64,000 nucleotides of DNA from Prevotella sp. GTDB lineage: Bacteria; Bacteroidota; Bacteroidia; Bacteroidales; Bacteroidaceae. Of the stretch, positions 1 to 64,000 are shown one piece after another. The stretch's first letter is position 1, and every line of letters starts with the position of its first letter. The position numbers and the translations under genes were made by a program. Location: assembly GCA_017442825.1 (NCBI GenBank), contig JAFRYZ010000005.1, positions 51,004-115,003 on the forward strand, written 5' to 3'. Below the pieces are notes generated by a model. The model searched no databases and was not told the DNA's origin. It was given only the letters and a program-made list of their open reading frames with translations.

Positions 1-399
1 CTGTGGGACCATCTGGCATTGATGAGCAACTTCAAACTTGATATTGATTATCCATACGACGTGACGCAAGCATTGAAGATTGCCAGTAAGCCGGAACCGA
101 TGAAGTACCCGATGACCCATATTCCCGTGCGCCACTACGGAAAAATGCTGTTTGAGGCTTTTGAACAGTTGAAGACCATGTCGGAGGGACCTGAACGCGA
201 CGAATTGGCACGTATCACCGCCAACCAGATGAAACGGTCGCTGTTGCAGTGGAGTCATGGTTCGGCTGACGACGAGAAGGTCATCTCCGACCTTGCCCGC
301 TTCACCGATGGTAAGATTCAGTTGGATCCTGCTACGTTTAAGTTTGCTAAAATCAACGAGCGTGAACTCAACGAGACGCGCAAGAAGAGAAGGGGATAG
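1..399 (+). CDS. DUF4290 family protein, 5' end outside window
   Basis: The reading frame is open from base 1 (LWDHLALMSNFKLD...) to the TAG at 397-399, so the window starts inside the gene and only the last ~132 codons are seen. The internal ATG at 22 is not the true start. The segment LWDH...DFKLDIDYPY-like matches, from memory, the conserved core of DUF4290, a Bacteroidetes protein of about 200 aa and unknown function usually found just upstream of murA. The C-terminus is basic (RKKRRG). It lies 3 nt before murA, which suggests co-transcription. The function is unknown; the family assignment is fairly secure. Confidence 0.8.
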   Translation: MWDHLALMSNFKLDIDYPYDVTQALKIASKPEPMKYPMTHIPVRHYGKMLFEAFEQLKTMSEGPERDELARITANQMKRSLLQWSHGSADDEKVISDLARFTDGKIQLDPATFKFAKINERELNETRKKRRG

Positions 400-402
400 A
401 AA

Positions 403-1713
403 GTGGAGTCGTTTATCATTGAGGGCGGTCATCCGCTACAAGGTACTATTACGCCGCAGGGAGCCAAGAACGAGGCTTTGGAAGTTATCTGTGCCACGTT
501 GCTGACCAGCGACCCTGTGCGCATCAAGAATATTCCCGATATCCTGGATGTCAACAACCTGATTAAGTTGTTGCAGGACATGGGTGTGAAAGTGCAGAAG
601 AACGGGCACGGAGACTACACGTTCCAAGCTGACGAATTGAATCTGGACTACTTGAGCAGTGATGAGTTTGTCAGGAATTGTTCATCGCTTCGTGGCAGTG
701 TGCTGACCATCGGTCCGCTCTTGGGACGATTTGGAATGGCTACCGTTGCTAAACCAGGTGGTGACAAGATTGGACGCCGCCGACTGGATACGCACTTCCT
801 CGGATTCAAATATCTTGGTGCCAAGTTTGATCATATTGAAGATCGTAATGTTTATGAGATACACGCCAAGAAGTTGAAAGGCGCATACATGCTTCTCGAT
901 GAAGCATCGGTGACGGGTACTGCCAATATCATTATGGCGGCAGTGTTGGCGAAAGGGACGACAACGGTGTATAATGCAGCTTGCGAACCTTATATCCAGC
1001 AACTGTGCCATCTACTGAACCGCATGGGTGCTCAGATAAGCGGTATTGCTTCCAATCTGTTGACGATTGTAGGAGTTGATGCCTTGCATGGGGCAGAACA
1101 TACGGTGTTGCCCGATATGATAGAAGTGGGATCGTTCATCGGCATGGCTGCTATGATAGGCGACGGCATTCGCATCAAAGATGTGTCGGTGAAGGACTTA
1201 GGAATCATTCCTGATGCTTTCCGACGGCTGGGGGTGAAGGTGAAAGTTGAGGGTGACGATTTGTTTATTCCGAAACAGGCTCACTATGCCGTTGATTCCT
1301 TTATCGATGGGACAATCATGACGCTTGCCGATGCTCCATGGCCGGGATTGACACCCGACTTGATTTCTGTGCTCATCGTTGTAGCAACGCAGGCTCGTGG
1401 CAGTGTACTCTTCCATCAAAAGATGTTTGAGAGCCGCTTGTTCTTTACCGACAAGTTGATTGATATGGGTGCGCAGATTACACTTTGTGACCCTCACCGC
1501 GCAGTCGTTGTCGGTCATGACCGTAAGATAACCTTGCGTGCAGGACGCATGACCAGTCCTGATATTCGAGCTGGAATAGCCTTGTTGATAGCTGCTCTCA
1601 GTGCCAAGGGAACGAGCCGTATCGCTAATATTGCACAGATAGACCGTGGATATGAAGATATAGAAGGTCGTCTGAATGCTCTGGGAGCAAGAATTACGCG
1701 TGTGGATGATTAA
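403..1713 (+). CDS. murA: UDP-N-acetylglucosamine 1-carboxyvinyltransferase (MurA)
   Basis: MurA transfers enolpyruvate from PEP to UDP-GlcNAc, the first committed step of peptidoglycan synthesis, in the cytoplasm. The 436-aa product has the usual length for the EPSP-synthase-like two-domain fold. The K22-N23 substrate site (GAKNEAL) is present, as is the loop PGGDKIGRRRLDTH. In E. coli this loop carries the fosfomycin-target Cys115; here the aligned residue is Asp121. The start is GTG at 403, preceded by a purine-rich stretch (AAGAGAAGGGGAT) and giving the usual family N-terminus MESFIIEGGH. Neighbours are DUF4290 (3 nt upstream) and rimM (2 nt downstream), so this is a tight operon. Confidence 0.97.
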   Translation: MESFIIEGGHPLQGTITPQGAKNEALEVICATLLTSDPVRIKNIPDILDVNNLIKLLQDMGVKVQKNGHGDYTFQADELNLDYLSSDEFVRNCSSLRGSVLTIGPLLGRFGMATVAKPGGDKIGRRRLDTHFLGFKYLGAKFDHIEDRNVYEIHAKKLKGAYMLLDEASVTGTANIIMAAVLAKGTTTVYNAACEPYIQQLCHLLNRMGAQISGIASNLLTIVGVDALHGAEHTVLPDMIEVGSFIGMAAMIGDGIRIKDVSVKDLGIIPDAFRRLGVKVKVEGDDLFIPKQAHYAVDSFIDGTIMTLADAPWPGLTPDLISVLIVVATQARGSVLFHQKMFESRLFFTDKLIDMGAQITLCDPHRAVVVGHDRKITLRAGRMTSPDIRAGIALLIAALSAKGTSRIANIAQIDRGYEDIEGRLNALGARITRVDD

Positions 1714-1715
1714 CT

Positions 1716-2228
1716 ATGATAAAGCAGGAAGAAGTCTATAAGATTGGTCGCATCGGGAAACCACACGGTGTGAAAGGTGAGGTAAACCTGATGTTTACGG
1801 ATGATGTCTTCGACAGGGTAGATGCTGAATATCTCGTGTTGATGGTCGATGGCATTCTTGTACCCTTCTTCATGGAGGAATATCGTTTTCGCGGTGACGA
1901 GACGGCTTTGGTTAGGTTTTGTGACATTGACACACAGGATAGGGCTCGTGAACTGACAGGTTGCGACGTCTATTTCCCCCATCGTCTTGCCGACCATAGT
2001 GAGGATGATTTGTCATGGGCTGCCATCATCGGTTTTCATATTGTGGACAATGGTACGCAACAGACGATAGGCGCAATTACAGAGGTTGACGACAGTACGG
2101 AGAACGTCCTTTTTGTTGTTGACGCACATAATGAAGAACTGCTGATTCCCGCATCTGAAGAACTGATTACAGGTGTTGATTACGATAGCAGAACCATACA
2201 AATGAACATTCCTGAAGGATTGATATGA
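1716..2228 (+). CDS. rimM: Ribosome maturation factor RimM
   Basis: RimM is a 30S assembly factor that binds S19 and helps mature the head of the small subunit. The protein is 170 aa. The N-terminal beta-barrel begins YKIGRIGKPHGVKGEV, the diagnostic RimM motif. The C-terminal PRC-barrel carries the ELLIPA segment. It starts 2 nt after murA and its stop overlaps the dxr start by 4 nt (ATGA), indicating translational coupling. In many bacteria rimM lies with rpsP/trmD; here it sits in a cell-wall/isoprenoid operon. Confidence 0.96.
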   Translation: MIKQEEVYKIGRIGKPHGVKGEVNLMFTDDVFDRVDAEYLVLMVDGILVPFFMEEYRFRGDETALVRFCDIDTQDRARELTGCDVYFPHRLADHSEDDLSWAAIIGFHIVDNGTQQTIGAITEVDDSTENVLFVVDAHNEELLIPASEELITGVDYDSRTIQMNIPEGLI

Positions 2229-3388
2229 AACAACAGATATGTATTCTCGGCTCTACCGGTAGCATCGGAACGCAGGCGTTGGATGTCATCCGTCAGCATA
2301 GCGACCGCTATGAGGTCTATTGCCTGACTGCAAACAATCGCTGGCAGCAGTTGGTGGAGCAGGCTCGACAATATCAGCCGGCTGCTGTTGTCATTGCCAA
2401 CGAAGACCATTATAGTGCCGTTCGCGACGCACTCAGCGACATGCCCGACATCAAAGTATATGCTGGTAAAGAGGCTCTCGACCAGATTGTTGAAGCAGAA
2501 CCGATAGACATGGTGCTCACGGCGATGGTGGGCTTTGCCGGATTGTCACCTACGGTGCATGCCATTCAAGCTAAGAAGAAGATTTGTCTTGCCAACAAGG
2601 AGACGTTGGTGGTGGCAGGAGAACTGATTTGTCAGCTGGCACAAGAACATCATGTTCCGATTCTTCCTGTTGACAGTGAACATTCAGCTATATTCCAGAG
2701 TATTGTGGGCGAAGGTGACAATGCTATAGAGAAGATTCTGTTGACTTGTTCTGGCGGCCCCTTCCGCAACTTCTCTCATGAACAGTTGCAGACGGTTACC
2801 GCCGCTGATGCCTTACGTCATCCCACTTGGGATATGGGCGCGAAGATAACTATCGACTCGGCATCGCTGATGAACAAAGGTTTTGAAGTGATTGAAGCCA
2901 AATGGCTCTTCGGTGTTCCGGCAGAGCAGATACAGGTGCTCATCCATCCACAAAGCATTGTACATAGTGCCGTGCAGTTTTGCGATGGATCGGTGAAAGC
3001 ACAGTTGGGTGTGCCCGATATGAGGTTGCCTATCCAATATGCGTTTTCGTTCCCTGAACGCCTGCCGTTGGACGGAGAGCGTCTGAACCTCTTTAAGAGT
3101 CAGAAATTGGAGTTCTTTGAACCTGATTTGAAGAAGTTCCGCTGTCTGGAGCTGGCTTTCGAATCGTTGAAGCAAGGCGGTAACATGCCTTGTATTGTCA
3201 ATGCAGCCAATGAGGTGGTCAATGCAGCCTTCCGAAGGAATGAGTGCTCGTTCTTGCAAATGGGCGAAGTCATCGAAAAAACCATGCAGCGTGCCACCTT
3301 CAACAGCCATCCTTCGCTCGACACTTACTTCAACACCGATGCCGAAGCGCGTCGTATAGCTGAGGAATGTCTGCGTGGAGTTCATTAA
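2225..3388 (+). CDS. dxr: 1-deoxy-D-xylulose 5-phosphate reductoisomerase
   Basis: Dxr converts DXP to 2-C-methyl-D-erythritol 4-phosphate with NADPH, the second step of the MEP isoprenoid pathway and the target of fosmidomycin. The 387-aa length is typical. Visible motifs are the NADPH loop GSTGSIGTQ near the N-terminus, LANKETLVVAG, the metal/substrate motif PVDSEHSAIFQ, GGPFR, and NKGFEVIEA followed by HPQSIVHS. It overlaps the rimM stop by 4 nt, and rseP follows after about 50 nt. Confidence 0.98.
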   Translation: MKQQICILGSTGSIGTQALDVIRQHSDRYEVYCLTANNRWQQLVEQARQYQPAAVVIANEDHYSAVRDALSDMPDIKVYAGKEALDQIVEAEPIDMVLTAMVGFAGLSPTVHAIQAKKKICLANKETLVVAGELICQLAQEHHVPILPVDSEHSAIFQSIVGEGDNAIEKILLTCSGGPFRNFSHEQLQTVTAADALRHPTWDMGAKITIDSASLMNKGFEVIEAKWLFGVPAEQIQVLIHPQSIVHSAVQFCDGSVKAQLGVPDMRLPIQYAFSFPERLPLDGERLNLFKSQKLEFFEPDLKKFRCLELAFESLKQGGNMPCIVNAANEVVNAAFRRNECSFLQMGEVIEKTMQRATFNSHPSLDTYFNTDAEARRIAEECLRGVH

Positions 3389-3439
3389 AAGAATAATAGT
3401 AGAAAGGTAAAAAGATACAAATCGTAAACAAAAGAAACA

Positions 3440-4819
3440 ATGGAAGTATTTCTGATTAGACTATTACAATTCATGTTATCCATCTCGTTGCTCGTATTGT
3501 TGCACGAAGGTGGTCACTTCTTCTTCTCCCGTCTCTTCGGCGTGCGTGTAGAGAAGTTCTATCTGTTTTTTGATCCTTGGTTCCACCTGTTTGAGTGGAA
3601 ACCCAAAAAGAGCGAAACGACATACGGCATCGGATGGCTTCCGTTGGGAGGCTATTGTAAGATTGCCGGTATGATAGACGAGAGCTTTGATACCGAGCAA
3701 ATGAAACAACCTGAACAACCGTGGGAGTTTCGTAGTAAACCTGCGTGGCAGCGTCTGCTGATTATGATTGGTGGAGTGCTGGTTAACTTCCTTCTGGCAT
3801 TGTTCATCTATGCGATGGTGCTCTTTACCTGGGGCAATGACTATATTCGTACGCAGGATATGTCTATGGGTATGAAGTTCAACAGCGAAGCTAAGGCGTT
3901 GGGATTCCAAGACCATGACATCCTTGTCGGCACGGACAATACAACCTTCGAAGCGTATGGCGTAGATGTGTTCCGCGAGATGGCAAAAGCTAGTCGTGTT
4001 GATGTGTTGCGCAATGGAAAGAAGGTCAGCATTGATCTTCCGGTAGAGTTGAACCTGCTGGACATGTTGAAACAGACACCACAGTTTATGAGTCCTTTTA
4101 TGCCAGCACGTGTTGATAGTGTTATCCCACGTACTACGGCAGCTCGGTTGGACATGCGCAAGGGCGATGAGTTGTTGGCTGTCAACGGTGTTAAAGTCGA
4201 TTCTTATAACGAGTTCCAGAACGAGATGGGCAAACTGACGGATGTGCTTGCTGCGGCCCAGACGCGGGCTGATAGTTTGAAGGCACGTCACATCAGCGTC
4301 ACTTTCCGCCATGAAGGTAGCAATCAGGCTTATACTGCTACACTGACAATGCCGGAAGACATGAAGTTCGGCTTCTTCCCCAAGCTCTATACCGATTATT
4401 ATAAGGTTACTCACCAGGAATATGGCTTTTTCGAGAGCATTCCCGCAGGCATTGCCTACGGCTGGAACCAGCTGCGTGGTTATGTAGGCGACTTGAAATA
4501 CCTGTTCTCTGCTGACGGAGCGAAATCTCTGGGAGGCTTTGGTGCCATTGGCAGTCTCTTCCCACCCACATGGGACTGGCATGCCTTCTGGCTGATGACG
4601 GCTTGGCTGAGCATCATCCTTGCCTTTATGAACATACTGCCTATACCGGCATTAGACGGTGGTCACGTGTTGTTCCTTCTCTATGAAATAATATTCCGTC
4701 GTAAACCCGGTGAGAAGTTCCTGGTTCGTGCGGAGTATATCGGTTTCACCATCCTTATTTTATTGATGCTTGTCGCCAACCTCAACGATGTCTTACGTTG
4801 GTTGGGAATCATGTATTAA
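3440..4819 (+). CDS. rseP: RIP metalloprotease RseP (site-2 protease)
   Basis: This is an inner-membrane intramembrane zinc protease that cleaves anti-sigma factors and signal-peptide remnants. It has 459 aa. The first membrane segment contains HEGGH (H22, E23, H26; the HExxH zinc site). The C-terminal membrane part has NILPIPALDGGH, which supplies the third zinc ligand. A PDZ-type region lies between them (around MRKGDELLAVNGVKV). The dxr-rseP order is common in Bacteroidetes. Substrates are unknown here; no anti-sigma gene is visible nearby. Confidence 0.96.
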   Translation: MEVFLIRLLQFMLSISLLVLLHEGGHFFFSRLFGVRVEKFYLFFDPWFHLFEWKPKKSETTYGIGWLPLGGYCKIAGMIDESFDTEQMKQPEQPWEFRSKPAWQRLLIMIGGVLVNFLLALFIYAMVLFTWGNDYIRTQDMSMGMKFNSEAKALGFQDHDILVGTDNTTFEAYGVDVFREMAKASRVDVLRNGKKVSIDLPVELNLLDMLKQTPQFMSPFMPARVDSVIPRTTAARLDMRKGDELLAVNGVKVDSYNEFQNEMGKLTDVLAAAQTRADSLKARHISVTFRHEGSNQAYTATLTMPEDMKFGFFPKLYTDYYKVTHQEYGFFESIPAGIAYGWNQLRGYVGDLKYLFSADGAKSLGGFGAIGSLFPPTWDWHAFWLMTAWLSIILAFMNILPIPALDGGHVLFLLYEIIFRRKPGEKFLVRAEYIGFTILILLMLVANLNDVLRWLGIMY

Positions 4820-4845
4820 AGAGAATAAAACGTTAGAAAAAGATT

Positions 4846-5961
4846 ATGAAAACTTTGCTTTTTGTTGCGTTGCTGGCTGTTGGTCAGGGCGCATGTAAGT
4901 CTGAAAAGGCACCTCAAGTAGGGAATGTCGAGTCAGAGCGGACAACTGTTGAGGCTGCGGCATCAACAGCGTCACCGACAGGTCAGCGACGTACAACTCC
5001 TATTACCATTGCTATGACTGGTGACATTATGATGGGAACGACCTTCCCTTCGCGCATGTTGCCACCGAATGATGGTCGCGACTTGTTCTGCGATACGAAG
5101 GAATTGACACAAAAAGCTGACATTGCAGTAGGTAATCTTGAGGGTGCTGTCTGTGATGGTGGTACCAGCACGAAGGGAACGGGACCGAACAGTTATGCCT
5201 TCCGTATGCCGACGAGTTATGCTCCTTTGCTGAAGGATGCAGGCTACGACTTCCTGAGTATGGCAAACAACCATGCGCGCGACTTCGGTGATGTGGGTAT
5301 AGCCTCTACCGAGCGTGTGCTGAAGGAACAAGGTATTGCCTTCTGCGGTATCAAGGGGCACGAACAGTCTGCTGTCGTTACGCTTGGTGGTGTACGCTAC
5401 GGTATCTGCGCCTTCGGTCATAATTCCTATACACTGAAGCATACTGACCTCAATCTGGTAAAAAGTATATTGACAGACTTGCGTTCGAAGGCAGATATCG
5501 TCATCGTGTCGTTTCATGGTGGTGCTGAAGGACGTACGCGTAACCACTTGCCGTATGGACCAGAATCGTTTCTTGGTGAGAACCGAGGCGACTTGCGCAA
5601 CTTTGCCCACTTCTGCATTGATAATGGTGCCGATGTCGTCTATGGTCACGGACCACATGTTGTTCGCGCCATGGAAGTATATAACGGTCGTTTCATCGCC
5701 TACAGTCTCGGCAATTTCTGTACACCTTACGGAATCTCTCTTGCCGGCATAAGTGGCTATTCGCCTGTGGTGACCATTCGTATCAAGCCCGATGGAACAT
5801 TCATGGACGGTAAGATACACTCGTTCATCCAGACCAAAGGTGTCGGTCCGCGTAAAGATGCCAATAACAGTGTGGCAAAGGAAATCAAGATGCTTACGGA
5901 AAGTGATATCAAAAACTCGCCCATTCATATTGATGGCGAGGGAAATATCACCGTAAAATAG
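4846..5961 (+). CDS. CapA-like metallophosphatase lipoprotein
   Basis: This is a 371-aa CapA/PgsA-family protein (Bacterial capsule synthesis PGA_cap fold, metallophosphoesterase-like). The core signatures are TGDIMMGTTFPS near residue 55, VGNLEGAVCD, MANNHARDFG and VSFHGGAEG...YGHGPHVVRAME. The N-terminus is a short hydrophobic segment ending QGAC (Cys17), a permissive Bacteroidetes lipobox, so it is probably lipid-anchored and faces the periplasm or surface. The true substrate of the family outside Bacillus polyglutamate capsules is not known. It is 26 nt after rseP and is followed by a terminator. Confidence 0.85.
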   Translation: MKTLLFVALLAVGQGACKSEKAPQVGNVESERTTVEAAASTASPTGQRRTTPITIAMTGDIMMGTTFPSRMLPPNDGRDLFCDTKELTQKADIAVGNLEGAVCDGGTSTKGTGPNSYAFRMPTSYAPLLKDAGYDFLSMANNHARDFGDVGIASTERVLKEQGIAFCGIKGHEQSAVVTLGGVRYGICAFGHNSYTLKHTDLNLVKSILTDLRSKADIVIVSFHGGAEGRTRNHLPYGPESFLGENRGDLRNFAHFCIDNGADVVYGHGPHVVRAMEVYNGRFIAYSLGNFCTPYGISLAGISGYSPVVTIRIKPDGTFMDGKIHSFIQTKGVGPRKDANNSVAKEIKMLTESDIKNSPIHIDGEGNITVK

Positions 5962-5989
5962 GAATAGCGTTTCATAAATGATAAAAGAA

Positions 5990-6020
5990 AAAGGAGTTCT
6001 TGTAAGAAAAGAACTCCTTT
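5990..6020. terminator. Bidirectional terminator between capA-like and HIT genes
   Basis: An 11-bp perfect stem (AAAGGAGTTCT, 9-nt loop, AGAACTCCTTT) lies between convergent genes, with A-rich sequence before it and T-rich after it. It can therefore stop transcription in both directions. Confidence 0.9.
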
Positions 6021-6026
6021 TATTTG

Positions 6027-6425
6027 TTACAATTTGCAGAAAGCAGTGTAGATGCTGTCCGCTATCTGCTTGAACTCTTTTTCGGAAAGTTCAACTTTTG
6101 GTTTGCGGAAATCGACGTCGCTCTCCTGATTCATCGGGATGAGGTGGATATGTGCATGCGGCACTTCCAATCCAAGTACGATTTGCGCAATCTTCTTGCA
6201 CTCAAACACCTGTTTCATCGCTGTTGCCACCTTCTTGGCAAAGACCTGGAAAGCAGCAATTTCCTCGTCACTCATATCGAAGATGTAATCAACTTCACGA
6301 CGAGGAATGACAAGGGTGTGTCCTTTTCCTACAGGGTTAATGTCGAGAAAGGCGTAGAACTGTTCGTTCTCAGCACATTTGTAGCTGGGAATCTCACCAG
6401 CAGCGATCTTGCTGAATATGTCCAT
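6027..6425 (-). CDS. HIT family nucleotide hydrolase (HinT-like)
   Basis: This is a small histidine-triad protein of 132 aa, beginning MDIFSKIAAGEIPSYK. The catalytic triad HAHIHLIP fits HxHxHxx. Family members hydrolyse nucleoside phosphoramidates or adenylates in the cytoplasm. The ORF is open further upstream, but the start at 6425 gives the standard HIT N-terminus. It lies 34 nt downstream of greA on the same strand, so the two are probably one transcript ending at the shared terminator. Confidence 0.94.
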   Translation of the reverse strand: MDIFSKIAAGEIPSYKCAENEQFYAFLDINPVGKGHTLVIPRREVDYIFDMSDEEIAAFQVFAKKVATAMKQVFECKKIAQIVLGLEVPHAHIHLIPMNQESDVDFRKPKVELSEKEFKQIADSIYTAFCKL

Positions 6426-6459
6426 AATAAAATGTGTTATTTGTAATACGTGACGTAAA

Positions 6460-6930
6460 CTAAGCATCAAGGCTGATGCTGTCAATGCGCATTTTGATGG
6501 TGCCGCGAGGAATCTTGATTTCTGCAATGTCACCGACCTTTTTGTTGAGCAGTCCTTGTGCGATAGGTGTTTTAATGGAAATCTTTCCCTCTTTCAAGTT
6601 CGCCTCTGTCTCGCTCACGATGGTATAGACCATCTTCTGGTTGGTCGTCATATTCGTCATCTCTACCTTTGACATGATTTGCACAGCATCAGTACTCAGA
6701 CGTGAGGTGTCAACAATCTTCGCATCGGCAATGGTGAGCTTCATCTGAGCGATTTTTGCCTCGAGGTGTGCCTGTGCTTCTTTGGCGGCATCATACTCGC
6801 TGTTTTCACTTAAGTCGCCCTTGTCTCGAGCCTCGGCAATGGCAGCCGAAGCCTTCGGGCGTTCTACAGACTCCAGTCTTTGGAGTTCGGCTACTAGTTT
6901 GTCGTAGCCTTCTTGTGACATGTAAGCCAT
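6460..6930 (-). CDS. greA: Transcription elongation factor GreA
   Basis: GreA rescues backtracked RNA polymerase by stimulating transcript cleavage. The protein is 156 aa. An N-terminal coiled coil carries the acidic tip motif GDLSENSEYDAAKE, and a C-terminal FKBP-like domain ends IKMRIDSISL. The start at 6930 (MAYMSQEGYDKL) is chosen because upstream codons of the open frame do not match the family. It is divergent from dsbD. Confidence 0.96.
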   Translation of the reverse strand: MAYMSQEGYDKLVAELQRLESVERPKASAAIAEARDKGDLSENSEYDAAKEAQAHLEAKIAQMKLTIADAKIVDTSRLSTDAVQIMSKVEMTNMTTNQKMVYTIVSETEANLKEGKISIKTPIAQGLLNKKVGDIAEIKIPRGTIKMRIDSISLDA

Positions 6931-7082
6931 ATAATATTCTTTTATTTTATTGTTATTTTCTCGTTGTTGAAGATGCAAAAAAGAAAGAATCCCGACATTA
7001 TACGTGTCAGAATCCCGTATCCTTTCTTGATCTTTTTATCTTATTTACCAGCGCAAAGGTACACAATAAAAAATCTTTTTAC

Positions 7083-7090
7083 TATTTTTG
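7083..7090 (+). promoter_or_regulatory. -7 box of dsbD promoter
   Basis: TATTTTTG matches TAnnTTTG and ends 4 nt before the dsbD ATG, implying a very short or leaderless mRNA. A clear TTTG -33 element is not obvious. Confidence 0.55.
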
Positions 7091-7094
7091 CAGC

Positions 7095-9191
7095 ATGAAT
7101 TTAGATATTTTTAAGCAATTTGCCATAGCGACTCTGTTTGTTGTTGTCGCCAACTTGCCATCATACGGTCAGCAACCCGTTTCGTTTACAGTGCAACAGA
7201 AGCAGGTTTCTCCCAATTCTATGGAGGTAGTCTTCACTGGAAAGATTGCCGATGGATGGCATGTCTATTCTACCGGATTGCCTGCTGGCGGTCCTACATC
7301 GGCAACCTTGCATGTGGAGCAAGTACAAGGGGCGAAACCTGAAGGCGGTTTGCGTACTCAAGGGAAGGAGATTAATGCCTATGATCCCACTTTTGGAATG
7401 CAGTTGCGCTACTTTGAAAAACAAGTAGTTTTTATACAACGCTTTCAATTGACAGGTCAGCCTGCTAAGGTGAAGGGTTATTTGGAGTATGGCACTTGCA
7501 ACGACCAGATGTGTATGCCGCCGCAGACGGTGGAATTTGAGGCTGTAGGAAAAGCGTCCGTTCCCGCTCAAAAAGAGGAGAATGAGAAAGAAAGTACAAA
7601 CAATATCTTTCCTGCCGATCAACAAAAGGCTGTTGAAGTGGTTGAAAAGCCTGTAGCAGCCGACACGCTTCTTTCTGATTCTGCAGCAAGCCAGACTCCA
7701 GACTCTCTCTCTTCTGCAGCTTCAATTCTTTCCTCGCCAACTGGGGAGAATGGGAGTGAAGCATCTGGTGTCTGGAGTCTGTTCCTCATGGGTTTCCTCG
7801 GAGGCCTGTTAGCCTTGTTCACACCTTGTGTGTGGCCAGTGATACCCATGACAGTCAGTTTCTTCTTGAAGCGGTCGAAAGGCAAGCGTAAAGGTGTTCG
7901 AGATGCGTTTATCTACGGTTTCTCCATTATTGCTATCTTCCTGCTGTTGGGATCCATAGTAACCGCATTCGCACGTCCAGAAGCTCTTAACGCGCTTGCT
8001 ACGAACGCATGGTTTAACCTGTTCTTCTTTGCCATGCTCATCGTTTTTGCCCTGTCGTTGTTTGGCTGGTTTGAGTTGTCACTGCCGTCAAGATGGGCAG
8101 ATCGTGTTGACAAGAAAGCGGATGAACTGACTGCCAGCCCTTCTGCATCTAGTGAGCAACCTGCATTCTTCTCTGGTTTGCTCTCCATTTTCCTCATGGC
8201 ATTTACCTTGGTGCTTGTTTCATTTTCCTGTACGGCACCTATTGTGGGCTTGTTGCTTGTAGAAGCGGTGACAACGGGCAGCCGTATCGGTCCGTTGCTC
8301 GGTATGACAGGCTTTGCTCTTGCCTTGGCATTACCCTTCACGCTCTTTGCCCTCTTTCCTTCGTGGCTAAAGCAAGCACCGAAGTCAGGTGCATGGATGA
8401 ACACGTTGAAGGTGACGTTGGGTTTCCTGGAACTAGCTTTTGCGTTGAAGTTCTTCTCCGTTGCAGACCTTGCCTACGGTTGGGGCTTGCTCAGTCGTGA
8501 CGTCTTCTTTGCTTTGTGGATAACCATCTTCCTTTTGTTAGGCTTATATTTAATAGGTGTCTATCGTTTCCAAAGCGATGGTGATAGAAAGGCGCAACCC
8601 GTTCCGTGTATTCTGTTGGGACTTTGTTCCATAGCTTTCGCTTTCTATATGATACCAGGACTATGGGGCGCACCTTGTAAGGCTGTATCAGCATTCGCCC
8701 CACCTATCTATACACAACAGTTCAATATGAACAAGAATGAGGTGCGGGCTGCCTATACCGACTACGATGCGGGCATGCAGGCTGCACGCGCTCAAGGAAA
8801 ACCCGTACTGATAGATTTTACAGGCTATGGTTGTGTAAACTGTAGGAAAATGGAGGCTGCTGTATGGACGGACCCGCGTGTTGCAGAACGCTTGACGCGT
8901 GATTTTGTGCTTATCTCACTCTATGTCGATGACAAACAGCCTTTGCCCGAGCCGTTTAAAGTAATGGGTGCCGATGGCAAGGAAAAAACTTTGCGTACGG
9001 TGGGTGACAAATGGTCACACTTACAACAGACTAAGTTTGGCTATCTGGCACAACCTTTCTATGTTGCCGTTGATGCTGACGGCAATTTGCTCACTAGTCC
9101 GTATGCATACAATGAAGATGTGGATGCTTACCTGCGATTTCTGGATAGCGCACTGAAGGTGAGTAAGGGCGCACAGCGTACAGTCGAATAA
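7095..9191 (+). CDS. dsbD: Thiol:disulfide interchange protein DsbD
   Basis: DsbD carries electrons from cytoplasmic thioredoxin across the inner membrane to periplasmic thiol proteins. The protein is 698 aa. An N-terminal signal is followed by a periplasmic alpha domain with cysteines in YGTCNDQMCMPPQ. An acidic/Ser-rich linker leads to a membrane core with the redox pair C245 (TPCVWP) and C379 (SFSCTAPIVG), and then a C-terminal thioredoxin-like domain with C580-V-N-C583. All three redox pairs are intact. The start at 7095 is preferred because the open frame upstream runs through the greA region and the promoter lies just before this ATG. Confidence 0.94.
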   Translation: MNLDIFKQFAIATLFVVVANLPSYGQQPVSFTVQQKQVSPNSMEVVFTGKIADGWHVYSTGLPAGGPTSATLHVEQVQGAKPEGGLRTQGKEINAYDPTFGMQLRYFEKQVVFIQRFQLTGQPAKVKGYLEYGTCNDQMCMPPQTVEFEAVGKASVPAQKEENEKESTNNIFPADQQKAVEVVEKPVAADTLLSDSAASQTPDSLSSAASILSSPTGENGSEASGVWSLFLMGFLGGLLALFTPCVWPVIPMTVSFFLKRSKGKRKGVRDAFIYGFSIIAIFLLLGSIVTAFARPEALNALATNAWFNLFFFAMLIVFALSLFGWFELSLPSRWADRVDKKADELTASPSASSEQPAFFSGLLSIFLMAFTLVLVSFSCTAPIVGLLLVEAVTTGSRIGPLLGMTGFALALALPFTLFALFPSWLKQAPKSGAWMNTLKVTLGFLELAFALKFFSVADLAYGWGLLSRDVFFALWITIFLLLGLYLIGVYRFQSDGDRKAQPVPCILLGLCSIAFAFYMIPGLWGAPCKAVSAFAPPIYTQQFNMNKNEVRAAYTDYDAGMQAARAQGKPVLIDFTGYGCVNCRKMEAAVWTDPRVAERLTRDFVLISLYVDDKQPLPEPFKVMGADGKEKTLRTVGDKWSHLQQTKFGYLAQPFYVAVDADGNLLTSPYAYNEDVDAYLRFLDSALKVSKGAQRTVE

Positions 9192-9241
9192 GCATAATCG
9201 CAAGTAGCAAGCGTAGTTACATGAAATAATTGTCATAATCC

Positions 9242-9273
9242 TTTGGCAATTTTCGGTGTATTGCTTATCTTTG
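9242..9273 (+). promoter_or_regulatory. Promoter of the structured RNA / BspA leader
   Basis: TTTG at 9242-9245, a 20-nt spacer, then TATCTTTG at 9266-9273: a full match to the Bacteroidetes sigma(ABfr) consensus. Transcription is predicted to begin near 9280. Confidence 0.8.
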
Positions 9274-9279
9274 CATCAT

Positions 9280-9520
9280 AAATGATATTGTGAAATCTTA
9301 TATACAGACCGCCAATGAGATAAGAACATTCTTTTGAAGATACGGAAGCGTTAACTTTTAATTCTTGCTTTCAGACGAATTGGGGAATTTGGAGAAAGCC
9401 GCAAGAGTAGAAGTTGATGCTCACGTCAATTCGACGTGGGCTTTTACTCGTAAATGCGGCAAAAGGTTATCCCCAATACCATCTGAAAGCGTGAACGAAG
9501 TAGATAGTCCACGCTTTTTT
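9280..9520 (+). ncRNA. Structured RNA: 6S-like sRNA or cis-leader of the BspA gene
   Basis: This ~240-nt non-coding transcript unit has a promoter and ends in a terminator. The core is one long rod: GCTTTCAGA 9367-9375 pairs with 9482-9490; ATTGGGGA 9379-9386 with 9470-9477; GCCGCA 9398-9403 with 9455-9460; GAGTAGAA 9405-9412 with 9442-9449 (one G-U); GCTCACGTC 9419-9427 with 9433-9441 (one G-U). An unpaired bubble (9387-9397 and 9461-9469) interrupts the rod. A long hairpin with a central bubble resembles 6S RNA (the Bacteroidetes form is 6S-Flavo). The 3' closing strand also overlaps the terminator's 5' arm, which fits a riboswitch-like attenuator instead. No coding potential is seen. Confidence 0.6.
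9486..9517 (+). terminator. Terminator overlapping the RNA closing stem
   Basis: AAAGCGTG (9486-9493) pairs with CACGCTTT (9510-9517), followed by a T run. The left arm shares 9486-9490 with the closing stem of the RNA above, so the two structures exclude each other. Confidence 0.8.
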
Positions 9521-9565
9521 TGTGCTTAGTCAAAACATTATTCATCTTTATAATCATCAACAACT

Positions 9566-12058
9566 ATGAAAAGAACATTACTATTAGTCATGACGGCACT
9601 GCTGACGATAGCGGCAAGTGCCGAAGAAATGGTCATCAACCAAGTACACTTCCCCGACCGCAACTTTCGTGAGTGGCTCCTTCAGCAACCGTATGGGGCA
9701 GACGGAGTGATTACCGATGCCGAGATCAATGCGATTACCAGCCTGTCCGTGCAGTCATTGGGCATCAAGAGCTTGAAGGGTATCGGGAATTTCACTGCCT
9801 TGACCGAACTGTATTGCTACGGCAACCAGCTTGATGGTAATGCCATGATTCAACTCAGTGGCGAGTTGCCATCCTCTGTGGGTGAAACTACGTTCAATCT
9901 CTATGCCATCGACAGCAAAGACAGTGGGGAAGGAAACGTTCTTACTACCTCTATAGCCTATTTATTTAATAATAAAGGCTGCAAAGTGTATGACATGAAT
10001 GGAGGTGAAGCTGTAGAAATCATCGGAGCATTGCCTGACAAGTCTACTTGGCTGACGCTGGACGACTGGGCAACCAAGTCTCAAAGGATGCCGTTAGATA
10101 CGACCTATACCGATGCTACGGGTACCCTCAAGGTAAAAGTCAATAACCAAGAGAATAAAATGAAATGGGATATTGATAGGAGATTTTGGTTCGAAAACCC
10201 TCTTGGTATTGCTGAATTATGGGAAGGAACGCGATTGAATACAAATACGAAAGTCACTACTACTAATATGGTTGTTACCACTCCCACTGCAGGCTATCTG
10301 TATGTATATGCTTATACAGGTGTACCAGGACGAACATTAAGGGCGATTGGGAAGAGGTACATCAAGCAGGTAGAACTTCCTAATAGTAAGGTAGATATGC
10401 AAGATGCAGACGGGACGATGCGTGGTTCTTATCCCAACACGTGCATTCCTGTATCAGTTGAGAATGCTGCGGCAGGAGTAGAACTTACCTCGCCATACGG
10501 ATCCATCTATATTTGTAGTATCATCTTCGTTCCTATTGAGTTTGAATCATCTTCAACACCAAAGACTACTACCTTTACGACCGAAGAGGGGACGAAACTA
10601 ACTTTGCAAGTCATCAGCGAAGACGAAAAGACGGCTATTATTACTGCTGCCGATGTAGCAATGGGGCAGACGGAATTGACCATCCCCGAAACCGCTAACG
10701 GATATACCATTACTGGTATTGGCGATTATGCATTCTATTGGAATAGTATTTTTGATCTCTTGGAGCGGATAACTCTTCCTGAGACGATAGAAGAGATTGG
10801 AGAATGGGGATTCGGCGCATGCTCTAAACTGAAAGAAATCAACATGCCTGCTGCCTTGAAGAGTATTGGTAATAGTGCTTTTATCAATTCTCGTGAGTTG
10901 ACTTCGTTCAATATTCCCAAAAGCACATTGTATATCGGTGACAACTGCTTTAGCAACTGCACAAAATTAGCATCCTTCACAGTCGATGCTGCCAATACTC
11001 ACTTCACCGTACAGGATGGCATACTCTATGGTACTGAAAACGGTGTGCCGACTACGCTGGTGATGTATCCGATGCCCAAGAACGATGTAACTGACTTTGT
11101 CGTTCCCAGTACTGTAAAGAAGATACAGACCTTGAAGAATATAACATCCTTGGAAACGATTACCTTGCCCGACGGTATTGAAGAGATTGTCGATATGGGA
11201 TTGGGATGCAGGTCTCTGAAAGCTATCTATTTGCATCAGGATAATCCATACTACACCAAACAAGATGGTGTCCTTTACGACAAAAGTATGCAGACGTTGA
11301 TGTTGATTCCTGAAGGGCATCAGATGGAAACGTTCACCGTACCGAATGGGGTGACAAGAATAGAAAGCGGTGCCATTGCTTACCTACAGCAGCTGAAGGT
11401 GCTGAATATCCCGACATCAGTGGAATCCTTAACCCTTTCTGATTTTTATAACTATCCATGTCCTGCACTACAGGCAATTAACGTTGATGAATATAACAAC
11501 AAGTATTCGTCTATAGACGGATTGCTGTATGAAAAAGGGAATGGTCAATATTACCTTAATTGTTGTCCGCCAGCCAGAACTGGCGATGTTACGATACCAG
11601 ATACAGGTATCAGAATAAGTTGTGCTTTCCGCAATTGCCAGCATTTAGGGACAGTAGAGATTCCCGCTTCGGCGATTTGTTCCTCACGATTAGTAGTCAA
11701 TGGCAATTACTATCTTGGCATTTTCAATAATACGAAGATTGAAAAACTGGTTATCTACAGTGATGACATTCTTAACTATGATATCTATCCTGAAAGGGCG
11801 GCACAGTATCTCGACCTCAGTACTGTTATTTATGTGCCGGAAAACCGCGTAGAGGCTTGCAAAGCAAGTGCTGGTTGGGGACAATATACGATTAAATCGA
11901 TAGATGAACTGACGACGGGCATTAGCAGCGCTTCGCTAAATGATAATGTGCAAACGGCAAATGATAATGCGCCGGCATATAACCTCAGCGGACAGCGGGT
12001 AGGACAGAGCTATAAGGGCATTGTCATCAGGAACGGGCGAAAGATTGTTGTGAGGTGA
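9566..12058 (+). CDS. BspA-like leucine-rich-repeat surface protein
   Basis: This 830-aa exported protein has a signal peptide (MKRTLLLVMTALLTIAASA). A short N-terminal LRR region (VITDAEINAITSLS...) is followed by a middle domain and several LRR_5/BspA-type repeats (ITGIGDYAFYW, LKSIGNSAFINS, STLYIGDNCFSN, VTRIESGAIAYL). The end (YNLSGQRVG...GIVIRNGRKIVVR) matches a C-terminal tail common on Prevotella secreted proteins and may be a type IX-like sorting tail. BspA proteins bind host matrix or other bacteria; the ligand here is unknown. It lies 48 nt after the structured RNA terminator, with no clear promoter between, so read-through may control it. Confidence 0.85.
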   Translation: MKRTLLLVMTALLTIAASAEEMVINQVHFPDRNFREWLLQQPYGADGVITDAEINAITSLSVQSLGIKSLKGIGNFTALTELYCYGNQLDGNAMIQLSGELPSSVGETTFNLYAIDSKDSGEGNVLTTSIAYLFNNKGCKVYDMNGGEAVEIIGALPDKSTWLTLDDWATKSQRMPLDTTYTDATGTLKVKVNNQENKMKWDIDRRFWFENPLGIAELWEGTRLNTNTKVTTTNMVVTTPTAGYLYVYAYTGVPGRTLRAIGKRYIKQVELPNSKVDMQDADGTMRGSYPNTCIPVSVENAAAGVELTSPYGSIYICSIIFVPIEFESSSTPKTTTFTTEEGTKLTLQVISEDEKTAIITAADVAMGQTELTIPETANGYTITGIGDYAFYWNSIFDLLERITLPETIEEIGEWGFGACSKLKEINMPAALKSIGNSAFINSRELTSFNIPKSTLYIGDNCFSNCTKLASFTVDAANTHFTVQDGILYGTENGVPTTLVMYPMPKNDVTDFVVPSTVKKIQTLKNITSLETITLPDGIEEIVDMGLGCRSLKAIYLHQDNPYYTKQDGVLYDKSMQTLMLIPEGHQMETFTVPNGVTRIESGAIAYLQQLKVLNIPTSVESLTLSDFYNYPCPALQAINVDEYNNKYSSIDGLLYEKGNGQYYLNCCPPARTGDVTIPDTGIRISCAFRNCQHLGTVEIPASAICSSRLVVNGNYYLGIFNNTKIEKLVIYSDDILNYDIYPERAAQYLDLSTVIYVPENRVEACKASAGWGQYTIKSIDELTTGISSASLNDNVQTANDNAPAYNLSGQRVGQSYKGIVIRNGRKIVVR

Positions 12059-12081
12059 ATCTCTCTTCCGACTGAAAACAG

Positions 12082-12120
12082 AACCGTCGAAACTCCATCG
12101 AAGTTTCGGCGGTTGCTTTT
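12082..12120 (+). terminator. Terminator of the BspA-like gene
   Basis: AACCGTCGAAACT (12082-12094) pairs with AGTTTCGGCGGTT (12102-12114), 13 bp with one G-U. The sequence GCTTTTGTT follows. Confidence 0.9.
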
Positions 12121-12165
12121 GTTATGCTATATTTATACCATAGGATAATAAAAAACATCGTGTCA

Positions 12166-12512
12166 TGCGACGCAAAATCTGTATGTCGCTATTTCTTAGG
12201 TGCTTACAAATTTATTAGCGAAGAAAGACGAGCGCAATTGAGCGCAAGTCGTACTCTCCTCTTTTTTCCCTATTTCCCCTTCTGTTTTCAAAGGCATAGC
12301 TTTCCGACGCGAAAGGCATAGCGTTTGAACGGCAAAAGCTATGCGTTTGAAACGCAAAAGCAATGCGTTTTGAGCGCAAGCCCGTTTATGCTATCCGGAA
12401 ATGTAGGGAAAAGTGCCGTTTGCGCTCAATTTGCGCTCAATTGCGCTCGTCTTTCTTCGCTAATAAGTCTGTAAACGGCTGTAAAACAGATAGTTAAAGT
12501 GTTTGCGTCGCA
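12166..12512. repeat. 347-bp palindromic element, no ORF
   Basis: This fills most of the 12121-12568 gap. The inner arms 12212-12247 and 12431-12466 are perfect 36-bp inverted copies (TTATTAGCGAAGAAAGACG... and its complement). Outer 11-bp arms TGCGACGCAAA (12166-12176) and TTTGCGTCGCA (12502-12512) bound the element, with weaker TTACA/TGTAA matches between. The centre holds a 22-bp-period array. No transposase or significant reading frame is present. It could be a MITE-like non-autonomous element or a large regulatory palindrome. The rest of the gap (12513-12568) shows nothing. Confidence 0.85.
12290..12399. repeat. 22-bp-period imperfect array inside the palindrome
   Basis: Units begin at 12290, 12312, 12334, 12356 and 12378, exactly 22 bp apart. 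Each of the first four reads approximately AAAgGCaTaGC/GC(T/A)ATGCG followed by tttgaa-cgc; the fifth is degenerate. GCATAGC (unit 2) and GCTATGC (unit 3) are complementary, and GCGTTTgAAACGC in unit 3 is a small hairpin. Confidence 0.75.
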
Positions 12513-12568
12513 ATGCTCAATAAAACATTTTCTTTCCTGGTATAGGGCAAACGCTTCGTCATGCAGTG

Positions 12569-13735
12569 CTACTTATAGAAGTTGTGCTCGAAAGCAGTAA
12601 ATTCGTCCTGCTTTAAAACGCATCGTTTCCACCAGGATTCGATAAAACCGAAGCCGTAGCCCATGAGTTGGACGAAGGCGGCTGGAATGGAGAGAATGCC
12701 CACTTTTACACTTTTGTTCTGGCGACTGGAGTCGATACAAAGCAGCAGACTATAGAGTAATAATGGGGAGAGGAACAATATAGCCCATAGATAATTGACA
12801 ATTGACAATGATGCTAGAACGGCGAAGAGAAGACACAACAAACAACAGCCGAGGACACCGATAGTGAAAATGGTTGGCAAGAGATGCACAAGCTTCAGTG
12901 TGCCAGGATGTCTTTTCTCCAAATTGATGCGGGCAATACCACTGTTATAAACCTGTCGGAAAAACTTGCGGAAGTCAGTACGTCGCTTGTGCCATACCCA
13001 TGCTTCGGGGAAGAGTTGTGTATGGTAGCCAGCCTCAACGATACGGTAAGAGAAATCGACGTCTTCACCGAAACGCATTTTTGAAAAACCACCGAGTTGC
13101 ATATAGACATCACGACGGATGCCCATGTTGAACGAACGGGGATAAAACTTATCTAAAGCCCCCTTCGTTTCACTTGATGAAGAGGCTGTAGTCCCTTCTG
13201 GTTTCTTTCCCGCCTTACCACCACGGATACCGCCGGTAGTGAAAAACGAGGTCATGGAGTAGGAGATGGCTTTCTGTACAGGAGTGAATGATGGATGTGA
13301 AGCATCGGGACCACCAAAAGCAGCAAGGGGGAAAGATCGTTTAGTCCCTTGAGAGAAGCCACTCTCCTCTCCAGTGGGAGAGGGATTCTTGCCTTGCAAG
13401 CTTCCTTCGGCCGAGCGGGGGGTGAGGCTTCTTTCTACTGCTGTGAGATACTCCTCTGGCAGCACCACATCGCTGTCGAGAATGATGAGCCATTCGCCTT
13501 TGGCTCGCTCAGCACCATAGTTGCGGCTCCGTCCTGGTCCGCTGTTCTCCTTATAGTAATAATGTAAAGGAAGGATGTCTGCGTATTTGTCGCAGACATC
13601 CTTGCAAGAAGTTGTCGAACCATCTTCCACGATAATTACTTCAAAGTCTTTAAACTGCTGGGTTGTCAGACTCTGTAGCAACTCGTCCACCTCGTCGGGA
13701 CGGTTGAAGACGGGAACGATGATTGAATATTTCAT
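12569..13735 (-). CDS. GT2 family glycosyltransferase with in-frame repeat insertions
   Basis: This 388-aa membrane-associated family 2 glycosyltransferase starts MKYSIIVPVFNRPDEV. It has VEDGS (~37-40), the DSD metal motif in IILDSDVV (~85-92), GGFSKMRFGEDVDFSYR for the acceptor side, and hydrophobic C-terminal segments. Donor and acceptor are not predictable. Two segments break the conserved core: residues ~105-137 and ~175-193. Both are low-complexity and derive from palindromic GC-rich DNA like that found between genes elsewhere here. The frame is intact, so the gene is probably functional. Confidence 0.88.
   Translation of the reverse strand: MKYSIIVPVFNRPDEVDELLQSLTTQQFKDFEVIIVEDGSTTSCKDVCDKYADILPLHYYYKENSGPGRSRNYGAERAKGEWLIILDSDVVLPEEYLTAVERSLTPRSAEGSLQGKNPSPTGEESGFSQGTKRSFPLAAFGGPDASHPSFTPVQKAISYSMTSFFTTGGIRGGKAGKKPEGTTASSSSETKGALDKFYPRSFNMGIRRDVYMQLGGFSKMRFGEDVDFSYRIVEAGYHTQLFPEAWVWHKRRTDFRKFFRQVYNSGIARINLEKRHPGTLKLVHLLPTIFTIGVLGCCLLCLLFAVLASLSIVNYLWAILFLSPLLLYSLLLCIDSSRQNKSVKVGILSIPAAFVQLMGYGFGFIESWWKRCVLKQDEFTAFEHNFYK
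13325..13423. repeat. Repeat-derived insertion in the GT2 gene
   Basis: This ~99-bp in-frame segment contains CCTCTCC-AGT-GGGAGAGG and reads on - as a Ser/Pro/Gly/Lys-rich peptide. It lies between the conserved TAVERSL and AAFGGPDASH segments. Similar CCCTCTCC...GGGG sequences lie in gaps at 13743-13765 and 56247-56268. Confidence 0.65.
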
Positions 13736-13773
13736 CTTGGGTCCCTCTCCCTTTTTGGGGTGGGGTTAGACTT

Positions 13774-14340
13774 TTATTCCTTTACGCGCTGCAGGTATGA
13801 ACCGTCGCGGGTATCGACCTGTACTAACTCACCTTCGTTGATGAAGAGCGGAACGCGAATCTCTACGCCCGTTTCCAGTGTAGCAGGCTTCGTAGCATTG
13901 GTAGCTGTGTCGCCTTTTACACCCGGCTCACTATGGGTAATGCGCAGGATAGTTTTCACTGGCATCTCGGCATAGAGGATGGTGTTGGTGTCAGCATCGC
14001 TAACCACCTCGACAACGTCACTCTCCTTCATGTAGTCAACACCTGTGATGAGATCCTTGGCGATAGGAATTTGGTCGAATGTCTCTTGGTTCATGAAGAT
14101 GAAGTCCTCACCCTCTTGATAGAGATACTGGTAGGGACGGCGCTCAACACGAACGTCTTCAAGTGCTTCACCAATGTTGAAACGTTTCTCTAATACGCGA
14201 CCACTAACCACATCCTTCAGTGTGGTGCGCATGATGGTGTTTCCCTTGCCCGGCTTCACGTGCAGGAAGTCGATGCAGAAATACAACTTGCCGTCCATGC
14301 GGATGCATGTACCTTTCTTGATGTCTTGTGATTTAATCAT
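13774..14340 (-). CDS. efp: Elongation factor P
   Basis: EF-P enters the ribosomal E/P site and prevents stalling at polyproline. The 188-aa length and three-domain form are typical. Domain I has the loop VKPGKGNT; Lys32 at the tip aligns with the residue modified in E. coli (K34). No modification enzyme is visible nearby. It is divergent from rpmH. Confidence 0.96.
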   Translation of the reverse strand: MIKSQDIKKGTCIRMDGKLYFCIDFLHVKPGKGNTIMRTTLKDVVSGRVLEKRFNIGEALEDVRVERRPYQYLYQEGEDFIFMNQETFDQIPIAKDLITGVDYMKESDVVEVVSDADTNTILYAEMPVKTILRITHSEPGVKGDTATNATKPATLETGVEIRVPLFINEGELVQVDTRDGSYLQRVKE

Positions 14341-14385
14341 AATCTGTTCTTATCTAAATAGTTGTTGATGTCATGAAATCGGGTG

Positions 14386-14393
14386 CAAAGTTA
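14386..14393 (-). promoter_or_regulatory. -7 box of efp promoter
   Basis: TAACTTTG on the minus strand, 46 nt before the efp start. No good -33 TTTG at the expected distance. Confidence 0.5.
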
Positions 14394-14443
14394 CAAAGAA
14401 AATATAAAAATGCAGATAAATAACAACTAAAAAGTGCATAATT

Positions 14444-14475
14444 CTTGGTTGTTTCAAAAAGAATGTGTACTTTTG
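14444..14475 (+). promoter_or_regulatory. Promoter of rpmH
   Basis: TACTTTTG at 14468-14475 with CTTG (one mismatch to TTTG) 20 nt upstream. Confidence 0.6.
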
Positions 14476-14542
14476 CAGCCCAAAACAATGGGATTGGTAT
14501 GCCCGTAAATGAAAATAATAACAATAAAATAAGGACAAAACA

Positions 14543-14698
14543 ATGAAAAGAACATTTCAGCCCCACAATCGCCGTCGCGTGAACAAGCACGGTTTCCGTG
14601 AGAGAATGGCAACGAAGAACGGTCGCCGTGTATTGGCTTCTCGTCGTGCCAAAGGACGTAAGAAGCTGACGGTTTCAGACGAGAACCACGGCAAGTAA
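14543..14698 (+). CDS. rpmH: 50S ribosomal protein L34
   Basis: A 51-aa, highly basic ribosomal protein beginning [20 protein letters not shown], with the L34 core [20 protein letters not shown]. The start follows AAGGACAAAACA. It is a short gene with its own promoter. It is not next to rnpA/dnaA as in many bacteria, which is normal for this phylum. Confidence 0.97.
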
Positions 14699-14779
14699 TT
14701 TTCTTGGCTGAGGCTGTGGCGTATTTCACAGCGAATTAGGCAGGATAGAAGAAAAACGGAAAGAAGTAGAGAATATTCT

Positions 14780-14811
14780 TTGCTTCTTTCTGCTTTTTTG
14801 TGTACCTTTGC
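14780..14811 (+). promoter_or_regulatory. Promoter of the PASTA gene
   Basis: TTTG 14780-14783, 20 nt, TACCTTTG 14804-14811; consensus match 19 nt before the start codon. Confidence 0.8.
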
Positions 14812-14830
14812 GCCAAAACCCGATGAAAGC

Positions 14831-15553
14831 ATGAAAAAACTGTTAGCAAAGTTTGCAAGTGCATACGTATGGGGCAACGTGACGGCTGTCCTTATTGTCA
14901 TTGTGCTGCTCTCGATAGGCGTGAAACTTGGCCTGGATTTCTATACACGTCATGGTGAGTCTATCGTGGTGCCGAACATCGTGCATATGCAGTTCGATGA
15001 TGCGGAGGACAAATTGGACTCCCTCGGACTGAAAATTGTGGTGACGGATACGGGATACATTAAGACGCTGCCGCCAGACTGCATTCTTGACCAGTCGCCT
15101 GTGCCAGGGAAACGTGTGAAAGGAGGAAGGGTTATCTATGTCACCATCAACTCGGCAGGATCGCCAACGCTGGTTATTCCCGATGTAATCGATAATGGTT
15201 CGTTCAGAGAGGCTAGTGCACAGTTGATGGCAATGGGATTCAAATTGGGCGAACCAGAATATATTCCTGGTGAGCGTGATTGGATATATGGTATCAAGGT
15301 CAATGGAAAAGCTGTGAAGGCAGGACAGCGAGTGTCTAAAGATGCCCGCCTGGTTATTGTGGTAGGAGACGGCATGCGTAGCATTACGGATTCTGCTCTC
15401 TTCAATGACAATAGTGTTCATTTCGAAGAGGTTGAGGAGGAAGAACCAGAATACGAATACGAAGTGATAGAGGTGCCGGTGGATGCTGAAGGCAATGAGA
15501 TATCTAAACCATCGGAACCTTCTACTCCAGCACCGCCAACACCAGCACCATGA
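14831..15553 (+). CDS. PASTA domain membrane protein
   Basis: A 240-aa protein with a short cytoplasmic N-terminus, one membrane segment (VTAVLIVIVLLSIGVKLGL) and then tandem PASTA domains (VVPNIVHMQFDDAEDKLDSL...; TLVIPDVIDNGSFREASAQL...). The tail is acidic and Pro-rich (EEVEEEEPEYEYEVIEVP...PAPPTPAP). PASTA modules bind peptidoglycan or muropeptides in Ser/Thr kinases and PBPs; this protein has neither catalytic domain. The start at 14831 is used because the promoter ends just before it. It overlaps the pseudouridine synthase gene by 4 nt; ddl follows. Confidence 0.88.
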   Translation: MKKLLAKFASAYVWGNVTAVLIVIVLLSIGVKLGLDFYTRHGESIVVPNIVHMQFDDAEDKLDSLGLKIVVTDTGYIKTLPPDCILDQSPVPGKRVKGGRVIYVTINSAGSPTLVIPDVIDNGSFREASAQLMAMGFKLGEPEYIPGERDWIYGIKVNGKAVKAGQRVSKDARLVIVVGDGMRSITDSALFNDNSVHFEEVEEEEPEYEYEVIEVPVDAEGNEISKPSEPSTPAPPTPAP

Positions 15554-16635
15554 CGGAACCTGACTTGATGACAGATCAGTATTGCTTGGAGAACGAGCCT
15601 GAGCAGGAGTTGTATGAGCACTTCCGTTTTGTTGCTGACAAGGGGCAAGAGTCGGTACGCATCGATAAATTCCTGACGGAACATCTGCAACACTCCAGCC
15701 GTAATCGCATACAGAAAGCTGCCGATGCAGGATTCGTTCATGTGCTTTCGGTAGAAGACCAACGGCAAAAGAAAGGTGAGCGGGCGGTAAAGAGTAATTA
15801 TAAGGTTCGACCGGGTGATATCATCACCTTGATGTTGGACACTCCGCCTCACGACACAACGATACAACCGGAAGAGATTCCACTCAACATCGTCTATGAA
15901 GATGACCAGTTGATGGTTATCAACAAACCGGCAGGACTGGTGGTGCACCCAGGAGTGGGCAATTTCCACGGAACGTTGGTCAACGCCATAGCATGGCATC
16001 TTCGCAATCTGCCGACCTACGACCCCAATGATCCAGAAGTCGGACTGGTGCATCGCATTGATAAGGATACTAGCGGACTGTTGGTCGTTGCAAAGACGCC
16101 GGAAGCCAAGACAAAACTTGGGTTGCAGTTTTTCAATAAAACAACACACCGCAGTTACAACGCTTTGGTATGGGCAAATTTTGCCGAAGACGAGGGACGC
16201 ATAGAGGGTAACATTGCCCGGGACCCAAAAGACCGATTACGCATGACGGTGCTACCGCCAGATTCGGAAATTGGGAAACCGGCTGTGACACATTACAGGG
16301 TTCTGGAGCGATTCGGTTACGTGACATGGGTGGAGTGTATTCTTGAAACAGGAAGGACACATCAAATACGTGCACACATGACCCATATCGGGCACCCTCT
16401 CTTCGCCGATGAACGCTACGGCGGCATGGAGGTTCTGCGAGGTGAACGTAGCAGCACGTATAAGGCGTTTGTTCAAAATGGTTTTAAACTGTGTCCGCGA
16501 CAGGCGCTGCATGCCCGTACCTTAGGTTTTGTCCATCCTACCACGGGTGAGCAGATGGATTTTACCTCAGAACTGCCGGCAGACATGCAGGCTCTGTTGG
16601 AGAAATGGCGTGGATTTATTCAAGGAAGAAAATAA
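15550..16635 (+). CDS. RluA-family 23S rRNA pseudouridine synthase
   Basis: A 361-aa enzyme that isomerises uridines in 23S rRNA, most like RluD. The N-terminal S4 RNA-binding domain (VRIDKFLTEHL...SRNRIQKAADAGFVHV) leads to a catalytic domain with GLVHRIDKDTSGLLVVAKT; the catalytic Asp is D171. RTHQIRAHMTHIGHPLFAD is the usual C-terminal motif. Which uridine is modified cannot be told from sequence. It overlaps the PASTA gene by 4 nt and is followed by ddl. Confidence 0.94.
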   Translation: MTEPDLMTDQYCLENEPEQELYEHFRFVADKGQESVRIDKFLTEHLQHSSRNRIQKAADAGFVHVLSVEDQRQKKGERAVKSNYKVRPGDIITLMLDTPPHDTTIQPEEIPLNIVYEDDQLMVINKPAGLVVHPGVGNFHGTLVNAIAWHLRNLPTYDPNDPEVGLVHRIDKDTSGLLVVAKTPEAKTKLGLQFFNKTTHRSYNALVWANFAEDEGRIEGNIARDPKDRLRMTVLPPDSEIGKPAVTHYRVLERFGYVTWVECILETGRTHQIRAHMTHIGHPLFADERYGGMEVLRGERSSTYKAFVQNGFKLCPRQALHARTLGFVHPTTGEQMDFTSELPADMQALLEKWRGFIQGRK

Positions 16636-16651
16636 ATAATATGATTATAGT

Positions 16652-17653
16652 ATGAAAAATATGAAGAGAACGGTAGCTATCGTTTGTGGTGGTGATTCAT
16701 CAGAACATGATGTTTCCCTGCGTTCTGCACAGGGACTGTATAGTTTTTTCGACAAAGAACGTTACAATATTTTTATTGTAGATGTTAAAGGAATAGACTG
16801 GCATGTGAATATGGATGATGGCAGTACGGCAAAAATCGACAAGAACGACTTTTCTTTCAAACTGAATGATAAGACCATCTGGTTTGACTATGCCTATATC
16901 ACCATTCACGGAACTCCAGGAGAGAATGGTATCATGCAGGGTTATTTTGATTTGATGCGTATTCCTTATAGTACGAGTGGTGTTTTGGTAGAGGCACTGA
17001 CATTCGACAAGTTTGTGCTGAACAAGTTTTTAAGTGGCTACGGTGTCAATACAGCATCGAGCATTCTCGTGCGACGTGGCGAGGAAGACCGTCTTGACGA
17101 GCAACAGATAGAGAATGAGATTGGTATGCCGTGTTTTGTCAAGCCAGCTGCCGATGGAAGTAGTTTCGGCGTGTCAAAGGTGAAGAATGTTGACCAAATT
17201 GCTCCTGCTTTGCGTCTTGCTTTCATGGAGAGCGACGAGGTGATGATAGAAAGCTACATGGAAGGAACCGAGGTTACCGTAGGTTGTTACAAGACGAAGG
17301 AGAAGTCGGTTGTGTTCCCTGTGACAGAGGTGGTCACCAATAACGAATTCTTCGACTACGATGCAAAATACAATGGACAGGTGGAGGAGATAACGCCGGC
17401 ACGTCTGTCGCCGGAACTGACAACAGCATTGCAAGAAGAGACATCGCGTATCTATGATATCTTGCACTGCAATGGCATCATCCGCATTGACTATATCATC
17501 ACGAAAGATGCTGAAGGAAAGGATAAGCTGATGATGCTGGAAATCAACACGACGCCGGGAATGACTGTAACAAGTTTCATTCCCCAGCAGATTCGTGCAG
17601 CCGGTCTTGACATCAAGGATGTTTTGACCGATATCGTGGAAAATCAGTTTTGA
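16652..17653 (+). CDS. ddl: D-alanine--D-alanine ligase
   Basis: Ddl makes the D-Ala-D-Ala dipeptide for peptidoglycan. 333 aa, ATP-grasp fold. Motifs: VCGGDSSEHDVSLRS at the N-terminus, HGTPGENG, PCFVKPAADGSSFGVSKV (ATP lid), EGTEVTVGC, and the metal site MMLEINTTPGMT. It lies 16 nt after the pseudouridine synthase gene in the same operon. Confidence 0.97.
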   Translation: MKNMKRTVAIVCGGDSSEHDVSLRSAQGLYSFFDKERYNIFIVDVKGIDWHVNMDDGSTAKIDKNDFSFKLNDKTIWFDYAYITIHGTPGENGIMQGYFDLMRIPYSTSGVLVEALTFDKFVLNKFLSGYGVNTASSILVRRGEEDRLDEQQIENEIGMPCFVKPAADGSSFGVSKVKNVDQIAPALRLAFMESDEVMIESYMEGTEVTVGCYKTKEKSVVFPVTEVVTNNEFFDYDAKYNGQVEEITPARLSPELTTALQEETSRIYDILHCNGIIRIDYIITKDAEGKDKLMMLEINTTPGMTVTSFIPQQIRAAGLDIKDVLTDIVENQF

Positions 17654-17702
17654 GAAGTAGTATTAACGATGCAGCAGGTCGCATGAAAAGGAAGTAAGAG
17701 AG

Positions 17703-18887
17703 ATGGCTTTTGATATCAGTGATTTCGACGAGATTCGGCCGTATGAACCATACGAGATGCAACAGGCGTTTGACGAAATGTTGAATGACCGGCAGTTTTC
17801 GTTGGTGTTGAAGGGTTTTGCCCCATGGTTGCCCAAGAGCGTACGCAATGGTTTGCTGCGATTGGCTTTCAAAGGAGTGAAGAGTCCGCTTGACTTTCAG
17901 AAACGATTCATGAAGCCTGTTGTCAAGTACATTATCTGGAAATATACTGATGGGTGTACTTTTGAGGACAAAGCCATTCACGCTTTATCGTCAGCCTATG
18001 ATCAGCGCTATACTTTTGTGAGCAATCACCGCGATATTGTGCTCGATTCGGCTTTTCTTGACTTGATGTTGGTGAACGAAGGATACCCTACAACAGTTGA
18101 GATTGGTATTGGTGACAACTTGCTGATTTATCCTTGGATAAAGCGTTTGGTACGAATGAACAAAGCATTCACTGTACGTCGCGGATTGACAGCCCACGAG
18201 ATGGTGCGTTCCAGTCAGCTGATGAGTAGCTATATACATTTTGCTGTTACGCAAAAGCGGGAGAATATATGGATAGCTCAGCGTGAAGGAAGAGCAAAGG
18301 ACTCTAGCGACCATACTCAAGAGGCGGTTTTGAAGATGCTTGCCATGGGAGGTGAAGGTTCGTTGACAGACAAGTTGCGTGATATCAACATCACTCCGTT
18401 GACCATCAGCTATGAGTTCGACCCTTGTGACTATTTGAAGGCGCAGGAATTCCAACAGAAACGCGACAATCCCAATTTTAAGAAAAGTCGTCAGGATGAC
18501 CTTGACAATATGAAAACGGGTATCTTCGGATATAAAGGTCGGGTACATTATCATTGTGGAACTCCTATTAATCAATGGATAGACGAACTTCGTGAGTTGT
18601 CGGCAAGAGATTTCTATACTGAACTTTGCAGACGTATAGACCGTGAAATCTATGCGGGATATCGTATTTATCCTTGCAATTATATCGCTCTGGATGAGTT
18701 GGAAGGCCGTCCCACGTATGCTGATCGGTATACTGCAAAGGACAAACAGTTTTTTGAACAGTATTTGAAAAGGCAGTTGGAGAAAATCCAACTGCCCAAT
18801 AAGGATGAAGCGTTCTTGCGTGAACGTATTTTGACGATGTATGCCAATCCATTGAGAAATTATCTTGCTGTCAAGGCACCATCATAG
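17703..18887 (+). CDS. Glycerolipid-type acyltransferase
   Basis: A 394-aa protein of the PlsC/LPLAT superfamily, larger than PlsC (~240 aa). The catalytic region reads VSNHRDIVLDSAFLD around residues 106-118; the second conserved block is IWIAQREGRAKDSSD. The spacing from H109 to the aligned Asp (D115) is HX5D rather than the textbook HX4D, although D111 may serve instead. Likely role: acyl transfer onto a glycerolipid or ornithine-type lipid at the inner membrane; acyl donor and substrate are unknown. Its last 6 nt overlap the convergent threonine aldolase gene. Confidence 0.82.
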   Translation: MAFDISDFDEIRPYEPYEMQQAFDEMLNDRQFSLVLKGFAPWLPKSVRNGLLRLAFKGVKSPLDFQKRFMKPVVKYIIWKYTDGCTFEDKAIHALSSAYDQRYTFVSNHRDIVLDSAFLDLMLVNEGYPTTVEIGIGDNLLIYPWIKRLVRMNKAFTVRRGLTAHEMVRSSQLMSSYIHFAVTQKRENIWIAQREGRAKDSSDHTQEAVLKMLAMGGEGSLTDKLRDINITPLTISYEFDPCDYLKAQEFQQKRDNPNFKKSRQDDLDNMKTGIFGYKGRVHYHCGTPINQWIDELRELSARDFYTELCRRIDREIYAGYRIYPCNYIALDELEGRPTYADRYTAKDKQFFEQYLKRQLEKIQLPNKDEAFLRERILTMYANPLRNYLAVKAPS

Positions 18888-19907
18888 TATTAGCTCTAAT
18901 AGCTGTATGTCATGTTCTGTTGTTGACCAACTGGTAACAAAACGGCAGATAGTATGTTCATTGTCATATTTTCCCCATCGTGTAAACAAGACCTTTTGTC
19001 CGAGTCGGGCTGCTTCTTCGTTACGTAAGATAACGAATTGTTGGTTTGTTTGAGAGTCGATATAAAAAGTATAGCCTTTCCTTTTCAACAAGTCTTTCAG
19101 TTTCATCGCCATTTCGTTGGCGTGACGTGCTATCTCGAAATACAGATTGTTTGTGAAAAGGGCATCGAACTGCAAGCCAAGAAGGCGTCCTTTGGCAACG
19201 AGTGCACCATGTTGCTTCACAATGTTAAAGAAGTGTTCATGGGCATTGTTGTGCGTGAAAACTACAGCCTCACCACATAGGGCACCTACTTTTGTTCCCC
19301 CAATATAGAAGATGTCGCAATGATGGGAAAGCCAAGGCAGGGTAATGTCGTTGCCGTCAGCAGTCAGCCCGTAGCCTAGTCGAGCGCCATCAATATACAG
19401 AGGGAGATGGTACTTCTGGCATACCCGGTAAATGTCATCAATCTCTTTTGAGGAGTAGAGCGTGCCGTATTCGGTGGGAAAAGTGATATAGACCATTCCA
19501 GGGTAAACGGAATGCTCGGCATTACCATCATGAAGGAATTCGTCTATGAAATGGTCTAATTCCTGTGGATTCATTTTCCCCTCATGATCAGGAATCGTGA
19601 TTACCTTATGCTCTGTAAACTCAATCGCTCCAGCCTCATGAACGTTGATATGCCCACTGCTGACGCTGACAACTCCCTCGTAAGTATGAAGGATAGAGTC
19701 TATTACCGTAGCATTCGTCTGCGTTCCTCCGACGAGGAACCACACCTGTGCATCGGGACGACCGCATGCCGCTTTGATTTTCTCCTTGGCTCGTTCGCAG
19801 TATTTGTCAGCCCCATAGCAGAGTGTCTGTTCGTGGTTTGTCTCAACAAGATTCTGTAGTACTTTCGGATGGGCACCGTTGTTATAGTCACTCTCAAATG
19901 AAATCAT
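18882..19907 (-). CDS. ltaE: Low-specificity L-threonine aldolase
   Basis: A PLP enzyme cleaving L-threonine/allo-threonine to glycine and acetaldehyde. 341 aa, beta-eliminating lyase family. Visible: NNGAHPKVL...CYGADKY near the N-terminus, LYIDGARLGYGL, and the PLP lysine in YIGGTKVGALCGEAVV. It starts 10 nt after the transcarbamylase gene on the same strand, at the end of the Arg/Pro run. Confidence 0.92.
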   Translation of the reverse strand: MISFESDYNNGAHPKVLQNLVETNHEQTLCYGADKYCERAKEKIKAACGRPDAQVWFLVGGTQTNATVIDSILHTYEGVVSVSSGHINVHEAGAIEFTEHKVITIPDHEGKMNPQELDHFIDEFLHDGNAEHSVYPGMVYITFPTEYGTLYSSKEIDDIYRVCQKYHLPLYIDGARLGYGLTADGNDITLPWLSHHCDIFYIGGTKVGALCGEAVVFTHNNAHEHFFNIVKQHGALVAKGRLLGLQFDALFTNNLYFEIARHANEMAMKLKDLLKRKGYTFYIDSQTNQQFVILRNEEAARLGQKVLFTRWGKYDNEHTICRFVTSWSTTEHDIQLLELIL

Positions 19908-19916
19908 AACTTTCTC

Positions 19917-20879
19917 TTACAAACTTTCCAACATTCTCTTGATGACCACCTCGGCGGAAATCTCCCTATTGGCAGCTTCCGGAATGACCAGTGAGTTCTG
20001 GCTTTCAATGACATCGTCGCTGACAATCAGTCCACGGCGAACAGGCAGACAATGCATGAATTTGCCGTTGTTGGTCCAACTCATGTGTTCCGTATCAATG
20101 GTCCATGACATATCTTTTGACAGAATCTTGCCATAGTCGGCAGGATTTGTTACTCCTGGGCAACTCCAGTTTTTGGCATAGACGAAGTCTGCACCTTCGA
20201 GAGCTTTCCTTTGGTCATATTCAACGATGGCATCGCCTACATATTTCGGGTCTAGTTCGTAGCCTTTAGGTTGGGTAATGACGAGGTCGACGTCTGCCGC
20301 GTTCATCCACTGTGCGAAGGAATTGGGAACAGCTTGCGGCAAAGCACGGCAATGCGGTGCCCAAGTCAGTACGACCTTTGGACGCGCTGTCGTCTTATGT
20401 TCCTCTATTGTTATCAAGTCGGCGAAAGCCTGCAAAGGATGAACGGTTGCGGTCTCCATAGCGAAGACAGGTCTGCCGCTATATTGTACAAATTGGTTGA
20501 CGATGGTTTCAGCATAGTCAAAATCACGATCGGTGAGACCAGCAAACGAGCGGATGCCGATGAGGTCGCAGTAGCTACCCATAACAGGGATGGCTTCCAA
20601 CAGGTGTTCACTCTTATCACCGTCCATGATGACACCCCGCTCAGTCTCCAACTTCCAAGCACCTGCATTCACATCGAGGACGATGACGTTCATGCCTAGA
20701 TTCATCGCCGCTTTCTGTGTGGAAAGGCGTGTACGAAGAGAGTTGTTGAAGAAAATCATGAGCAGCGTCTTGTTCTTCCCCAGCTCCTGATAACCGAATC
20801 TGTTCTTTTTCACTTCTTGTGCCTCGGCAAGAGCAGTCTGCAAATTGCCCAGGTCTTCTACATTAAAGAAAGTCTTCAT
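19917..20879 (-). CDS. argF': N-succinyl/N-acetylornithine carbamoyltransferase
   Basis: Carbamoylates an N-acylated ornithine in the Bacteroidetes variant of arginine synthesis. 320 aa. The carbamoyl-phosphate motif is FNNSLRTR (residues ~44-51) in place of the ordinary STRT; HPLQ and the C-terminal HCLPVRRG are present. In B. fragilis, Pro90 selects succinylornithine, and a Glu at the equivalent place selects acetylornithine (from memory of published mutational work). Here residue 90, in DGDKSEHLL, is Ser, so the acyl preference is open. It lies 12 nt after the preceding secreted-protein gene. Confidence 0.93.
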   Translation of the reverse strand: MKTFFNVEDLGNLQTALAEAQEVKKNRFGYQELGKNKTLLMIFFNNSLRTRLSTQKAAMNLGMNVIVLDVNAGAWKLETERGVIMDGDKSEHLLEAIPVMGSYCDLIGIRSFAGLTDRDFDYAETIVNQFVQYSGRPVFAMETATVHPLQAFADLITIEEHKTTARPKVVLTWAPHCRALPQAVPNSFAQWMNAADVDLVITQPKGYELDPKYVGDAIVEYDQRKALEGADFVYAKNWSCPGVTNPADYGKILSKDMSWTIDTEHMSWTNNGKFMHCLPVRRGLIVSDDVIESQNSLVIPEAANREISAEVVIKRMLESL

Positions 20880-20891
20880 ATAGATAATATC

Positions 20892-21737
20892 TTAATCGGT
20901 TGTTATTGCAACGAGTTGTCTGCCTTGGTCGAAGGCTTCTTTAATAGCTTTTCCACCTGACTGCACCTTGCAAAGGCTGATGTCATCGCCTTCTACGCTG
21001 ACGATTTTAGCTTTTCCGAGTTCTTTGCGTGCCTCTCTGCCGGCAATGATGCTGACGGAATACACTTTGAAATGTATGCCTTTGTACATATTGTCGCGTG
21101 TTCCAAGGTCAATATAAAACTCCTTCTGCTTGTCTCTTTTCTCATAACCACGCTCAATGATGTTGGCCTTGCTGGGGTAAGCACTATTATAGTAGTAGCC
21201 CATTCTGCTACGCAGGGAGGAGAGCGAGTTCTTCATGGCATCGTCAATGCTGCGCATCCACGAATAGCTACCCTCGTTGATAGAGAAGTTATGGCTGCTA
21301 TATATCTTGCCATTTTCCGGATCTACGAGGTTGATGGTTACGCTGATGTCGGCACGGTATTCTATCTCGCGCTTCCCGTTTCGTTCAACGAAGCGGGTTG
21401 TCGTTGACAGACCTTCGATAGTGCCCTGTGCAATCATGTCATAATTCTGTCCTTCCTGTACGTTACCTCGTATGCTGAGTCGGCGTGCATAGTTGAGACC
21501 AGTGGAAATAGCATTCTTAGTGGCTTCCAAGTATGCAGGTTGTTCGGTTGAAGTTTGTTTGGATAAGATGTCAACAACGGCACCAAGGACTGCTCCTTTA
21601 GGAGTTTCCTGAGCAGCTTTGTTAATATACTTGAACTCTCCCATCGCTACAGAGAAGATAGGGTTTGGATTGTTTTGACCTTGTACTGACAGCATGGTCA
21701 GCAGCAGGAACATAGTGGTTGAAAGTGCTTTTTTCAT
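20892..21737 (-). CDS. Secreted protein of unknown function
   Basis: A 281-aa protein with a signal peptide (MKKALSTTMFLLLTMLSVQGQ). I do not recognise a firm family. The middle part alternates beta-like segments (IEYRADISVTINLVDPENGKI) and an AVDDAMKNSLSSL-like helix, loosely recalling CsgG/FlgT-type periplasmic folds; that comparison is only an impression. It sits between proA and the transcarbamylase gene on the same strand, with 82 nt to proA. Confidence 0.75.
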   Translation of the reverse strand: MKKALSTTMFLLLTMLSVQGQNNPNPIFSVAMGEFKYINKAAQETPKGAVLGAVVDILSKQTSTEQPAYLEATKNAISTGLNYARRLSIRGNVQEGQNYDMIAQGTIEGLSTTTRFVERNGKREIEYRADISVTINLVDPENGKIYSSHNFSINEGSYSWMRSIDDAMKNSLSSLRSRMGYYYNSAYPSKANIIERGYEKRDKQKEFYIDLGTRDNMYKGIHFKVYSVSIIAGREARKELGKAKIVSVEGDDISLCKVQSGGKAIKEAFDQGRQLVAITTD

Positions 21738-21819
21738 GAGATTTTGATTGATGATTCTCTCCTAGTCAAGGAAGTGTGATTTGAATGATGTTATTGCGAA
21801 GCGATTAAAGAATTATGAA

Positions 21820-23007
21820 TTACGCCCTCACCTGTCCGTGACCTTCTATCAGCCACTTGTAGGTTGTAATCTCCTCTAACGCCATAGGTCCCCGTGGTCC
21901 CAGCTTTTGTGTAGAGATTCCAATCTCGGCACCGAGTCCAAATTGGGCACCATCAGTAAAGCTGGTGGGAGCATTGACATAGACGCAGGCAGCATCGACC
22001 ATTTGCTGGAAGGTACGTGCTGTTTCTTGATTCTCGGTGATGATACACTCACTGTGACCGCTGCCATGCTGAGCGATATGGTCGAGTGCAGCTTGAAGCG
22101 AATCGACGATGACAACGTTCATCTTGTAGTCCATAAATTCAGTGTCATACTGACCCTCGTCGTTCATCAAGAATTCCACTTTACCTTCCATGGGTGCCAG
22201 TAAATCCGGCAAGTCGCTAATGCGGTCTTTGTGCACCAGCAGCGTGTCGAGGGCATTGCAAACAGAAACACGACGAGTCTTGGCATTGTTGACAATCGCC
22301 TTGCCAATAGTCAAGTCGCCATCTTTATCGAAATAGGCATGAACCACACCAGCGCCTGTTTCAATCACAGGTACACGGGCTGTGTCACGTACAAATTCGA
22401 TGAGTTTCTTTCCGCCACGCGGTATGCAGAGGTCGATGTATCCGACAGCATTCAGCATCTCGCCAGTAGCCTCATGGGTAGCCGGCAAGAGTGTGACAAT
22501 ATCTTCGCTGATGCCATATTGTGCCAACACCCTATGGATGAGGGCTACACCAGCTCGGTTGGAGTCGTCAGCATCCTTTCCTCCTTTTAAGACACAGGCA
22601 TTTCCGCTTTTAAAACAAAGCGAGAAAACATCAAAGGTGACATTCGGACGAGCCTCATAAATCATACCAATGACACCGAACGGTACGCTGATGCGTTTCA
22701 GTTGCAGACCGTTTGGTAAAGTCTTCTCTTTAGTGATATGCCCCAGTGGTGATGGCAGAGTCGCCACATTGCGCATGTCGGATGCAATATCTGCCAACCG
22801 TTGTTTGGTCAGTTGCAATCGGTCGTAAAGCGGATTACTCTTGTCCATACGTGCTAAGTCCTTGGCATTGGCAGTCAGCAGTTCGTCCTGTTGAGCAACG
22901 ATGGCATCAGCAACAGCATTAAGTATTTCGTTTCGCTTCTCGTCAGATATCAGCGCCAGCGTTGTACTGGCAGCCTTTACCCTTTTAAAAGAATCTTTCA
23001 ACTCCAT
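21820..23007 (-). CDS. proA: Gamma-glutamyl phosphate reductase
   Basis: Reduces glutamyl-5-phosphate to glutamate semialdehyde with NADPH, second step of proline synthesis. 395 aa, aldehyde dehydrogenase fold. The catalytic Cys is in [30 protein letters not shown] and [11 protein letters not shown] are family motifs. The start ATG at 23007 ([10 protein letters not shown]) is chosen; the frame extends to a TTG at 23028 that overlaps the proB stop, a possible coupled start but less likely. Confidence 0.95.
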
Positions 23008-23024
23008 ATTGTGTATGATTATAT

Positions 23025-23801
23025 TCAACTCTCCACTTTTGGAATAAACTCCGTGTGCATGACATCCATCGGCCGTTCAATCAAATCTATGAGGATATTA
23101 TCTTTCTTGCCGTTGGCGATGACTACCCTTATTCCGGCATTGGCAACCTGATGGGCGATATTGCATTTCGACTGCATGCCACCACGTCCCAATTCGCTCT
23201 TCTCGTCAAGGATATAGTCGCTGATGTCGCGGTTCCAATAAACAGAAGGAATGACACGGCTGTGCGGATCTTCGGGAGCACCGTTGTATATGCCGTCAAC
23301 GTTGCTCAGCAAAATCAGTTCGTCGGCCTTCATCATCTGAGCAATCAATCCTGAGAGCTCATCGTTGTCCGTGAACATCAGTTCCGTTACAGAGACGGTA
23401 TCATTTTCATTGATAATCGGCAGGACACCGTTTTCCAACATGACAGACATACACGCCTGCTGGTTTTCATATTGTTCACCCGCTTCAAAGTTCTCCTTCA
23501 TCGTCAGCACCTGTCCCACATGAATATGGAATTCGCGGAACAAGTCATAGTAGAGTCCGATGAGTTTTACCTGTCCGATAGCAGAATACAATTGTCGTTG
23601 TTCCACATTGTCCAACTGGTTGTCCACATGAAGTTCACTCTTTCCACAAGCTACAGCACCCGACGAAACGAGGATGACCTCGAAACCGTTTTGGCGCAGC
23701 CAAGCTATCTGATCGACAATGGCAGACATCCGTGTGACATCGAGTTTCCCGTCTTTTCTTGTCAGCACATTACTGCCGACTTTGACTACTATTTTTTTCA
23801 T
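23025..23801 (-). CDS. proB: Glutamate 5-kinase, short form without PUA domain
   Basis: Phosphorylates glutamate at the gamma position, the regulated first step of proline synthesis. 258 aa, amino acid kinase fold only: [44 protein letters not shown] and [10 protein letters not shown]. coli ProB (~367 aa) has an extra PUA domain that is absent here. ATG at 23801 follows an in-frame TTG. proA lies 17 nt downstream. Confidence 0.94.
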
Positions 23802-23835
23802 CAATTGTCAATTCTCGATTATAAATATTAACTCA

Positions 23836-25515
23836 TCAATCTTCTCCTGCATCTTTTTTCCTAATCTCCACACGGCGTATTTTTCCGCTGATGGTTTTCG
23901 GCAGTTCGTCAACGAACTCAATGATGCGTGGATATTTATAGGGAGCAGTTGTGCGCTTGACATGGTTCTGCAATTCTTTGACGAGTTCTTCTCCAGCTTT
24001 ATCTTTCCATTCCTTGCCGAGTACTACGGTAGCCTTGACCACCATGCCACGGATGTCATCAGGAACACCTGTGATGGCACATTCTACGACAGAGGGGTGT
24101 GTCATCAAGGCACTTTCCACCTCGAACGGTCCAATGCGGTAACCGCTGGATTTGATGACATCGTCGATACGTCCTTCAAACCAGTAGTACCCGTCTTCAT
24201 CGCGCCACGCCATGTCTCCCGTATGGTACAGTCCGTCATGCCAAGCCTCGCGCGTCAATTCCGGGTCACGGTAATATTCCTTGAAAAGACCTATAGGTTT
24301 TTTGTCGCCCACACGGATGACAATCTCTCCCTTCTCGCCGTCTTCACACAACGTTCCGTCAGCCTTTACCAATTCAATGTTGTATTGTGCATTGGGAATA
24401 CCCATGCTTCCCGGTTTCGGAGTCATCCAGGGCATTGTACCGAGAGTCATTGTCGTTTCCGTCTGTCCGAAACCTTCCATCATCTGTATTCCAGTCTTCT
24501 CCTTGAATTTGTCGAAGACTGCAGGGTTCAGCGCCTCGCCTGCAGTCGTGCAGTATTCCAACGAAGAGAGGTCATACTTCGACAAGTCTTCACGAATCAT
24601 GAACCTATAGATGGTGGGCGGTGCACAGAAACTCGTCACCTTGTATTTCTCAATCTGCCGCAGCAGCGTGTCGGCATTGAATTTCTCGTGGTCGAAGACG
24701 AAAACGGTAGCTCCAGCAAACCACTGTCCGTAAATCTTTCCCCATACCGCCTTGCCCCATCCCGTGTCAGCCACAGTGAGGTGGAGGCTCCCCTTGTGCA
24801 GATTATGCCAGAAGACACCCGTGGTCAGGTGCCCCATCGGGTACAGATAGTCGTGAGCCACCATTTTCGGTTCCCCGCTGGTACCGCTGGTGAAGTACAT
24901 GAGCATTGTGTCGTCATTGGCATTGACAAACGACGGACGCACAAACGGTTTCGCGTTGTTCCACTCCTGTTCCCAGTTATGAAATCCCTCTGGAACTGGC
25001 TTTCCTGCTTCAGCATCAGAGTTAACCGCTATCAGAGCCTTAACCGTAGGGCTGTCGGGCATGGCGGCGGCAATCTGCGACGTGACATATTCGTCGTTGA
25101 CGCAAACGATAGCCTTGACACTAGCCCTGGTGTTGCGATAGACAATGTCCTTCTTGGTCAGCATGTGTGTGGCAGGGATGGCAATAGCCCCAATCTTGTG
25201 CAGTGCCAGCATAGACAACCACCATTGGTAGTGGCGTTTCAGAATCAGCATCACGGGGTCGTTCTTACCGATGCCGAGTGAAAGGAAAAAGCTGGCAGTC
25301 TGGTCAGTTTTCTCCTTGAGGTCCTTGAAGGTGAATCGTATCTCTTCCCCCCTGTCGCTAGTCCACAGCAGGGCGAGTCGTTCAGGGTCTTCCTCAGCCC
25401 ATCTGTCCATGACGTCATAGGCGAAGTTGAAATTCTCTGGGATGATGAATTCCAGGTTCTTGTTATAGTCTTCTATTGACTCGAAGTGAGTCTGTTTTAA
25501 AAATCTTTCTACCAT
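23836..25515 (-). CDS. AMP-binding acyl-CoA synthetase
   Basis: A 559-aa adenylate-forming enzyme activating a carboxylic acid to its CoA thioester. Motifs: YFTSGTSGEPKMVAHD (P-loop), GFGQTETTMTLG, YHTGDMAWRDEDGY, GRIDDVIKSSGYRIGP and the C-terminal catalytic Lys in KTISGKIRR. The sequence resembles medium-chain acyl-/acetyl-CoA synthetase-like Bacteroidetes enzymes, but the substrate is not readable. It sits 41 nt after an XRE-cupin regulator, and this pairing is probably functional. The gene interrupts the proline genes. A 520-aa open frame on the other strand is only its shadow. Confidence 0.9.
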   Translation of the reverse strand: MVERFLKQTHFESIEDYNKNLEFIIPENFNFAYDVMDRWAEEDPERLALLWTSDRGEEIRFTFKDLKEKTDQTASFFLSLGIGKNDPVMLILKRHYQWWLSMLALHKIGAIAIPATHMLTKKDIVYRNTRASVKAIVCVNDEYVTSQIAAAMPDSPTVKALIAVNSDAEAGKPVPEGFHNWEQEWNNAKPFVRPSFVNANDDTMLMYFTSGTSGEPKMVAHDYLYPMGHLTTGVFWHNLHKGSLHLTVADTGWGKAVWGKIYGQWFAGATVFVFDHEKFNADTLLRQIEKYKVTSFCAPPTIYRFMIREDLSKYDLSSLEYCTTAGEALNPAVFDKFKEKTGIQMMEGFGQTETTMTLGTMPWMTPKPGSMGIPNAQYNIELVKADGTLCEDGEKGEIVIRVGDKKPIGLFKEYYRDPELTREAWHDGLYHTGDMAWRDEDGYYWFEGRIDDVIKSSGYRIGPFEVESALMTHPSVVECAITGVPDDIRGMVVKATVVLGKEWKDKAGEELVKELQNHVKRTTAPYKYPRIIEFVDELPKTISGKIRRVEIRKKDAGED

Positions 25516-25556
25516 TTTTTTGTCGTTGGTGTATTTAACGGTATGGCTTTCAATAC

Positions 25557-26114
25557 CTATTCTACTGTAAATGCCAAGAATTTCACGGCTTTGTCGCCCA
25601 CAGCCAGCATGCCGTGCGGCTTGGTGGAATCAAAATAGATGCTGTCACCCTCTTCCAGGATGATGGTCTTTCCGCCGATATAGAGTTCCATTTTCCCTTC
25701 CAGCACCATGTTGAACTCCTGTCCTGCATGGGTGTTCTTGTAGATGGTACGTGCCCCTGGCTTGGGTTCTACGGTGACGATAAACACGTCAGCCTTGTGG
25801 TTGACGAAGCCACTCACCAGACTCTGATATTTGTAAGCCTTTGTACGCTCTACACTCATGCCCTGTCCTTTGCGTGTGACGAAGTACGACTTCATGTGAG
25901 GAGCCTCGGCAAACATCAGTTCCTCGGCACTTACGCCATACTTATGGGCAATCTTCATCAGATTTGAGATGGTGATGTCCATTTCTCCCTTCTCAATCTT
26001 TTCGTATTTCTCGTTGTCGATACCAATGGTTTCAGCCATTTCTTCGACAGAGATGTCAAGAACGTCACGCAGTCCGCGCAACCGTTCACCTATTTGTTTC
26101 AGTTGGTCATTCAT
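25557..26114 (-). CDS. XRE family regulator with cupin domain
   Basis: A 185-aa one-component regulator. The N-terminal HTH spans residues ~5-65 (IGERLRGLRDVLDISVEEMAETIG...EKIEKGEMDITISNLMKIA). The C-terminal cupin barrel (~100-185) includes HAGQEFNMVLEGKMELYIGG and EGDSIYFDSTKPHGM. Cupins of this type usually bind a small ligand or metal. It lies directly upstream of the acyl-CoA synthetase, its most likely target. Confidence 0.92.
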   Translation of the reverse strand: MNDQLKQIGERLRGLRDVLDISVEEMAETIGIDNEKYEKIEKGEMDITISNLMKIAHKYGVSAEELMFAEAPHMKSYFVTRKGQGMSVERTKAYKYQSLVSGFVNHKADVFIVTVEPKPGARTIYKNTHAGQEFNMVLEGKMELYIGGKTIILEEGDSIYFDSTKPHGMLAVGDKAVKFLAFTVE

Positions 26115-26145
26115 ATTAATAATTCACAATTCATAATTCATAATT
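26115..26145. repeat. AT-rich simple repeat between regulator and proC
   Basis: Repeats of AATTCA(C/T)AATTCATAATTCATAATTA. The same motif family recurs at 36131-36160 and 50829-50862. Confidence 0.7.
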
Positions 26146-26932
26146 ACTTCGCTCCCGCTTTCAATCCTCGGATGACTGCCGAAGTAAATCCGGCATGTTC
26201 CATTTCGTTCAGTCCTTTGATGGTGACTCCGCCAGGGGTTGTCACCAGGTCGATGGCTGCTTCGGGATGCATTCCTGTTGCCTCCAACAAGCCCACAGCA
26301 CCCTTCATGGTCTGCATGACTATGCGCTTGGCATCGTCGGCTTTGAAGCCCAGTTCGACACCCCCTTCTGCTGCAGCACGGATATAGCGCATGGCATATG
26401 CTATACCGCACGATGCCAGTGTCGTTCCCGCTGCCAGATGCTGTTCGTCGGTAAGAATTGTCTCGCCCAAGTCGTCGAAGACAGCCTTCACCCTTTCCGT
26501 AGCCTCTTCAGAGGCATGGGCAGGAACCAGGAACGTCATCGATTGGCGTTGAGCAATGGCAATGTTCGGTATGCACAAGAAGAAGTCAGGCAACTGTCCG
26601 TCGCCCATTTTCATCCATTCTTCTATTTGGGCAGAGTTGATACCGGCAGCGACGACTACGAGCGTCTGCTTGTTGTAGTCCATGCTATCCTTGATACCCC
26701 TCAGGACCTGTTCTACGAGCCACGGTTTTACAAACACCATCACCATGTCAGCTCCTACCACAGCCATTGCGTTGTCGGTTGTCGTGCTGACACCTTTTTT
26801 TGCAAACTTGTCCAGAACGCTATGGCAGGGTTCTGCCACGCAGATGTCTGATGCGTTCAACAGGCTGCTGCCCAGCAGTCCTTCCACCGTCGAGCCACCC
26901 ATGGCTCCTGCTCCTATGATTGTTATTTTCAT
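26144..26932 (-). CDS. proC: Pyrroline-5-carboxylate reductase
   Basis: Last step of proline synthesis, NAD(P)H-dependent. 262 aa. N-terminal Rossmann motif IIGAGAMGGSTVEGLL; VVVAAGIN; dimerisation domain with AAGTTLASCGIAYAMRYI and TPGGVTIKGLNEMEHAGF. It lies 42 nt after argD on the same strand. Confidence 0.95.
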   Translation of the reverse strand: MKITIIGAGAMGGSTVEGLLGSSLLNASDICVAEPCHSVLDKFAKKGVSTTTDNAMAVVGADMVMVFVKPWLVEQVLRGIKDSMDYNKQTLVVVAAGINSAQIEEWMKMGDGQLPDFFLCIPNIAIAQRQSMTFLVPAHASEEATERVKAVFDDLGETILTDEQHLAAGTTLASCGIAYAMRYIRAAAEGGVELGFKADDAKRIVMQTMKGAVGLLEATGMHPEAAIDLVTTPGGVTIKGLNEMEHAGFTSAVIRGLKAGAK

Positions 26933-26974
26933 TGTTTTTCTTGTTTTTGGGGATGTCGTTATATTGCCATTCTG

Positions 26975-28126
26975 TTATGACAGTTTAGCTAAAATGCATT
27001 TCAGTTTCTCCAAGAAACAGTCCGCCTCCTCCTTTGTAAGACAGAGCGGCGGCAGCAGTCGCAACACGTTCGCCCCCGCACAGCCTGTGAAGCAGTGCTC
27101 CTGCTCAATCAGCGGCACGCGCACGTCTTTATGTGGTATGTCTAGGTCGATACCCACCATCAGTCCTCGTCCGCGGACATCCAGGATATGTCTGCCTCCC
27201 TCGTGCCCCTGTAAGTCCCTTAACCCCTTCATTAGATAATCACCTACACGGTGTGCGTTTTCAACCAGTCCCTCCTGTTCGAAGACATCGAGCACAGCCA
27301 GTGCAGCAGCACAAGCCAGATGGTTGCCTCCGAATGTTGTCCCCAGTTGTCCATAAACAGGTTTGAAGTCGGGAGCAATCAGCACACCGCCCATAGGGAA
27401 TCCGTTGGCAATGCCTTTGGCGACGGTGATGATATCGGGGCGGATATCTAACCACTGATGTGCAAAGAACTTTCCGCTACGTCCGTAGCCACATTGTATC
27501 TCGTCGCAAATAAGGATGGTGCCGTATTTCTTGCAGGCTGCTTGCAGTCCCTGTGCAAATGCTTTTGTTGCCAAGCGGATGCCGCCGACGCCCTGAATAC
27601 ATTCAAGGATAACGGCACAGACATCGCCTTTCGCCAGTTCTGCCTCCCATGCCGGAAGGTCGTTCAAGGGCAGATATGTCACGTGTCCGTTGTCATTGAT
27701 GGGAGCGATAATCTTGGGATTGTTCGTCACCTCAACTGCAAGGCTGGTACGTCCGTGAAAAGCCTTTTCAACCGACAGCACGCGAGTGCGTCCGTTGGTA
27801 AACGAAGCCAGTTTCAACGCATTTTCGTTGGCTTCAGCCCCGCTGTTGATGAGAAACAGCTGATAGTCGTCGTAGCCGCTGATGCGTCCAAGCCGTTCAG
27901 CCAGTTCTGCCTGCAGTTTGTTGATGACCGAGTTGCTGTAGAATCCTAGCCTGTTCACCTGCTCCGTCACTTTTTCGATATAGTGCGGATGCGAATGCCC
28001 GATGCTGATGACGGCATGACCGCCATACAGGTCCAGGTACTCCTGCCCCTTGTCGTCCCACACGCGGCAACCTTTTCCCCTGACAATATTCACGTTGAAG
28101 AGGGGATATACGTCGAATAGTTTCAT
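26975..28126 (-). CDS. argD: Acetyl/succinylornithine aminotransferase
   Basis: A PLP class III aminotransferase (383 aa) acting on N-acylglutamate semialdehyde in arginine synthesis. Motifs: DLYGGHAVISIGHSHPH, FLINSGAEANENALKLA, CDEIQCGYGRSGKF, and the PLP lysine in ITVAKGIANGFPMGG. The start at 28126 is taken because a -7 box at 28160-28167 lies within the longer open frame. It is the first gene of the Arg/Pro run. Confidence 0.94.
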   Translation of the reverse strand: MKLFDVYPLFNVNIVRGKGCRVWDDKGQEYLDLYGGHAVISIGHSHPHYIEKVTEQVNRLGFYSNSVINKLQAELAERLGRISGYDDYQLFLINSGAEANENALKLASFTNGRTRVLSVEKAFHGRTSLAVEVTNNPKIIAPINDNGHVTYLPLNDLPAWEAELAKGDVCAVILECIQGVGGIRLATKAFAQGLQAACKKYGTILICDEIQCGYGRSGKFFAHQWLDIRPDIITVAKGIANGFPMGGVLIAPDFKPVYGQLGTTFGGNHLACAAALAVLDVFEQEGLVENAHRVGDYLMKGLRDLQGHEGGRHILDVRGRGLMVGIDLDIPHKDVRVPLIEQEHCFTGCAGANVLRLLPPLCLTKEEADCFLEKLKCILAKLS

Positions 28127-28159
28127 CGTCTTTTGTTCTTTTTTACTCGAAATGCACCG

Positions 28160-28167
28160 CAAAATTA
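28160..28167 (-). promoter_or_regulatory. -7 box of the argD run
   Basis: TAATTTTG on -, 34 nt before the argD ATG; no clear TTTG upstream. Confidence 0.5.
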
Positions 28168-28298
28168 CGCATTATTTTTGAATTGCATTAAAAAAAGTGC
28201 GCAAAATGTAGAAAGGTTGTCACAATACGGCATCAATGAAACTACAAAGAAGGGATGAATCAGTGCTGATAAAGTCACAAAGACTATGCCCTGACATC

Positions 28299-28338
28299 TT
28301 TTGACCAAGGTCAGAAACATCTCTGACCTTGGTCAAAA
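28299..28338. repeat. 17-bp perfect inverted repeat in a gene-free gap
   Basis: TTTTGACCAAGGTCAGA (28299-28315) and its exact complement (28322-28338) with a 6-nt loop. Each arm is itself a near-palindrome (TGACC-AA-GGTCA), giving four alternating half-sites. It lies ~170 nt upstream of argD and far from the next gene's end; no T run fits a terminator. The rest of the 28168-28451 gap shows nothing else. Confidence 0.8.
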
Positions 28339-28451
28339 GTTAAAAGGAATGCCGAATGGGTACTTTTTTTGAGGCTTATGACACTATATCTGAAATCTAA
28401 TGGTGCTTTGTTGAATACCTACAGACAAGAATACAGAATTTCTCGCAATAA

Positions 28452-28488
28452 AACAAGCGGCAACACCTTGCTCATGTTGCCGCCTTGT
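28452..28488 (-). terminator. Terminator of the 28.5-31.2 kb secreted-protein genes
   Basis: On -, ACAAGGCGGCAACA pairs with TGTTGCCGCTTGT (one bulge), followed by TTTTATT. Confidence 0.85.
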
Positions 28489-28529
28489 GGCTTGATAGTT
28501 TAAGAGTCTTTATCAGAATGAACTTGTCG

Positions 28530-29054
28530 CTATTTCTTTTCCTCTACTTTGATAATTTTTACAGACTCGATATAGAATTTTATACGAAGTCCCGCTGCCT
28601 GATTAAACCAAAACAGGGGCTCGGCTATCGACCAACTGCCATTGGGATTTCCGCGTCCTTGTACGACAATCTCTTTTGAGCCGCGCTGATTGGGGCGGTG
28701 CATATCAAGACTTTTAGTCTTGTTATTTACTTTGTACATATCGTATTTATATTTAATCAGAAAGCGAACTGTATGTTTGCTGTAGTTCTTGACATGTAAG
28801 CAATAATTACTTTTGGCATCAACACCTGTTCTACTTCCTGAAATCACGACACGGTCGTCACTCAGTTTGAACCAGTCGCCACCATTGATTCTCTTTAGGA
28901 TATACGGGTTCCATTCTTCATAATATGTGTTCATAGAACCTTCTAACATTTCTTTACTTCCGCCGCCGAATCTATACTCAACCTTTTGAGATTGTGCATC
29001 TGCTGCGATATTGATAGCGAACAGTGCTACTAATACTAATAAAATCTTTTTCAT
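28530..29054 (-). CDS. Small secreted protein, unknown function
   Basis: 174 aa with a clear signal peptide (MKKILLVLVALFAINIAADAQ). The mature part is beta-rich and basic, with W/Y-rich patches (NTYYEEWNPYILKR, GSWSIAEPLFWFNQ) and the end IESVKIIKVEEKK. No family is recognised. It is the last of four co-directional secreted genes; the neighbouring 139-aa protein also ends KIIKV, a possible distant link. Confidence 0.75.
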   Translation of the reverse strand: MKKILLVLVALFAINIAADAQSQKVEYRFGGGSKEMLEGSMNTYYEEWNPYILKRINGGDWFKLSDDRVVISGSRTGVDAKSNYCLHVKNYSKHTVRFLIKYKYDMYKVNNKTKSLDMHRPNQRGSKEIVVQGRGNPNGSWSIAEPLFWFNQAAGLRIKFYIESVKIIKVEEKK

Positions 29055-29083
29055 AGTTATATCGTTTTTTAATGATGATAATG

Positions 29084-29503
29084 TTACCAGACTTTTATAA
29101 TTTTCAGAGTAGTCTTTACAAATTTGCCGCCTCTGAACGGCTGATGGACACTTCCACCTTCAGGCTCCAATACCACAGGGGTTACTTCTATTCGGGATTT
29201 GTCTGCACGAGTGGCTGAAGCTCCTGCCTTAATCGAGCGGTTGGTGTCGTTTTCTACCTCTACGCTGCCGTCATCGTAAAGTGATACATACACTTTTCCG
29301 ATGGAGGGTCCGCCTTTTACCTTATATATAGAATAGATATACTTGGTGCCGGGCACTTTGGAAATCATCTCTTTTGTAGGTTCTTTGGATATGAACCGGA
29401 TGTCTGCGCAACCGCTTCCGGCTGACCATGTAGAGCTTTGAGCCGATGCCAGAATGGAGTTGAGTACGAACAGCGCTACTAATGAAAATAGATACTTTTT
29501 CAT
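29084..29503 (-). CDS. Small secreted protein, unknown function
   Basis: 139 aa, signal peptide MKKYLFSLVALFVLNSILASAQ. One Cys (GSGCADIRF) in the mature part; beta-rich; ends LKIIKVW. It lies 29 nt from the next gene downstream and 35 nt from the gene upstream, so it is probably one transcript with its neighbours. No family recognised. Confidence 0.75.
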   Translation of the reverse strand: MKKYLFSLVALFVLNSILASAQSSTWSAGSGCADIRFISKEPTKEMISKVPGTKYIYSIYKVKGGPSIGKVYVSLYDDGSVEVENDTNRSIKAGASATRADKSRIEVTPVVLEPEGGSVHQPFRGGKFVKTTLKIIKVW

Positions 29504-29538
29504 GGTTGTCGTGTTTTTATTGTTTTTTTATTTGTTTT

Positions 29539-30201
29539 TTAGTACATTCCTTCAAACGGTTTCCATTGGCTGTACGGCATGACCAGATAGAATCCGGTGC
29601 CGCCACCCTGCAACCCGCTTCGTTTGGCTTCCGCAATCTGTGCAGCGGTAGCAATACTGAAGTTGATCGTGCCTTTTGCCTCTTGATTCAGCGTATTCAC
29701 CATCTTCTGTTGCTTGGCATACGGGATATTGGCAACGCTGCTGGCAGTTGAACCATTGGCTTTCTCGCCCGTCACTACCCAGTACAGGTAGTAGCTGATG
29801 GGGCTTTTCGTGATGGCATATTTGTTACCGACCTTCATCATCTTGAAGATGAGCTGGGTGGAGATAATCTCGTCACGGTTTTTCACAGAACTTTTATTGC
29901 CGCTACTTGCCGGAGCCTTTTCCTTCTTCATGATTTTCTCTTCCGACATGGTGATGCACTCGTCGTAATATCCCATGAAGTGTTTGCCTCCGACACCTGC
30001 AAACCAAGCCTTCCTGCCGTTCTTGTCACCGATAAAGATGTCGCGGCTCTTGTCGTTGATAACGGCACGGTGGTTCTTCGCTCTCTCCCACATGGTGCTG
30101 CGGTCAACATAGGTGCTGACGCCGTTGCCGTGGAAACTCTGTGCGTTGGCATTTACTGCCGCTGCAATCGCTATGATTGCCAATAGAAATAACTTTTTCA
30201 T
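29539..30201 (-). CDS. Secreted protein of the INDKS/DECIT family (copy A)
   Basis: 220 aa with signal peptide MKKLFLLAIIAIAAAVNANAQ. Residues ~30-95 carry a conserved module: VINDKSRDIF, NGRKAWF, GGKHFMGYYDECIT, EEKI. The same module occurs in the proteins at 62543-62959 and 63471-63836. The longer C-terminal half here (from ~110) has no match to the other two. The family is not known to me. It is exported; the single conserved Cys lies in DECIT. Confidence 0.8.
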   Translation of the reverse strand: MKKLFLLAIIAIAAAVNANAQSFHGNGVSTYVDRSTMWERAKNHRAVINDKSRDIFIGDKNGRKAWFAGVGGKHFMGYYDECITMSEEKIMKKEKAPASSGNKSSVKNRDEIISTQLIFKMMKVGNKYAITKSPISYYLYWVVTGEKANGSTASSVANIPYAKQQKMVNTLNQEAKGTINFSIATAAQIAEAKRSGLQGGGTGFYLVMPYSQWKPFEGMY

Positions 30202-30226
30202 CGTCGTATGGTTTTTTAGTTATATA

Positions 30227-31237
30227 CTACATCTTGATACCGAAGATGTTGAGGTATTGCTTGTTCTTGATATACTTGTCCCAGTTGTCGCGATAGATGA
30301 AGTAGATGTATGAGCTTCCGGCGTTCTTGATGTAGTTGTTGCGCTCACCGTATGCCATCTCATCGCTGGTGGCAACGCGGAAGAGGCCGGTGCGACCGAA
30401 TGCCTGATCCATACACTTGATGAAGAGGTTGCGCTGGCTGTCGTTGACTTTTGCTGGTGCATCGGGAGCATTGCGGTTCAGCCATACATCGGTGGCAGCG
30501 GCATACTCGCGGTTGGTGACAGGACGGCGGTTGATGATGGCTGCCCTGACGGTGGTCTTGTTTCCGGCATGATACATCGTTCCTTCCGGCATCTGTGACA
30601 TGTTGTTGCGCAACAGGCGATAGAGCATGTCGGCACGCTCCTTGTTGGTCATGTTGCCGTTGTTCTGCTTGGTCTGCTCGCGCTTCTTGTCGCCGAACCG
30701 ATCGCGGTTCTTTTCGTCATTATGTCTCGACCTGAACTTGTCGTCTTTATCATGGTGATGACGGTTGCCGTCGAGATCCCACCCGTTGTGGTTGCGTGTT
30801 TGCGGACGTCCGCCGATGAAACTGGGCTTTTCGTCCCTTTCCTTGAATTTTCTCGGCTCCTCTTTGGGCATCGTCTGACTGCTTTGAATGTGGTAAGCAC
30901 CGGACCATGTGTCGCACTTCATGCTGTTGATGCCGTTGCGCGAAATGGATGGATAGTCCTTCACATCGTTAATGATTCTCACTTTCAGGAGTTTGGTCTC
31001 GCCGACTTTAACATAACCGGAATGTACTGCTGCCGTAGCCAGGTCGGAGTTGTCGGTGTAGATGTTGTTCCTGCCACCCCATACGCGCCCGTTCACTTTT
31101 CCTGTGACCTTGAAGGTGTACAGTTTTCCTTGGTTTGAGCGTAACGAACTGAGGCTCGACGGTGGTGTCTGGTAATCTTGTGCCATGCCTGTGATAGCAA
31201 ACAGCATGGCTGCGAGGGTTAATACATACTTTTTCAT
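30227..31237 (-). CDS. Secreted LCCL-domain protein
   Basis: 336 aa with signal peptide MKKYVLTLAAMLFAITGMAQ. Residues ~35-125 resemble an LCCL domain: GRVWGGRNNIYTDNSDLATA, AVHSGYVKVGETKLLKVRII, NGINSMKCDTWSGAYHI. A charged His/Asp/Lys/Arg-rich linker follows (HHHDKDDKFRSRHNDEKNRD), then a C-terminal domain rich in Asn/Arg/Tyr. LCCL domains occur in secreted or surface proteins; ligands vary. It is the first gene of the four-gene secreted set and lies 137 nt downstream of the membrane AraC gene. Confidence 0.8.
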   Translation of the reverse strand: MKKYVLTLAAMLFAITGMAQDYQTPPSSLSSLRSNQGKLYTFKVTGKVNGRVWGGRNNIYTDNSDLATAAVHSGYVKVGETKLLKVRIINDVKDYPSISRNGINSMKCDTWSGAYHIQSSQTMPKEEPRKFKERDEKPSFIGGRPQTRNHNGWDLDGNRHHHDKDDKFRSRHNDEKNRDRFGDKKREQTKQNNGNMTNKERADMLYRLLRNNMSQMPEGTMYHAGNKTTVRAAIINRRPVTNREYAAATDVWLNRNAPDAPAKVNDSQRNLFIKCMDQAFGRTGLFRVATSDEMAYGERNNYIKNAGSSYIYFIYRDNWDKYIKNKQYLNIFGIKM

Positions 31238-31305
31238 TGTGGTTTATAGTTTAAATTTAGTGTTCAAGAAGTAGGGTTTGCAGGTTTTGTCTGCACTTTC
31301 AATGA

Positions 31306-31313
31306 CAAAAGTA
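31306..31313 (-). promoter_or_regulatory. -7 box before the secreted-protein set
   Basis: TACTTTTG on -, 68 nt before the LCCL gene start. No TTTG at the usual distance, which would fit a promoter needing an activator. Confidence 0.5.
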
Positions 31314-31374
31314 TGGTAAAAAGACAGGAATAGGACTAACAATTCCAGTAAAACGACTGCAAAAACAGGATTTG

Positions 31375-33051
31375 TTAGTCTTTTCGTATGTTTTGATGGA
31401 GAATCCATTCTCTCGGCGTCATACCCGTATGTGTCTTAAAGGTACGGAAGAAGGAGGTTTCGTTGGCGAAACCACTTTTCATGCTGATGGCAGTGAGTTT
31501 CATGTTGGGTTGGCTGTACAGCAGTTGCTGTGCGTAGGTAATGCGGTAGCCGTTTATGAAAGGTGAGAACGACAAATTGTAGTTTCGCTTGATGGCATCG
31601 GTGACCGCCCTGCTGCCCACACCCAGCATGTCGGCAATGTCGGCAACCTTCAAGTCGCTGCGAAGGTAAGGACGCTTTTCTTCCATCAGCGTTTCAATGC
31701 GTTGTATCAGTGTTTTGGAAGGTGTGGATTTCTGTGCCCTATCCGTGTTTTCATTCTTTTGGTTGATGTGGTTGTTTTTCTTCTTATTCCTCATCCTTTT
31801 ATAAACAAGGAATGATCCAATAGCAAATAGCATGGATAATGTTCCCAACAGCAGCCACCACCATGGGCTGATGCTAATGATATCTTCAGGTTCGCCACCC
31901 ACGGGTAGCAGCACGGCTGAGGCATATGGAGAAAAGTTGCTCTCGCGAGTGCCGCCAGCCATGATGAGGTTTCCGCATGGCGTCAGCACTGGCGTGCTCA
32001 GTCCGATATTCGGTAGTGGGTCGGTATAGTAGAGGGTGAGGGCAGCTTGTGGCAAAGTGACACATAATATATACAGGCGATGGCTGTCATCGCAGCCGAC
32101 CACATATCCGCGGTTGCGGTTCCGGTCGGTGATGACGGATGTGAAATAATGGATTCTTCCCCATTTACTTTTCGATGGAATGGGCTGTTTTGTGGGCAAG
32201 ATAGAGAATTTTCCATTCTCTGTCTTGATGATGGCATATTGTCCGGCTTTGTTCTCTACCAGCATCAGATAGGTATAGATGCCTTTTGCCTCGTTGCCGA
32301 TGAAGTTGTCGGCAGACAAATGCTGCTGATGGGCGTGCAACGGTCGCCATGTGTCGAACAAAGGGTCGGTAAATGGTTCACCTTTCAGCGGAGTGATGAG
32401 GAATGTGTCGGGAACATTGCCGTGGATGTCAGCATTTCCCAGTACGATGGCATTGTCTTTGGCTGTCCGGAAGACGTAAGGGTAGGAGCGTCCGCTGCGA
32501 ATCTCTTTCACGGGGGTGTTGTTGACGGCACCGTCGTAGCGTTCCCAACTGTCATCGTTGTACCAGTTGCCGGTGATATAGACCTTGCCGTCGTCCAGTT
32601 CGGCAGCACCTGCCATGCATCGCTTCTTGTCTAAGCATCCCCAGCCTGTGAAGGTGTGAGTCTTCGGGTCGTAGAACTCGGTGGCAAAGATTTGTCCGAT
32701 ACCCAGATGCTGCTCATGGCCGCCGCCAATCATTACCTTACCCGAACGAAGAGGAAGGAAAAAGCCTTGGTCGTGCGCATAGACGGTTTTCATCAGGTGC
32801 CACTTGCCGTCTTTAAAGTATTCTGCCGTTGCCGTTGGTATGAATCCCGTTGTATGTCCACCTACCACCACCACCTCGCCGTTGGCACAGAACGTGCTGT
32901 GTCCGCCGCGTGCAACGTTGAGGTCGGGCAGCCGCACAGCCTCTATCTTTACCATTGGGCATACACTATGCTCAGATGTAGCCCCAATGGGTGTCGCTGC
33001 CAGTATAAACAGGAAGCAGGTGAGTGCGATGTGCAGTATTTTCTTTGTCAT
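31375..33051 (-). CDS. Membrane-bound AraC regulator with kelch-like propeller sensor
   Basis: 558 aa. A signal/anchor segment (ILHIALTCFLFILAATPIGA) is followed by ~360 aa of kelch-like beta-propeller repeats (ARGGHSTFCANGEVVVVGG; RSGKVMIGGGHEQHL; AGAAELDDGKVYITG; TPCGNLIMAGG). A membrane segment lies at ~394-418 (PWWWLLLGTLSMLFAIGSFL), then a basic linker and an AraC-type HTH pair (LKVADIADMLGVGSRAV; MKLTAISMKSGFANETSFF; GMTPREW). No histidine kinase or receiver is present, unlike Bacteroides hybrid two-component systems. It probably senses an external ligand and regulates the adjacent secreted genes. The start at 33051 follows from the promoter at 33060-33090. Confidence 0.85.
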   Translation of the reverse strand: MTKKILHIALTCFLFILAATPIGATSEHSVCPMVKIEAVRLPDLNVARGGHSTFCANGEVVVVGGHTTGFIPTATAEYFKDGKWHLMKTVYAHDQGFFLPLRSGKVMIGGGHEQHLGIGQIFATEFYDPKTHTFTGWGCLDKKRCMAGAAELDDGKVYITGNWYNDDSWERYDGAVNNTPVKEIRSGRSYPYVFRTAKDNAIVLGNADIHGNVPDTFLITPLKGEPFTDPLFDTWRPLHAHQQHLSADNFIGNEAKGIYTYLMLVENKAGQYAIIKTENGKFSILPTKQPIPSKSKWGRIHYFTSVITDRNRNRGYVVGCDDSHRLYILCVTLPQAALTLYYTDPLPNIGLSTPVLTPCGNLIMAGGTRESNFSPYASAVLLPVGGEPEDIISISPWWWLLLGTLSMLFAIGSFLVYKRMRNKKKNNHINQKNENTDRAQKSTPSKTLIQRIETLMEEKRPYLRSDLKVADIADMLGVGSRAVTDAIKRNYNLSFSPFINGYRITYAQQLLYSQPNMKLTAISMKSGFANETSFFRTFKTHTGMTPREWILHQNIRKD

Positions 33052-33059
33052 CTCGCTGA

Positions 33060-33090
33060 CAAAGGTAGTGCAAACCGAAGACAATACAAA
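33060..33090 (-). promoter_or_regulatory. Promoter of the membrane AraC gene
   Basis: On -, TTTG (33087-33090), 19 nt, TACCTTTG (33060-33067). It lies inside the longer open frame and so excludes the upstream start at 33084. Confidence 0.8.
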
Positions 33091-33188
33091 ATTATTTTAT
33101 ATTTTTATGGTTAAGGTTTATTTTTGAATTATCTTTGCAGTCGAAAAATGGACAAAGTGTAAAGCGAAAGTGAAAATACGGTAACAAA

Positions 33189-34127
33189 ATGGACAAAGTA
33201 AAATTTACAAAAATGCACGGGTGCGGCAATGACTATATCTACGTCGATGCCCAGTTGTTTCCAATGGACGACCCATCGGAGGCTGCCATAGCCTGGAGCG
33301 ACCGCCACAAGGGCATAGGCAGCGACGGGCTGGTGCTCATCGGCAAGAGTACGGTGCCGGAGGCTGACTTCTCCATGCGCATCTTCAATGCCGACGGCTC
33401 GGAAGCCATGATGTGCGGCAATGCCTCGCGGTGTATAGGAAAGTACGTCTATGAAAGGGGACTCACTCAAAAACGGGTTGTATCTCTTCTGACGCTCTCC
33501 GGTATCAAGACGCTCTATCTTCATATTGTGAACGGCATTGTCGAGTCTGTTACGGTGGATATGGGCGAACCGATATTGGAGGACGAATCTCTCTTCAATG
33601 CCCGTCGGGCTGAATCGCTCTGCGATGAAAGTTCGGACGACTGCCAGCACGGGGGAGAGAGTGGGGTGTTTGTCTCGATGGGCAACCCCCATTACGTCAT
33701 CTTCACGGATGATGTTGACCAGGTGGGCGAAACGGGGCCAGTCCTTGAACGTCATCCGGCTTTCCCGCAACGCTGCAACATTGAGTTTGCCAGAAGATGC
33801 CATCAGGAAGGTGCTGCGGCGGAGGGGACGACGGCGTTCCGTACACGAGTATGGGAGCGCGGTAGCGGCATCACCATGGCTTGCGGCACGGGCGCCTGTG
33901 CTACTGCCGTGGCGGCTTGCCTGACAGGACGGGCAGGACGAAGGTGCGACATTGTCATGGATGGCGGTACTCTCTGCATTGAATGGTGTGAGTCGGACCG
34001 TAACGACGGGGGGCTCGTCTTCCTGAAGAACCATATCTATATGACTGGACCCGCCGAGTTTGTCTTTGACGGTGAAATCGCGAAGTGCTTGCAGAGCGAA
34101 GCGGCGCAAGAAGATACTTTCGTTTAA
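33189..34127 (+). CDS. dapF: Diaminopimelate epimerase
   Basis: Interconverts L,L- and meso-DAP for lysine and peptidoglycan. 312 aa, slightly longer than the ~275 aa norm. Both catalytic cysteines are present: C76 (MMCGNASRC) and C232 ([11 protein letters not shown]). [11 protein letters not shown] at the N-terminus is diagnostic. A TATCTTTG box at 33130-33137 probably serves as its -7 element. The usual dapL neighbour is not here. Confidence 0.95.
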
Positions 34128-34142
34128 AAAAGTCCAAATAGA

Positions 34143-34174
34143 TTTGGCTTTTCGCTCACTTAATCGTATCTTTG
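34143..34174 (+). promoter_or_regulatory. Tandem promoter copy 1 upstream of fadD
   Basis: TTTG 34143-34146, 20 nt, TATCTTTG 34167-34174. Its downstream 21 bp (34154-34174) are repeated exactly at 34231-34251. Confidence 0.75.
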
Positions 34175-34219
34175 GCTACGCCGAAAATACTAACGCTCGA
34201 CAAAAAAAAGAGCTAGCTC

Positions 34220-34251
34220 TTTGGTTTTGTGCTCACTTAATCGTATCTTTG
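34220..34251 (+). promoter_or_regulatory. Tandem promoter copy 2 upstream of fadD
   Basis: TTTG 34220-34223, 20 nt, TATCTTTG 34244-34251, 26 nt before the fadD start. Same 21-bp core as copy 1, 77 bp apart. Confidence 0.8.
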
Positions 34252-34277
34252 CGGTGTTTTTTTAAGTTAGGGAATAT

Positions 34278-36086
34278 ATGCAAACGAAATGTCATCTCTC
34301 CGTTCTCATTCATGAACAGGCAAAGAAGTATGGCGCCAAGCCTGCGCTGACGTTCCGGTCGTTCGGCAGCCTGAAGTGGAAAACGGTATCGTGGAATCAG
34401 TTCTCGATGCGTGTCAAACAGGTGTCTAACGCCTTGCTGAACTTGGGCTTGAAGCCGCAGGAGAAGATCGCGGTGTTTGCACAGAACTGCATACAGTATC
34501 TCTATACCGACTTCGGCGCCTACGGCATCCGCGTCGTCTCCATACCGTTCTATGCCACCAGTTCCGAACAGCAGATTCAGTTCATGATCAACGACGGCAG
34601 CGTTCGCTACCTCTTTGTGGGCGAGCAAGAGCAGTATGACAAGGCGCATCGCGTGGCACCGCTCTGTCCGACACTGGAGCGCATCGTTGTCTTCGACTCT
34701 AGTGTGCGCATCAGCACCCACGATCCTCACGGCTTGTATTTCGAGGACTTCCTGAAGCTGGGCGAGGGACTACCGCGCCAGTCGGAGGTGGAGGAACTAT
34801 GGCATCAAGCTAACGAAGATGATTTATGTAATATTCTCTATACCAGCGGGACGACTGGCGACTCGAAGGGGGTGATGCTGACCTACGGACAATATCATGC
34901 TGCTATGGAGGCTAACGGCAAGTGTGTGCCGGTGACAAAGGACGACAAGGTGATTAACTTCCTGCCGCTGACACATATCTTTGAGCGCGGATGGTCGTAC
35001 CTGGCGCTGACAATGGGAGCACAACTCATTATCAACACTTACCCGAAGGAAATTCAGCAGTCGCTGCGCGAAACCCATCCTACCTGCATGTCGAGTGTTC
35101 CGCGTTTCTGGGAGAAGGTGTATGTGGGTGTGAAAGAGAAGATCGACAGCGCTAGTCCCGTTCAGCGCAAGCTGTTCCTGCATGCACTGGCGGTGGGAAA
35201 GAAGCGCAATGTGGAGTATCTGGCTCACGGCAAGCGGGTTCCTCTGCCGGTGGAGATGGAATACAGACTGGTCAACAGTACCATCCTCAGTCTGGTGCGC
35301 AAGCAACTGGGGCTTATCCGTCCGAATATCTTCCCCACTGCCGGAGCGTACGTCTCGCCGGAAGTCGAGGAATTTGTCCATTCCATCGGACTGAAGATGG
35401 TGGTGGGCTACGGACTGACGGAGAGTCTTGCCACCGTTTCGTGCGACCATCTGGACGAGGGCTATACCATCGGGTCGGTGGGAAGACCGATAGAAGGTAT
35501 CGAGATCAAGATTGGCGAAAACGAAGAGATTCTGTTGAAGGGTCCGACCATCACGAAGGGATATTACAAGCGCGACACAACGAATGCCGCCGCCTTCGAC
35601 AAAGACGGTTTCTTTCATACTGGTGATGCCGGCTACCTGAAAGACGGTGAATTGTTCTTGAAGGAGCGCATCAAAGACTTGTTCAAGACTTCTAACGGCA
35701 AATATATCGCTCCGCAGATGATTGAGGGATTGCTGCTGGTTGACAAGTTTGTGGAGCAGGTGGCGGTAGTGGCCGACCAACGCAAGTTCGTCTCGGCACT
35801 CATCGTCCCGGAATACAACATCCTAGAGGAGTGGGCACGCGAAAACGGCATCGCCTTCGACGACAGGGAGGAACTTTGCAGCAACAAGAAGGTTATAGCC
35901 ATGATGGCAGAACGTATCGAAACGCTCACACAGGGACTTGCCAGCTACGAGAAAATCAAGAAGTTCGTGCTGCTGGCTCACCACTTCTCCATGGAGAACG
36001 GCGAACTGACGAATACGCTGAAACTGCGCCGCCCCGTGGTGTATAAGAGTTATAAAGACGTCATCAATAAAATTTACGAGGAGTAA
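34278..36086 (+). CDS. fadD: Long-chain fatty acid--CoA ligase
   Basis: A 602-aa AMP-forming long-chain acyl-CoA synthetase. Motifs: ILYTSGTTGDSKGVMLTY (P-loop), FLPLTHIFERGW, VVGYGLTESLATVS, FHTGDAGYLKDG, LKERIKDLFKTSNGKYIAP and the C-terminal LTNTLKLRRP. The length and the RIKDLFKTSNGK motif mark the long-chain branch (FAA1-like). It activates exogenous or recycled fatty acids for phospholipid synthesis. Two stacked promoters precede it. Confidence 0.93.
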   Translation: MQTKCHLSVLIHEQAKKYGAKPALTFRSFGSLKWKTVSWNQFSMRVKQVSNALLNLGLKPQEKIAVFAQNCIQYLYTDFGAYGIRVVSIPFYATSSEQQIQFMINDGSVRYLFVGEQEQYDKAHRVAPLCPTLERIVVFDSSVRISTHDPHGLYFEDFLKLGEGLPRQSEVEELWHQANEDDLCNILYTSGTTGDSKGVMLTYGQYHAAMEANGKCVPVTKDDKVINFLPLTHIFERGWSYLALTMGAQLIINTYPKEIQQSLRETHPTCMSSVPRFWEKVYVGVKEKIDSASPVQRKLFLHALAVGKKRNVEYLAHGKRVPLPVEMEYRLVNSTILSLVRKQLGLIRPNIFPTAGAYVSPEVEEFVHSIGLKMVVGYGLTESLATVSCDHLDEGYTIGSVGRPIEGIEIKIGENEEILLKGPTITKGYYKRDTTNAAAFDKDGFFHTGDAGYLKDGELFLKERIKDLFKTSNGKYIAPQMIEGLLLVDKFVEQVAVVADQRKFVSALIVPEYNILEEWARENGIAFDDREELCSNKKVIAMMAERIETLTQGLASYEKIKKFVLLAHHFSMENGELTNTLKLRRPVVYKSYKDVINKIYEE

Positions 36087-36098
36087 ATTGATAATTCT

Positions 36099-36160
36099 TG
36101 CGCCGCTTCGCTCTGCAAGTGCTACGCGATTACACAATTCACAATTAATAATTCACAATT
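36099..36160. repeat. Dispersed repeat abutting the prfB start
   Basis: CGCCGCTTCGCTCTGCAAG-type sequence followed by AATTCACAATT repeats that run into the prfB start codon. Related copies: 37453-37483, 38149-38196, 39970-40045. Confidence 0.7.
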
Positions 36161-37271
36161 GATTACACAAGACCAACTGAAAGACATATTGGATAGGGCT
36201 GATGCCTTGCATCGCTATCTGAACATACCACAGAAGCAGGTGGAGTTTGAGGAAGAACAATTGCGGACTCAGGCTCCAGACTTTTGGGACGACCCGGCAC
36301 GTGCTCAGGCGCAGATGAAGAAGGTGAAGGGGATAGAGAAATGGCTAACGGGTTACAAAGAGGTGCGCACTCTCGCCGATGAACTGCAGCTGGCGTTTGA
36401 CTTCTACCATGAGGATATGGTGACCGAAGGAGAGGTGGATGCTGATTATGCCAAAGCTCTGAAAGCCATAGAAGACCTAGAACTGAAGAACATGCTGCGG
36501 CAGGAAGAGGACCCGATGGACGCGGTGCTGAAAATTAACTCCGGTGCCGGTGGCACAGAGAGCCAGGACTGGGCGCAGATGCTCATGCGCATGTATATGC
36601 GATGGGCTGAGGCTCACGGTTACAAGGTTACCATTTCCAATCTTCAGGAAGGCGACGAGGCAGGCATCAAAAGTGTCACGATGGAGATTGAAGGTGGCGA
36701 GTTTGCCTATGGCTTCCTCAAGAGCGAGAACGGTGTCCACCGGTTGGTGCGGGTCAGTCCGTTTAATGCTCAAGGTAAGCGTATGACGAGTTTCGCTTCT
36801 GTCTTCGTCACACCGCTGGTCGATGACACCATTGAGGTGTATGTCGATCCAGCCAAACTGTCGTGGGACACGTTCCGTAGCAGCGGTGCAGGCGGGCAGA
36901 ATGTCAACAAGGTGGAGTCGGGCGTACGACTGCGCTATTGGTACACCGACCCCGATACCGGCGAAGAAGAGGAAATCCTCATCGAGAATACCGAGACGCG
37001 CGACCAACCGAAGAACAAGGAGAAGGCTTTGTTGCTGTTGAAATCGCAACTCTACGACCGAGCCATGAAGAAACGCCTGGAGGCACAGGCAAAGATAGAG
37101 GCTTCGAAAAAGAAAATAGAGTGGGGCAGTCAAATCCGTTCTTATGTCTTCGACGACAAACGCGTGAAAGACCACCGCACCAACTACCAGACTTCGGATG
37201 TCGATGCCGTTATGGACGGTAAACTCGATGGCTTTATCAAAGCTTATCTGATGGAGGAAGGGGAAAATTGA
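36159..37271 (+). CDS. prfB: Peptide chain release factor 2
   Basis: RF2 releases peptides at UGA/UAA. 370 aa. Stop-codon recognition SPF is present (RVSPFNAQ), and the catalytic GGQ lies in SSGAGGQNVNKVES. The frame runs from TTG at 36159 (MITQDQLKDIL) without the programmed +1 frameshift found in E. coli and many other bacteria. No ATG fits the conserved N-terminus; TTG is the best start and lies at the end of an AT-rich repeat. Confidence 0.92.
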   Translation: MITQDQLKDILDRADALHRYLNIPQKQVEFEEEQLRTQAPDFWDDPARAQAQMKKVKGIEKWLTGYKEVRTLADELQLAFDFYHEDMVTEGEVDADYAKALKAIEDLELKNMLRQEEDPMDAVLKINSGAGGTESQDWAQMLMRMYMRWAEAHGYKVTISNLQEGDEAGIKSVTMEIEGGEFAYGFLKSENGVHRLVRVSPFNAQGKRMTSFASVFVTPLVDDTIEVYVDPAKLSWDTFRSSGAGGQNVNKVESGVRLRYWYTDPDTGEEEEILIENTETRDQPKNKEKALLLLKSQLYDRAMKKRLEAQAKIEASKKKIEWGSQIRSYVFDDKRVKDHRTNYQTSDVDAVMDGKLDGFIKAYLMEEGEN

Positions 37272-37300
37272 TAATTCACACTAAAATAAATAAAAACACT

Positions 37301-37444
37301 ATGAACGAAACAACTAAAGCAAAGAAAGCTGCTTATCAGAAAAAGCAGGAAGCACAAGGAAAGAAAGTAGTAAACTGGATTTTCGGTGTATTGTTGGTAC
37401 TTGCCATCATCTTCGCCGTCTATTCCGTGTTTATTGTGAGTTGA
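37301..37444 (+). CDS. 47-aa single-pass membrane protein
   Basis: A short ORF, ATG at 37301 to TGA at 37442-37444. The first half is very basic (KAKKAAYQKKQEAQGKK), the second half one hydrophobic segment (VVNWIFGVLLVLAIIFAVYS). N-in topology is predicted from the positive charges. It lies 29 nt after prfB and before a CYTH gene. The function is unknown; the codon pattern and clean TM segment support a real gene. Confidence 0.7.
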   Translation: MNETTKAKKAAYQKKQEAQGKKVVNWIFGVLLVLAIIFAVYSVFIVS

Positions 37445-37495
37445 GAGTCTAGAGTTCTTTGCAAGCAAAGCGCTTCACGATTAGAGAGTCTGGAA

Positions 37496-37990
37496 ATGAG
37501 TGGACTGGAGATAGAACGCAAGTTCTTGGTGCATAAGCGCATGGACTGGAAGGCGCAGGCTTTTGCCAGCAGCCGCATCCAGCAGGGATACATGGCTGCC
37601 GTCAACACCGTTCGTGTGCGCACTCGTGACGACAAAGCCTTCCTCACCATTAAGGGACCTTCGCGCGACGGTTTGTCACGCTATGAGTTTGAGAAAGAAA
37701 TTACCATGGATGAGGCACGGCAGCTGTTGCCACTCTGTGAACCGGGCATCATCGACAAAACACGCTATCTCGTACGTTGCGGTGACCACGTTTTCGAGGT
37801 TGATGAGTTCTATGGCGACAACGAAGGACTGGTAATGGCTGAGGTGGAGCTGCAAAGTGCCGACGAAAGCTTTGAAAAGCCAGAATTCATCGGAATGGAA
37901 GTAACCGGCGACGGTCGCTTCTACAATCGGCAGATGCGCCGCAACCCCTTCCGCCTTTGGCGCGACAACCTGCCAGAAGAATACAGATAA
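37496..37990 (+). CDS. CYTH domain protein (triphosphate tunnel metalloenzyme)
   Basis: 164 aa. The N-terminal EIERKFLV is the ExExK signature; TVRVRTRDDKAFLTIKGP and KTRYLVRCGDHVFEVDEFYG supply further tunnel residues. Bacterial members of this size hydrolyse tripolyphosphate or related triphosphates; adenylate cyclase activity (CyaB type) is less likely. Its last 104 nt overlap the convergent VanZ ORF. Confidence 0.92.
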   Translation: MSGLEIERKFLVHKRMDWKAQAFASSRIQQGYMAAVNTVRVRTRDDKAFLTIKGPSRDGLSRYEFEKEITMDEARQLLPLCEPGIIDKTRYLVRCGDHVFEVDEFYGDNEGLVMAEVELQSADESFEKPEFIGMEVTGDGRFYNRQMRRNPFRLWRDNLPEEYR

Positions 37991-38453
37991 ACGAACCCAA
38001 AGCACAGCCAAGGACATCGGCAAAGAAGTCTATCCAGTCACCACTGCGGGTGCCACCTGTGCAGTAGGCTTGCACCAATTCCAACAAACCACCCATGAGG
38101 GAGGGGAGGAGGAGGGAGTAAATTAATAATTGACATTTTTTTAACAAGCGAAGCGTCTTCGTCGATTGCTTGCTCTGCAAGCGTTTCGCGATTATGGTCT
38201 TTGGCTTTTGACCTTCGACCTTCAGCCTTTGACTTTTGAGTTTCAACCTTTGCCCTTTGGTCTTCGACCTCAGCCTTTCGTAGGCAATGACGATGCTTAG
38301 TACGAGGTACATGACGATGTGCGTCCACTTGTCCATCATGCTTACATGACTGAGCGGAGTCTCTGGAATGGGGACGATACAGATTACCCAGATAACGGCA
38401 ACGAGCATCGTTGTCAAAGGATATTTACTGATAAAAGAGATTATTTTCTGCAT
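37887..38453 (-). CDS. VanZ-like membrane protein with repeat insertion
   Basis: 188 aa. Conserved VanZ blocks are split: KYPLTTMLVAVIWVICIVPIP and MDKWTHIVMYLVLSIVIAYE lie before, and GGLLELVQAYCTGGTRSGDW with IDFFADVLGCALGSFI after, a ~45-aa Lys/Gln/Arg-rich insertion (~63-107). The insertion is encoded by dispersed and heptamer repeats. The tail after the last membrane segment runs 104 nt into the CYTH gene, suggesting loss of the original stop. VanZ-family function is poorly defined. The start at 38453 is set by the -7 box at 38505-38512. Confidence 0.75.
   Translation of the reverse strand: MQKIISFISKYPLTTMLVAVIWVICIVPIPETPLSHVSMMDKWTHIVMYLVLSIVIAYERLRSKTKGQRLKLKSQRLKVEGQKPKTIIAKRLQSKQSTKTLRLLKKCQLLIYSLLLPSLMGGLLELVQAYCTGGTRSGDWIDFFADVLGCALGSFICILLAGCRAKGGRGCGASADCRSDRRRLLPFR
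38133..38279. repeat. Dispersed repeat and TCAAAGG heptamer tract inside the VanZ gene
   Basis: 38149-38196 carries the GCTCTGCAAGCGTTTCGCG-type repeat. 38196-38279 read on - is a run of 7-bp units such as TCAAAGG, TCGAAGG, CTGAAGG, TCAAAAG. Confidence 0.75.
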
Positions 38454-38504
38454 CTTTTCTTCTTCTATTGTCGCATTTTTCGCATCTTTTCTTTTAATAT
38501 GCTG

Positions 38505-38532
38505 CAAAAGTAGATAATTTTTTATACTTTTG
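38505..38532. promoter_or_regulatory. Symmetric divergent promoter, VanZ / NSS transporter
   Basis: CAAAAGTA (38505-38512, -7 box for the - strand) and TACTTTTG (38525-38532, -7 box for +) form an 8-bp inverted pair 12 bp apart. Neither has a good TTTG at -33. The NSS leader after it contains GGGATagaATCCC and TATAGG...CCTATA hairpins. Confidence 0.65.
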
Positions 38533-38592
38533 CAACCGTTATAGGGATAGAATCCCCGTTTGGTCCTATATATAAATAGGTGTAACTTTTTT

Positions 38593-39954
38593 ATGAAACA
38601 GACAGACAGAGGAAGTTTCGGAAGCAAGTTGGGTGTCGTCCTGGCTACGGCAGGTAGTGCCGTCGGACTGGGCAATGTGTGGCGTTTCCCCTATATGGCA
38701 GGAGAGAACGGCGGAGCTGTCTTCATCATCATTTACATTGCCTGCGTCCTGGTGTTGGGACTGCCGTGTATGGTTAGCGAGTTCATCATCGGCAGACATG
38801 CCGCCTCCAATACTGCCCGTGCCTACACCAAGCTCTCCAACGGCACGGCATGGAAGTGGGTAGGTTATCTGGGAGTGCTCACAGGCTTTCTTATTACCGG
38901 TTATTACGGTGTCGTGGCAGGTTGGTGTCTGCAATACGTCTATGCCTCTGTAGCCGGTCAACTGCATGGCAGTCCGCAGTTCTTCGACCAGTATTTTGCT
39001 GTTTTCAGCTCAGACCCATGGCAGCCCATATTGTGGCTCTGCGTCTTTTTCGGCATCACCCACTTCGTCATCATCCACGGAGTGCGCAACGGCATCGAAC
39101 GAGCCTCCAAAATCCTCATGCCCTTGCTGTTTGTCCTGTTGCTGTTTATCGTTGTCGCCTCGTGCATGCTGCCTGGTGCCTCCGCAGGCATTGATTTCCT
39201 GTTTAAGCCCGACTTCTCCAAGATGACCAGCGACGTCTTCCTCGGCGCCCTCGGACAGTCGTTCTATTCGCTGAGCATCGCCATGGGATGCATCTGTACC
39301 TATGCCTCCTACTTCAGCCGTCAGACCAACCTTTCCAATTCAGCCGTGCAGATAGGCCTCATCGACTCGATGGTAGCCATCCTAGCCGGACTCATGATAT
39401 TCCCTGCCGCCGCCTCCGTAGGTGTGCGCCCAGACAGTGGTCCTTCGCTCATCTTCATCACCCTGCCCAACGTCTTCGAACAAGCCTTTGTTTCGATGCC
39501 CATCGTGGGCTTCTTCATCTCCCTGATGTTCTATGCCCTCCTGGCGTTGGCTGCCCTCACCTCGCTGATATCCCTTCATGAGGTGAGCACGGCATTCTTC
39601 CAAGAAGAGCTCAAGACCACCCGCAACCGCGCAGCTTGGATAGTCACCGTTACCTGTTGGGTTGTCGGAGTGTTCTGTTCCATGTCCCTGGGTCAGTGGA
39701 GTTTCCTCTCCATCGATGGCAAGAGCCTGTTCAGCCTCTTCGACTTCGTCACGGGTCAGATATTCCTGCCCATCGGCGGTTTCCTCACCTGCCTGTTCAT
39801 TGGTTGGTTTGTACCGAAACAACTTGTCAAAGACGAATATACCAACTGGGGCACATTGCGCGGTAGACTGTTCAGGGTTTATCTCTTTCTGGTGCGCTTT
39901 GTCTGTCCTGTAGCCATTGCTGCTATCTTCCTCCACCAATTTGGTGTGGTTTGA
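38593..39954 (+). CDS. Sodium-dependent NSS-family amino acid transporter 1
   Basis: 453 aa, LeuT/SNF fold with ~11-12 membrane segments. The N-terminal block ATAGSAVGLGNVWRFPYMAG contains the Na+/substrate unwound TM1 motif. VRPDSGPSLIFITLPNVF and IGWFVPK near the C-terminus are typical of bacterial NSS. Substrate probably an aromatic or aliphatic amino acid. The start at 38593 gives the standard KQTDRGSFGSKLG N-terminus. A paralogue follows. Confidence 0.93.
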   Translation: MKQTDRGSFGSKLGVVLATAGSAVGLGNVWRFPYMAGENGGAVFIIIYIACVLVLGLPCMVSEFIIGRHAASNTARAYTKLSNGTAWKWVGYLGVLTGFLITGYYGVVAGWCLQYVYASVAGQLHGSPQFFDQYFAVFSSDPWQPILWLCVFFGITHFVIIHGVRNGIERASKILMPLLFVLLLFIVVASCMLPGASAGIDFLFKPDFSKMTSDVFLGALGQSFYSLSIAMGCICTYASYFSRQTNLSNSAVQIGLIDSMVAILAGLMIFPAAASVGVRPDSGPSLIFITLPNVFEQAFVSMPIVGFFISLMFYALLALAALTSLISLHEVSTAFFQEELKTTRNRAAWIVTVTCWVVGVFCSMSLGQWSFLSIDGKSLFSLFDFVTGQIFLPIGGFLTCLFIGWFVPKQLVKDEYTNWGTLRGRLFRVYLFLVRFVCPVAIAAIFLHQFGVV

Positions 39955-39969
39955 GAGATGAGAGTTTAG

Positions 39970-40045
39970 AGTCCTTCGCTAGCGAAGCGCTTCGCGGTTA
40001 CTTGTGCCGCTTCGCTCTGCAAGCGAGCAAAGCTCGAACGAGAGT
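39970..40045. repeat. Dispersed palindromic repeat between NSS genes
   Basis: TTCGCTAGCGAAGCGCTTCGCGG, then GCCGCTTCGCTCTGCAAG and GAGCAAAGCTCGAACGAGAG. Short GAGAGTTTAGAGT direct repeats flank it and also appear at 41449-41500. Confidence 0.7.
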
Positions 40046-40060
40046 AGAGAGTTTTTAGAG

Positions 40061-41410
40061 ATGAAAAGGGCAAATTTTGGAAAATTAGGAGTCATCCTGG
40101 CTACGGCAGGTTCAGCAGTAGGACTCGGCAACATCTGGCGTTTTCCCTATATGACGGGTGAGAATGGTGGTGCTGCCTTCATCCTTGTCTATATCGTCTG
40201 TGTCTTCATGTTGGGCATTCCCGGCATGATAGCTGAATTTGTCGTCGGTCGTCATGGTGCTGCCAATGCCGCCCGTGCCTATGGCAGAATGACGCGTCGC
40301 CGTTCCTGGGGCCTCATCGGCTACATGGGTGTGTTCACCGCCATGATCATCCTTGGTTTTTATGCCGTTGTTGCCGGCTGGTGCCTGCAATACCTCTATG
40401 CCTCCGTTGCCGGTCAGGTGCAGGGCGATACGGCTTTCGTCTCCGACTATTTTTCCACTTTCTCCTCCCATCCCCTTTATCCATCGCTGTGGGCAGTAGC
40501 CTTCATCCTGCTTACCCATTTTGTCGTCACCCGTGGTGTGCGCAACGGCATCGAGCGTGCCTCCAACCTCCTCATGCCCACCCTGCTGTTCCTGTTGTTG
40601 GTCATCGTCGTCGCCTCGTGCATGTTGCCCGGAGCCTCGGCTGGCATTGAGTTCCTGTTTAAACCCGACTTCTCCAAGCTGTCGTCTCGCGTCTTTCTAG
40701 AAGCCCTCGGACAAGCTTTCTTCTCGTTGAGTCTTGGCACAGCATGTCTCTGCACCTACGCCTCCTACTTCAGCCGTAAGATCAACCTTGCTGCCTCAGC
40801 CCTGCAGATTGCTTTGCTCGATTGTGTGATAGCCATCCTTGCCGGACTCATGATATTCCCTGCAGCTGCTTCCGTTGGTGTGCGCCCCGATAGCGGTCCT
40901 TCGCTCATTTTCATCACTCTGCCCGCTGTCTTCACACAAGCCTTTGCTGCCGTGCCAGTCGTGGGCTACATCATCTCCGTGCTCTTCTACGCCATTTTGG
41001 CGCTGGCAGCCCTCACCTCCACCATCTCCATGCACGAGATAGGTACTGCCTTCTTCCGCGAAGAGTTGAGACTGAGCCGTCGGCAGGCAGCCTTCATTGT
41101 CACCCTCGTGTGCAGCCTGCTCGCCGTAGCCTGCTCGTTGTCCACGGGAGCTGTACCCCAGTTGCAAGTCTTCGGTACGTCGCTTATGGAATTCTGCGAC
41201 GGTCTCACCGCCAACCTCCTGCTGCCTCTTGGCAGTCTTCTCACCTGCCTCTTCCTCGGCTGGGTGGTCCCTCGTCGGATAGTCAAAGACGAGTTCACCA
41301 ACTGGAACTCCGTCTGCCGTTGCCTCTATCCCTATTGGCTCGTTGCCGTTCGCTACGTCTGTCCTGTAGCCATCGCCGCCATTTTCCTCCATCAACTGGG
41401 AGTGATTTGA
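40061..41410 (+). CDS. Sodium-dependent NSS-family amino acid transporter 2
   Basis: 449 aa, clearly paralogous to the preceding gene across its length (ATAGSAVGLGNIWRFPYMTG; CMLPGASAGIEFLFKPDFSK; VRPDSGPSLIFITLPAVF). Tandem duplication is likely. The start at 40061 (MKRANFGKLG) is chosen over an upstream in-frame ATG inside the repeat. Substrate not predictable; divergence between the copies suggests different preferences. Confidence 0.93.
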   Translation: MKRANFGKLGVILATAGSAVGLGNIWRFPYMTGENGGAAFILVYIVCVFMLGIPGMIAEFVVGRHGAANAARAYGRMTRRRSWGLIGYMGVFTAMIILGFYAVVAGWCLQYLYASVAGQVQGDTAFVSDYFSTFSSHPLYPSLWAVAFILLTHFVVTRGVRNGIERASNLLMPTLLFLLLVIVVASCMLPGASAGIEFLFKPDFSKLSSRVFLEALGQAFFSLSLGTACLCTYASYFSRKINLAASALQIALLDCVIAILAGLMIFPAAASVGVRPDSGPSLIFITLPAVFTQAFAAVPVVGYIISVLFYAILALAALTSTISMHEIGTAFFREELRLSRRQAAFIVTLVCSLLAVACSLSTGAVPQLQVFGTSLMEFCDGLTANLLLPLGSLLTCLFLGWVVPRRIVKDEFTNWNSVCRCLYPYWLVAVRYVCPVAIAAIFLHQLGVI

Positions 41411-41521
41411 GAGAGCCACCAGCCCCATGAAGGGGGAGCCTTAGAGTTGAGAGTCTAGAGTTTATAGTTTAGAGATGAGAGTTTAGAGTATATAGTATAG
41501 AGAAAAACGGAAGCTGGAATT

Positions 41522-42460
41522 ATGAACCTGAAAGAGTTTTTCTATTTTCGCAAGTCCGACAGCCGCGTGCTGCTGTTCTTGTTTACCATCGCTGTCATCG
41601 TCGTGGCAGTCATGATGTTGTTCGATAACCGTGGGGAGACGACGGCCTTGACGGCACAGGATTCTATCGACAACCAGATGCTAGGGGGAAAAAGGAGTGC
41701 CGATTATGGTGACAGGAGGAAAGGGCATGGAAGTTATTCCTCAAACCGTTACCTCCACTATGCTACTGAGGGCAGACCTATCGCACTGGCACCCTTCGAC
41801 CCCAACCGTGCCGACAGCACCCAGCTGTTGCGCCTGGGCTTCGCCCCGTGGCAGGTGCGCAGCATCTACCGCTATCGGGCGAAAGGAGGCGTCTTCCGGA
41901 CACCTGAAGATGTGGCACACATATATGGAGTGACGAAAGAGCAATACGAAACCTTGCGCCCCTATATCCGCATCTCCGACGACTATCAACTGGCAGCACA
42001 CTATGTCGCACCATCTGAACGTTATGTCAAAACGCCGCGCGACTCGGTGAAATACCCTGTTAAGGTGGCACCAAACGAGAAAATCGTTCTCAATACTGCC
42101 GACACTACCCAGTTGAAGCGTGTTCCGGGTATCGGCAGCGGATGGGCTCGACAGATATTCAACTATGGTAAGCTGCTGGGCGGCTATGTTGATATAGCCC
42201 AGCTCACCGAGATAGAAGGCTTTCCCGATGAGGCGCTGTCCTATTTCGTCATAGACCATCCCCATCCGCAGAAGATGAATCTCAACAAACTCTCCCTGAA
42301 CCAGCTGCGCCGCCATCCCTACATCAACTTCTACCAAGCACGCGCCATCTGCGACTACCGCCGTCTGAAAGGTCCCTTGCAGAGTCTCAGTCAACTCCGC
42401 CTGCTCAACGACTTCACTCCTACTGCCATCGAACGCCTGCAACCCTATGTGGAGTTCTGA
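41522..42460 (+). CDS. Helix-hairpin-helix protein, membrane-anchored
   Basis: 312 aa. One N-terminal membrane segment (VLLFLFTIAVIVVAVMMLF) precedes several ComEA-type HhH motifs: FDPNRADSTQLLRLG...; LNTADTTQLKRVPGIGSG; MNLNKLSLNQLRRHPYI. ComEA-like proteins bind DNA without sequence preference, often during uptake. Here the anchor suggests a periplasmic-facing DNA-binding role, but no competence genes are nearby. Confidence 0.88.
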   Translation: MNLKEFFYFRKSDSRVLLFLFTIAVIVVAVMMLFDNRGETTALTAQDSIDNQMLGGKRSADYGDRRKGHGSYSSNRYLHYATEGRPIALAPFDPNRADSTQLLRLGFAPWQVRSIYRYRAKGGVFRTPEDVAHIYGVTKEQYETLRPYIRISDDYQLAAHYVAPSERYVKTPRDSVKYPVKVAPNEKIVLNTADTTQLKRVPGIGSGWARQIFNYGKLLGGYVDIAQLTEIEGFPDEALSYFVIDHPHPQKMNLNKLSLNQLRRHPYINFYQARAICDYRRLKGPLQSLSQLRLLNDFTPTAIERLQPYVEF

Positions 42461-42464
42461 AAAA

Positions 42465-42596
42465 TGGTCGGAGGACGACCACAGTATGGTATTCAAAATA
42501 CCGCATATTGGTCCGTGAGAGACCATGTGTTGGTACGGACAGTACCACAGGCTGGTACAAGGAATACCAAACTGTGGTATCGTTTTTGATACGACG
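42465..42596. repeat. Six-unit 22-bp tandem hairpin array
   Basis: Units start at 42465, 42487, 42509, 42531, 42553 and 42575, exactly 22 bp apart. Each follows TGGTNN - 5-nt loop - NNACCA - 5-nt spacer. The two N positions co-vary to keep pairing: TGGTCG/CGACCA, TGGTAT/ATACCG, TGGTCC/AGACCA (5 bp), TGGTAC/GTACCA, TGGTAC/ATACCA (5 bp). The sixth is degenerate (GGTATC...GATAC). Loops and spacers are unrelated in sequence. It begins 4 nt after the HhH stop codon. It lacks identical repeats, so it is not a CRISPR. Confidence 0.85.
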
Positions 42597-42672
42597 GCAT
42601 CATTTTACTGCAATGAACGCCTTCTTGCATGCACAACATATACATAGAATTTATAAAAGGCGGAAATATCTG

Positions 42673-42735
42673 CCATATCTGCAACAATCGTTGATTATCA
42701 GGCGGTTACGAGTGGCAGATGGGTGGCAGATATGG
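42673..42735. repeat. Inverted repeat in the gap before the NSS remnant
   Basis: CCATATCTGC (42673-42682) and GCAGATATGG (42726-42735), with extra ATATCTGC/GGCAGAT copies around them. Nothing else is recognisable in 42597-42862. Confidence 0.6.
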
Positions 42736-42862
42736 TAAATGTTTTTTACTTTATCAGTTTGTTAACCCCTTTCTTAACAGATTTTATACATATTTTGGGC
42801 GAAAGATTTCCTTTTCTCTCTCCTTTGAAAATGTTAAAAGGGGAAAATAAACAGAGTTTTAT

Positions 42863-42894
42863 GTTGTGGAATTTTTCATTTCTTTTTATCTTTG
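42863..42894 (+). promoter_or_regulatory. Promoter of the NSS remnant / NRPS
   Basis: TATCTTTG at 42887-42894 with GTTG (one mismatch to TTTG) 20 nt upstream; ATG of the remnant is at 42902. It is the only promoter found upstream of the NRPS gene. Confidence 0.65.
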
Positions 42895-42901
42895 TAGCTA
42901 A

Positions 42902-43231
42902 ATGTGGCTGGAACCCGCTGCAGGTCTTGTGTCGATGCAGCTTGGAAAAGTCTTCGACCATACCAAGGAGGAGTATTTCCGAGTGCCGTTGGAACAGGGG
43001 CAGTCGCACTGGAGCGAGCCCTACAAGGACATAGTTGGCGCCAACACGCTGGTCACCGACATCCTGATACCCGTCGGCGCCATGGGCATGGCATTGTTTA
43101 CCGGATGGTTCGTTCCGAAGGCAAGGTATCAAGGCTCACGCCTGGGCACATTCATCTATCTGTTCATCCTGCGCTGGCTCGTACCCATAGCCCTCATCAT
43201 TATTTTCCTTAATTCCCTGAATATCATATAA
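42902..43231 (+). pseudogene. C-terminal remnant of a third NSS transporter
   Basis: 109-aa open frame. The last ~60 residues (LIPVGAMGMALFTGWFVPKA...LRWLVPIALIIIFLNSLNII) align with the end of the two NSS proteins upstream (IGGFLTCLFIGWFVPKQ...VCPVAIAAIFLHQFG). The other ~10 membrane segments are missing; upstream DNA is non-coding. The frame remains open and has a promoter, so a two-segment membrane peptide may still be made. It lies 43 nt before the NRPS start. Confidence 0.75.
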
Positions 43232-43274
43232 ACCTTATATCACCATTGTATTTATCTTAAAACTATTTAGAAGT

Positions 43275-46200
43275 ATGAAAACTGCAACATTATCAAAAAT
43301 CCAATATGGCATCTATGCCGAGTGTGTTGCCCATAAGGGAGAGACCTGCTATAACATTCCCTATATGTTTGTGCTCGATGGTAGCTTGGACGAAGAAAAA
43401 CTAAAGAAGGCTATTGAGACTGCCGTAGCTGCTCATCCCACCCTCTTTACCCGCATCGCACTGAACGAGCAGGGCGACCCCATACAAACCCTCGACTCCA
43501 GCGAGACGTTTTCGTTGAGCGTCGAGCCCTATGACGCATCCATTTCACAGTCGCTCGTCGTCCCCTTCGACATTGTCAACGACCGGCTCTTTCACATCCG
43601 GTTGCTGAAAGATGCTGAGCATTTCTATCTCCTGCTCGACATCCACCACATCATTGGCGACGCCATTACGCTGAAGGTGATGCTTGCCGACATAGAAGCT
43701 GCTTACTACGGCAAGGCGCTGGAGCCCGAGACGATGACGATGATGGACGTTGCCATCGCCGACGCCGAGAAGCGTCAGACACCTGCCTTCGAGGAAGGTA
43801 AGCAATGGTATGCCCAGAACTTCGACTGTGGCGACACATCAACCCTGCTCATTCCCGACCTGGAAGGTACGGAACGCACGGAGGCAAACGCCATTCGTAT
43901 GCTTAGCGTTGACAAGGAAAAGATAGAGACTTTCTGCAAGTCCAACGGCATCTATAAGAACACGCTCTTCCTGTCAGCTTACGCCTATCTTCTGGCGAAG
44001 TTCAACAACGAGCAGGAAGCGTTGTTTACTACGGTCTATAACGGACGTAACGACCAACGACTCGCTCATACTGTGGGTATGACGGTGAAGATTCTACCCG
44101 TTTATGCTAAGTTCACCAACGACACTTCTGTGATGGACTTCATGAAAGCTTGTCAGGAGCAGAATACAGGCTGTCGCGAACACGACGTCTATACCTATCC
44201 AGACCTGATGGCTGACCTCAACCTGCAAAGCAACTCTATGTTTGCGTGGCGAGGAAGCCTGTTTGTTGACACACAACTGATGGGCAAGCCCATGCAGACC
44301 ATACAACTCTGCAACCACACTCTGGAAGTGCCGCTTTGTATGATGGTCTATACCATCGGCAGCCAATATCAACTCCGGGCAGAATATGATGCCAGTGCCT
44401 ATTCCGAAGCACTCATCAGTGAGTTCATGGAGAGTTATGAGGCTGCCCTAAATGGCTTCCTCAGCGAAACCACCCTCTGCGACATTGACATCACTACGAC
44501 TTCGCAAGTAGCGACCCTCGACAACTTCAACCAGACAGACGAACCCTATGACGACATGCAGACCATTGTGTCGTTGTTCCGCCAGCAGGTAAAAGCTACA
44601 CCTGAGAATATCGCTGTAGTCTATAAGGATAAGAAATATACCTATGCCGATGTGGATTCCATCAGCGACCGCATAGCAGGGTATATATGGTCAAAGGTTA
44701 AAGGTCAAAGGTCAAAGGACGATGTTCAAAGGAAAGAGGTTGTAGTATCTATTCTTATCCCCCGCTGCGAGTGGATGGCCATTGCCTCTATGGGAGTTCT
44801 GAAGGCAGGATGTGCCTACCAACCCCTTGACCCGTCGTACCCGAAGGAGCGCCTGAACTTCATGATGCAAGATGCAAATGCCCAATTGCTAATTGCTGAC
44901 GAGGAACTGCGACCCATCGTCGACGAATATCAAGGTGAGGTGCTGTTGACAAGAGATATCGATAAACTTCCTAATAATCCTAATAATCCGAATACTCCGA
45001 TTTCTCCGAATAATCTTTTCATCCTCCTTTACACCTCAGGTTCCACAGGCGTACCTAAGGGGTGCCAGTTGGAGCACCGCAATCTGGTGGCATTCTGCCA
45101 TTGGTATCAACGCTATTACAGTTTGAAACCCGAACACAATGTGGCAGCCTACGCCAGCTACGGCTTCGATGCCTGCATGATGGACATGTATCCTGCGCTG
45201 ACCTGTGGTGCCACGGTATATATCATCCCCGAGGAACTGCGTCTCGACCTCATAGCCCTCAACGACTACTTCGAGCAGAACAAGATAACCCATTCGTTTA
45301 TGACCACGCAGGTGGGCTATCAGTTTGCCACAAGCATCGAGAACCACTCACTGCTTCACCTCTCAACGGGAGGCGAGAAGCTGGCTTCCATGACACCACC
45401 CACCAATTATCATTTCTATAACGCATATGGACCGACAGAGTGTACCATCTACACAACCGCCTATTTAGTGGATAAGAAGTTGAAGGAGATACCCATCGGT
45501 AAACCTCTCGACAACATGCATCTCTATATCGTTGACCCACAGGGGCACCGTCTGCCTGTAGGAGCTGCCGGAGAATTGTGGATCAGTGGTCCACAGGTAT
45601 CTCGAGGTTACCTGAATCGTCCGGAAAAGACAGCAGAAGTGTATATCCAGAATCCGTTCACCGACAACGACAAGTATGCGCGCGTTTATCGTTCTGGAGA
45701 TATCGTGCGCTACCTCCCTTCTGGTGATATCCAGTTCGTAGGACGTCGCGACGGTCAGGTAAAGATTCGCGGTTTCCGCATCGAGCTGAAAGAAGTGGAA
45801 GCAGTCATACGCGAGTTCCCTGGCATCAAGGACGCTACCGTGCAGGCCTTTGACGAAGAGGGTGGAGGAAAGTTTATTGCTGCCTACATCGTCAGCGATG
45901 AGCAGGTGGACATCGAGGCTTTGAACAGCTTCATCCTCGACCAGAAACCACCATACATGGTGCCTGCCGTAACCATGCAGATTGAGGCTATTCCGCTGAA
46001 CCAGAACCAGAAGGTAAACAAGAAAGCCTTGCCAAAGCCAGAGAAGAAAGCCGCCATTGATGAAGTGGAAACCAACGTACCCATGAACGTACTGGAGAAG
46101 GAAATCCACGACATCATCGCACAAATTATCAACAACGAGGAGTTTGGCATAACAACGATACTGGGCTACGCCGGTCTTACATCTATCATGGCCATCAAAC

Positions 46201-49200
46201 TGGCTATACAGATTAACAAGCGTTTCGGCATAACCTTAGACTCAAAGGCTCTTGCCAAGACAGGCAGTGTGCAAAGCATAGAGAACGAGATATTGACAAT
46301 GCTGATGAGTGGCAACGCCACCACACAGCAGGCAGGCGCGACGGAGCATGCCGATATGAGCAACATCCCGCTTTCATACGCACAGATGGGTGTTTATGTG
46401 GACTCTATTAAGACCCCCGAGTCAACCATCTACAACACACCGCTCTACGCCCGCTTCCCTAAGAATGTGGACATCAAGCAGTTGGTCAACGCAGTGGAGA
46501 CGCTCATCAAGATGCACCCTATGCTGCAAGCTCACTTCGGAAGTGCAGGAGCAGACATCATCCAGATTGTGGACCCCAACCAGCCTATCGAGATTACCCA
46601 AAGTCAGCGCAAGGAGTCAGACATGCCTCAATATAGGTATGAGTTTATCATACCCTTCAACCTGAGACAAGGTCCGCTCTATCACATAGAGATTGTAACT
46701 ACAGAGGAGTGGGTATATCTGATGATGGACATCCATCACCTCGTTATCGACGGTGGATCATTCGACGTGCTGCTGTCGCAACTGTTCGATTTGCTCAACG
46801 GCAAGGAGATCGAGCCCGAAAGCTTCACCTATGCCGACTTCGTGGCTGCACAGAAAGCTGCTGAGAGTAGCGAGGAATATGCTGCTGCACGCGACTTCTT
46901 CCAAGCACGCTTAGGCAACATCGAAGGTGTAACAGAGGTTCCGACAGACCTTACTAACCCAGTAGATCAAGGTAAGGTAGGAACAGTATATTGTCCTCTG
47001 GACTTCGAGGCTATCGACGCCTTCTGCCGCCAGCACAATATCTCTCCGGCACACCACATCCTTGCTGCTACCTTCTATGCACTGTCACGTTTTACCAACA
47101 ACGAACAGCTGTGCATCACCACCATCAGCAACGGACGTTCCGACCTGCGCATCAGCAATACGGTAGGTATGTTCGTCAATACGCTGGCACTGAGTGCCGA
47201 GATTGGTGATCAGACAGTCCTTGAGTTCCTTAACGAAACAAGCAAGAACTTCGACGAGACCCTGCAACACGAGGCATACCCGTTTGCGCGTATCGCTGCC
47301 GACTACGACCTCTCCGCAGAAATACTTTTCGCCTATCAGATGGGCATCATCGCCGACTTTAAGTACAAAGGGCAGACGGTTACCATAGATACTTTCGAAA
47401 CGGATACACCCAAGTTCCGTATCGCCTTCTTTATCATGAACGACCCGTTGGGTAAACCGAGCGTTTGTCTGCAATACGACAATGGTCGCTACAGTCAAGA
47501 AACAATGCAGTGTCTGGCACAGTCCATCTGCAATGCCACGAATGCCTTCATGCGTCAGCCGGAGGCAGCCATACAAAGCATATCATTACTCGACGTCCAA
47601 CAGACCTCTTTGCTCGACAGCTTCAACGATACTGAGGTGCCTTACGACGACACCCAGACTGTCGTATCGCTGTTCCGTCGTCAGGTGCAGCTGACGCCAG
47701 ACAATATGGCTGTGGTCTATCACGACAACAAATACACATATCGCGAGGTGGACGACCTGTCGGAGCGCATCGCAACACTTCTCGTCGGCAAGGGGCTTGG
47801 CAAAGAGGATGTGGTATCTATTATCATTCCTCGTTGCGAGTGGATGCCTATAGCTGCACTTGGTGTGCTGAAGGCAGGATGTGCCTACCAGCCTCTCGAC
47901 CCAAGCTATCCGCAGGAGCGTTTGAACTTCATGATTAAGGATGCTGCAGCCAAACTGCTCATCGCCGACGAGTCGTTACGCGACATGGTGAGCGAATACA
48001 ACGGTGAGGTACTGCTGACAAAGGATATCAAGCAGTTGCCGGTAGCCAGCAAGCCCGTTGATGTTACACCTAACCCCGCTGACCTGTACATCCTCCTCTA
48101 CACTTCGGGCTCAACAGGTCTGCCAAAGGGTTGTCAGCTGGAGCATCATAACCTTGCCGCGTTCTGTCATTGGTATCAGCGTCGCTTTGAGCTGAAAGCC
48201 GAGCATCACGTATCATGCTACGCAAGCTACGGCTTCGACTGCTGTATGATGGACCTTTACCCGGCGCTGACCTGTGGTGCCTGCGTATATATAATAGGTG
48301 ATGACATTCGTTTGACATTGCCTGAGGTGAATGCTTATTTCGAGGAGAACCACATCACCCACTCATTTATGACTACGCAGGTGGCATATCAGTTTGCTAC
48401 CAACTATGACAACCACTCGCTGTTGCACCTGATTGCAGCAGGTGAGAAGTTGGCATCACTGGCTCCTCCAAAGAACTTCAAGATGCACAACGGCTATGGA
48501 CCTACGGAGGGTACTATCCTCATCACAGAATATGAGGTAGATAAGGAGCTGAAGGACATTCCTGTGGGTAAGCCGCTGGACAACTCGCGCCTGTATATCG
48601 TTGACAAGCAGTTCAACCGTCTGCCACAGGGAGCCTTAGGTGAGCTATGGATTAGCGGTCCTCACGTTACCAGAAGCTACCTCAACCGTCCGGAGAAGAC
48701 TGCTGAAGTATATATCAATAATCCTTTCAGTGACGATCCTAAGTTCTCTCGTATCTATCGCACCGGTGACATCGTGCGCTATCAGCCTGATGGCAACATC
48801 CAGTTCGTAGGTCGTAAGGACGGTCAGGTGAAGATTCGCGGTTTCCGCATCGAGCTGAAAGAAATTGAGGCTGTTATCCGCCAGTATCCTGGCATAAAGG
48901 ATGTCACCGTACAGGCATTCGACTATGATAATGGTGGCAAGTTCGTTGCTGCCTATATCGTCAGCGATGAACAGGTGGACATCAAGGAACTGAATGCCTT
49001 CATCGGCAAGCAGAAACCTTCATATATGATTCCGGTAGCTACCATGCAGATTGACAGCATACCGCTGAACCAGAATCAGAAGGTGAACCGCAAGGCACTG
49101 CCTACTCCTGTCATCCAGGCTGCCGACCACGAATATGTGGAGCCTGCGGGCGATGTTGAGAAACTCTTCTGTAAGATTTTCAGCGACATCTTGTCGATGG

Positions 49201-50561
49201 ATAAGATTGGTGCTACCGACAACTTCTTCGAGTTGGGCGGCACCTCACTCATGGTGACTCGCGTCATCATCGAAGCCGACAAGAACGGACATCATATCGC
49301 CTACGGTGACGTGTTTGCCAACCCCACCCCGCGACAGCTATCCAACTTCATCTCCGGTGGCGCTAACGACGAGGACGAAGAAGCCCGTAACTACAACTAC
49401 GGCGCCATCAATACCCTTCTCGAAGAAAATACCCTCGATGCCTTCCTTGGTGGAGAGCGCCAACCCATCGGCAATGTGCTGTTGACAGGAGCAACAGGCT
49501 TCTTGGGTATACATATCCTCCAGGAACTCATCGAGCGCGATGACGTGCCCGTCATTTGGTGCTTGGTTAGAGGCGAGGACGACGAGAAAGCCGAGCGACG
49601 CCTGAAGAGTCTGATGTTCTATTACTTCAACAAGAACTACAACCAACTCTTCGGCAACCGTCTGCGCATCATCAACGGTGACGTAACACAAGACATTAAG
49701 GTCGATGGCAAGATTGATACTGTCTTCAACTGTGCCGCTGTGGTGAAACATTTCTCTAAAGGCACTGAAATCGAGGATGTCAATGTAGGTGGAGCGCTCA
49801 ACTGCGTGAAGTTCTGTCTGCTCAACAATGCACGACTTATTCACGTTTCAACCTACAGTACGGCAGGAATGTCCGTTGACGGCATCCCCGCAGAAGACTC
49901 CATCTATACCGAGCAGAAACTCTATTTCGGTCAGAACCTCGGCAACCAGTACATCCACTCCAAGTTCATCTCCGAGCGCATCGTGCTCGATGCCGTAGCC
50001 TTGCACAAGCTCAACGCCAAGATCATGCGCGTAGGTAATTTGGCACCACGCTCTACCGACGGCGAGTTCCAAATCAACTTCAACACGAATAGCGCCATGG
50101 GTCGCATCCGCGTCTATCAGATGCTGGGCTGCTACCCCTATGCCATTAACGACGAACCGATGGAGTTCACTCCCATCAACGAAGTTGCCAAAGCCATCGT
50201 CCTGCTTTCGGAGACTCCACAGGAATGTTGCGTGTTCCATCCCTTCAACAACCATTTTGTGCATTTCGGCGATGTGCTTCAAGAACTTTCACTCGTCACG
50301 CAAGGACCCCGTCAGGTAGAAGCCGACGAGTTCAACAACGAATTGGAGGCTGCAAAGCAAGACCCCGAAAAGGCCAAGCGTCTTTCCAGCCTTTTGGCTT
50401 ACCAAGATATGGCTCATGGACAGAAAGTCATCGAGATTCCGAGTGAAAACCAATACACCACACAAGTGCTGTATCGTCTCGGCTTCCGTTGGTCGCCCAC
50501 TTCGTGGAACTATGTTGACCAGATGCTCACCGCCATAGCAGGTTTCGGCTTCTTTGAGTAA
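43275..50561 (+). CDS. Two-module NRPS with terminal thioester reductase
   Basis: 2428 aa, domains C-A-PCP-C-A-PCP-R. C1 has HHIIGD (H124-D129); A1 has YTSGSTGVPKG (~586), NAYGPTE, RSGDIVRY and NQKVNKKALPK; PCP1 carries Ser970 (AGLTSI). C2 has HHLVIDG (H1154-G1160); A2 has YTSGSTGLPKG (~1609); PCP2 carries Ser1991 (LGGTSL). The reductase has GATGFLG (~2072) and YIHSK (Y2226, K2230). An N-terminal condensation domain suggests the first amino acid is N-acylated; the reductase should release an aldehyde (or alcohol). Pocket residues in order read roughly D-A-M-F-L-T-A-I-Y for A1 and D-C-M-F-L-A-G-I-L for A2, matching no code I know. No phosphopantetheinyl transferase or exporter is adjacent. Confidence 0.95.
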   Translation: MKTATLSKIQYGIYAECVAHKGETCYNIPYMFVLDGSLDEEKLKKAIETAVAAHPTLFTRIALNEQGDPIQTLDSSETFSLSVEPYDASISQSLVVPFDIVNDRLFHIRLLKDAEHFYLLLDIHHIIGDAITLKVMLADIEAAYYGKALEPETMTMMDVAIADAEKRQTPAFEEGKQWYAQNFDCGDTSTLLIPDLEGTERTEANAIRMLSVDKEKIETFCKSNGIYKNTLFLSAYAYLLAKFNNEQEALFTTVYNGRNDQRLAHTVGMTVKILPVYAKFTNDTSVMDFMKACQEQNTGCREHDVYTYPDLMADLNLQSNSMFAWRGSLFVDTQLMGKPMQTIQLCNHTLEVPLCMMVYTIGSQYQLRAEYDASAYSEALISEFMESYEAALNGFLSETTLCDIDITTTSQVATLDNFNQTDEPYDDMQTIVSLFRQQVKATPENIAVVYKDKKYTYADVDSISDRIAGYIWSKVKGQRSKDDVQRKEVVVSILIPRCEWMAIASMGVLKAGCAYQPLDPSYPKERLNFMMQDANAQLLIADEELRPIVDEYQGEVLLTRDIDKLPNNPNNPNTPISPNNLFILLYTSGSTGVPKGCQLEHRNLVAFCHWYQRYYSLKPEHNVAAYASYGFDACMMDMYPALTCGATVYIIPEELRLDLIALNDYFEQNKITHSFMTTQVGYQFATSIENHSLLHLSTGGEKLASMTPPTNYHFYNAYGPTECTIYTTAYLVDKKLKEIPIGKPLDNMHLYIVDPQGHRLPVGAAGELWISGPQVSRGYLNRPEKTAEVYIQNPFTDNDKYARVYRSGDIVRYLPSGDIQFVGRRDGQVKIRGFRIELKEVEAVIREFPGIKDATVQAFDEEGGGKFIAAYIVSDEQVDIEALNSFILDQKPPYMVPAVTMQIEAIPLNQNQKVNKKALPKPEKKAAIDEVETNVPMNVLEKEIHDIIAQIINNEEFGITTILGYAGLTSIMAIKLAIQINKRFGITLDSKALAKTGSVQSIENEILTMLMSGNATTQQAGATEHADMSNIPLSYAQMGVYVDSIKTPESTIYNTPLYARFPKNVDIKQLVNAVETLIKMHPMLQAHFGSAGADIIQIVDPNQPIEITQSQRKESDMPQYRYEFIIPFNLRQGPLYHIEIVTTEEWVYLMMDIHHLVIDGGSFDVLLSQLFDLLNGKEIEPESFTYADFVAAQKAAESSEEYAAARDFFQARLGNIEGVTEVPTDLTNPVDQGKVGTVYCPLDFEAIDAFCRQHNISPAHHILAATFYALSRFTNNEQLCITTISNGRSDLRISNTVGMFVNTLALSAEIGDQTVLEFLNETSKNFDETLQHEAYPFARIAADYDLSAEILFAYQMGIIADFKYKGQTVTIDTFETDTPKFRIAFFIMNDPLGKPSVCLQYDNGRYSQETMQCLAQSICNATNAFMRQPEAAIQSISLLDVQQTSLLDSFNDTEVPYDDTQTVVSLFRRQVQLTPDNMAVVYHDNKYTYREVDDLSERIATLLVGKGLGKEDVVSIIIPRCEWMPIAALGVLKAGCAYQPLDPSYPQERLNFMIKDAAAKLLIADESLRDMVSEYNGEVLLTKDIKQLPVASKPVDVTPNPADLYILLYTSGSTGLPKGCQLEHHNLAAFCHWYQRRFELKAEHHVSCYASYGFDCCMMDLYPALTCGACVYIIGDDIRLTLPEVNAYFEENHITHSFMTTQVAYQFATNYDNHSLLHLIAAGEKLASLAPPKNFKMHNGYGPTEGTILITEYEVDKELKDIPVGKPLDNSRLYIVDKQFNRLPQGALGELWISGPHVTRSYLNRPEKTAEVYINNPFSDDPKFSRIYRTGDIVRYQPDGNIQFVGRKDGQVKIRGFRIELKEIEAVIRQYPGIKDVTVQAFDYDNGGKFVAAYIVSDEQVDIKELNAFIGKQKPSYMIPVATMQIDSIPLNQNQKVNRKALPTPVIQAADHEYVEPAGDVEKLFCKIFSDILSMDKIGATDNFFELGGTSLMVTRVIIEADKNGHHIAYGDVFANPTPRQLSNFISGGANDEDEEARNYNYGAINTLLEENTLDAFLGGERQPIGNVLLTGATGFLGIHILQELIERDDVPVIWCLVRGEDDEKAERRLKSLMFYYFNKNYNQLFGNRLRIINGDVTQDIKVDGKIDTVFNCAAVVKHFSKGTEIEDVNVGGALNCVKFCLLNNARLIHVSTYSTAGMSVDGIPAEDSIYTEQKLYFGQNLGNQYIHSKFISERIVLDAVALHKLNAKIMRVGNLAPRSTDGEFQINFNTNSAMGRIRVYQMLGCYPYAINDEPMEFTPINEVAKAIVLLSETPQECCVFHPFNNHFVHFGDVLQELSLVTQGPRQVEADEFNNELEAAKQDPEKAKRLSSLLAYQDMAHGQKVIEIPSENQYTTQVLYRLGFRWSPTSWNYVDQMLTAIAGFGFFE
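44691..44732 (+). repeat. TCAAAGG heptamer tract inside NRPS A1
   Basis: Six consecutive 7-bp units: TCAAAGG, TTAAAGG, TCAAAGG, TCAAAGG, ACGATGT, TCAAAGG. They encode SKVKGQRSKDDVQR at residues 473-486, absent from the equivalent place in A2. Confidence 0.85.
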
Positions 50562-50682
50562 AAACAAATAAAGATGACTACAGAAGAGAAAAAAGAGTTT
50601 AACATTCAGTTCTGGCGTTTTCTGTGGGCATCCATACTCATTGGATTGCGTTTATTTTCAAGCAGTTGCAAGAATATAAAAG

Positions 50683-50715
50683 AAAAAGCGACAAGCGAAT
50701 TTCTCCGTTTGTCGC
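50683..50715 (-). terminator. Terminator of tRNA-Pro
   Basis: On -, GCGACAA pairs with TTGTCGC (14-nt loop) and TTTTTCTTTT follows. Confidence 0.8.
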
Positions 50716-50721
50716 CCAAGG

Positions 50722-50794
50722 TCGGGATGAGGCGACTCGAACGCCCGACCCCTACGTCCCGAACGTAGTGCGCTACCAACTGCGCTACATCCCG
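50722..50794 (-). tRNA. tRNA-Pro (anticodon CGG)
   Basis: 73 nt. Acceptor CGGGATG/CATCCCG plus discriminator A, D stem GCGC/GCGC with AGTTGGTA loop, anticodon stem CTACG/CGTAG with loop TTCGGGA (anticodon CGG, reads CCG), T arm GGGCG-TTCGAGT-CGCCT. CCA is not encoded. Confidence 0.95.
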
Positions 50795-50814
50795 ATTGCT
50801 TTTTAAAGCGGCTG

Positions 50815-50822
50815 CAAAGGTA
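50815..50822 (-). promoter_or_regulatory. -7 box of tRNA-Pro promoter
   Basis: TACCTTTG on -, 21 nt before the tRNA 5' end. Upstream lies an AT-rich AATTCATAATTCA repeat (50829-50862). Confidence 0.65.
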
Positions 50823-50882
50823 GGAAATAATTCATAATTCACAATTCATAATTCATAATTTCTTCCTTGCATTAACGTTTTT

Positions 50883-51251
50883 TTAAAGAGACGTGAACGT
50901 GTTTCGAGCTATCCACCAGATGAGTGCAGAAATGCCCAACAGCCATAGCACGGGCTGGCTGGTTAGTACGGCGTGGAAACGGGGGAGGCAACTGCGCCAA
51001 TAATATTGGAAAAGTAAGGCAAGGAGCAGGGGCAGCACAATGACGAAGTAGGCATTGTAGTGGAAGGCTTCGGCAAAGCGCAGATGCAACAAGCTATGGA
51101 CGGCGCGTTGCATGCCACAACCGGCACACTGCCAACCCGTCAGCCGAACGAAGATGCACTTGGGGTAGAGTGCATCGGGGGTGGGTTCGTAGCAGTAGTA
51201 AACAACTGCCAACGCAACTGCCACAACAGGTAGTGCCCTTTCCCATTTCAT
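50883..51251 (-). CDS. DUF2752 membrane protein
   Basis: 122 aa with three hydrophobic segments. The family signature is present: PKCIFVRLTGWQCAGCGMQRA (Cys-rich loop with CxxCG), followed by the FHYNAYFV segment. Function unknown; members are small inner-membrane proteins. Its start overlaps the murF stop by 4 nt, indicating coupling. Confidence 0.88.
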   Translation of the reverse strand: MKWERALPVVAVALAVVYYCYEPTPDALYPKCIFVRLTGWQCAGCGMQRAVHSLLHLRFAEAFHYNAYFVIVLPLLLALLFQYYWRSCLPRFHAVLTSQPVLWLLGISALIWWIARNTFTSL

Positions 51252-52600
51252 AACAGCTCGGGCAATTGGTAGAGTTTCATGAAATTGCTGCCCTTGATGA
51301 GGATATAGTAGCCTTCGGGCTTCTCCTCGGATATGGCAGACTTGACTTCTTCGACATCATGGAACTTACGATAGTGGCACTTGATGTCGGCATATTCGTC
51401 GCCAACGAGCCAAACTTTTTCAAACTGGCTTTTCCGCAACATGTTGACAACTTTTCCGTGTTCCTCGCGGCTGACATCGCCCAGCTCGCCCATCTGTCCG
51501 ATGATTGCCATCTTCGGCGTGACTTCCATCATGCGGAAGTTGTTGATGGCTGCTTCCATACTGGTGGGATTGGCATTGTAGGCATCAACAACGAGGTGGT
51601 TGCTTTCCGTTTCTGTCAGCTGCGAACGGTTGTTGGAGGGAACATACGATGCCAGCGCATGGCAGATTTGACGAGGGGAGACGGCAAACTGGAGTCCTAC
51701 GGTGATGGCTGCCAACATATTGTCGATGTTGTAGGAGCCGATAAGGTGGGTCTGCACGTCGTACCACTGTACTTGTTCGCCGCGCTCGTCGAGGTCGGTC
51801 TGCGTCTCACGCCAGCGGAAACGGAGGAACGGTGCACAGGAGACGAATTCGCCGCATACACAGTCTTGGGCATTTTCGGTATCTGTGCTATAGGGTGATA
51901 CCCAGGCGTTGTCGGGTAGGATGTTAACGAGGTGTTCGTTGTCGGCATTGATGAAGATGACACTCTCGTCGCGGCGGCTCAGGAAATCGTAGAGCTCGCC
52001 TTTCGTCCTGACAACACCTTTGAATGAACCGAAGCCTTGCAGGTGGGCACGGCCCACGTTGGTGATAAGTCCGCAGGTGGGTTCTGCAGTTTCTGCCAGC
52101 GTCTTGATGTCGCCAGGATGGCTTGCACCCATTTCGATAACGGCAATTTCGTGTTCGGCTGTCAGGCGGAATAGGGTCTTGGGCACACCGACGTCATTGT
52201 TGAAGTTGCCCTGTGTAGCCAGAACATTGTATTTCTCTGCCAGGACGGCAGTAATCAGTTCCTTGGTGGTAGTCTTGCCGTTGGTGCCCGTGATGCCTAC
52301 CACAGGGATGTTGAATTGGCGACGATGCTCGCGTGCCAGGTCCTTGTAGGTCTGCAGGCAGTCGGCAACGAGTATGAGGCGGTCGGCAATCGTCGAGGGA
52401 CGGGATTCGAACACTTCCTTGTCGTCGATGATGGCATAGGAACATCCCTTTTCGAGGGCTGCAGCAGCAAAATTGTTGCCATCAAACGAGGCGCCTTTTA
52501 AGGCCAGAAAGATGCTGCCTTCCGGACAATCGCGAGAATCGGTGGTGATACAGGGGTGCTGTTGGTACAGTTGATATAATTCTTTGATGCTCATATTCAT
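51248..52600 (-). CDS. murF: UDP-MurNAc-tripeptide--D-Ala-D-Ala ligase
   Basis: Adds the Ddl product D-Ala-D-Ala to the UDP-MurNAc tripeptide, ending cytoplasmic precursor synthesis. 450 aa, Mur ligase fold: TTDSRDCPEGSIFLALKG (N-terminal domain), VVGITGTNGKTTTKELI (P-loop), VIEMGASHPGDI, DAYNANPTSMEAAI. The start is either ATG 52600 or 52594; the second matches the family slightly better. It is not in a mur-fts cluster here. Confidence 0.96.
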   Translation of the reverse strand: MNMSIKELYQLYQQHPCITTDSRDCPEGSIFLALKGASFDGNNFAAAALEKGCSYAIIDDKEVFESRPSTIADRLILVADCLQTYKDLAREHRRQFNIPVVGITGTNGKTTTKELITAVLAEKYNVLATQGNFNNDVGVPKTLFRLTAEHEIAVIEMGASHPGDIKTLAETAEPTCGLITNVGRAHLQGFGSFKGVVRTKGELYDFLSRRDESVIFINADNEHLVNILPDNAWVSPYSTDTENAQDCVCGEFVSCAPFLRFRWRETQTDLDERGEQVQWYDVQTHLIGSYNIDNMLAAITVGLQFAVSPRQICHALASYVPSNNRSQLTETESNHLVVDAYNANPTSMEAAINNFRMMEVTPKMAIIGQMGELGDVSREEHGKVVNMLRKSQFEKVWLVGDEYADIKCHYRKFHDVEEVKSAISEEKPEGYYILIKGSNFMKLYQLPELL

Positions 52601-52739
52601 ATAAATAATAAAGTGTTATGGATGGTTTTCCGCCGACAAAGTTAGTGCAAGCCATAGACAATACAAAGAAAAATCCCTTAAAAGAACACAAAAACAAATG
52701 TCGGACTACTTGTTTTTAGCGAATAGAACCGACGTTTTC

Positions 52740-52770
52740 TTTGTTGTTTCAATAATTATCCCTACTTTTG
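52740..52770 (+). promoter_or_regulatory. Promoter of folP
   Basis: TTTG 52740-52743, 19 nt, TACTTTTG 52763-52770, 5 nt before the ATG; a nearly leaderless mRNA. It sets the folP start at 52776 rather than the longer frame. Confidence 0.8.
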
Positions 52771-52775
52771 TCGTC

Positions 52776-53645
52776 ATGAAACAAACTGCAAGCAGGTTGT
52801 TGAATGTTGGTGGGAGGCTGATTTCGCTCTCTCGTCCGCAGGTGATGGGCATTTTGAACTGTACGCCCGATTCTTTCTATGCCGGTTCACGACAGCAGAC
52901 GGAACAGGAGATTGTATCGCGTGCTAATCTTATTGTAGATGAAGGTGCACAGATGATAGATGTTGGTGCCTATTCAACACGCCCGGGAGCAGAACGCGTC
53001 AGTGAGGAGGAGGAGATGAGGCGGTTGCGCTTTGCTCTCTCTTTGGTGCGCCGTGAGCAGCCTGATGCGGTTATTTCTGTCGATACCTTCCGTCCAGACG
53101 TGGCAAAGATGGCAGTGGAAGAATACGGAGCAGGTATCATCAACGATGTAAGCGGAGGCAATCCGAACGGGGTCTTTGGCTCGACGGTATCGCCATCGGC
53201 AGACATGATAACTGCGGACTATCCGCCCATGTTCCGAATGGTGGCTCAACTTCAGGTTCCCTATGTGTTGATGTCGTCGGCAGCAACTATCCATGACATG
53301 ATCCTCGGGTTTGCACGGCAGGTGCAACAGATGCGTGATTTAGGACAGAAAGACATCATCCTGGATCCTGGTTTCGGATTTGGCAAGACGATAGCACAAA
53401 ACTATGAACTGTTGAAGCAGCTGCAGCAGTTGCAAATGATGCAGCTTCCGGTTCTCGTGGGCTTGTCACGCAAATCGATGATCTGGCGCCAGTTGGATGT
53501 CACTCCAGAGGAATCACTCAACGGGACGACAGCATTGCACATGGCAAGTCTCATGAAAGGTGTATCCTTGTTGCGTGTCCATGATGTGAAAATGGCAGTA
53601 GAATCCATCGAATTGTTCCTGGCTATGGAGAGAGTTGAAGAGTGA
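52776..53645 (+). CDS. folP: Dihydropteroate synthase
   Basis: Condenses p-aminobenzoate with dihydropterin pyrophosphate in folate synthesis; the sulfonamide target. 289 aa TIM barrel: VMGILNCTPDSFYAGSR, IDVGAYSTRPGA, IINDVSGG, ILDPGFGFGKT, VLVGLSRKSMIW. It lies 23 nt before cdaA, a common Bacteroidetes pairing. Confidence 0.96.
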   Translation: MKQTASRLLNVGGRLISLSRPQVMGILNCTPDSFYAGSRQQTEQEIVSRANLIVDEGAQMIDVGAYSTRPGAERVSEEEEMRRLRFALSLVRREQPDAVISVDTFRPDVAKMAVEEYGAGIINDVSGGNPNGVFGSTVSPSADMITADYPPMFRMVAQLQVPYVLMSSAATIHDMILGFARQVQQMRDLGQKDIILDPGFGFGKTIAQNYELLKQLQQLQMMQLPVLVGLSRKSMIWRQLDVTPEESLNGTTALHMASLMKGVSLLRVHDVKMAVESIELFLAMERVEE

Positions 53646-53668
53646 AGAATCGAAAAAGATAATTTAGA

Positions 53669-54436
53669 ATGACTTTCTTTGAATTTGGCATAAAAGACAT
53701 CATCGATATCGTGCTTGTAGCACTGATACTCTACTATGTCTATAGACTGATGAAAGAGTCGCGCTCGCTGAACGTATTCATCGGTATCATGGTTTTTGTA
53801 CTGGTTTGGCTGTTTGTCAGTCAGGTGCTTGAAATGCGTCTGCTTGGGAGCATTATGGACAAACTGGTGAGTGTGGGTGTTATTGGATTGATTGTCCTTT
53901 TTCAAGAGGAAATTAGAAAATTCTTTTACAATCTTGGTGCTCATCAGCGGATGCAGAATGTCATGACTTTTTTTACGGGTAAGAAAGTTCAAAAGGTTGA
54001 TAAAGAGAGTATTATGCCAATTGTAATGGCTTGTATGAGCATGAGCCGCGGAAAGGTTGGAGCCCTGATTGTCATAGAACGGGCAGCCCCCCTTGACGAT
54101 ATTGTTGATACTGGCGATCGTATTGATGCACAAATCAACCAGCGGCTTATCGAAAACATTTTCTTCAAGAACTCACCTCTTCATGATGGCGCTATGGTCA
54201 TTGCCAAAAAACGTATCAAGGCTGCCGGGTGCATCCTTCCTGTCAGTCACGATCATGACATCCCCAAGCATCTTGGTCTGCGTCATCGTGCCGCTATGGG
54301 AATATCACAGGAGAGTGACGCCCTTGCCATTGTTGTCTCGGAAGAAACGGGGCGCATCAGTATTGCCAACAAAGGCGTCTTCCAGTTGCGTCTTTCAGCA
54401 GAACAACTGGAAAGTATTCTGACCAAAGAACTTTAG
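53669..54436 (+). CDS. cdaA: Diadenylate cyclase (CdaA type)
   Basis: Makes c-di-AMP from two ATP. 255 aa: N-terminal membrane segments (IIDIVLVALILYYVYRLM, FIGIMVFVLVWLFVSQVL), then the DAC domain with HDGAMVIAKKRI (DGA motif) and LGLRHRAAMGISQESDALAIVVSEETG (RHR motif) in two parts. Catalytic residues are intact. The partner regulator CdaR and the phosphodiesterase are not in the window. Confidence 0.95.
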   Translation: MTFFEFGIKDIIDIVLVALILYYVYRLMKESRSLNVFIGIMVFVLVWLFVSQVLEMRLLGSIMDKLVSVGVIGLIVLFQEEIRKFFYNLGAHQRMQNVMTFFTGKKVQKVDKESIMPIVMACMSMSRGKVGALIVIERAAPLDDIVDTGDRIDAQINQRLIENIFFKNSPLHDGAMVIAKKRIKAAGCILPVSHDHDIPKHLGLRHRAAMGISQESDALAIVVSEETGRISIANKGVFQLRLSAEQLESILTKEL

Positions 54437-54512
54437 TAATTCCTACATATGGTGCACAAAGATCTTTCGTAATCATTGTGCATTCCTTCAAGAAGGACTA
54501 TGTACATAAAAA

Positions 54513-54558
54513 ACTGAAGGAATCGTCTTCTTTTCATGAAAGAGAGGATTCCTTCAGT
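54513..54558. terminator. Bidirectional terminator cdaA / AraC gene
   Basis: ACTGAAGGAATC (54513-54524) pairs exactly with GATTCCTTCAGT (54547-54558), flanked by A-rich and T-rich stretches between convergent genes. Confidence 0.85.
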
Positions 54559-54577
54559 AATTTTGTATTCGTTTTGA

Positions 54578-54925
54578 TTACTTCAAATACTTCTTACGAT
54601 ACGCTGTCGGTGTCATACCATACTTCTCGCGGAATATCCGGTAGAAAGTCTGAGCCACAGGAATACCACAATCGCATGCAATGCTCTCAATGGTATGTTT
54701 AGGTTGCTCTAACAGCATCTTTGATGCAACTTCAAGACGTAAACTGTTGATGTACTGTGGAAAAGCAAACCCTGTGTGCTTGCGGAAAACGTCAGCAAAC
54801 TTATTCTTGGGTATATGTACATATTTGTCTAACATCTTGCGTGACATGTCTTCCCTCAGGTACAATTTATGGCTTACAATTGCCTTCTGAGCTCTCTTAA
54901 ATAATACTTCGTCAGTTCCGTTCAT
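54578..54925 (-). CDS. Stand-alone AraC-type DNA-binding protein
   Basis: 115 aa, essentially only the AraC HTH pair: first helix-turn-helix around SRKMLDKYVHIPKNKFADVF, second around HTIESIACDCGIPVAQTFYR, ending FREKYGMTPTAYRKKYLK. No ligand or receiver domain. It is either a small independent regulator or the surviving C-terminus of a longer one; no upstream coding remnant is seen. Confidence 0.85.
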   Translation of the reverse strand: MNGTDEVLFKRAQKAIVSHKLYLREDMSRKMLDKYVHIPKNKFADVFRKHTGFAFPQYINSLRLEVASKMLLEQPKHTIESIACDCGIPVAQTFYRIFREKYGMTPTAYRKKYLK

Positions 54926-54960
54926 ATGCTTATGTAATTGGTTACCTGTTTAATTTTGTG

Positions 54961-55178
54961 CAAAAGTAGATATTTGAAACAATAAAAAAGAGTTTTTTTT
55001 TATTTATTTAGTCTTAAAAGTTCGCGTATGTTGTCGTGATATTTCCGTGTTTCTATCTGATTTAACGACAGTTACAACTTTTTGAGGGAGCATTTGTTTG
55101 TGCCAAGAAGAAGAAATGCTTTTTTATAAAAAATAACAAGGTAAGAACAGCCAATCTGAAATAAAATGCTTAACTTTG
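54961..55178. promoter_or_regulatory. Gap between AraC gene and pta with two -7 boxes
   Basis: TACTTTTG on - at 54961-54968 (AraC gene) and TAACTTTG on + at 55171-55178 (pta). Neither has a good TTTG upstream. I see nothing else in 54926-55227. Confidence 0.5.
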
Positions 55179-55227
55179 CAAACTGTAAAGTGAAAGCACA
55201 TCATTCATACTTAAAATAAGCACTATT

Positions 55228-56238
55228 ATGGATTTATTACAGCAAATTTGCGCACGCGCCAAAGCGAACAAACAGCGCATTGTTCTTCCTGAAGCTACGG
55301 AAGAGCGTACTCTGCGTGCTGCCGACAAGGTATTGGCAGACGAACTGGCAGACTTAATTCTTATTGGTAACCCGGAAGAAATTGCCAAGTTGGCTGCAGA
55401 GTGGGGACTGCCCCACATTGGTAAAGCTACCATCATTGATCCGGAAAACAACGAGAAGAGTGAGGAATATGCACAACTGCTTGCCGAACTGCGCAAGAAG
55501 AAGGGTATGACCATTGAGCAGGCTCGCGAACTAGTGAAGAATCCGCTCTACCTGGGTTGTATGATTATTAAGACCGAAGGAGCAGACGGTCAGATTTCTG
55601 GTGCCTTGAGCACTACAGGTGACACTCTGCGCCCAGCACTACAGATTATCAAGTGTGCTCCTGGCATTACCTGTGTCAGTGGTGGCATGCTGCTCATTTC
55701 CAAACAACAACAATATGGTGAGAACGGCGTCCTCGTCGTTGGCGATGTTGCCGTTACCCCGATGCCAGATGCAGCTCAGCTTTCTCAGATTGCTGTTTGT
55801 ACAGCACAGACTGCCAAGAGTGTTGCAGGCTTTACAGACCCGCGTGTTGCCATGTTGAGTTTCTCCACCAAGGGCAGTGCCACACATGAGGTCGTTGATA
55901 AAGTGATTGAGGCAACAAAATTGGCTAAGGAACTGGATCCTGCATTGAAGATCGACGGCGAACTGCAGGCTGATGCAGCCCTCGTTCCCTCAGTAGGTGA
56001 GAAGAAAGCTCCGGGTAGTGCCATCGCTGGCCACGCCAACGTGCTTGTTTTCCCGAATCTTGAGGTGGGAAACATCGGATATAAACTTGTACAGCGCCTC
56101 GGCGATGCCATCGCCATAGGTCCGATTCTTCAGGGTATTGCCCGTCCGGTCAATGACTTGAGTCGTGGTTGTTCTGTTGAGGACATCTATTATATGGTAG
56201 CCATCACGGCTTGTCAGGCTATGGATGCCAAGAAGTAA
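55228..56238 (+). CDS. pta: Phosphate acetyltransferase
   Basis: Converts acetyl-CoA and phosphate to acetyl phosphate; with AckA it yields ATP and acetate. 336 aa, the short form without the N-terminal DRTGG region of E. coli Pta. Motifs: RIVLPEATEERTLRAADKVL, QISGALSTTGDTLRPALQII, SGGMLL, NVLVFPNLEVGNIGYKLVQR and the ending DLSRGCSVEDIYYMVAIT. ackA follows. Confidence 0.96.
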   Translation: MDLLQQICARAKANKQRIVLPEATEERTLRAADKVLADELADLILIGNPEEIAKLAAEWGLPHIGKATIIDPENNEKSEEYAQLLAELRKKKGMTIEQARELVKNPLYLGCMIIKTEGADGQISGALSTTGDTLRPALQIIKCAPGITCVSGGMLLISKQQQYGENGVLVVGDVAVTPMPDAAQLSQIAVCTAQTAKSVAGFTDPRVAMLSFSTKGSATHEVVDKVIEATKLAKELDPALKIDGELQADAALVPSVGEKKAPGSAIAGHANVLVFPNLEVGNIGYKLVQRLGDAIAIGPILQGIARPVNDLSRGCSVEDIYYMVAITACQAMDAKK

Positions 56239-56245
56239 AAGACCG

Positions 56246-56270
56246 TCCCTCTCCTGTTGCGGGAGGGGGC
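56246..56270. repeat. CCCTCTCC/GGGAGGGG palindrome between pta and ackA
   Basis: Imperfect hairpin CCCTCTCC-TGTTGC-GGGAGGGG 8 nt after the pta stop. Same family as 13743-13765 and the GT2 insertion. No T run. Confidence 0.6.
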
Positions 56271-56301
56271 AAATAGCAAACATAAAAAACAATCATTAAT
56301 A

Positions 56302-57501
56302 ATGAAAATATTAGTATTAAACTGCGGTTCGTCTTCTATTAAGTACAAACTGTATAACATGGACGATGAGAGCGTTCTCGCACAGGGTGGCGTTGAGCGC
56401 ATCGGTCTTGATGAGGCTTTTCTGAAACTGACATTGCCTAATGGCGAGAAGAAAACATTGATGCACGATATGCCCGACCATAAGGAGGGCGTGAACTTTG
56501 TGTTCCAAACTTTGCTGAACGAGGAGTATGGAGCTATTAAGAGCTTGGATGAGATTGACGCTGTCGGTCATCGCATCGTACAGGGTGGCGACCTCTTTGA
56601 GAAGAGTTGCCTTGTTGACCAGAAAGTGGAAGATGGTATCGAGAGTCTTTGTGACCTCGCACCAGTCCATAACGCCGGTCACCTAAAGGGAATCCGCGCT
56701 GTTGACCACTTGATGCCTACTGTTCCGCAGGTAACAGTCTTTGACAATGCGTTCCACTCTACCATGCCTGACTATGCGTTCCTCTATGCCGTTCCTTACG
56801 AGTTGTATGAGAAGTATCATGTTCGCCGCTATGGTTTCCACGGAACAAGCCACCGCTATGTTTCTCATCGAGTGGCAGAGATATTGGGCAAAGACATCAA
56901 AGATTTGAAGATTGTCACCTGCCATATTGGTAATGGAGCTTCCGTTGCTGCCATCAAGGACGGTAAGGTGATGGATACCTCTATGGGTCTTACGCCGCTG
57001 GCTGGTGTGATGATGGGTAGCCGTTCTGGTGACATCGATGCCTCTGCTGTTACCTATATCATGGAGAAACTCGGCAAGAAGCCCCAGGAGATGGCAGACT
57101 ACTTGAACAAGGAGAGTGGTGTGCTTGGTATTTCCGGCATCTCCAGCGACATGCGCGATGTGGAGAATGCTGCCAAGGAAGGTAATGAGAAAGCCATTCT
57201 CGCTCTGAAAATGTACAACTACCGCATCAAGAAGTATATTGGTGCTTATGCTGCCGCTATGGGGGGCGTCGATGTTATTGTCTTCACGGCTGGTGTTGGT
57301 GAAAACCAGATTAGCATGCGTGAAGAGGCCTGTGCCGGTTTGGAATTCCTTGGCATCAAGATAGACAAGGAAAAGAACAACATCCGCGGCAAGGAAGCTG
57401 AGATTTCAACCGACGACAGTCGCGTCAAAGTTTGGGTCGTTCCTACCGACGAGGAAATTGTTATAGCCAGAGACACAATGGCTTTGGTACAGGGCAAGTA
57501 A
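56302..57501 (+). CDS. ackA: Acetate kinase
   Basis: Acetyl phosphate + ADP to acetate + ATP. 399 aa, ASKHA fold: VLNCGSSSIKYKLYNM, FDNAFHSTMPDYAFLYAVP, RRYGFHGTSHRYVS, CHIGNGASVAAIKDGKVMDT, FTAGVGENQ. The start at 56302 (MKILVLNCG) is chosen over the frame opened in the upstream repeat. Confidence 0.97.
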   Translation: MKILVLNCGSSSIKYKLYNMDDESVLAQGGVERIGLDEAFLKLTLPNGEKKTLMHDMPDHKEGVNFVFQTLLNEEYGAIKSLDEIDAVGHRIVQGGDLFEKSCLVDQKVEDGIESLCDLAPVHNAGHLKGIRAVDHLMPTVPQVTVFDNAFHSTMPDYAFLYAVPYELYEKYHVRRYGFHGTSHRYVSHRVAEILGKDIKDLKIVTCHIGNGASVAAIKDGKVMDTSMGLTPLAGVMMGSRSGDIDASAVTYIMEKLGKKPQEMADYLNKESGVLGISGISSDMRDVENAAKEGNEKAILALKMYNYRIKKYIGAYAAAMGGVDVIVFTAGVGENQISMREEACAGLEFLGIKIDKEKNNIRGKEAEISTDDSRVKVWVVPTDEEIVIARDTMALVQGK

Positions 57502-57510
57502 AAACAAACG

Positions 57511-57539
57511 TATATAGGAGGTTCTAGACCTCCTATATA
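57511..57539 (+). terminator. Hairpin after ackA
   Basis: TATATAGGAGGT (57511-57522) pairs exactly with ACCTCCTATATA (57528-57539). No T run, so it may be an RNA-processing or stability hairpin as well as a terminator. Confidence 0.6.
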
Positions 57540-57561
57540 TATTATATAAGGTGGAGTACCT

Positions 57562-58611
57562 ATGAAGAAGATTGTAACATTCGGTGAAGTCATGCTTCGT
57601 TTGTCGCGTCCCGACAAGTTGCGACTGTGCCAAGGGAAACAGTTTGACGGCAATTTCGGTGGTAGCGAAGCCAATGTCGCCGTATCCTTAGCGATGTTAG
57701 GTAACGATGTGGCGTTCGTCACTCGTGTTCCTGCCAACGAGGTTGGTCGCACCTGTTGCCAGCACTTGCGCAGTTTTGGCCTGTCAATAGACCACGTTTG
57801 TCAGGGTGGTGATCGCCTGGGCTCCTATTATTTTGAGGAAGCAGCAGCCATGCGCAATTCCAGTGTCGTCTATGACCGTCAGGATTCATCGTTTTATACT
57901 ATTGCTCCAGGAATGATTCCTTGGCGCGAAGTCTTCAAAGACGCTGCTGTCTTCCATTGCTCCGGCATAACCTGTGCTGTTTCTCAGAGTGCTGCTGATG
58001 CCACTATGGAGGCTGTTCGTACGGCAGAAGAGATGGGGTTGACCATCGTCTGTGACATCAACTACCGCAAAAATCTGTGGAAGTACGGCGGAAGGGCAGA
58101 AGAAGTACTGAAGGAGTTGGCTAGTCATGCTGACATCATTTTCGGAGACCAAGGCGAGTATGAAGTGGTGTCGGGTATGCCACGTGTGCCTTTCACCGCT
58201 TTGTCGTCCGACTACCAGACCGACAAGGAGGCCTTCAAGGCTTACATGGAGAAGGTGCAACAACTGTTGCCGAAATGTAAGAAGATGGTGATGGCTTGCC
58301 GTAATCAGATTACATCCAGCCATCATACGCTGACCGGATTCCTCTATAGTGACGGCAAGATGACTTCAACCCGCATCGATGACATCGTACCCGTGATAGA
58401 CCCGATGGGCGTTGGTGATGCCTTCATAGCAGCATACATCCATGCTTGGTGCAAATGGGGCGACGACGATCAGCGTAGTCTCGATTTCGCTTTGGCTGCC
58501 TCAACTTTGAAAAACTCTGTTGTAGGCGACTTCAATCTTGTTACCGAAACCGAGATACAAAGTGTAGTTGACGGCACCAACAGCAACGATGATTTTAAGG
58601 AGTTGCAGTAA
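57562..58611 (+). CDS. kdgK: 2-dehydro-3-deoxygluconokinase (PfkB family)
   Basis: Phosphorylates KDG in hexuronate and pectin breakdown. 349 aa ribokinase fold: TFGEVMLRLSRPDKLRL, GGSEANVAVSLAMLG, CDINYRKNLW, and the catalytic DPMGVGDAFIAAYI (base Asp in GVGD). The length and first motif fit KDG kinase better than ribo- or fructokinase. It is a single gene here; no aldolase (eda) is adjacent. Confidence 0.88.
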   Translation: MKKIVTFGEVMLRLSRPDKLRLCQGKQFDGNFGGSEANVAVSLAMLGNDVAFVTRVPANEVGRTCCQHLRSFGLSIDHVCQGGDRLGSYYFEEAAAMRNSSVVYDRQDSSFYTIAPGMIPWREVFKDAAVFHCSGITCAVSQSAADATMEAVRTAEEMGLTIVCDINYRKNLWKYGGRAEEVLKELASHADIIFGDQGEYEVVSGMPRVPFTALSSDYQTDKEAFKAYMEKVQQLLPKCKKMVMACRNQITSSHHTLTGFLYSDGKMTSTRIDDIVPVIDPMGVGDAFIAAYIHAWCKWGDDDQRSLDFALAASTLKNSVVGDFNLVTETEIQSVVDGTNSNDDFKELQ

Positions 58612-58676
58612 GGTTTAAATGCCTGAACAACGATGCCAACGACTGCAGAAAGGAAGGATGAAAGATAGATAAAAAA

Positions 58677-58706
58677 AAGCGGGTGTCTCACGACGCCCGT
58701 TTTTTG
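58677..58706 (+). terminator. Terminator of kdgK
   Basis: GCGGGTGTC/GACGCCCGT stem with 4-nt loop (one wobble), A run before and TTTTTT after. Confidence 0.85.
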
Positions 58707-58830
58707 AATAAACTTAATCTACAAACCTGTTTTACAACTGTGATGTCTTTTGAAACGTAAAAAACATCCGTTTGTTTCCTTATCACTAATCTAATATACC
58801 TAACTAAAACCTGATGCAAAGGTATATGCA

Positions 58831-58872
58831 AAACCACCGTTTCGCAAATTGTTTCAACGAAACGGCGGTTTT
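58831..58872 (-). terminator. Terminator of the lpxH-side genes
   Basis: On -, AACCGCCGTTTCG pairs with CGAAACGGTGGTT, followed by TTTGC. The gap 58707-58830 shows nothing else. Confidence 0.75.
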
Positions 58873-58890
58873 CTTCAGCTAATATCGCGC

Positions 58891-59649
58891 CTACGGCATA
58901 CTTTCTCCTTCCACATAGTTCTCTATAAACAAGTGTTCACCATCGAAAACGGCGTAGGTAAACAGTTGAATCCAGTCACCGAGGATGAGCATACGCACTT
59001 TTTTACTTAGCATCATGTCGAGCTCTATGTGCCGATGACCATACATGAAGAAGTCAATGTCCGGATGTTCGCACATATATTGCTTAGTATAGCTGATAAG
59101 AAACTCCTTGTCTTCGCCTTGATAAGGTAATTCCTTGCCATCAGGACGTTTCATCCGAGAGTGCTTCGCCCAATTCAGTCCTAACTGCATGCCCCACCAG
59201 GGATGCAGGAAATTCAAAGCCCACTGGCATAGGCGGTTGTGGAACATCCCACGCAGGAACTTAAACTTCGGATCGGGGTCGCCCAGTCCGTCACCATGGG
59301 CCAAGTAGAACACCTTGTCATAGATTTCCACCGTCAGTGGCTTGCGGTGAAGGATGACCCCGCATTCCTCCTCAAGGTAACCATACGTCCAGATGTCGTG
59401 GTTGCCCGTGAAGTAATGCACCTCCACTCCCATGTCGGTCATTTCTGACAATTTGCCGAGAAAGCGGGTGTAGCCTTTCGGCACTACATAGCGGTATTCA
59501 TCCCAAAAGTCAAACATGTCGCCTAACAAATAGACGGCAGTAGCTTTCTCCTTGATGCTGTCAAGAAAGCGTACAAGTCTGCGCTCCTGTGTCCGCCTAT
59601 GCGGAATGGCGAGCGAGCCAAGGTGTGCGTCGGAAAGAAAGTATATCAT
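58891..59649 (-). CDS. lpxH: UDP-2,3-diacylglucosamine diphosphatase
   Basis: Hydrolyses UDP-2,3-diacylglucosamine to lipid X in lipid A synthesis at the inner membrane. 252 aa calcineurin-like metallophosphatase: SDAHLG (D7, H9), LGDMFDFWDEY, TGNHDIW, AHGDGLG, YGHRHIE. The length and FDFWDEY insert fit LpxH of this phylum. Confidence 0.93.
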   Translation of the reverse strand: MIYFLSDAHLGSLAIPHRRTQERRLVRFLDSIKEKATAVYLLGDMFDFWDEYRYVVPKGYTRFLGKLSEMTDMGVEVHYFTGNHDIWTYGYLEEECGVILHRKPLTVEIYDKVFYLAHGDGLGDPDPKFKFLRGMFHNRLCQWALNFLHPWWGMQLGLNWAKHSRMKRPDGKELPYQGEDKEFLISYTKQYMCEHPDIDFFMYGHRHIELDMMLSKKVRMLILGDWIQLFTYAVFDGEHLFIENYVEGESMP

Positions 59650-59658
59650 AATTTGTGA

Positions 59659-59979
59659 TTAGTCAAATCCAAGTTCTATTCTTGCTTCTTCTGTCATCAT
59701 GCTTTGGTCCCATGCCGGTTCAAAAACGAGATTGATGTTGGCAGCCTTCACAGCCTCCAGACTCTCTATCTTTGTTCGCACGTCATCAAGGATAAAGTCG
59801 GCAGCAGGACAGTTGGGTGCCGTAAAGGTCATGTCAAGGTCCACCGTTCCGTCTTCCTTGACATCAATCTTGTATATCATACCCAAGTCGTAGATGTTGA
59901 CAGGAATCTCAGGGTCATAGACGGTTTTCAGCACATCGACGATGCGTTCTTCTATCTTTGTCTTTTCTTCTTGTGTCAT
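59659..59979 (-). CDS. DUF59/MIP18 family Fe-S assembly protein (SufT-like)
   Basis: 106 aa. VYDPEIPVNIYDLGMIYKIDV and TFTAPNCPAADFILDDV are the family motifs, the second with the conserved Cys. Members assist Fe-S cluster insertion; no suf genes are adjacent. It lies 9 nt upstream of lpxH on the same strand. Confidence 0.92.
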   Translation of the reverse strand: MTQEEKTKIEERIVDVLKTVYDPEIPVNIYDLGMIYKIDVKEDGTVDLDMTFTAPNCPAADFILDDVRTKIESLEAVKAANINLVFEPAWDQSMMTEEARIELGFD

Positions 59980-60032
59980 GATACTCTTAGCATTATTATT
60001 TATCTATTATTATTTATTCCATGCAGTGCGCG

Positions 60033-60737
60033 TCACAGTTTTCCATGCTCCCTGTAGGAGTAATACTGTCCGTCGGTAATGATGACGTGGTCGAGGAAGT
60101 GGATGCGCATGATGTCGCAAGCTTTCATGATACGTTGGGTCAAGCGATCGTCGTCACTACTTGGACGAAGATTTCCTGACGGGTGATTATGACAGAAGGC
60201 AAGTACTGTAGCATGGTTGAGCAAGGCTTCTTTCATGATGATGCGCACATCGACTGCCGTCTCCGTAATGCCCCCGTGTGACAAGCGTTCCGCCTTCAGT
60301 AGCTTGTAGTTCTGGTTCATCAGTAAAATCCAAGCCTCCTCCGTGTCCAGGTCTTGCATCTGCGGGTGCATATAGTTGTATATCAGTTGTGGTGAGTTCA
60401 GTGCCGTGCGTTCTTCAGCCTTCTCGCGGGCGCGTCGCTTACCCAATTCGCAGGCAGCGAGAATGGTGATAGCCTTTGCTTCGCCTACACCGTTGTATTC
60501 ACACAAGTCGTTAATGCTCAGTTTTCCTAACGAGTTCAGGTTGTTGTGGCAATCATTGAGGACGCGCTTCATCAGTTCCACTGCTGTTTCCTTTGTGCTG
60601 CCCGACCCGATGAGAATTGCCAACAACTCAGCATTGCTGAGCGCTTCCGCTCCCAACCGCATGAGTTTCTCGCGTGGGCGGTCTTCTTCCGCCCATTGGG
60701 TGATATTCAACTTTTCTTCTTTTTCCATAGGTTTCAT
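60033..60737 (-). CDS. radC: RadC family protein (JAB/MPN domain)
   Basis: 234 aa. N-terminal HhH-type part (RPREKLMRLGAEALSNAELL; ICEYNGVGEAKA-like); C-terminal JAB metalloprotease-like domain with VLAFCHNHPSGNLRPSSDDDRLT. Its historical DNA-repair role is doubtful; the enzyme activity is unknown. Start ATG 60737 or 60728. Confidence 0.94.
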   Translation of the reverse strand: MKPMEKEEKLNITQWAEEDRPREKLMRLGAEALSNAELLAILIGSGSTKETAVELMKRVLNDCHNNLNSLGKLSINDLCEYNGVGEAKAITILAACELGKRRAREKAEERTALNSPQLIYNYMHPQMQDLDTEEAWILLMNQNYKLLKAERLSHGGITETAVDVRIIMKEALLNHATVLAFCHNHPSGNLRPSSDDDRLTQRIMKACDIMRIHFLDHVIITDGQYYSYREHGKL

Positions 60738-60753
60738 CGGAGAATCTTCGCTT

Positions 60754-61824
60754 TCATTGTAGAATCTGTAGATAGAGGTCTATGGCTTGTGCTATTTCGC
60801 TGATGCCAATATACTCATCGGCAGAGTGGGAACGGGCAGAGTTACCTGGCCCAAGTTTGAACGAGGGGAACGGCATGAGTGCCTGGTCGCTGAGCGTAGG
60901 TGAACCAAAAGGTGTCAACCCCAGTGCCACACACCGCTGGATAAGCGGATGTTCAATATCGATATGTGAAGAACTGAGCCTGAAACTGCGGGCAGTGACC
61001 TCGCTGTGCGTATGCTGTTTGATGATATTGAAGACCTCCTCATTAGAATACAATTCGTTGGTGCGCACATCGACAACCATTCGACATTCATCAGGAACAA
61101 CATTGTGCTGGGTGCCGGCATTGATGACAGTCACTTGCATTTTGGTTGGTCCGAGGAAATCGCTGATGCGTTCGAACTGGTAACTGCGGAACCACGTCAA
61201 GTCGTCAAGGGCTTCGTAGATAGCATTGACACCTTCGTCTCGTGCCGCATGTCCCGACTTTCCATGGGCAACAACATCAAGCACCATCAACCCCTTCTCG
61301 GCAACAGCTGGCTGCATGCCTGTCGGCTCACCCACAATGGCAACGTCAACTTTCGGTAATTCGGGCAGTGCAAGGACGATGCCGTTAGGTCCTGACACCT
61401 CTTCCTCGCACGAGGCAAGGTAGATGAGGTTGAAGGATGAGGGGAGAGATGTGCGCGGCATTCCTGCTGCATTGCGATGAGTAAGGATACGGAAGACTTG
61501 CAACAGCGACACCAGTCCGCCGCCACAGTCGTTGCTACCCAATCCGTAGAGCCGGTCGCCTTCAAGCGTGGGCGTAAAGGGGGCGCGTGTCCAGCTGCTC
61601 ACGGGTTTAACCGTGTCAATGTGTGCATTCAGCAGAACAGTAGGACGGTTTTCGTCGTAATCGGGAGCCATTGCCCACACATTATTCCCCTTACGCTGCG
61701 GTTCATCGCCATAGCTGCGCAAGGTTTCCTCGATGATGTCAGCAGCAGCAGCCTCCTCACGGCTCACCGACGGCGTCGCTATAAGCCGCTGCAACAAGTC
61801 CTCTGCATCTTGGATATACTTCAT
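60754..61824 (-). CDS. argE: M20 peptidase, probable acetyl/succinylornithine deacetylase
   Basis: 356 aa zinc amidohydrolase. Metal/catalytic blocks: VLLNAHIDTV (His/Asp), LYGLGSNDCGGGLVS, LASCEEEVSGPNG (catalytic Glu pair), IVGEPTGMQP, GKSGHAARDEG (lid domain), LGPGNSARSHSADEYI. It probably removes the N-acyl group from acylcitrulline or acylornithine, complementing argD and the transcarbamylase at 20 kb. ATG 61824 chosen; ATG 61839 would give a nearly leaderless mRNA. Confidence 0.88.
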   Translation of the reverse strand: MKYIQDAEDLLQRLIATPSVSREEAAAADIIEETLRSYGDEPQRKGNNVWAMAPDYDENRPTVLLNAHIDTVKPVSSWTRAPFTPTLEGDRLYGLGSNDCGGGLVSLLQVFRILTHRNAAGMPRTSLPSSFNLIYLASCEEEVSGPNGIVLALPELPKVDVAIVGEPTGMQPAVAEKGLMVLDVVAHGKSGHAARDEGVNAIYEALDDLTWFRSYQFERISDFLGPTKMQVTVINAGTQHNVVPDECRMVVDVRTNELYSNEEVFNIIKQHTHSEVTARSFRLSSSHIDIEHPLIQRCVALGLTPFGSPTLSDQALMPFPSFKLGPGNSARSHSADEYIGISEIAQAIDLYLQILQ

Positions 61825-61847
61825 ACCTTCGTCCTTCATATCGGGGT

Positions 61848-61878
61848 CAAAGGTACGATTTAGCGAGCAAAACACAAA
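61848..61878 (-). promoter_or_regulatory. Promoter of the argE-like gene
   Basis: On -, TTTG (61875-61878), 19 nt, TACCTTTG (61848-61855); it excludes the longer frame starting at 61875. Confidence 0.8.
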
Positions 61879-61900
61879 AGAAAAGCTGGCTTTTCTTCGA

Positions 61901-62536
61901 TTATTTCTTTGCTTTCACACAATGTTTGCAAAGGAAGTCATAGACAAAGTCGAAGTCTTCGTCCGGCACATAGACGCGGTTCTTTTCGAGCAGTCCGTTT
62001 ACCTTGATGAGGTGCATGCGGCGGCAGGGTATCAGCCGCCGTACGCTGGAGAGCGTGGTGGTCATGCTGGTGCGCGACTTGGCGAGCAGTCCCGTGCCCA
62101 CCATGCCGGGGCGGCCGGCAACCAGTCCGGCGAGCATGGTCAGCTCACCGATAAGCTGTGCCTTCTTGGCGGTCTTGGGCATCTGCTGGTGTACCACTTC
62201 CTTCTCGTCCATGATGAAGAGCACCACGTATTTCCATCCCGTCATGGCGGCATAGACCAGGTAGCCGGGAATGCTGATGGCGGCGATGACACCGCTGGCA
62301 ATCAGGATGCCGCCGCCGAATCCCTTCAGCATGTCGAGGTCGAGATTGCCGGTGAAGAGCATGATGACAAGCCCGAACACGACGAGTATGCCCATGCTGA
62401 TGCCCAACACCTTCCACACGTCGAACAGGATGGAAGGGTTGGTCAGCAGGTTCACCTCATGTATCCACCGGTACTTACCGTCCGGGCACAGCGTCACCCG
62501 CTCACCCACATCCTTTGGAATCCTCATCCCTCCCAT
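61901..62536 (-). CDS. Two-pass membrane protein, unknown function
   Basis: 211 aa. N-terminal part VGERVTLCPDGKYRWIHEVNL, two membrane segments (SMGILVVFGLVIMLF; GGGILIASGVIAAISIPGYL), then a soluble basic region ending CKHCVKAKK. It resembles Bacteroidetes proteins that often carry an N-terminal zinc ribbon; that ribbon is absent here. It is the last gene downstream of the second INDKS/DECIT cluster, 6 nt after copy B. Confidence 0.75.
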   Translation of the reverse strand: MGGMRIPKDVGERVTLCPDGKYRWIHEVNLLTNPSILFDVWKVLGISMGILVVFGLVIMLFTGNLDLDMLKGFGGGILIASGVIAAISIPGYLVYAAMTGWKYVVLFIMDEKEVVHQQMPKTAKKAQLIGELTMLAGLVAGRPGMVGTGLLAKSRTSMTTTLSSVRRLIPCRRMHLIKVNGLLEKNRVYVPDEDFDFVYDFLCKHCVKAKK

Positions 62537-62542
62537 CCGTTG

Positions 62543-62959
62543 CTAATCGCTTTTGCCGGTGATGTTGAGGTTACCGGAAGAGAATGCGTTCTGGTCTTCT
62601 TCTTCAGCAGTCTTGGACTCTGCCTTCTTCTTAGCCTTCTGCTTGGCCTTGACCGACTCATACAGCTTCCTGAAATTCTCGTATTTGATTTTCTCCGTCA
62701 TGGTGATGCATTCGTCTTCCCATCCGAGGAAATGCTTACCGCCGACATTGGCGAACCAAGCCTTTCTGCCGTCCTTCAGCTCCAGCGTGACATCGCGGCT
62801 CTTGTCGTTGATCACGGTCTTGTGGTTCCTGTAGCGGGAACTGAGCTTCGTGGTAGTTGAATATCCCTTACCTGTGGCACCTCTGTAATACACCTGTGCA
62901 TTCATGGAAAGGCTGAAAGCTACGAGGGCAAACAATGTCATTAAAAACTTCTTCATCAT
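62543..62959 (-). CDS. Secreted protein of the INDKS/DECIT family (copy B)
   Basis: 138 aa, signal peptide MKKFLMTLFALVAFSLSMNAQ. Module: VINDKSRDVT, DGRKAWF, GGKHFLGWEDECIT, EKI, at about residues 48-95. A Lys/Ala-rich helix (VKAKQKAKKKAESKTAEEED) and a short polar tail follow. Start at 62959 or the next codon. The gene for a membrane protein follows 6 nt after it. Confidence 0.8.
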   Translation of the reverse strand: MMKKFLMTLFALVAFSLSMNAQVYYRGATGKGYSTTTKLSSRYRNHKTVINDKSRDVTLELKDGRKAWFANVGGKHFLGWEDECITMTEKIKYENFRKLYESVKAKQKAKKKAESKTAEEEDQNAFSSGNLNITGKSD

Positions 62960-63070
62960 CGTTCAATGTTGAGATTACTTATTCAAGAATGGAAAGGGAT
63001 GGAAAGGGAGTTATCGCAGCGTTACCGCTGTTCCTCTTTAACTCCCCTTAACTCCAATTATACTTATGAT

Positions 63071-63421
63071 TTAACGACGCCTGTATTTGCGTGGAGCCGC
63101 ACGGTAGTAGCGACGTGGCGGCGGAGCTGCGCGATAATAACGGCGTGGAGGAGGACCGTGACGATAATAGCGACGTGGCGGTGGACCCGGTCTGTAATGA
63201 CGACGCGGTGGTGGTCCTGGCCTGTAGTGACGACGTGGAGCATCGCGGTAGTAGCGACGTGGCGGAGCATCACGGTAGTGTCGCCGCGGTTGTGGAGCCT
63301 CAGTCAGCAGAGTTGCCTCTGGATTTGCTGGTAACGGAGCCAGATCCGTACTCTTCTTGGCTTGGACTGACAACGTTGTCAATACCATAGCGCAAATAAT
63401 CAACAATTTCTTCATAGTCAC
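63071..63421 (-). CDS. Secreted Pro/Arg/Tyr-rich repeat protein
   Basis: 116 aa (or 114 from the second Met). A signal peptide (KKLLIICAMVLTTLSVQA) is followed, after a short linker, by seven tandem 8-10-residue units of the type RR(H/Y)YR(P/D/H/A)(G/A)PPP, ending RKYRRR. It is strongly cationic with no acidic residues in most units. No enzyme motif; structural or nucleic-acid/polysaccharide-binding roles are possible. It lies between two INDKS/DECIT genes on the same strand. Confidence 0.75.
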   Translation of the reverse strand: MTMKKLLIICAMVLTTLSVQAKKSTDLAPLPANPEATLLTEAPQPRRHYRDAPPRRYYRDAPRRHYRPGPPPRRHYRPGPPPRRYYRHGPPPRRYYRAAPPPRRYYRAAPRKYRRR

Positions 63422-63470
63422 ATTTTTGTTTTAGGTTTATAATTAAGTTTTCGTTTAGTATTCTTGTTGT

Positions 63471-63836
63471 CTAATTGTCAGAAAATGGGTTGCTGCGGTT
63501 GCCGCCTTTCAGCTTGACACCGTTAGAAACCTTCATTTTCTTGTTCTTGTCAAGAATCTTTTTCTCTGAGCTGGTGATGCACTCGTCATAGTAACCCATG
63601 AAGTCCTTACCGGTAGCACCGCCGAACCAACATTTCTTACCGTTCTTCTCACTCAGATATACATCAGAAGACTTGTCGTTGATGATGAAGTGATACTGCT
63701 GTGCTCTCTTGTCCAGCGTAGAGCGGTCTACATAGCTTTTAGTGGGACCTCCCACCCATTTCCTGGGTCCGCCCTGTGCGTTAGCACTCAATGTCATTGC
63801 GGCAAACATCACCGCTACTAATAGAATCTTTTTCAT
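63471..63836 (-). CDS. Secreted protein of the INDKS/DECIT family (copy C)
   Basis: 121 aa, signal peptide MKKILLVAVMFAAMTLSANAQ. Module: IINDKSSDVY, NGKKCWF, TGKDFMGYYDECIT, EKKI, followed by a short Lys-rich end. It shares SYVDRST with copy A just before the module, so A and C are closer to each other than to B. First gene of this cluster. Confidence 0.8.
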   Translation of the reverse strand: MKKILLVAVMFAAMTLSANAQGGPRKWVGGPTKSYVDRSTLDKRAQQYHFIINDKSSDVYLSEKNGKKCWFGGATGKDFMGYYDECITSSEKKILDKNKKMKVSNGVKLKGGNRSNPFSDN

Positions 63837-64000
63837 AATCGTATAGGTTTAAAGTAAATAATTGAAGTTTCGGGTGTTAATAAAAACGTGAATATATAGG
63901 TACAAAAAAGGCATTGGATACTTGCGTATGTCGCAAGAAATGAGTAACTTTAAGGTGCGAAACAAAAAGACTCATAACACCAATGCCAATGCACAAAGTT
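63837..64000. other. Window-edge non-coding stretch
   Basis: A CTTGCG/CGCAAG hairpin lies around 63931-63947. A short frame from the ATG at 63951 (MSNFKVRNKK) and another at 63982 (MPMHKV) run off the end. Either could start a gene or an insertion sequence; the sequence is too short to decide. Confidence 0.3.

Follow-up and report, generated by a model that had tools for sequence, protein, structure and literature searches.

A recombinant Prevotella peptide synthetase with two modules and a terminal reductase domain, predicted to release a dipeptide aldehyde, in a lineage that lost its neighbouring sensor-switch genes

The C-A-T-C-A-T-R clusters of human gut bacteria studied by Guo et al. in 2017 reportedly make N-acyl dipeptide aldehydes and pyrazinones. 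The aureusimine synthetase AusA lacks an initial C domain. AusA-type R domains release their product as an aldehyde, and some R domains reduce all the way to the alcohol, two outcomes that sequence alone does not tell apart. Ruminopeptin is an N-acylated Leu-Glu aldehyde (PMC8518294), and dipeptide aldehydes have been reported from human gut Ruminococcus and Blautia (PMC10039858, PMC8518294); the mentions of such compounds in the available parts of these two papers have no bearing on the locus described here. In the methanogenic archaeon Methanobrevibacter ruminantium M1, the nonribosomal peptide synthetase (NRPS) mru0068 is described with two C-A-T modules and a last domain given as a thioesterase in the main text and as a thioester reductase in a supplement legend. 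It is surrounded by two serine phosphatases, an anti-sigma factor antagonist and a MatE exporter, and a PPTase/STAS/phosphatase/kinase cluster lies elsewhere in the genome (Leahy et al. 2010, PMC2812497, in the sections available). Searching the literature for an anti-sigma factor antagonist, a serine phosphatase and an NRPS together returned PMC2812497 only. In the rumen, a survey counted 5,346 NRPS clusters in 8,160 genomes, most of them in Firmicutes and 934 in Bacteroidaceae, and NRPSs were among the Prevotella clusters that differed in expression between high and low feed-efficiency steers (PMC8241843, available text).

We analysed a stretch of 64,000 nucleotides, hereafter the window, from a 2.31-Mb draft genome of Prevotella sp. 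(79% complete, 69 contigs). It contains one long NRPS gene with the following features.

43275..50561, plus strand: NRPS gene, C-A-PCP-C-A-PCP-R; single open reading frame with ATG start, 2428 aa (Pfam, TIGR01733)
43275..44549, plus strand: C1, initiating condensation domain, aa 1-425 (Pfam Condensation, PDB relatives, dN/dS)
43644..43664, plus strand: C1 active-site motif HHIIGDA, off the HHxxxDG consensus (alignment)
44550..46049, plus strand: A1, adenylation domain, aa 426-925, motif-anchored pocket DAMFSGAIYK (Pfam, motifs)
46077..46304, plus strand: PCP1, aa 935-1010, serine within AGLTSIM (Pfam, motifs)
46350..47624, plus strand: C2, condensation domain, aa 1026-1450, HHLVIDG intact (Pfam, motifs)
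47625..49109, plus strand: A2, adenylation domain, aa 1451-1945, motif-anchored pocket DCMFIAGILK (Pfam, motifs)
49122..49364, plus strand: PCP2, aa 1950-2030, serine within LGGTSLM (Pfam, motifs)
49392..50558, plus strand: R, terminal thioester reductase, aa 2040-2428, GATGFLG and YIHSK (Pfam, motifs, PDB matches)

Coordinates and domain order are exactly those of the original prediction. In Pfam, Condensation, AMP-binding, AMP-binding_C and PP-binding each match two stretches and the NAD_binding_4 reductase one, at the C-terminus, and the amino acid adenylation model TIGR01733 scores 756 bits (cut-off 317); the domain assignment is far beyond chance. The PDB relatives of the C1 stretch are C-domain proteins, the best being 2jgp. 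A1 and A2 are 69% identical to each other, C1 and C2 25%. We aligned the protein with its family in 79 rows, leaving out the 10 of 89 NRPS-cluster members of at most 2200 aa. Across these rows, the window included, the core motifs of the A domains, carrier serines, C2 and R are nearly invariant. The claim that all catalytic motifs are intact is accurate for A1 and A2 (A3, A5, A7, A8 and A10), for the carrier serines of both PCPs, for C2 and for R, but not for C1, whose motif reads HHIIGDA.

The whole order C-A-PCP-C-A-PCP-R lies within one protein, as in gut N-acyl dipeptide aldehyde synthetases. By their description, the human gut aldehyde clusters have the same domain order and a similar predicted chemistry; unlike them, the relatives of the window NRPS are Bacteroidales with record titles that point to ruminants. 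The AusA model NF047350 is the best NCBIfam match of the window NRPS, yet it reaches 1121.7 bits against a cut-off of 2500. AusA (PDB 4f6l) and the window NRPS have the A-PCP-C-A-PCP-R core in common with homologous R domains, whereas the window NRPS has C1 (motif HHxxxDA) and AusA has no initiating C domain. Judged by its sequence, the window NRPS is not AusA; by analogy, it should work like AusA and the gut dipeptide-aldehyde synthetases.

Both the domain order and the intact R motifs give good support to the reductive release of a dipeptide. The best PDB match of PCP2-R is 6vtj, which we take to be the archaeal PCP-R didomain of Deshpande et al. 2021; the alignment to 6vtj/6vtz covers the whole length (38.7% identity, 325 bits, E 5e-96). 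The AusA reductase 4f6l follows at about 29% identity (173 bits, E 6e-50). From kinship to AusA-type R domains, release would be as the aldehyde and not the alcohol. A recent transfer between the window NRPS and the archaeal NRPS was considered and rejected: in a PCP-R tree without the over-long second copy of locus L021 and the short L073, the archaeal sequence branches outside the whole set of Bacteroidota rows, at about the same distance from each. Only architecture and neighbourhood therefore appear to be shared with the archaeal NRPS, the neighbourhood of mru0068 resembling, by its published description (PMC2812497, sections available), that of the relatives of the window NRPS, while the window itself is without those flanking genes.

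The pocket residues of A1 and A2 were set by motif with an LgrA alignment as guide, in what we take to be the GrsA residue frame; the gapped codes DAQW-GCVAK and DMKY-GTVSK are misaligned at the gap position and were disregarded. Counting the window, the A1 code DAMFSGAIYK occurs in 3 of the 79 rows and the A2 code DCMFIAGILK in 13, the latter paired with three different R types. Beyond the general first D and last K, neither pocket has a charged residue. This uncharged lining suggests neutral, hydrophobic substrates, and both domains probably load hydrophobic amino acids.

We consider the following explanation likely as a whole. The PPTase of an operon on another contig, C5, would prime PCP1 and PCP2 in trans; A1 and A2 would each load one amino acid, probably hydrophobic, and C2 would condense the two. 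R would then reduce the PCP2-bound dipeptidyl thioester with NAD(P)H to a dipeptide aldehyde. If C1 is active, the aldehyde would be N-acylated and linear, a transition-state-type protease inhibitor. If HHxxxDA disabled C1, ring closure between the free amine and the aldehyde would give a cyclic imine, a dihydropyrazinone, which in the anaerobic rumen may persist as such. The synthetase gene itself arose naturally by recombination of two alleles of rumen Prevotellaceae type, in a lineage that lost its own local regulatory genes.

Whether the product is N-acylated depends on whether C1 tolerates HHxxxDA. The consensus HHxxxDG is present in 71 of the 79 rows. The eight exceptions are the window and L019 (DA, the latter with HHLIADA), L057 (DY), the second copy of L021 (LHxxxDG), and L017, L035, L039 and L055, in which the motif region is absent: these four genes have lost the N-terminal part of C1 and kept the remainder. 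The shortened genes of L039 and L055 begin with nearly identical DNA, so a single truncated NRPS start may have spread. Because of the HHxxxDA motif and the 4 of 79 rows without that part of C1, N-acylation of the product is less sure than its reductive release; of the predicted peptide aldehyde maker, reductive dipeptide release holds up well and the acyl group less so. An effectively dead C1, with an AusA-like A-PCP-C-A-PCP-R route to a free dipeptide aldehyde and on to a dihydropyrazinone or pyrazinone, is a possible though clearly less probable reading. Besides these motif changes and losses, it draws on AusA being the top whole-protein NCBIfam match. On the other side, HH and D are retained, and the sole change, G to A, needs one base (GCC in the window, GGC in L004, the nearest relative for that part). 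Moreover, dN/dS between the window and L004 is 0.098 in C1, about equal to 0.078 in A1 and 0.109 in early C2, these values being rough because synonymous sites are close to saturation; for PCP1, with very few changes, it is 0.28. The motif of C1 is off consensus for an acyl-transferring domain, yet the domain appears to be under purifying selection. Its reading as a pseudodomain was dropped, as dN/dS against L004 gives it no support. Against L080, dN/dS, equally rough, is 0.03-0.05 across late C2, A2, PCP2 and R. The gene looks maintained.

An alcohol product, made by four-electron release by R or by a separate cellular dehydrogenase acting on the aldehyde, is unlikely. In L010 and L041, the gene directly downstream of the NRPS, with the same orientation, encodes an iron-type alcohol dehydrogenase, and the myxochelin MxcG model scores 671 bits on the window NRPS (cut-off 2300). 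However, no such dehydrogenase gene adjoins the window NRPS, and PCP2-R scores higher with the AusA R domain than with that of MxaA (67 bits). A third iron-type alcohol dehydrogenase is found near the NRPS of L029, on the opposite strand.

Around the NRPS gene the window has the following features.

38560..39954, plus strand: SNF-family sodium symporter 1 (Pfam; common to L004)
40004..41410, plus strand: SNF-family sodium symporter 2 (Pfam; common to L004)
41522..42460, plus strand: HHH_3 (ComEA-like) gene, last intact before the remnant (Pfam; common to L004)
42864..42894, plus strand: candidate Bacteroidota-type promoter TTG-N20-TATCTTTG (motif scan; sole such site between 42461 and 43274)
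42902..43231, plus strand: remnant open reading frame, 109 aa; dCache sensor fragment (to about 43036) fused to an SNF symporter C-terminal tail (about 43037-43231)
50720..50794, minus strand: tRNA-Pro(cgg), 3' side of the NRPS (Rfam)

Between 34278 and 42460 the gene order of the window equals that of L004: an acyl-CoA ligase-like gene, a 370-aa gene (87% identical), CYTH, the two SNF symporters and HHH. In L004 the HHH gene is followed by PP2C, STAS and then the NRPS; the window has the 109-aa remnant in their place. The first part of the remnant matches the dCache domain of PP2C regulators (with L016, 54% identity along 52 aa, E 3e-14; against Pfam PF22673, E 3e-4, below cut-off). The second part matches the C-terminal tail of SNF symporters (68-71% over 63 aa in L008, L013 and L016, E 2e-24 to 2e-25). 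L016 has the succession PP2C, STAS, SNF, NRPS, so a deletion running from the sensor into the SNF gene would explain the fusion. The SNF gene adjoining the NRPS is also damaged elsewhere: it is internally deleted to 91 aa in L055 and 85 aa in L011, and the tail alone is left in L019. A dehydratase gene inserted into the SNF gene was considered for L055 and L011 and discarded, as coordinates and open reading frames show internally deleted SNF genes. By tblastn, no PP2C or STAS gene lies in the 9 kb that precede the window NRPS, where only the remnant was found. The lineage of the window has lost the local sensor-switch genes that most relatives have beside the NRPS. The synthetase is hence stand-alone locally, as first described, although the remnant points to deletion of neighbouring genes.

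For the promoter scan we used what is presumably the Bacteroidota-type consensus; the window has 15 TTG-N20-TATCTTTG sites on both strands against 2.6 +/- 1.6 expected (first-order Markov). Scans for sigma-70 promoters (13 sites, 9.2 +/- 2.9 expected) and terminators (8 sites, 7.5 +/- 3.2 expected) were uninformative, and Rfam found nothing in the window besides the tRNA.

With its regulators deleted and its C1 motif damaged, the locus might be a decaying, non-functional cluster that no longer makes its product. The fused remnant, the HHxxxDA motif, the loss of PP2C and STAS upstream and the absence of MATE or PPTase genes adjoining the NRPS all fit this, but the reading is improbable: the frame of 2428 codons is intact, dN/dS is low, the other motifs are intact, a candidate promoter is present, and a PPTase and switch operon lies elsewhere in the genome.

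The synthetase gene is itself a mosaic, with one inferred breakpoint zone.

47232..47594, plus strand: inferred recombination breakpoint zone in C2, aa about 1320-1440; L004-like before, L080-like after (sliding identity, clade tests)

In steps of 60 codons, DNA identity to the first L004 NRPS is 68-98% over aa 1-1320, 81% over aa 1321-1380 and 58-85% thereafter, with at most 72% in 16 of 18 steps. Identity to L080 is 54-72% over aa 1-420, 63-91% over aa 421-1320 and 79-88% in all that follows, and the R protein is 94% identical to that of L080 and 59% to that of L004. Trees agree. For C1-A1-PCP1 (79 rows) the group of window and L004 has support 100 and that of window and L080 is rejected (p-AU 4e-5); for late A2-PCP2-R (31 of the 79 rows) window and L080 group with support 97.9 and window and L004 are rejected (p-AU 2e-28), both p-AU values being somewhat optimistic because the groupings were picked after the identities were seen. 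The window NRPS is a recombinant of L004-like and L080-like lineages. Discordant domain histories are general across the family: A1 and A2 have different nearest neighbours in 53 of 79 rows, as do C1 and R in 43 of 70 and A2 and R in 43 of 74, counts possibly raised by close ties among near-identical rows. An origin of the fusion and of the mosaic as chimeras of metagenome assembly is very unlikely. In its favour, the draft is fragmented and, of 59 other genomes, 4 match part of the upstream stretch and none spans the junction on both sides. Against it, the mosaic sits inside a single open frame that differs by about 15% in DNA from each of the two nearest relatives, discordance is family-wide, and the assemblies of L011, L019 and L055 have internally deleted or tail-only SNF genes immediately before the NRPS.

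Around the relatives of this recombinant synthetase, a recurrent set of genes is found: a PDC/dCache-SpoIIE (PP2C)-HATPase_c_2 protein of about 730 aa, a 100-aa STAS protein, a beta-barrel of about 450 aa, the NRPS, a MATE exporter and sometimes a PPTase. In most relatives the dCache-PP2C-HATPase and STAS genes are upstream, often with a beta-barrel or MATE exporter too. Taking one NRPS per locus (the first in alignment order, hence the second copy in L004) and those 60 loci that have 6 kb or more of preceding sequence, tblastn finds STAS in 50, STAS and PP2C together in 41 and neither in 10, the window among them. By called genes, 47 of 58 loci have a PP2C or free HATPase gene, and the STAS site SSG is kept in 42 of 43 STAS rows. 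Across 36 genomes of the genus, our own included, an NRPS match is present in 8 of the 11 with a full-length PP2C/HATPase protein and in 2 of the 25 without (Fisher p 2e-4, a test that ignores shared ancestry and counts distant NRPS matches). Two loci from other Bacteroidales families have MATE, NRPS, PP2C/HATPase, STAS and PPTase (L109), and an AcrB-type efflux pump, NRPS, STAS, PP2C/HATPase and a PPTase-like gene (L110).

The genome of the window has such an operon at the end of contig C5: a PPTase of 186 aa, the sole one found in the draft, a PDC/dCache-PP2C-HATPase protein of 755 aa, a STAS protein of 100 aa and an Alginate_exp-type beta-barrel of 459 aa. No NRPS lies beside it on the readable side, and the contig ends about 200 bases past the PPTase. 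This operon may serve the window NRPS, and control it, in trans.

Switches of the RsbU/RsbV/RsbW type combine PP2C (SpoIIE), HATPase_c_2 and STAS, as do the NRPS relatives. In the latter, a single protein carries the phosphatase and kinase-like domains behind a dCache sensor, and the switch genes lie next to the NRPS, which differs from the RsbU/RsbV/RsbW type, from SypE/SypA and from TciR. To our knowledge, methanogenic archaea lack bacterial sigma factors. Relatives from three Bacteroidales families have the partner switch beside them, as does, according to published annotation, an NRPS of a methanogenic archaeon. RsbW-like proteins can have non-sigma targets, as in SypE/SypA, for which no sigma-factor target is known according to the available text of PMC12826045. 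The same source describes TciR, a protein that combines REC with an RsbW-like domain; it works with a histidine kinase in a host without RsbV, and the indigoidine that it regulates is made by a single-module NRPS. There is thus a precedent, in another arrangement, for an RsbW-like protein that controls the product of an NRPS (PMC12826045, available text). Among the 12 listed of 38 papers matched by a second literature search, TciR was the one related case. That the sensor-linked PP2C/HATPase and STAS switch is an old, dedicated controller of reductive dipeptide synthetases, with a non-sigma target and acting here in trans, is a speculative proposal that we hold to be rather unlikely. If true, the switch would act on the synthetase, the exporter or another protein to gate or sense a peptide aldehyde, and the shuffling of synthetase modules would alter the signal or inhibitor made by each strain.

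A scan of genome collections gave 342 related stretches, from which 79 loci were kept. As printed, some of them partial, the titles of 15 loci name a ruminant animal or stomach chamber and 40 more carry the prefix RUG, which we take to stand for rumen uncultured genomes (55 in total); one locus, L011 (record NZ_FNRE01000007.1), is from a rumen isolate, Prevotella sp. tc2-28. None of the 79 titles as printed names a human source. The source of the window is probably a rumen bacterium, and these titles lend no support to a human gut or oral setting or to the medical interest attached to it. Within the genus, 66 of 200 genomes (our own included) match at E <= 1e-100, as do 27 of the 86 near-complete ones, some via distant NRPSs only; at the level of the order, 1e-200 is reached by 4 of 294 other genomes. 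These findings support a large Prevotellaceae family of patchy distribution, mainly from the rumen.

Rumen Bacteroidota NRPS clusters are already known in bulk (PMC8241843, available text), and the recombination and the recurrent partner switch are the interesting parts of this one. The literature searched, with subscription papers mostly outside it, holds no description of a product of a rumen Bacteroidales member of the family, of which about one third of the sampled genus genomes carry a match. Peptide aldehydes inhibit proteases potently, and targets of agricultural interest are rumen proteolysis, ciliate proteases and methanogens; the predicted product may inhibit proteases too. Overall, the family documents how modules of small, complete synthetases recombine in nature, which is useful for engineering, and the partner switch that recurs beside them is a testable control system.

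The window's own genome carries a second NRPS gene, on contig C61 of the draft (L091:6704-11083, minus strand). Its 1460-aa product has the Pfam domain order C-A-PCP-R and is predicted to release an (N-acyl) amino-aldehyde. On a further contig, C5, an operon at L095:14887-19450 (minus strand) encodes a PPTase, the dCache-PP2C-HATPase and STAS partner-switch proteins and a beta-barrel protein. No NRPS adjoins this operon on the readable side of contig C5; homologous sets sit beside NRPS genes in relatives.

Within the window, two candidate promoter-like sites are found:

34144-34174, plus strand, promoter-like site 1 (candidate)
34221-34251, plus strand, promoter-like site 2 (candidate)

They are near-identical, spaced by 77 bases, and both lie upstream of an AMP-binding (acyl-CoA ligase-like) gene at 34278.

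Among the related loci, the NRPS genes of L017, L035, L039 and L055 lack the N-terminal part of the first condensation domain, a layout similar to that of the aureusimine synthetase AusA. The L039 and L055 genes are nearly identical in their start region, whereas the remainder of the genes differs. In addition, nine loci (L004, L010, L012, L019, L020, L021, L042, L044 and L069) each contain two members of the NRPS cluster, some of them partial. Two members within a single locus are likely a substrate for recombination.

The SNF-family sodium symporter gene adjacent to the NRPS has an internal deletion in L055 (9670-9942, 91-aa ORF) and in L011 (9728-9982, 85-aa ORF), while only its tail is left upstream of the NRPS in L019, as if it had been lost repeatedly. 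L010 (17391-18551) and L041 (17593-18753) carry an iron-type alcohol dehydrogenase-like gene immediately 3' of their NRPS gene and in the same orientation, the Pfam assignment being that of the L010 copy only. This enzyme could convert an aldehyde product into an alcohol.
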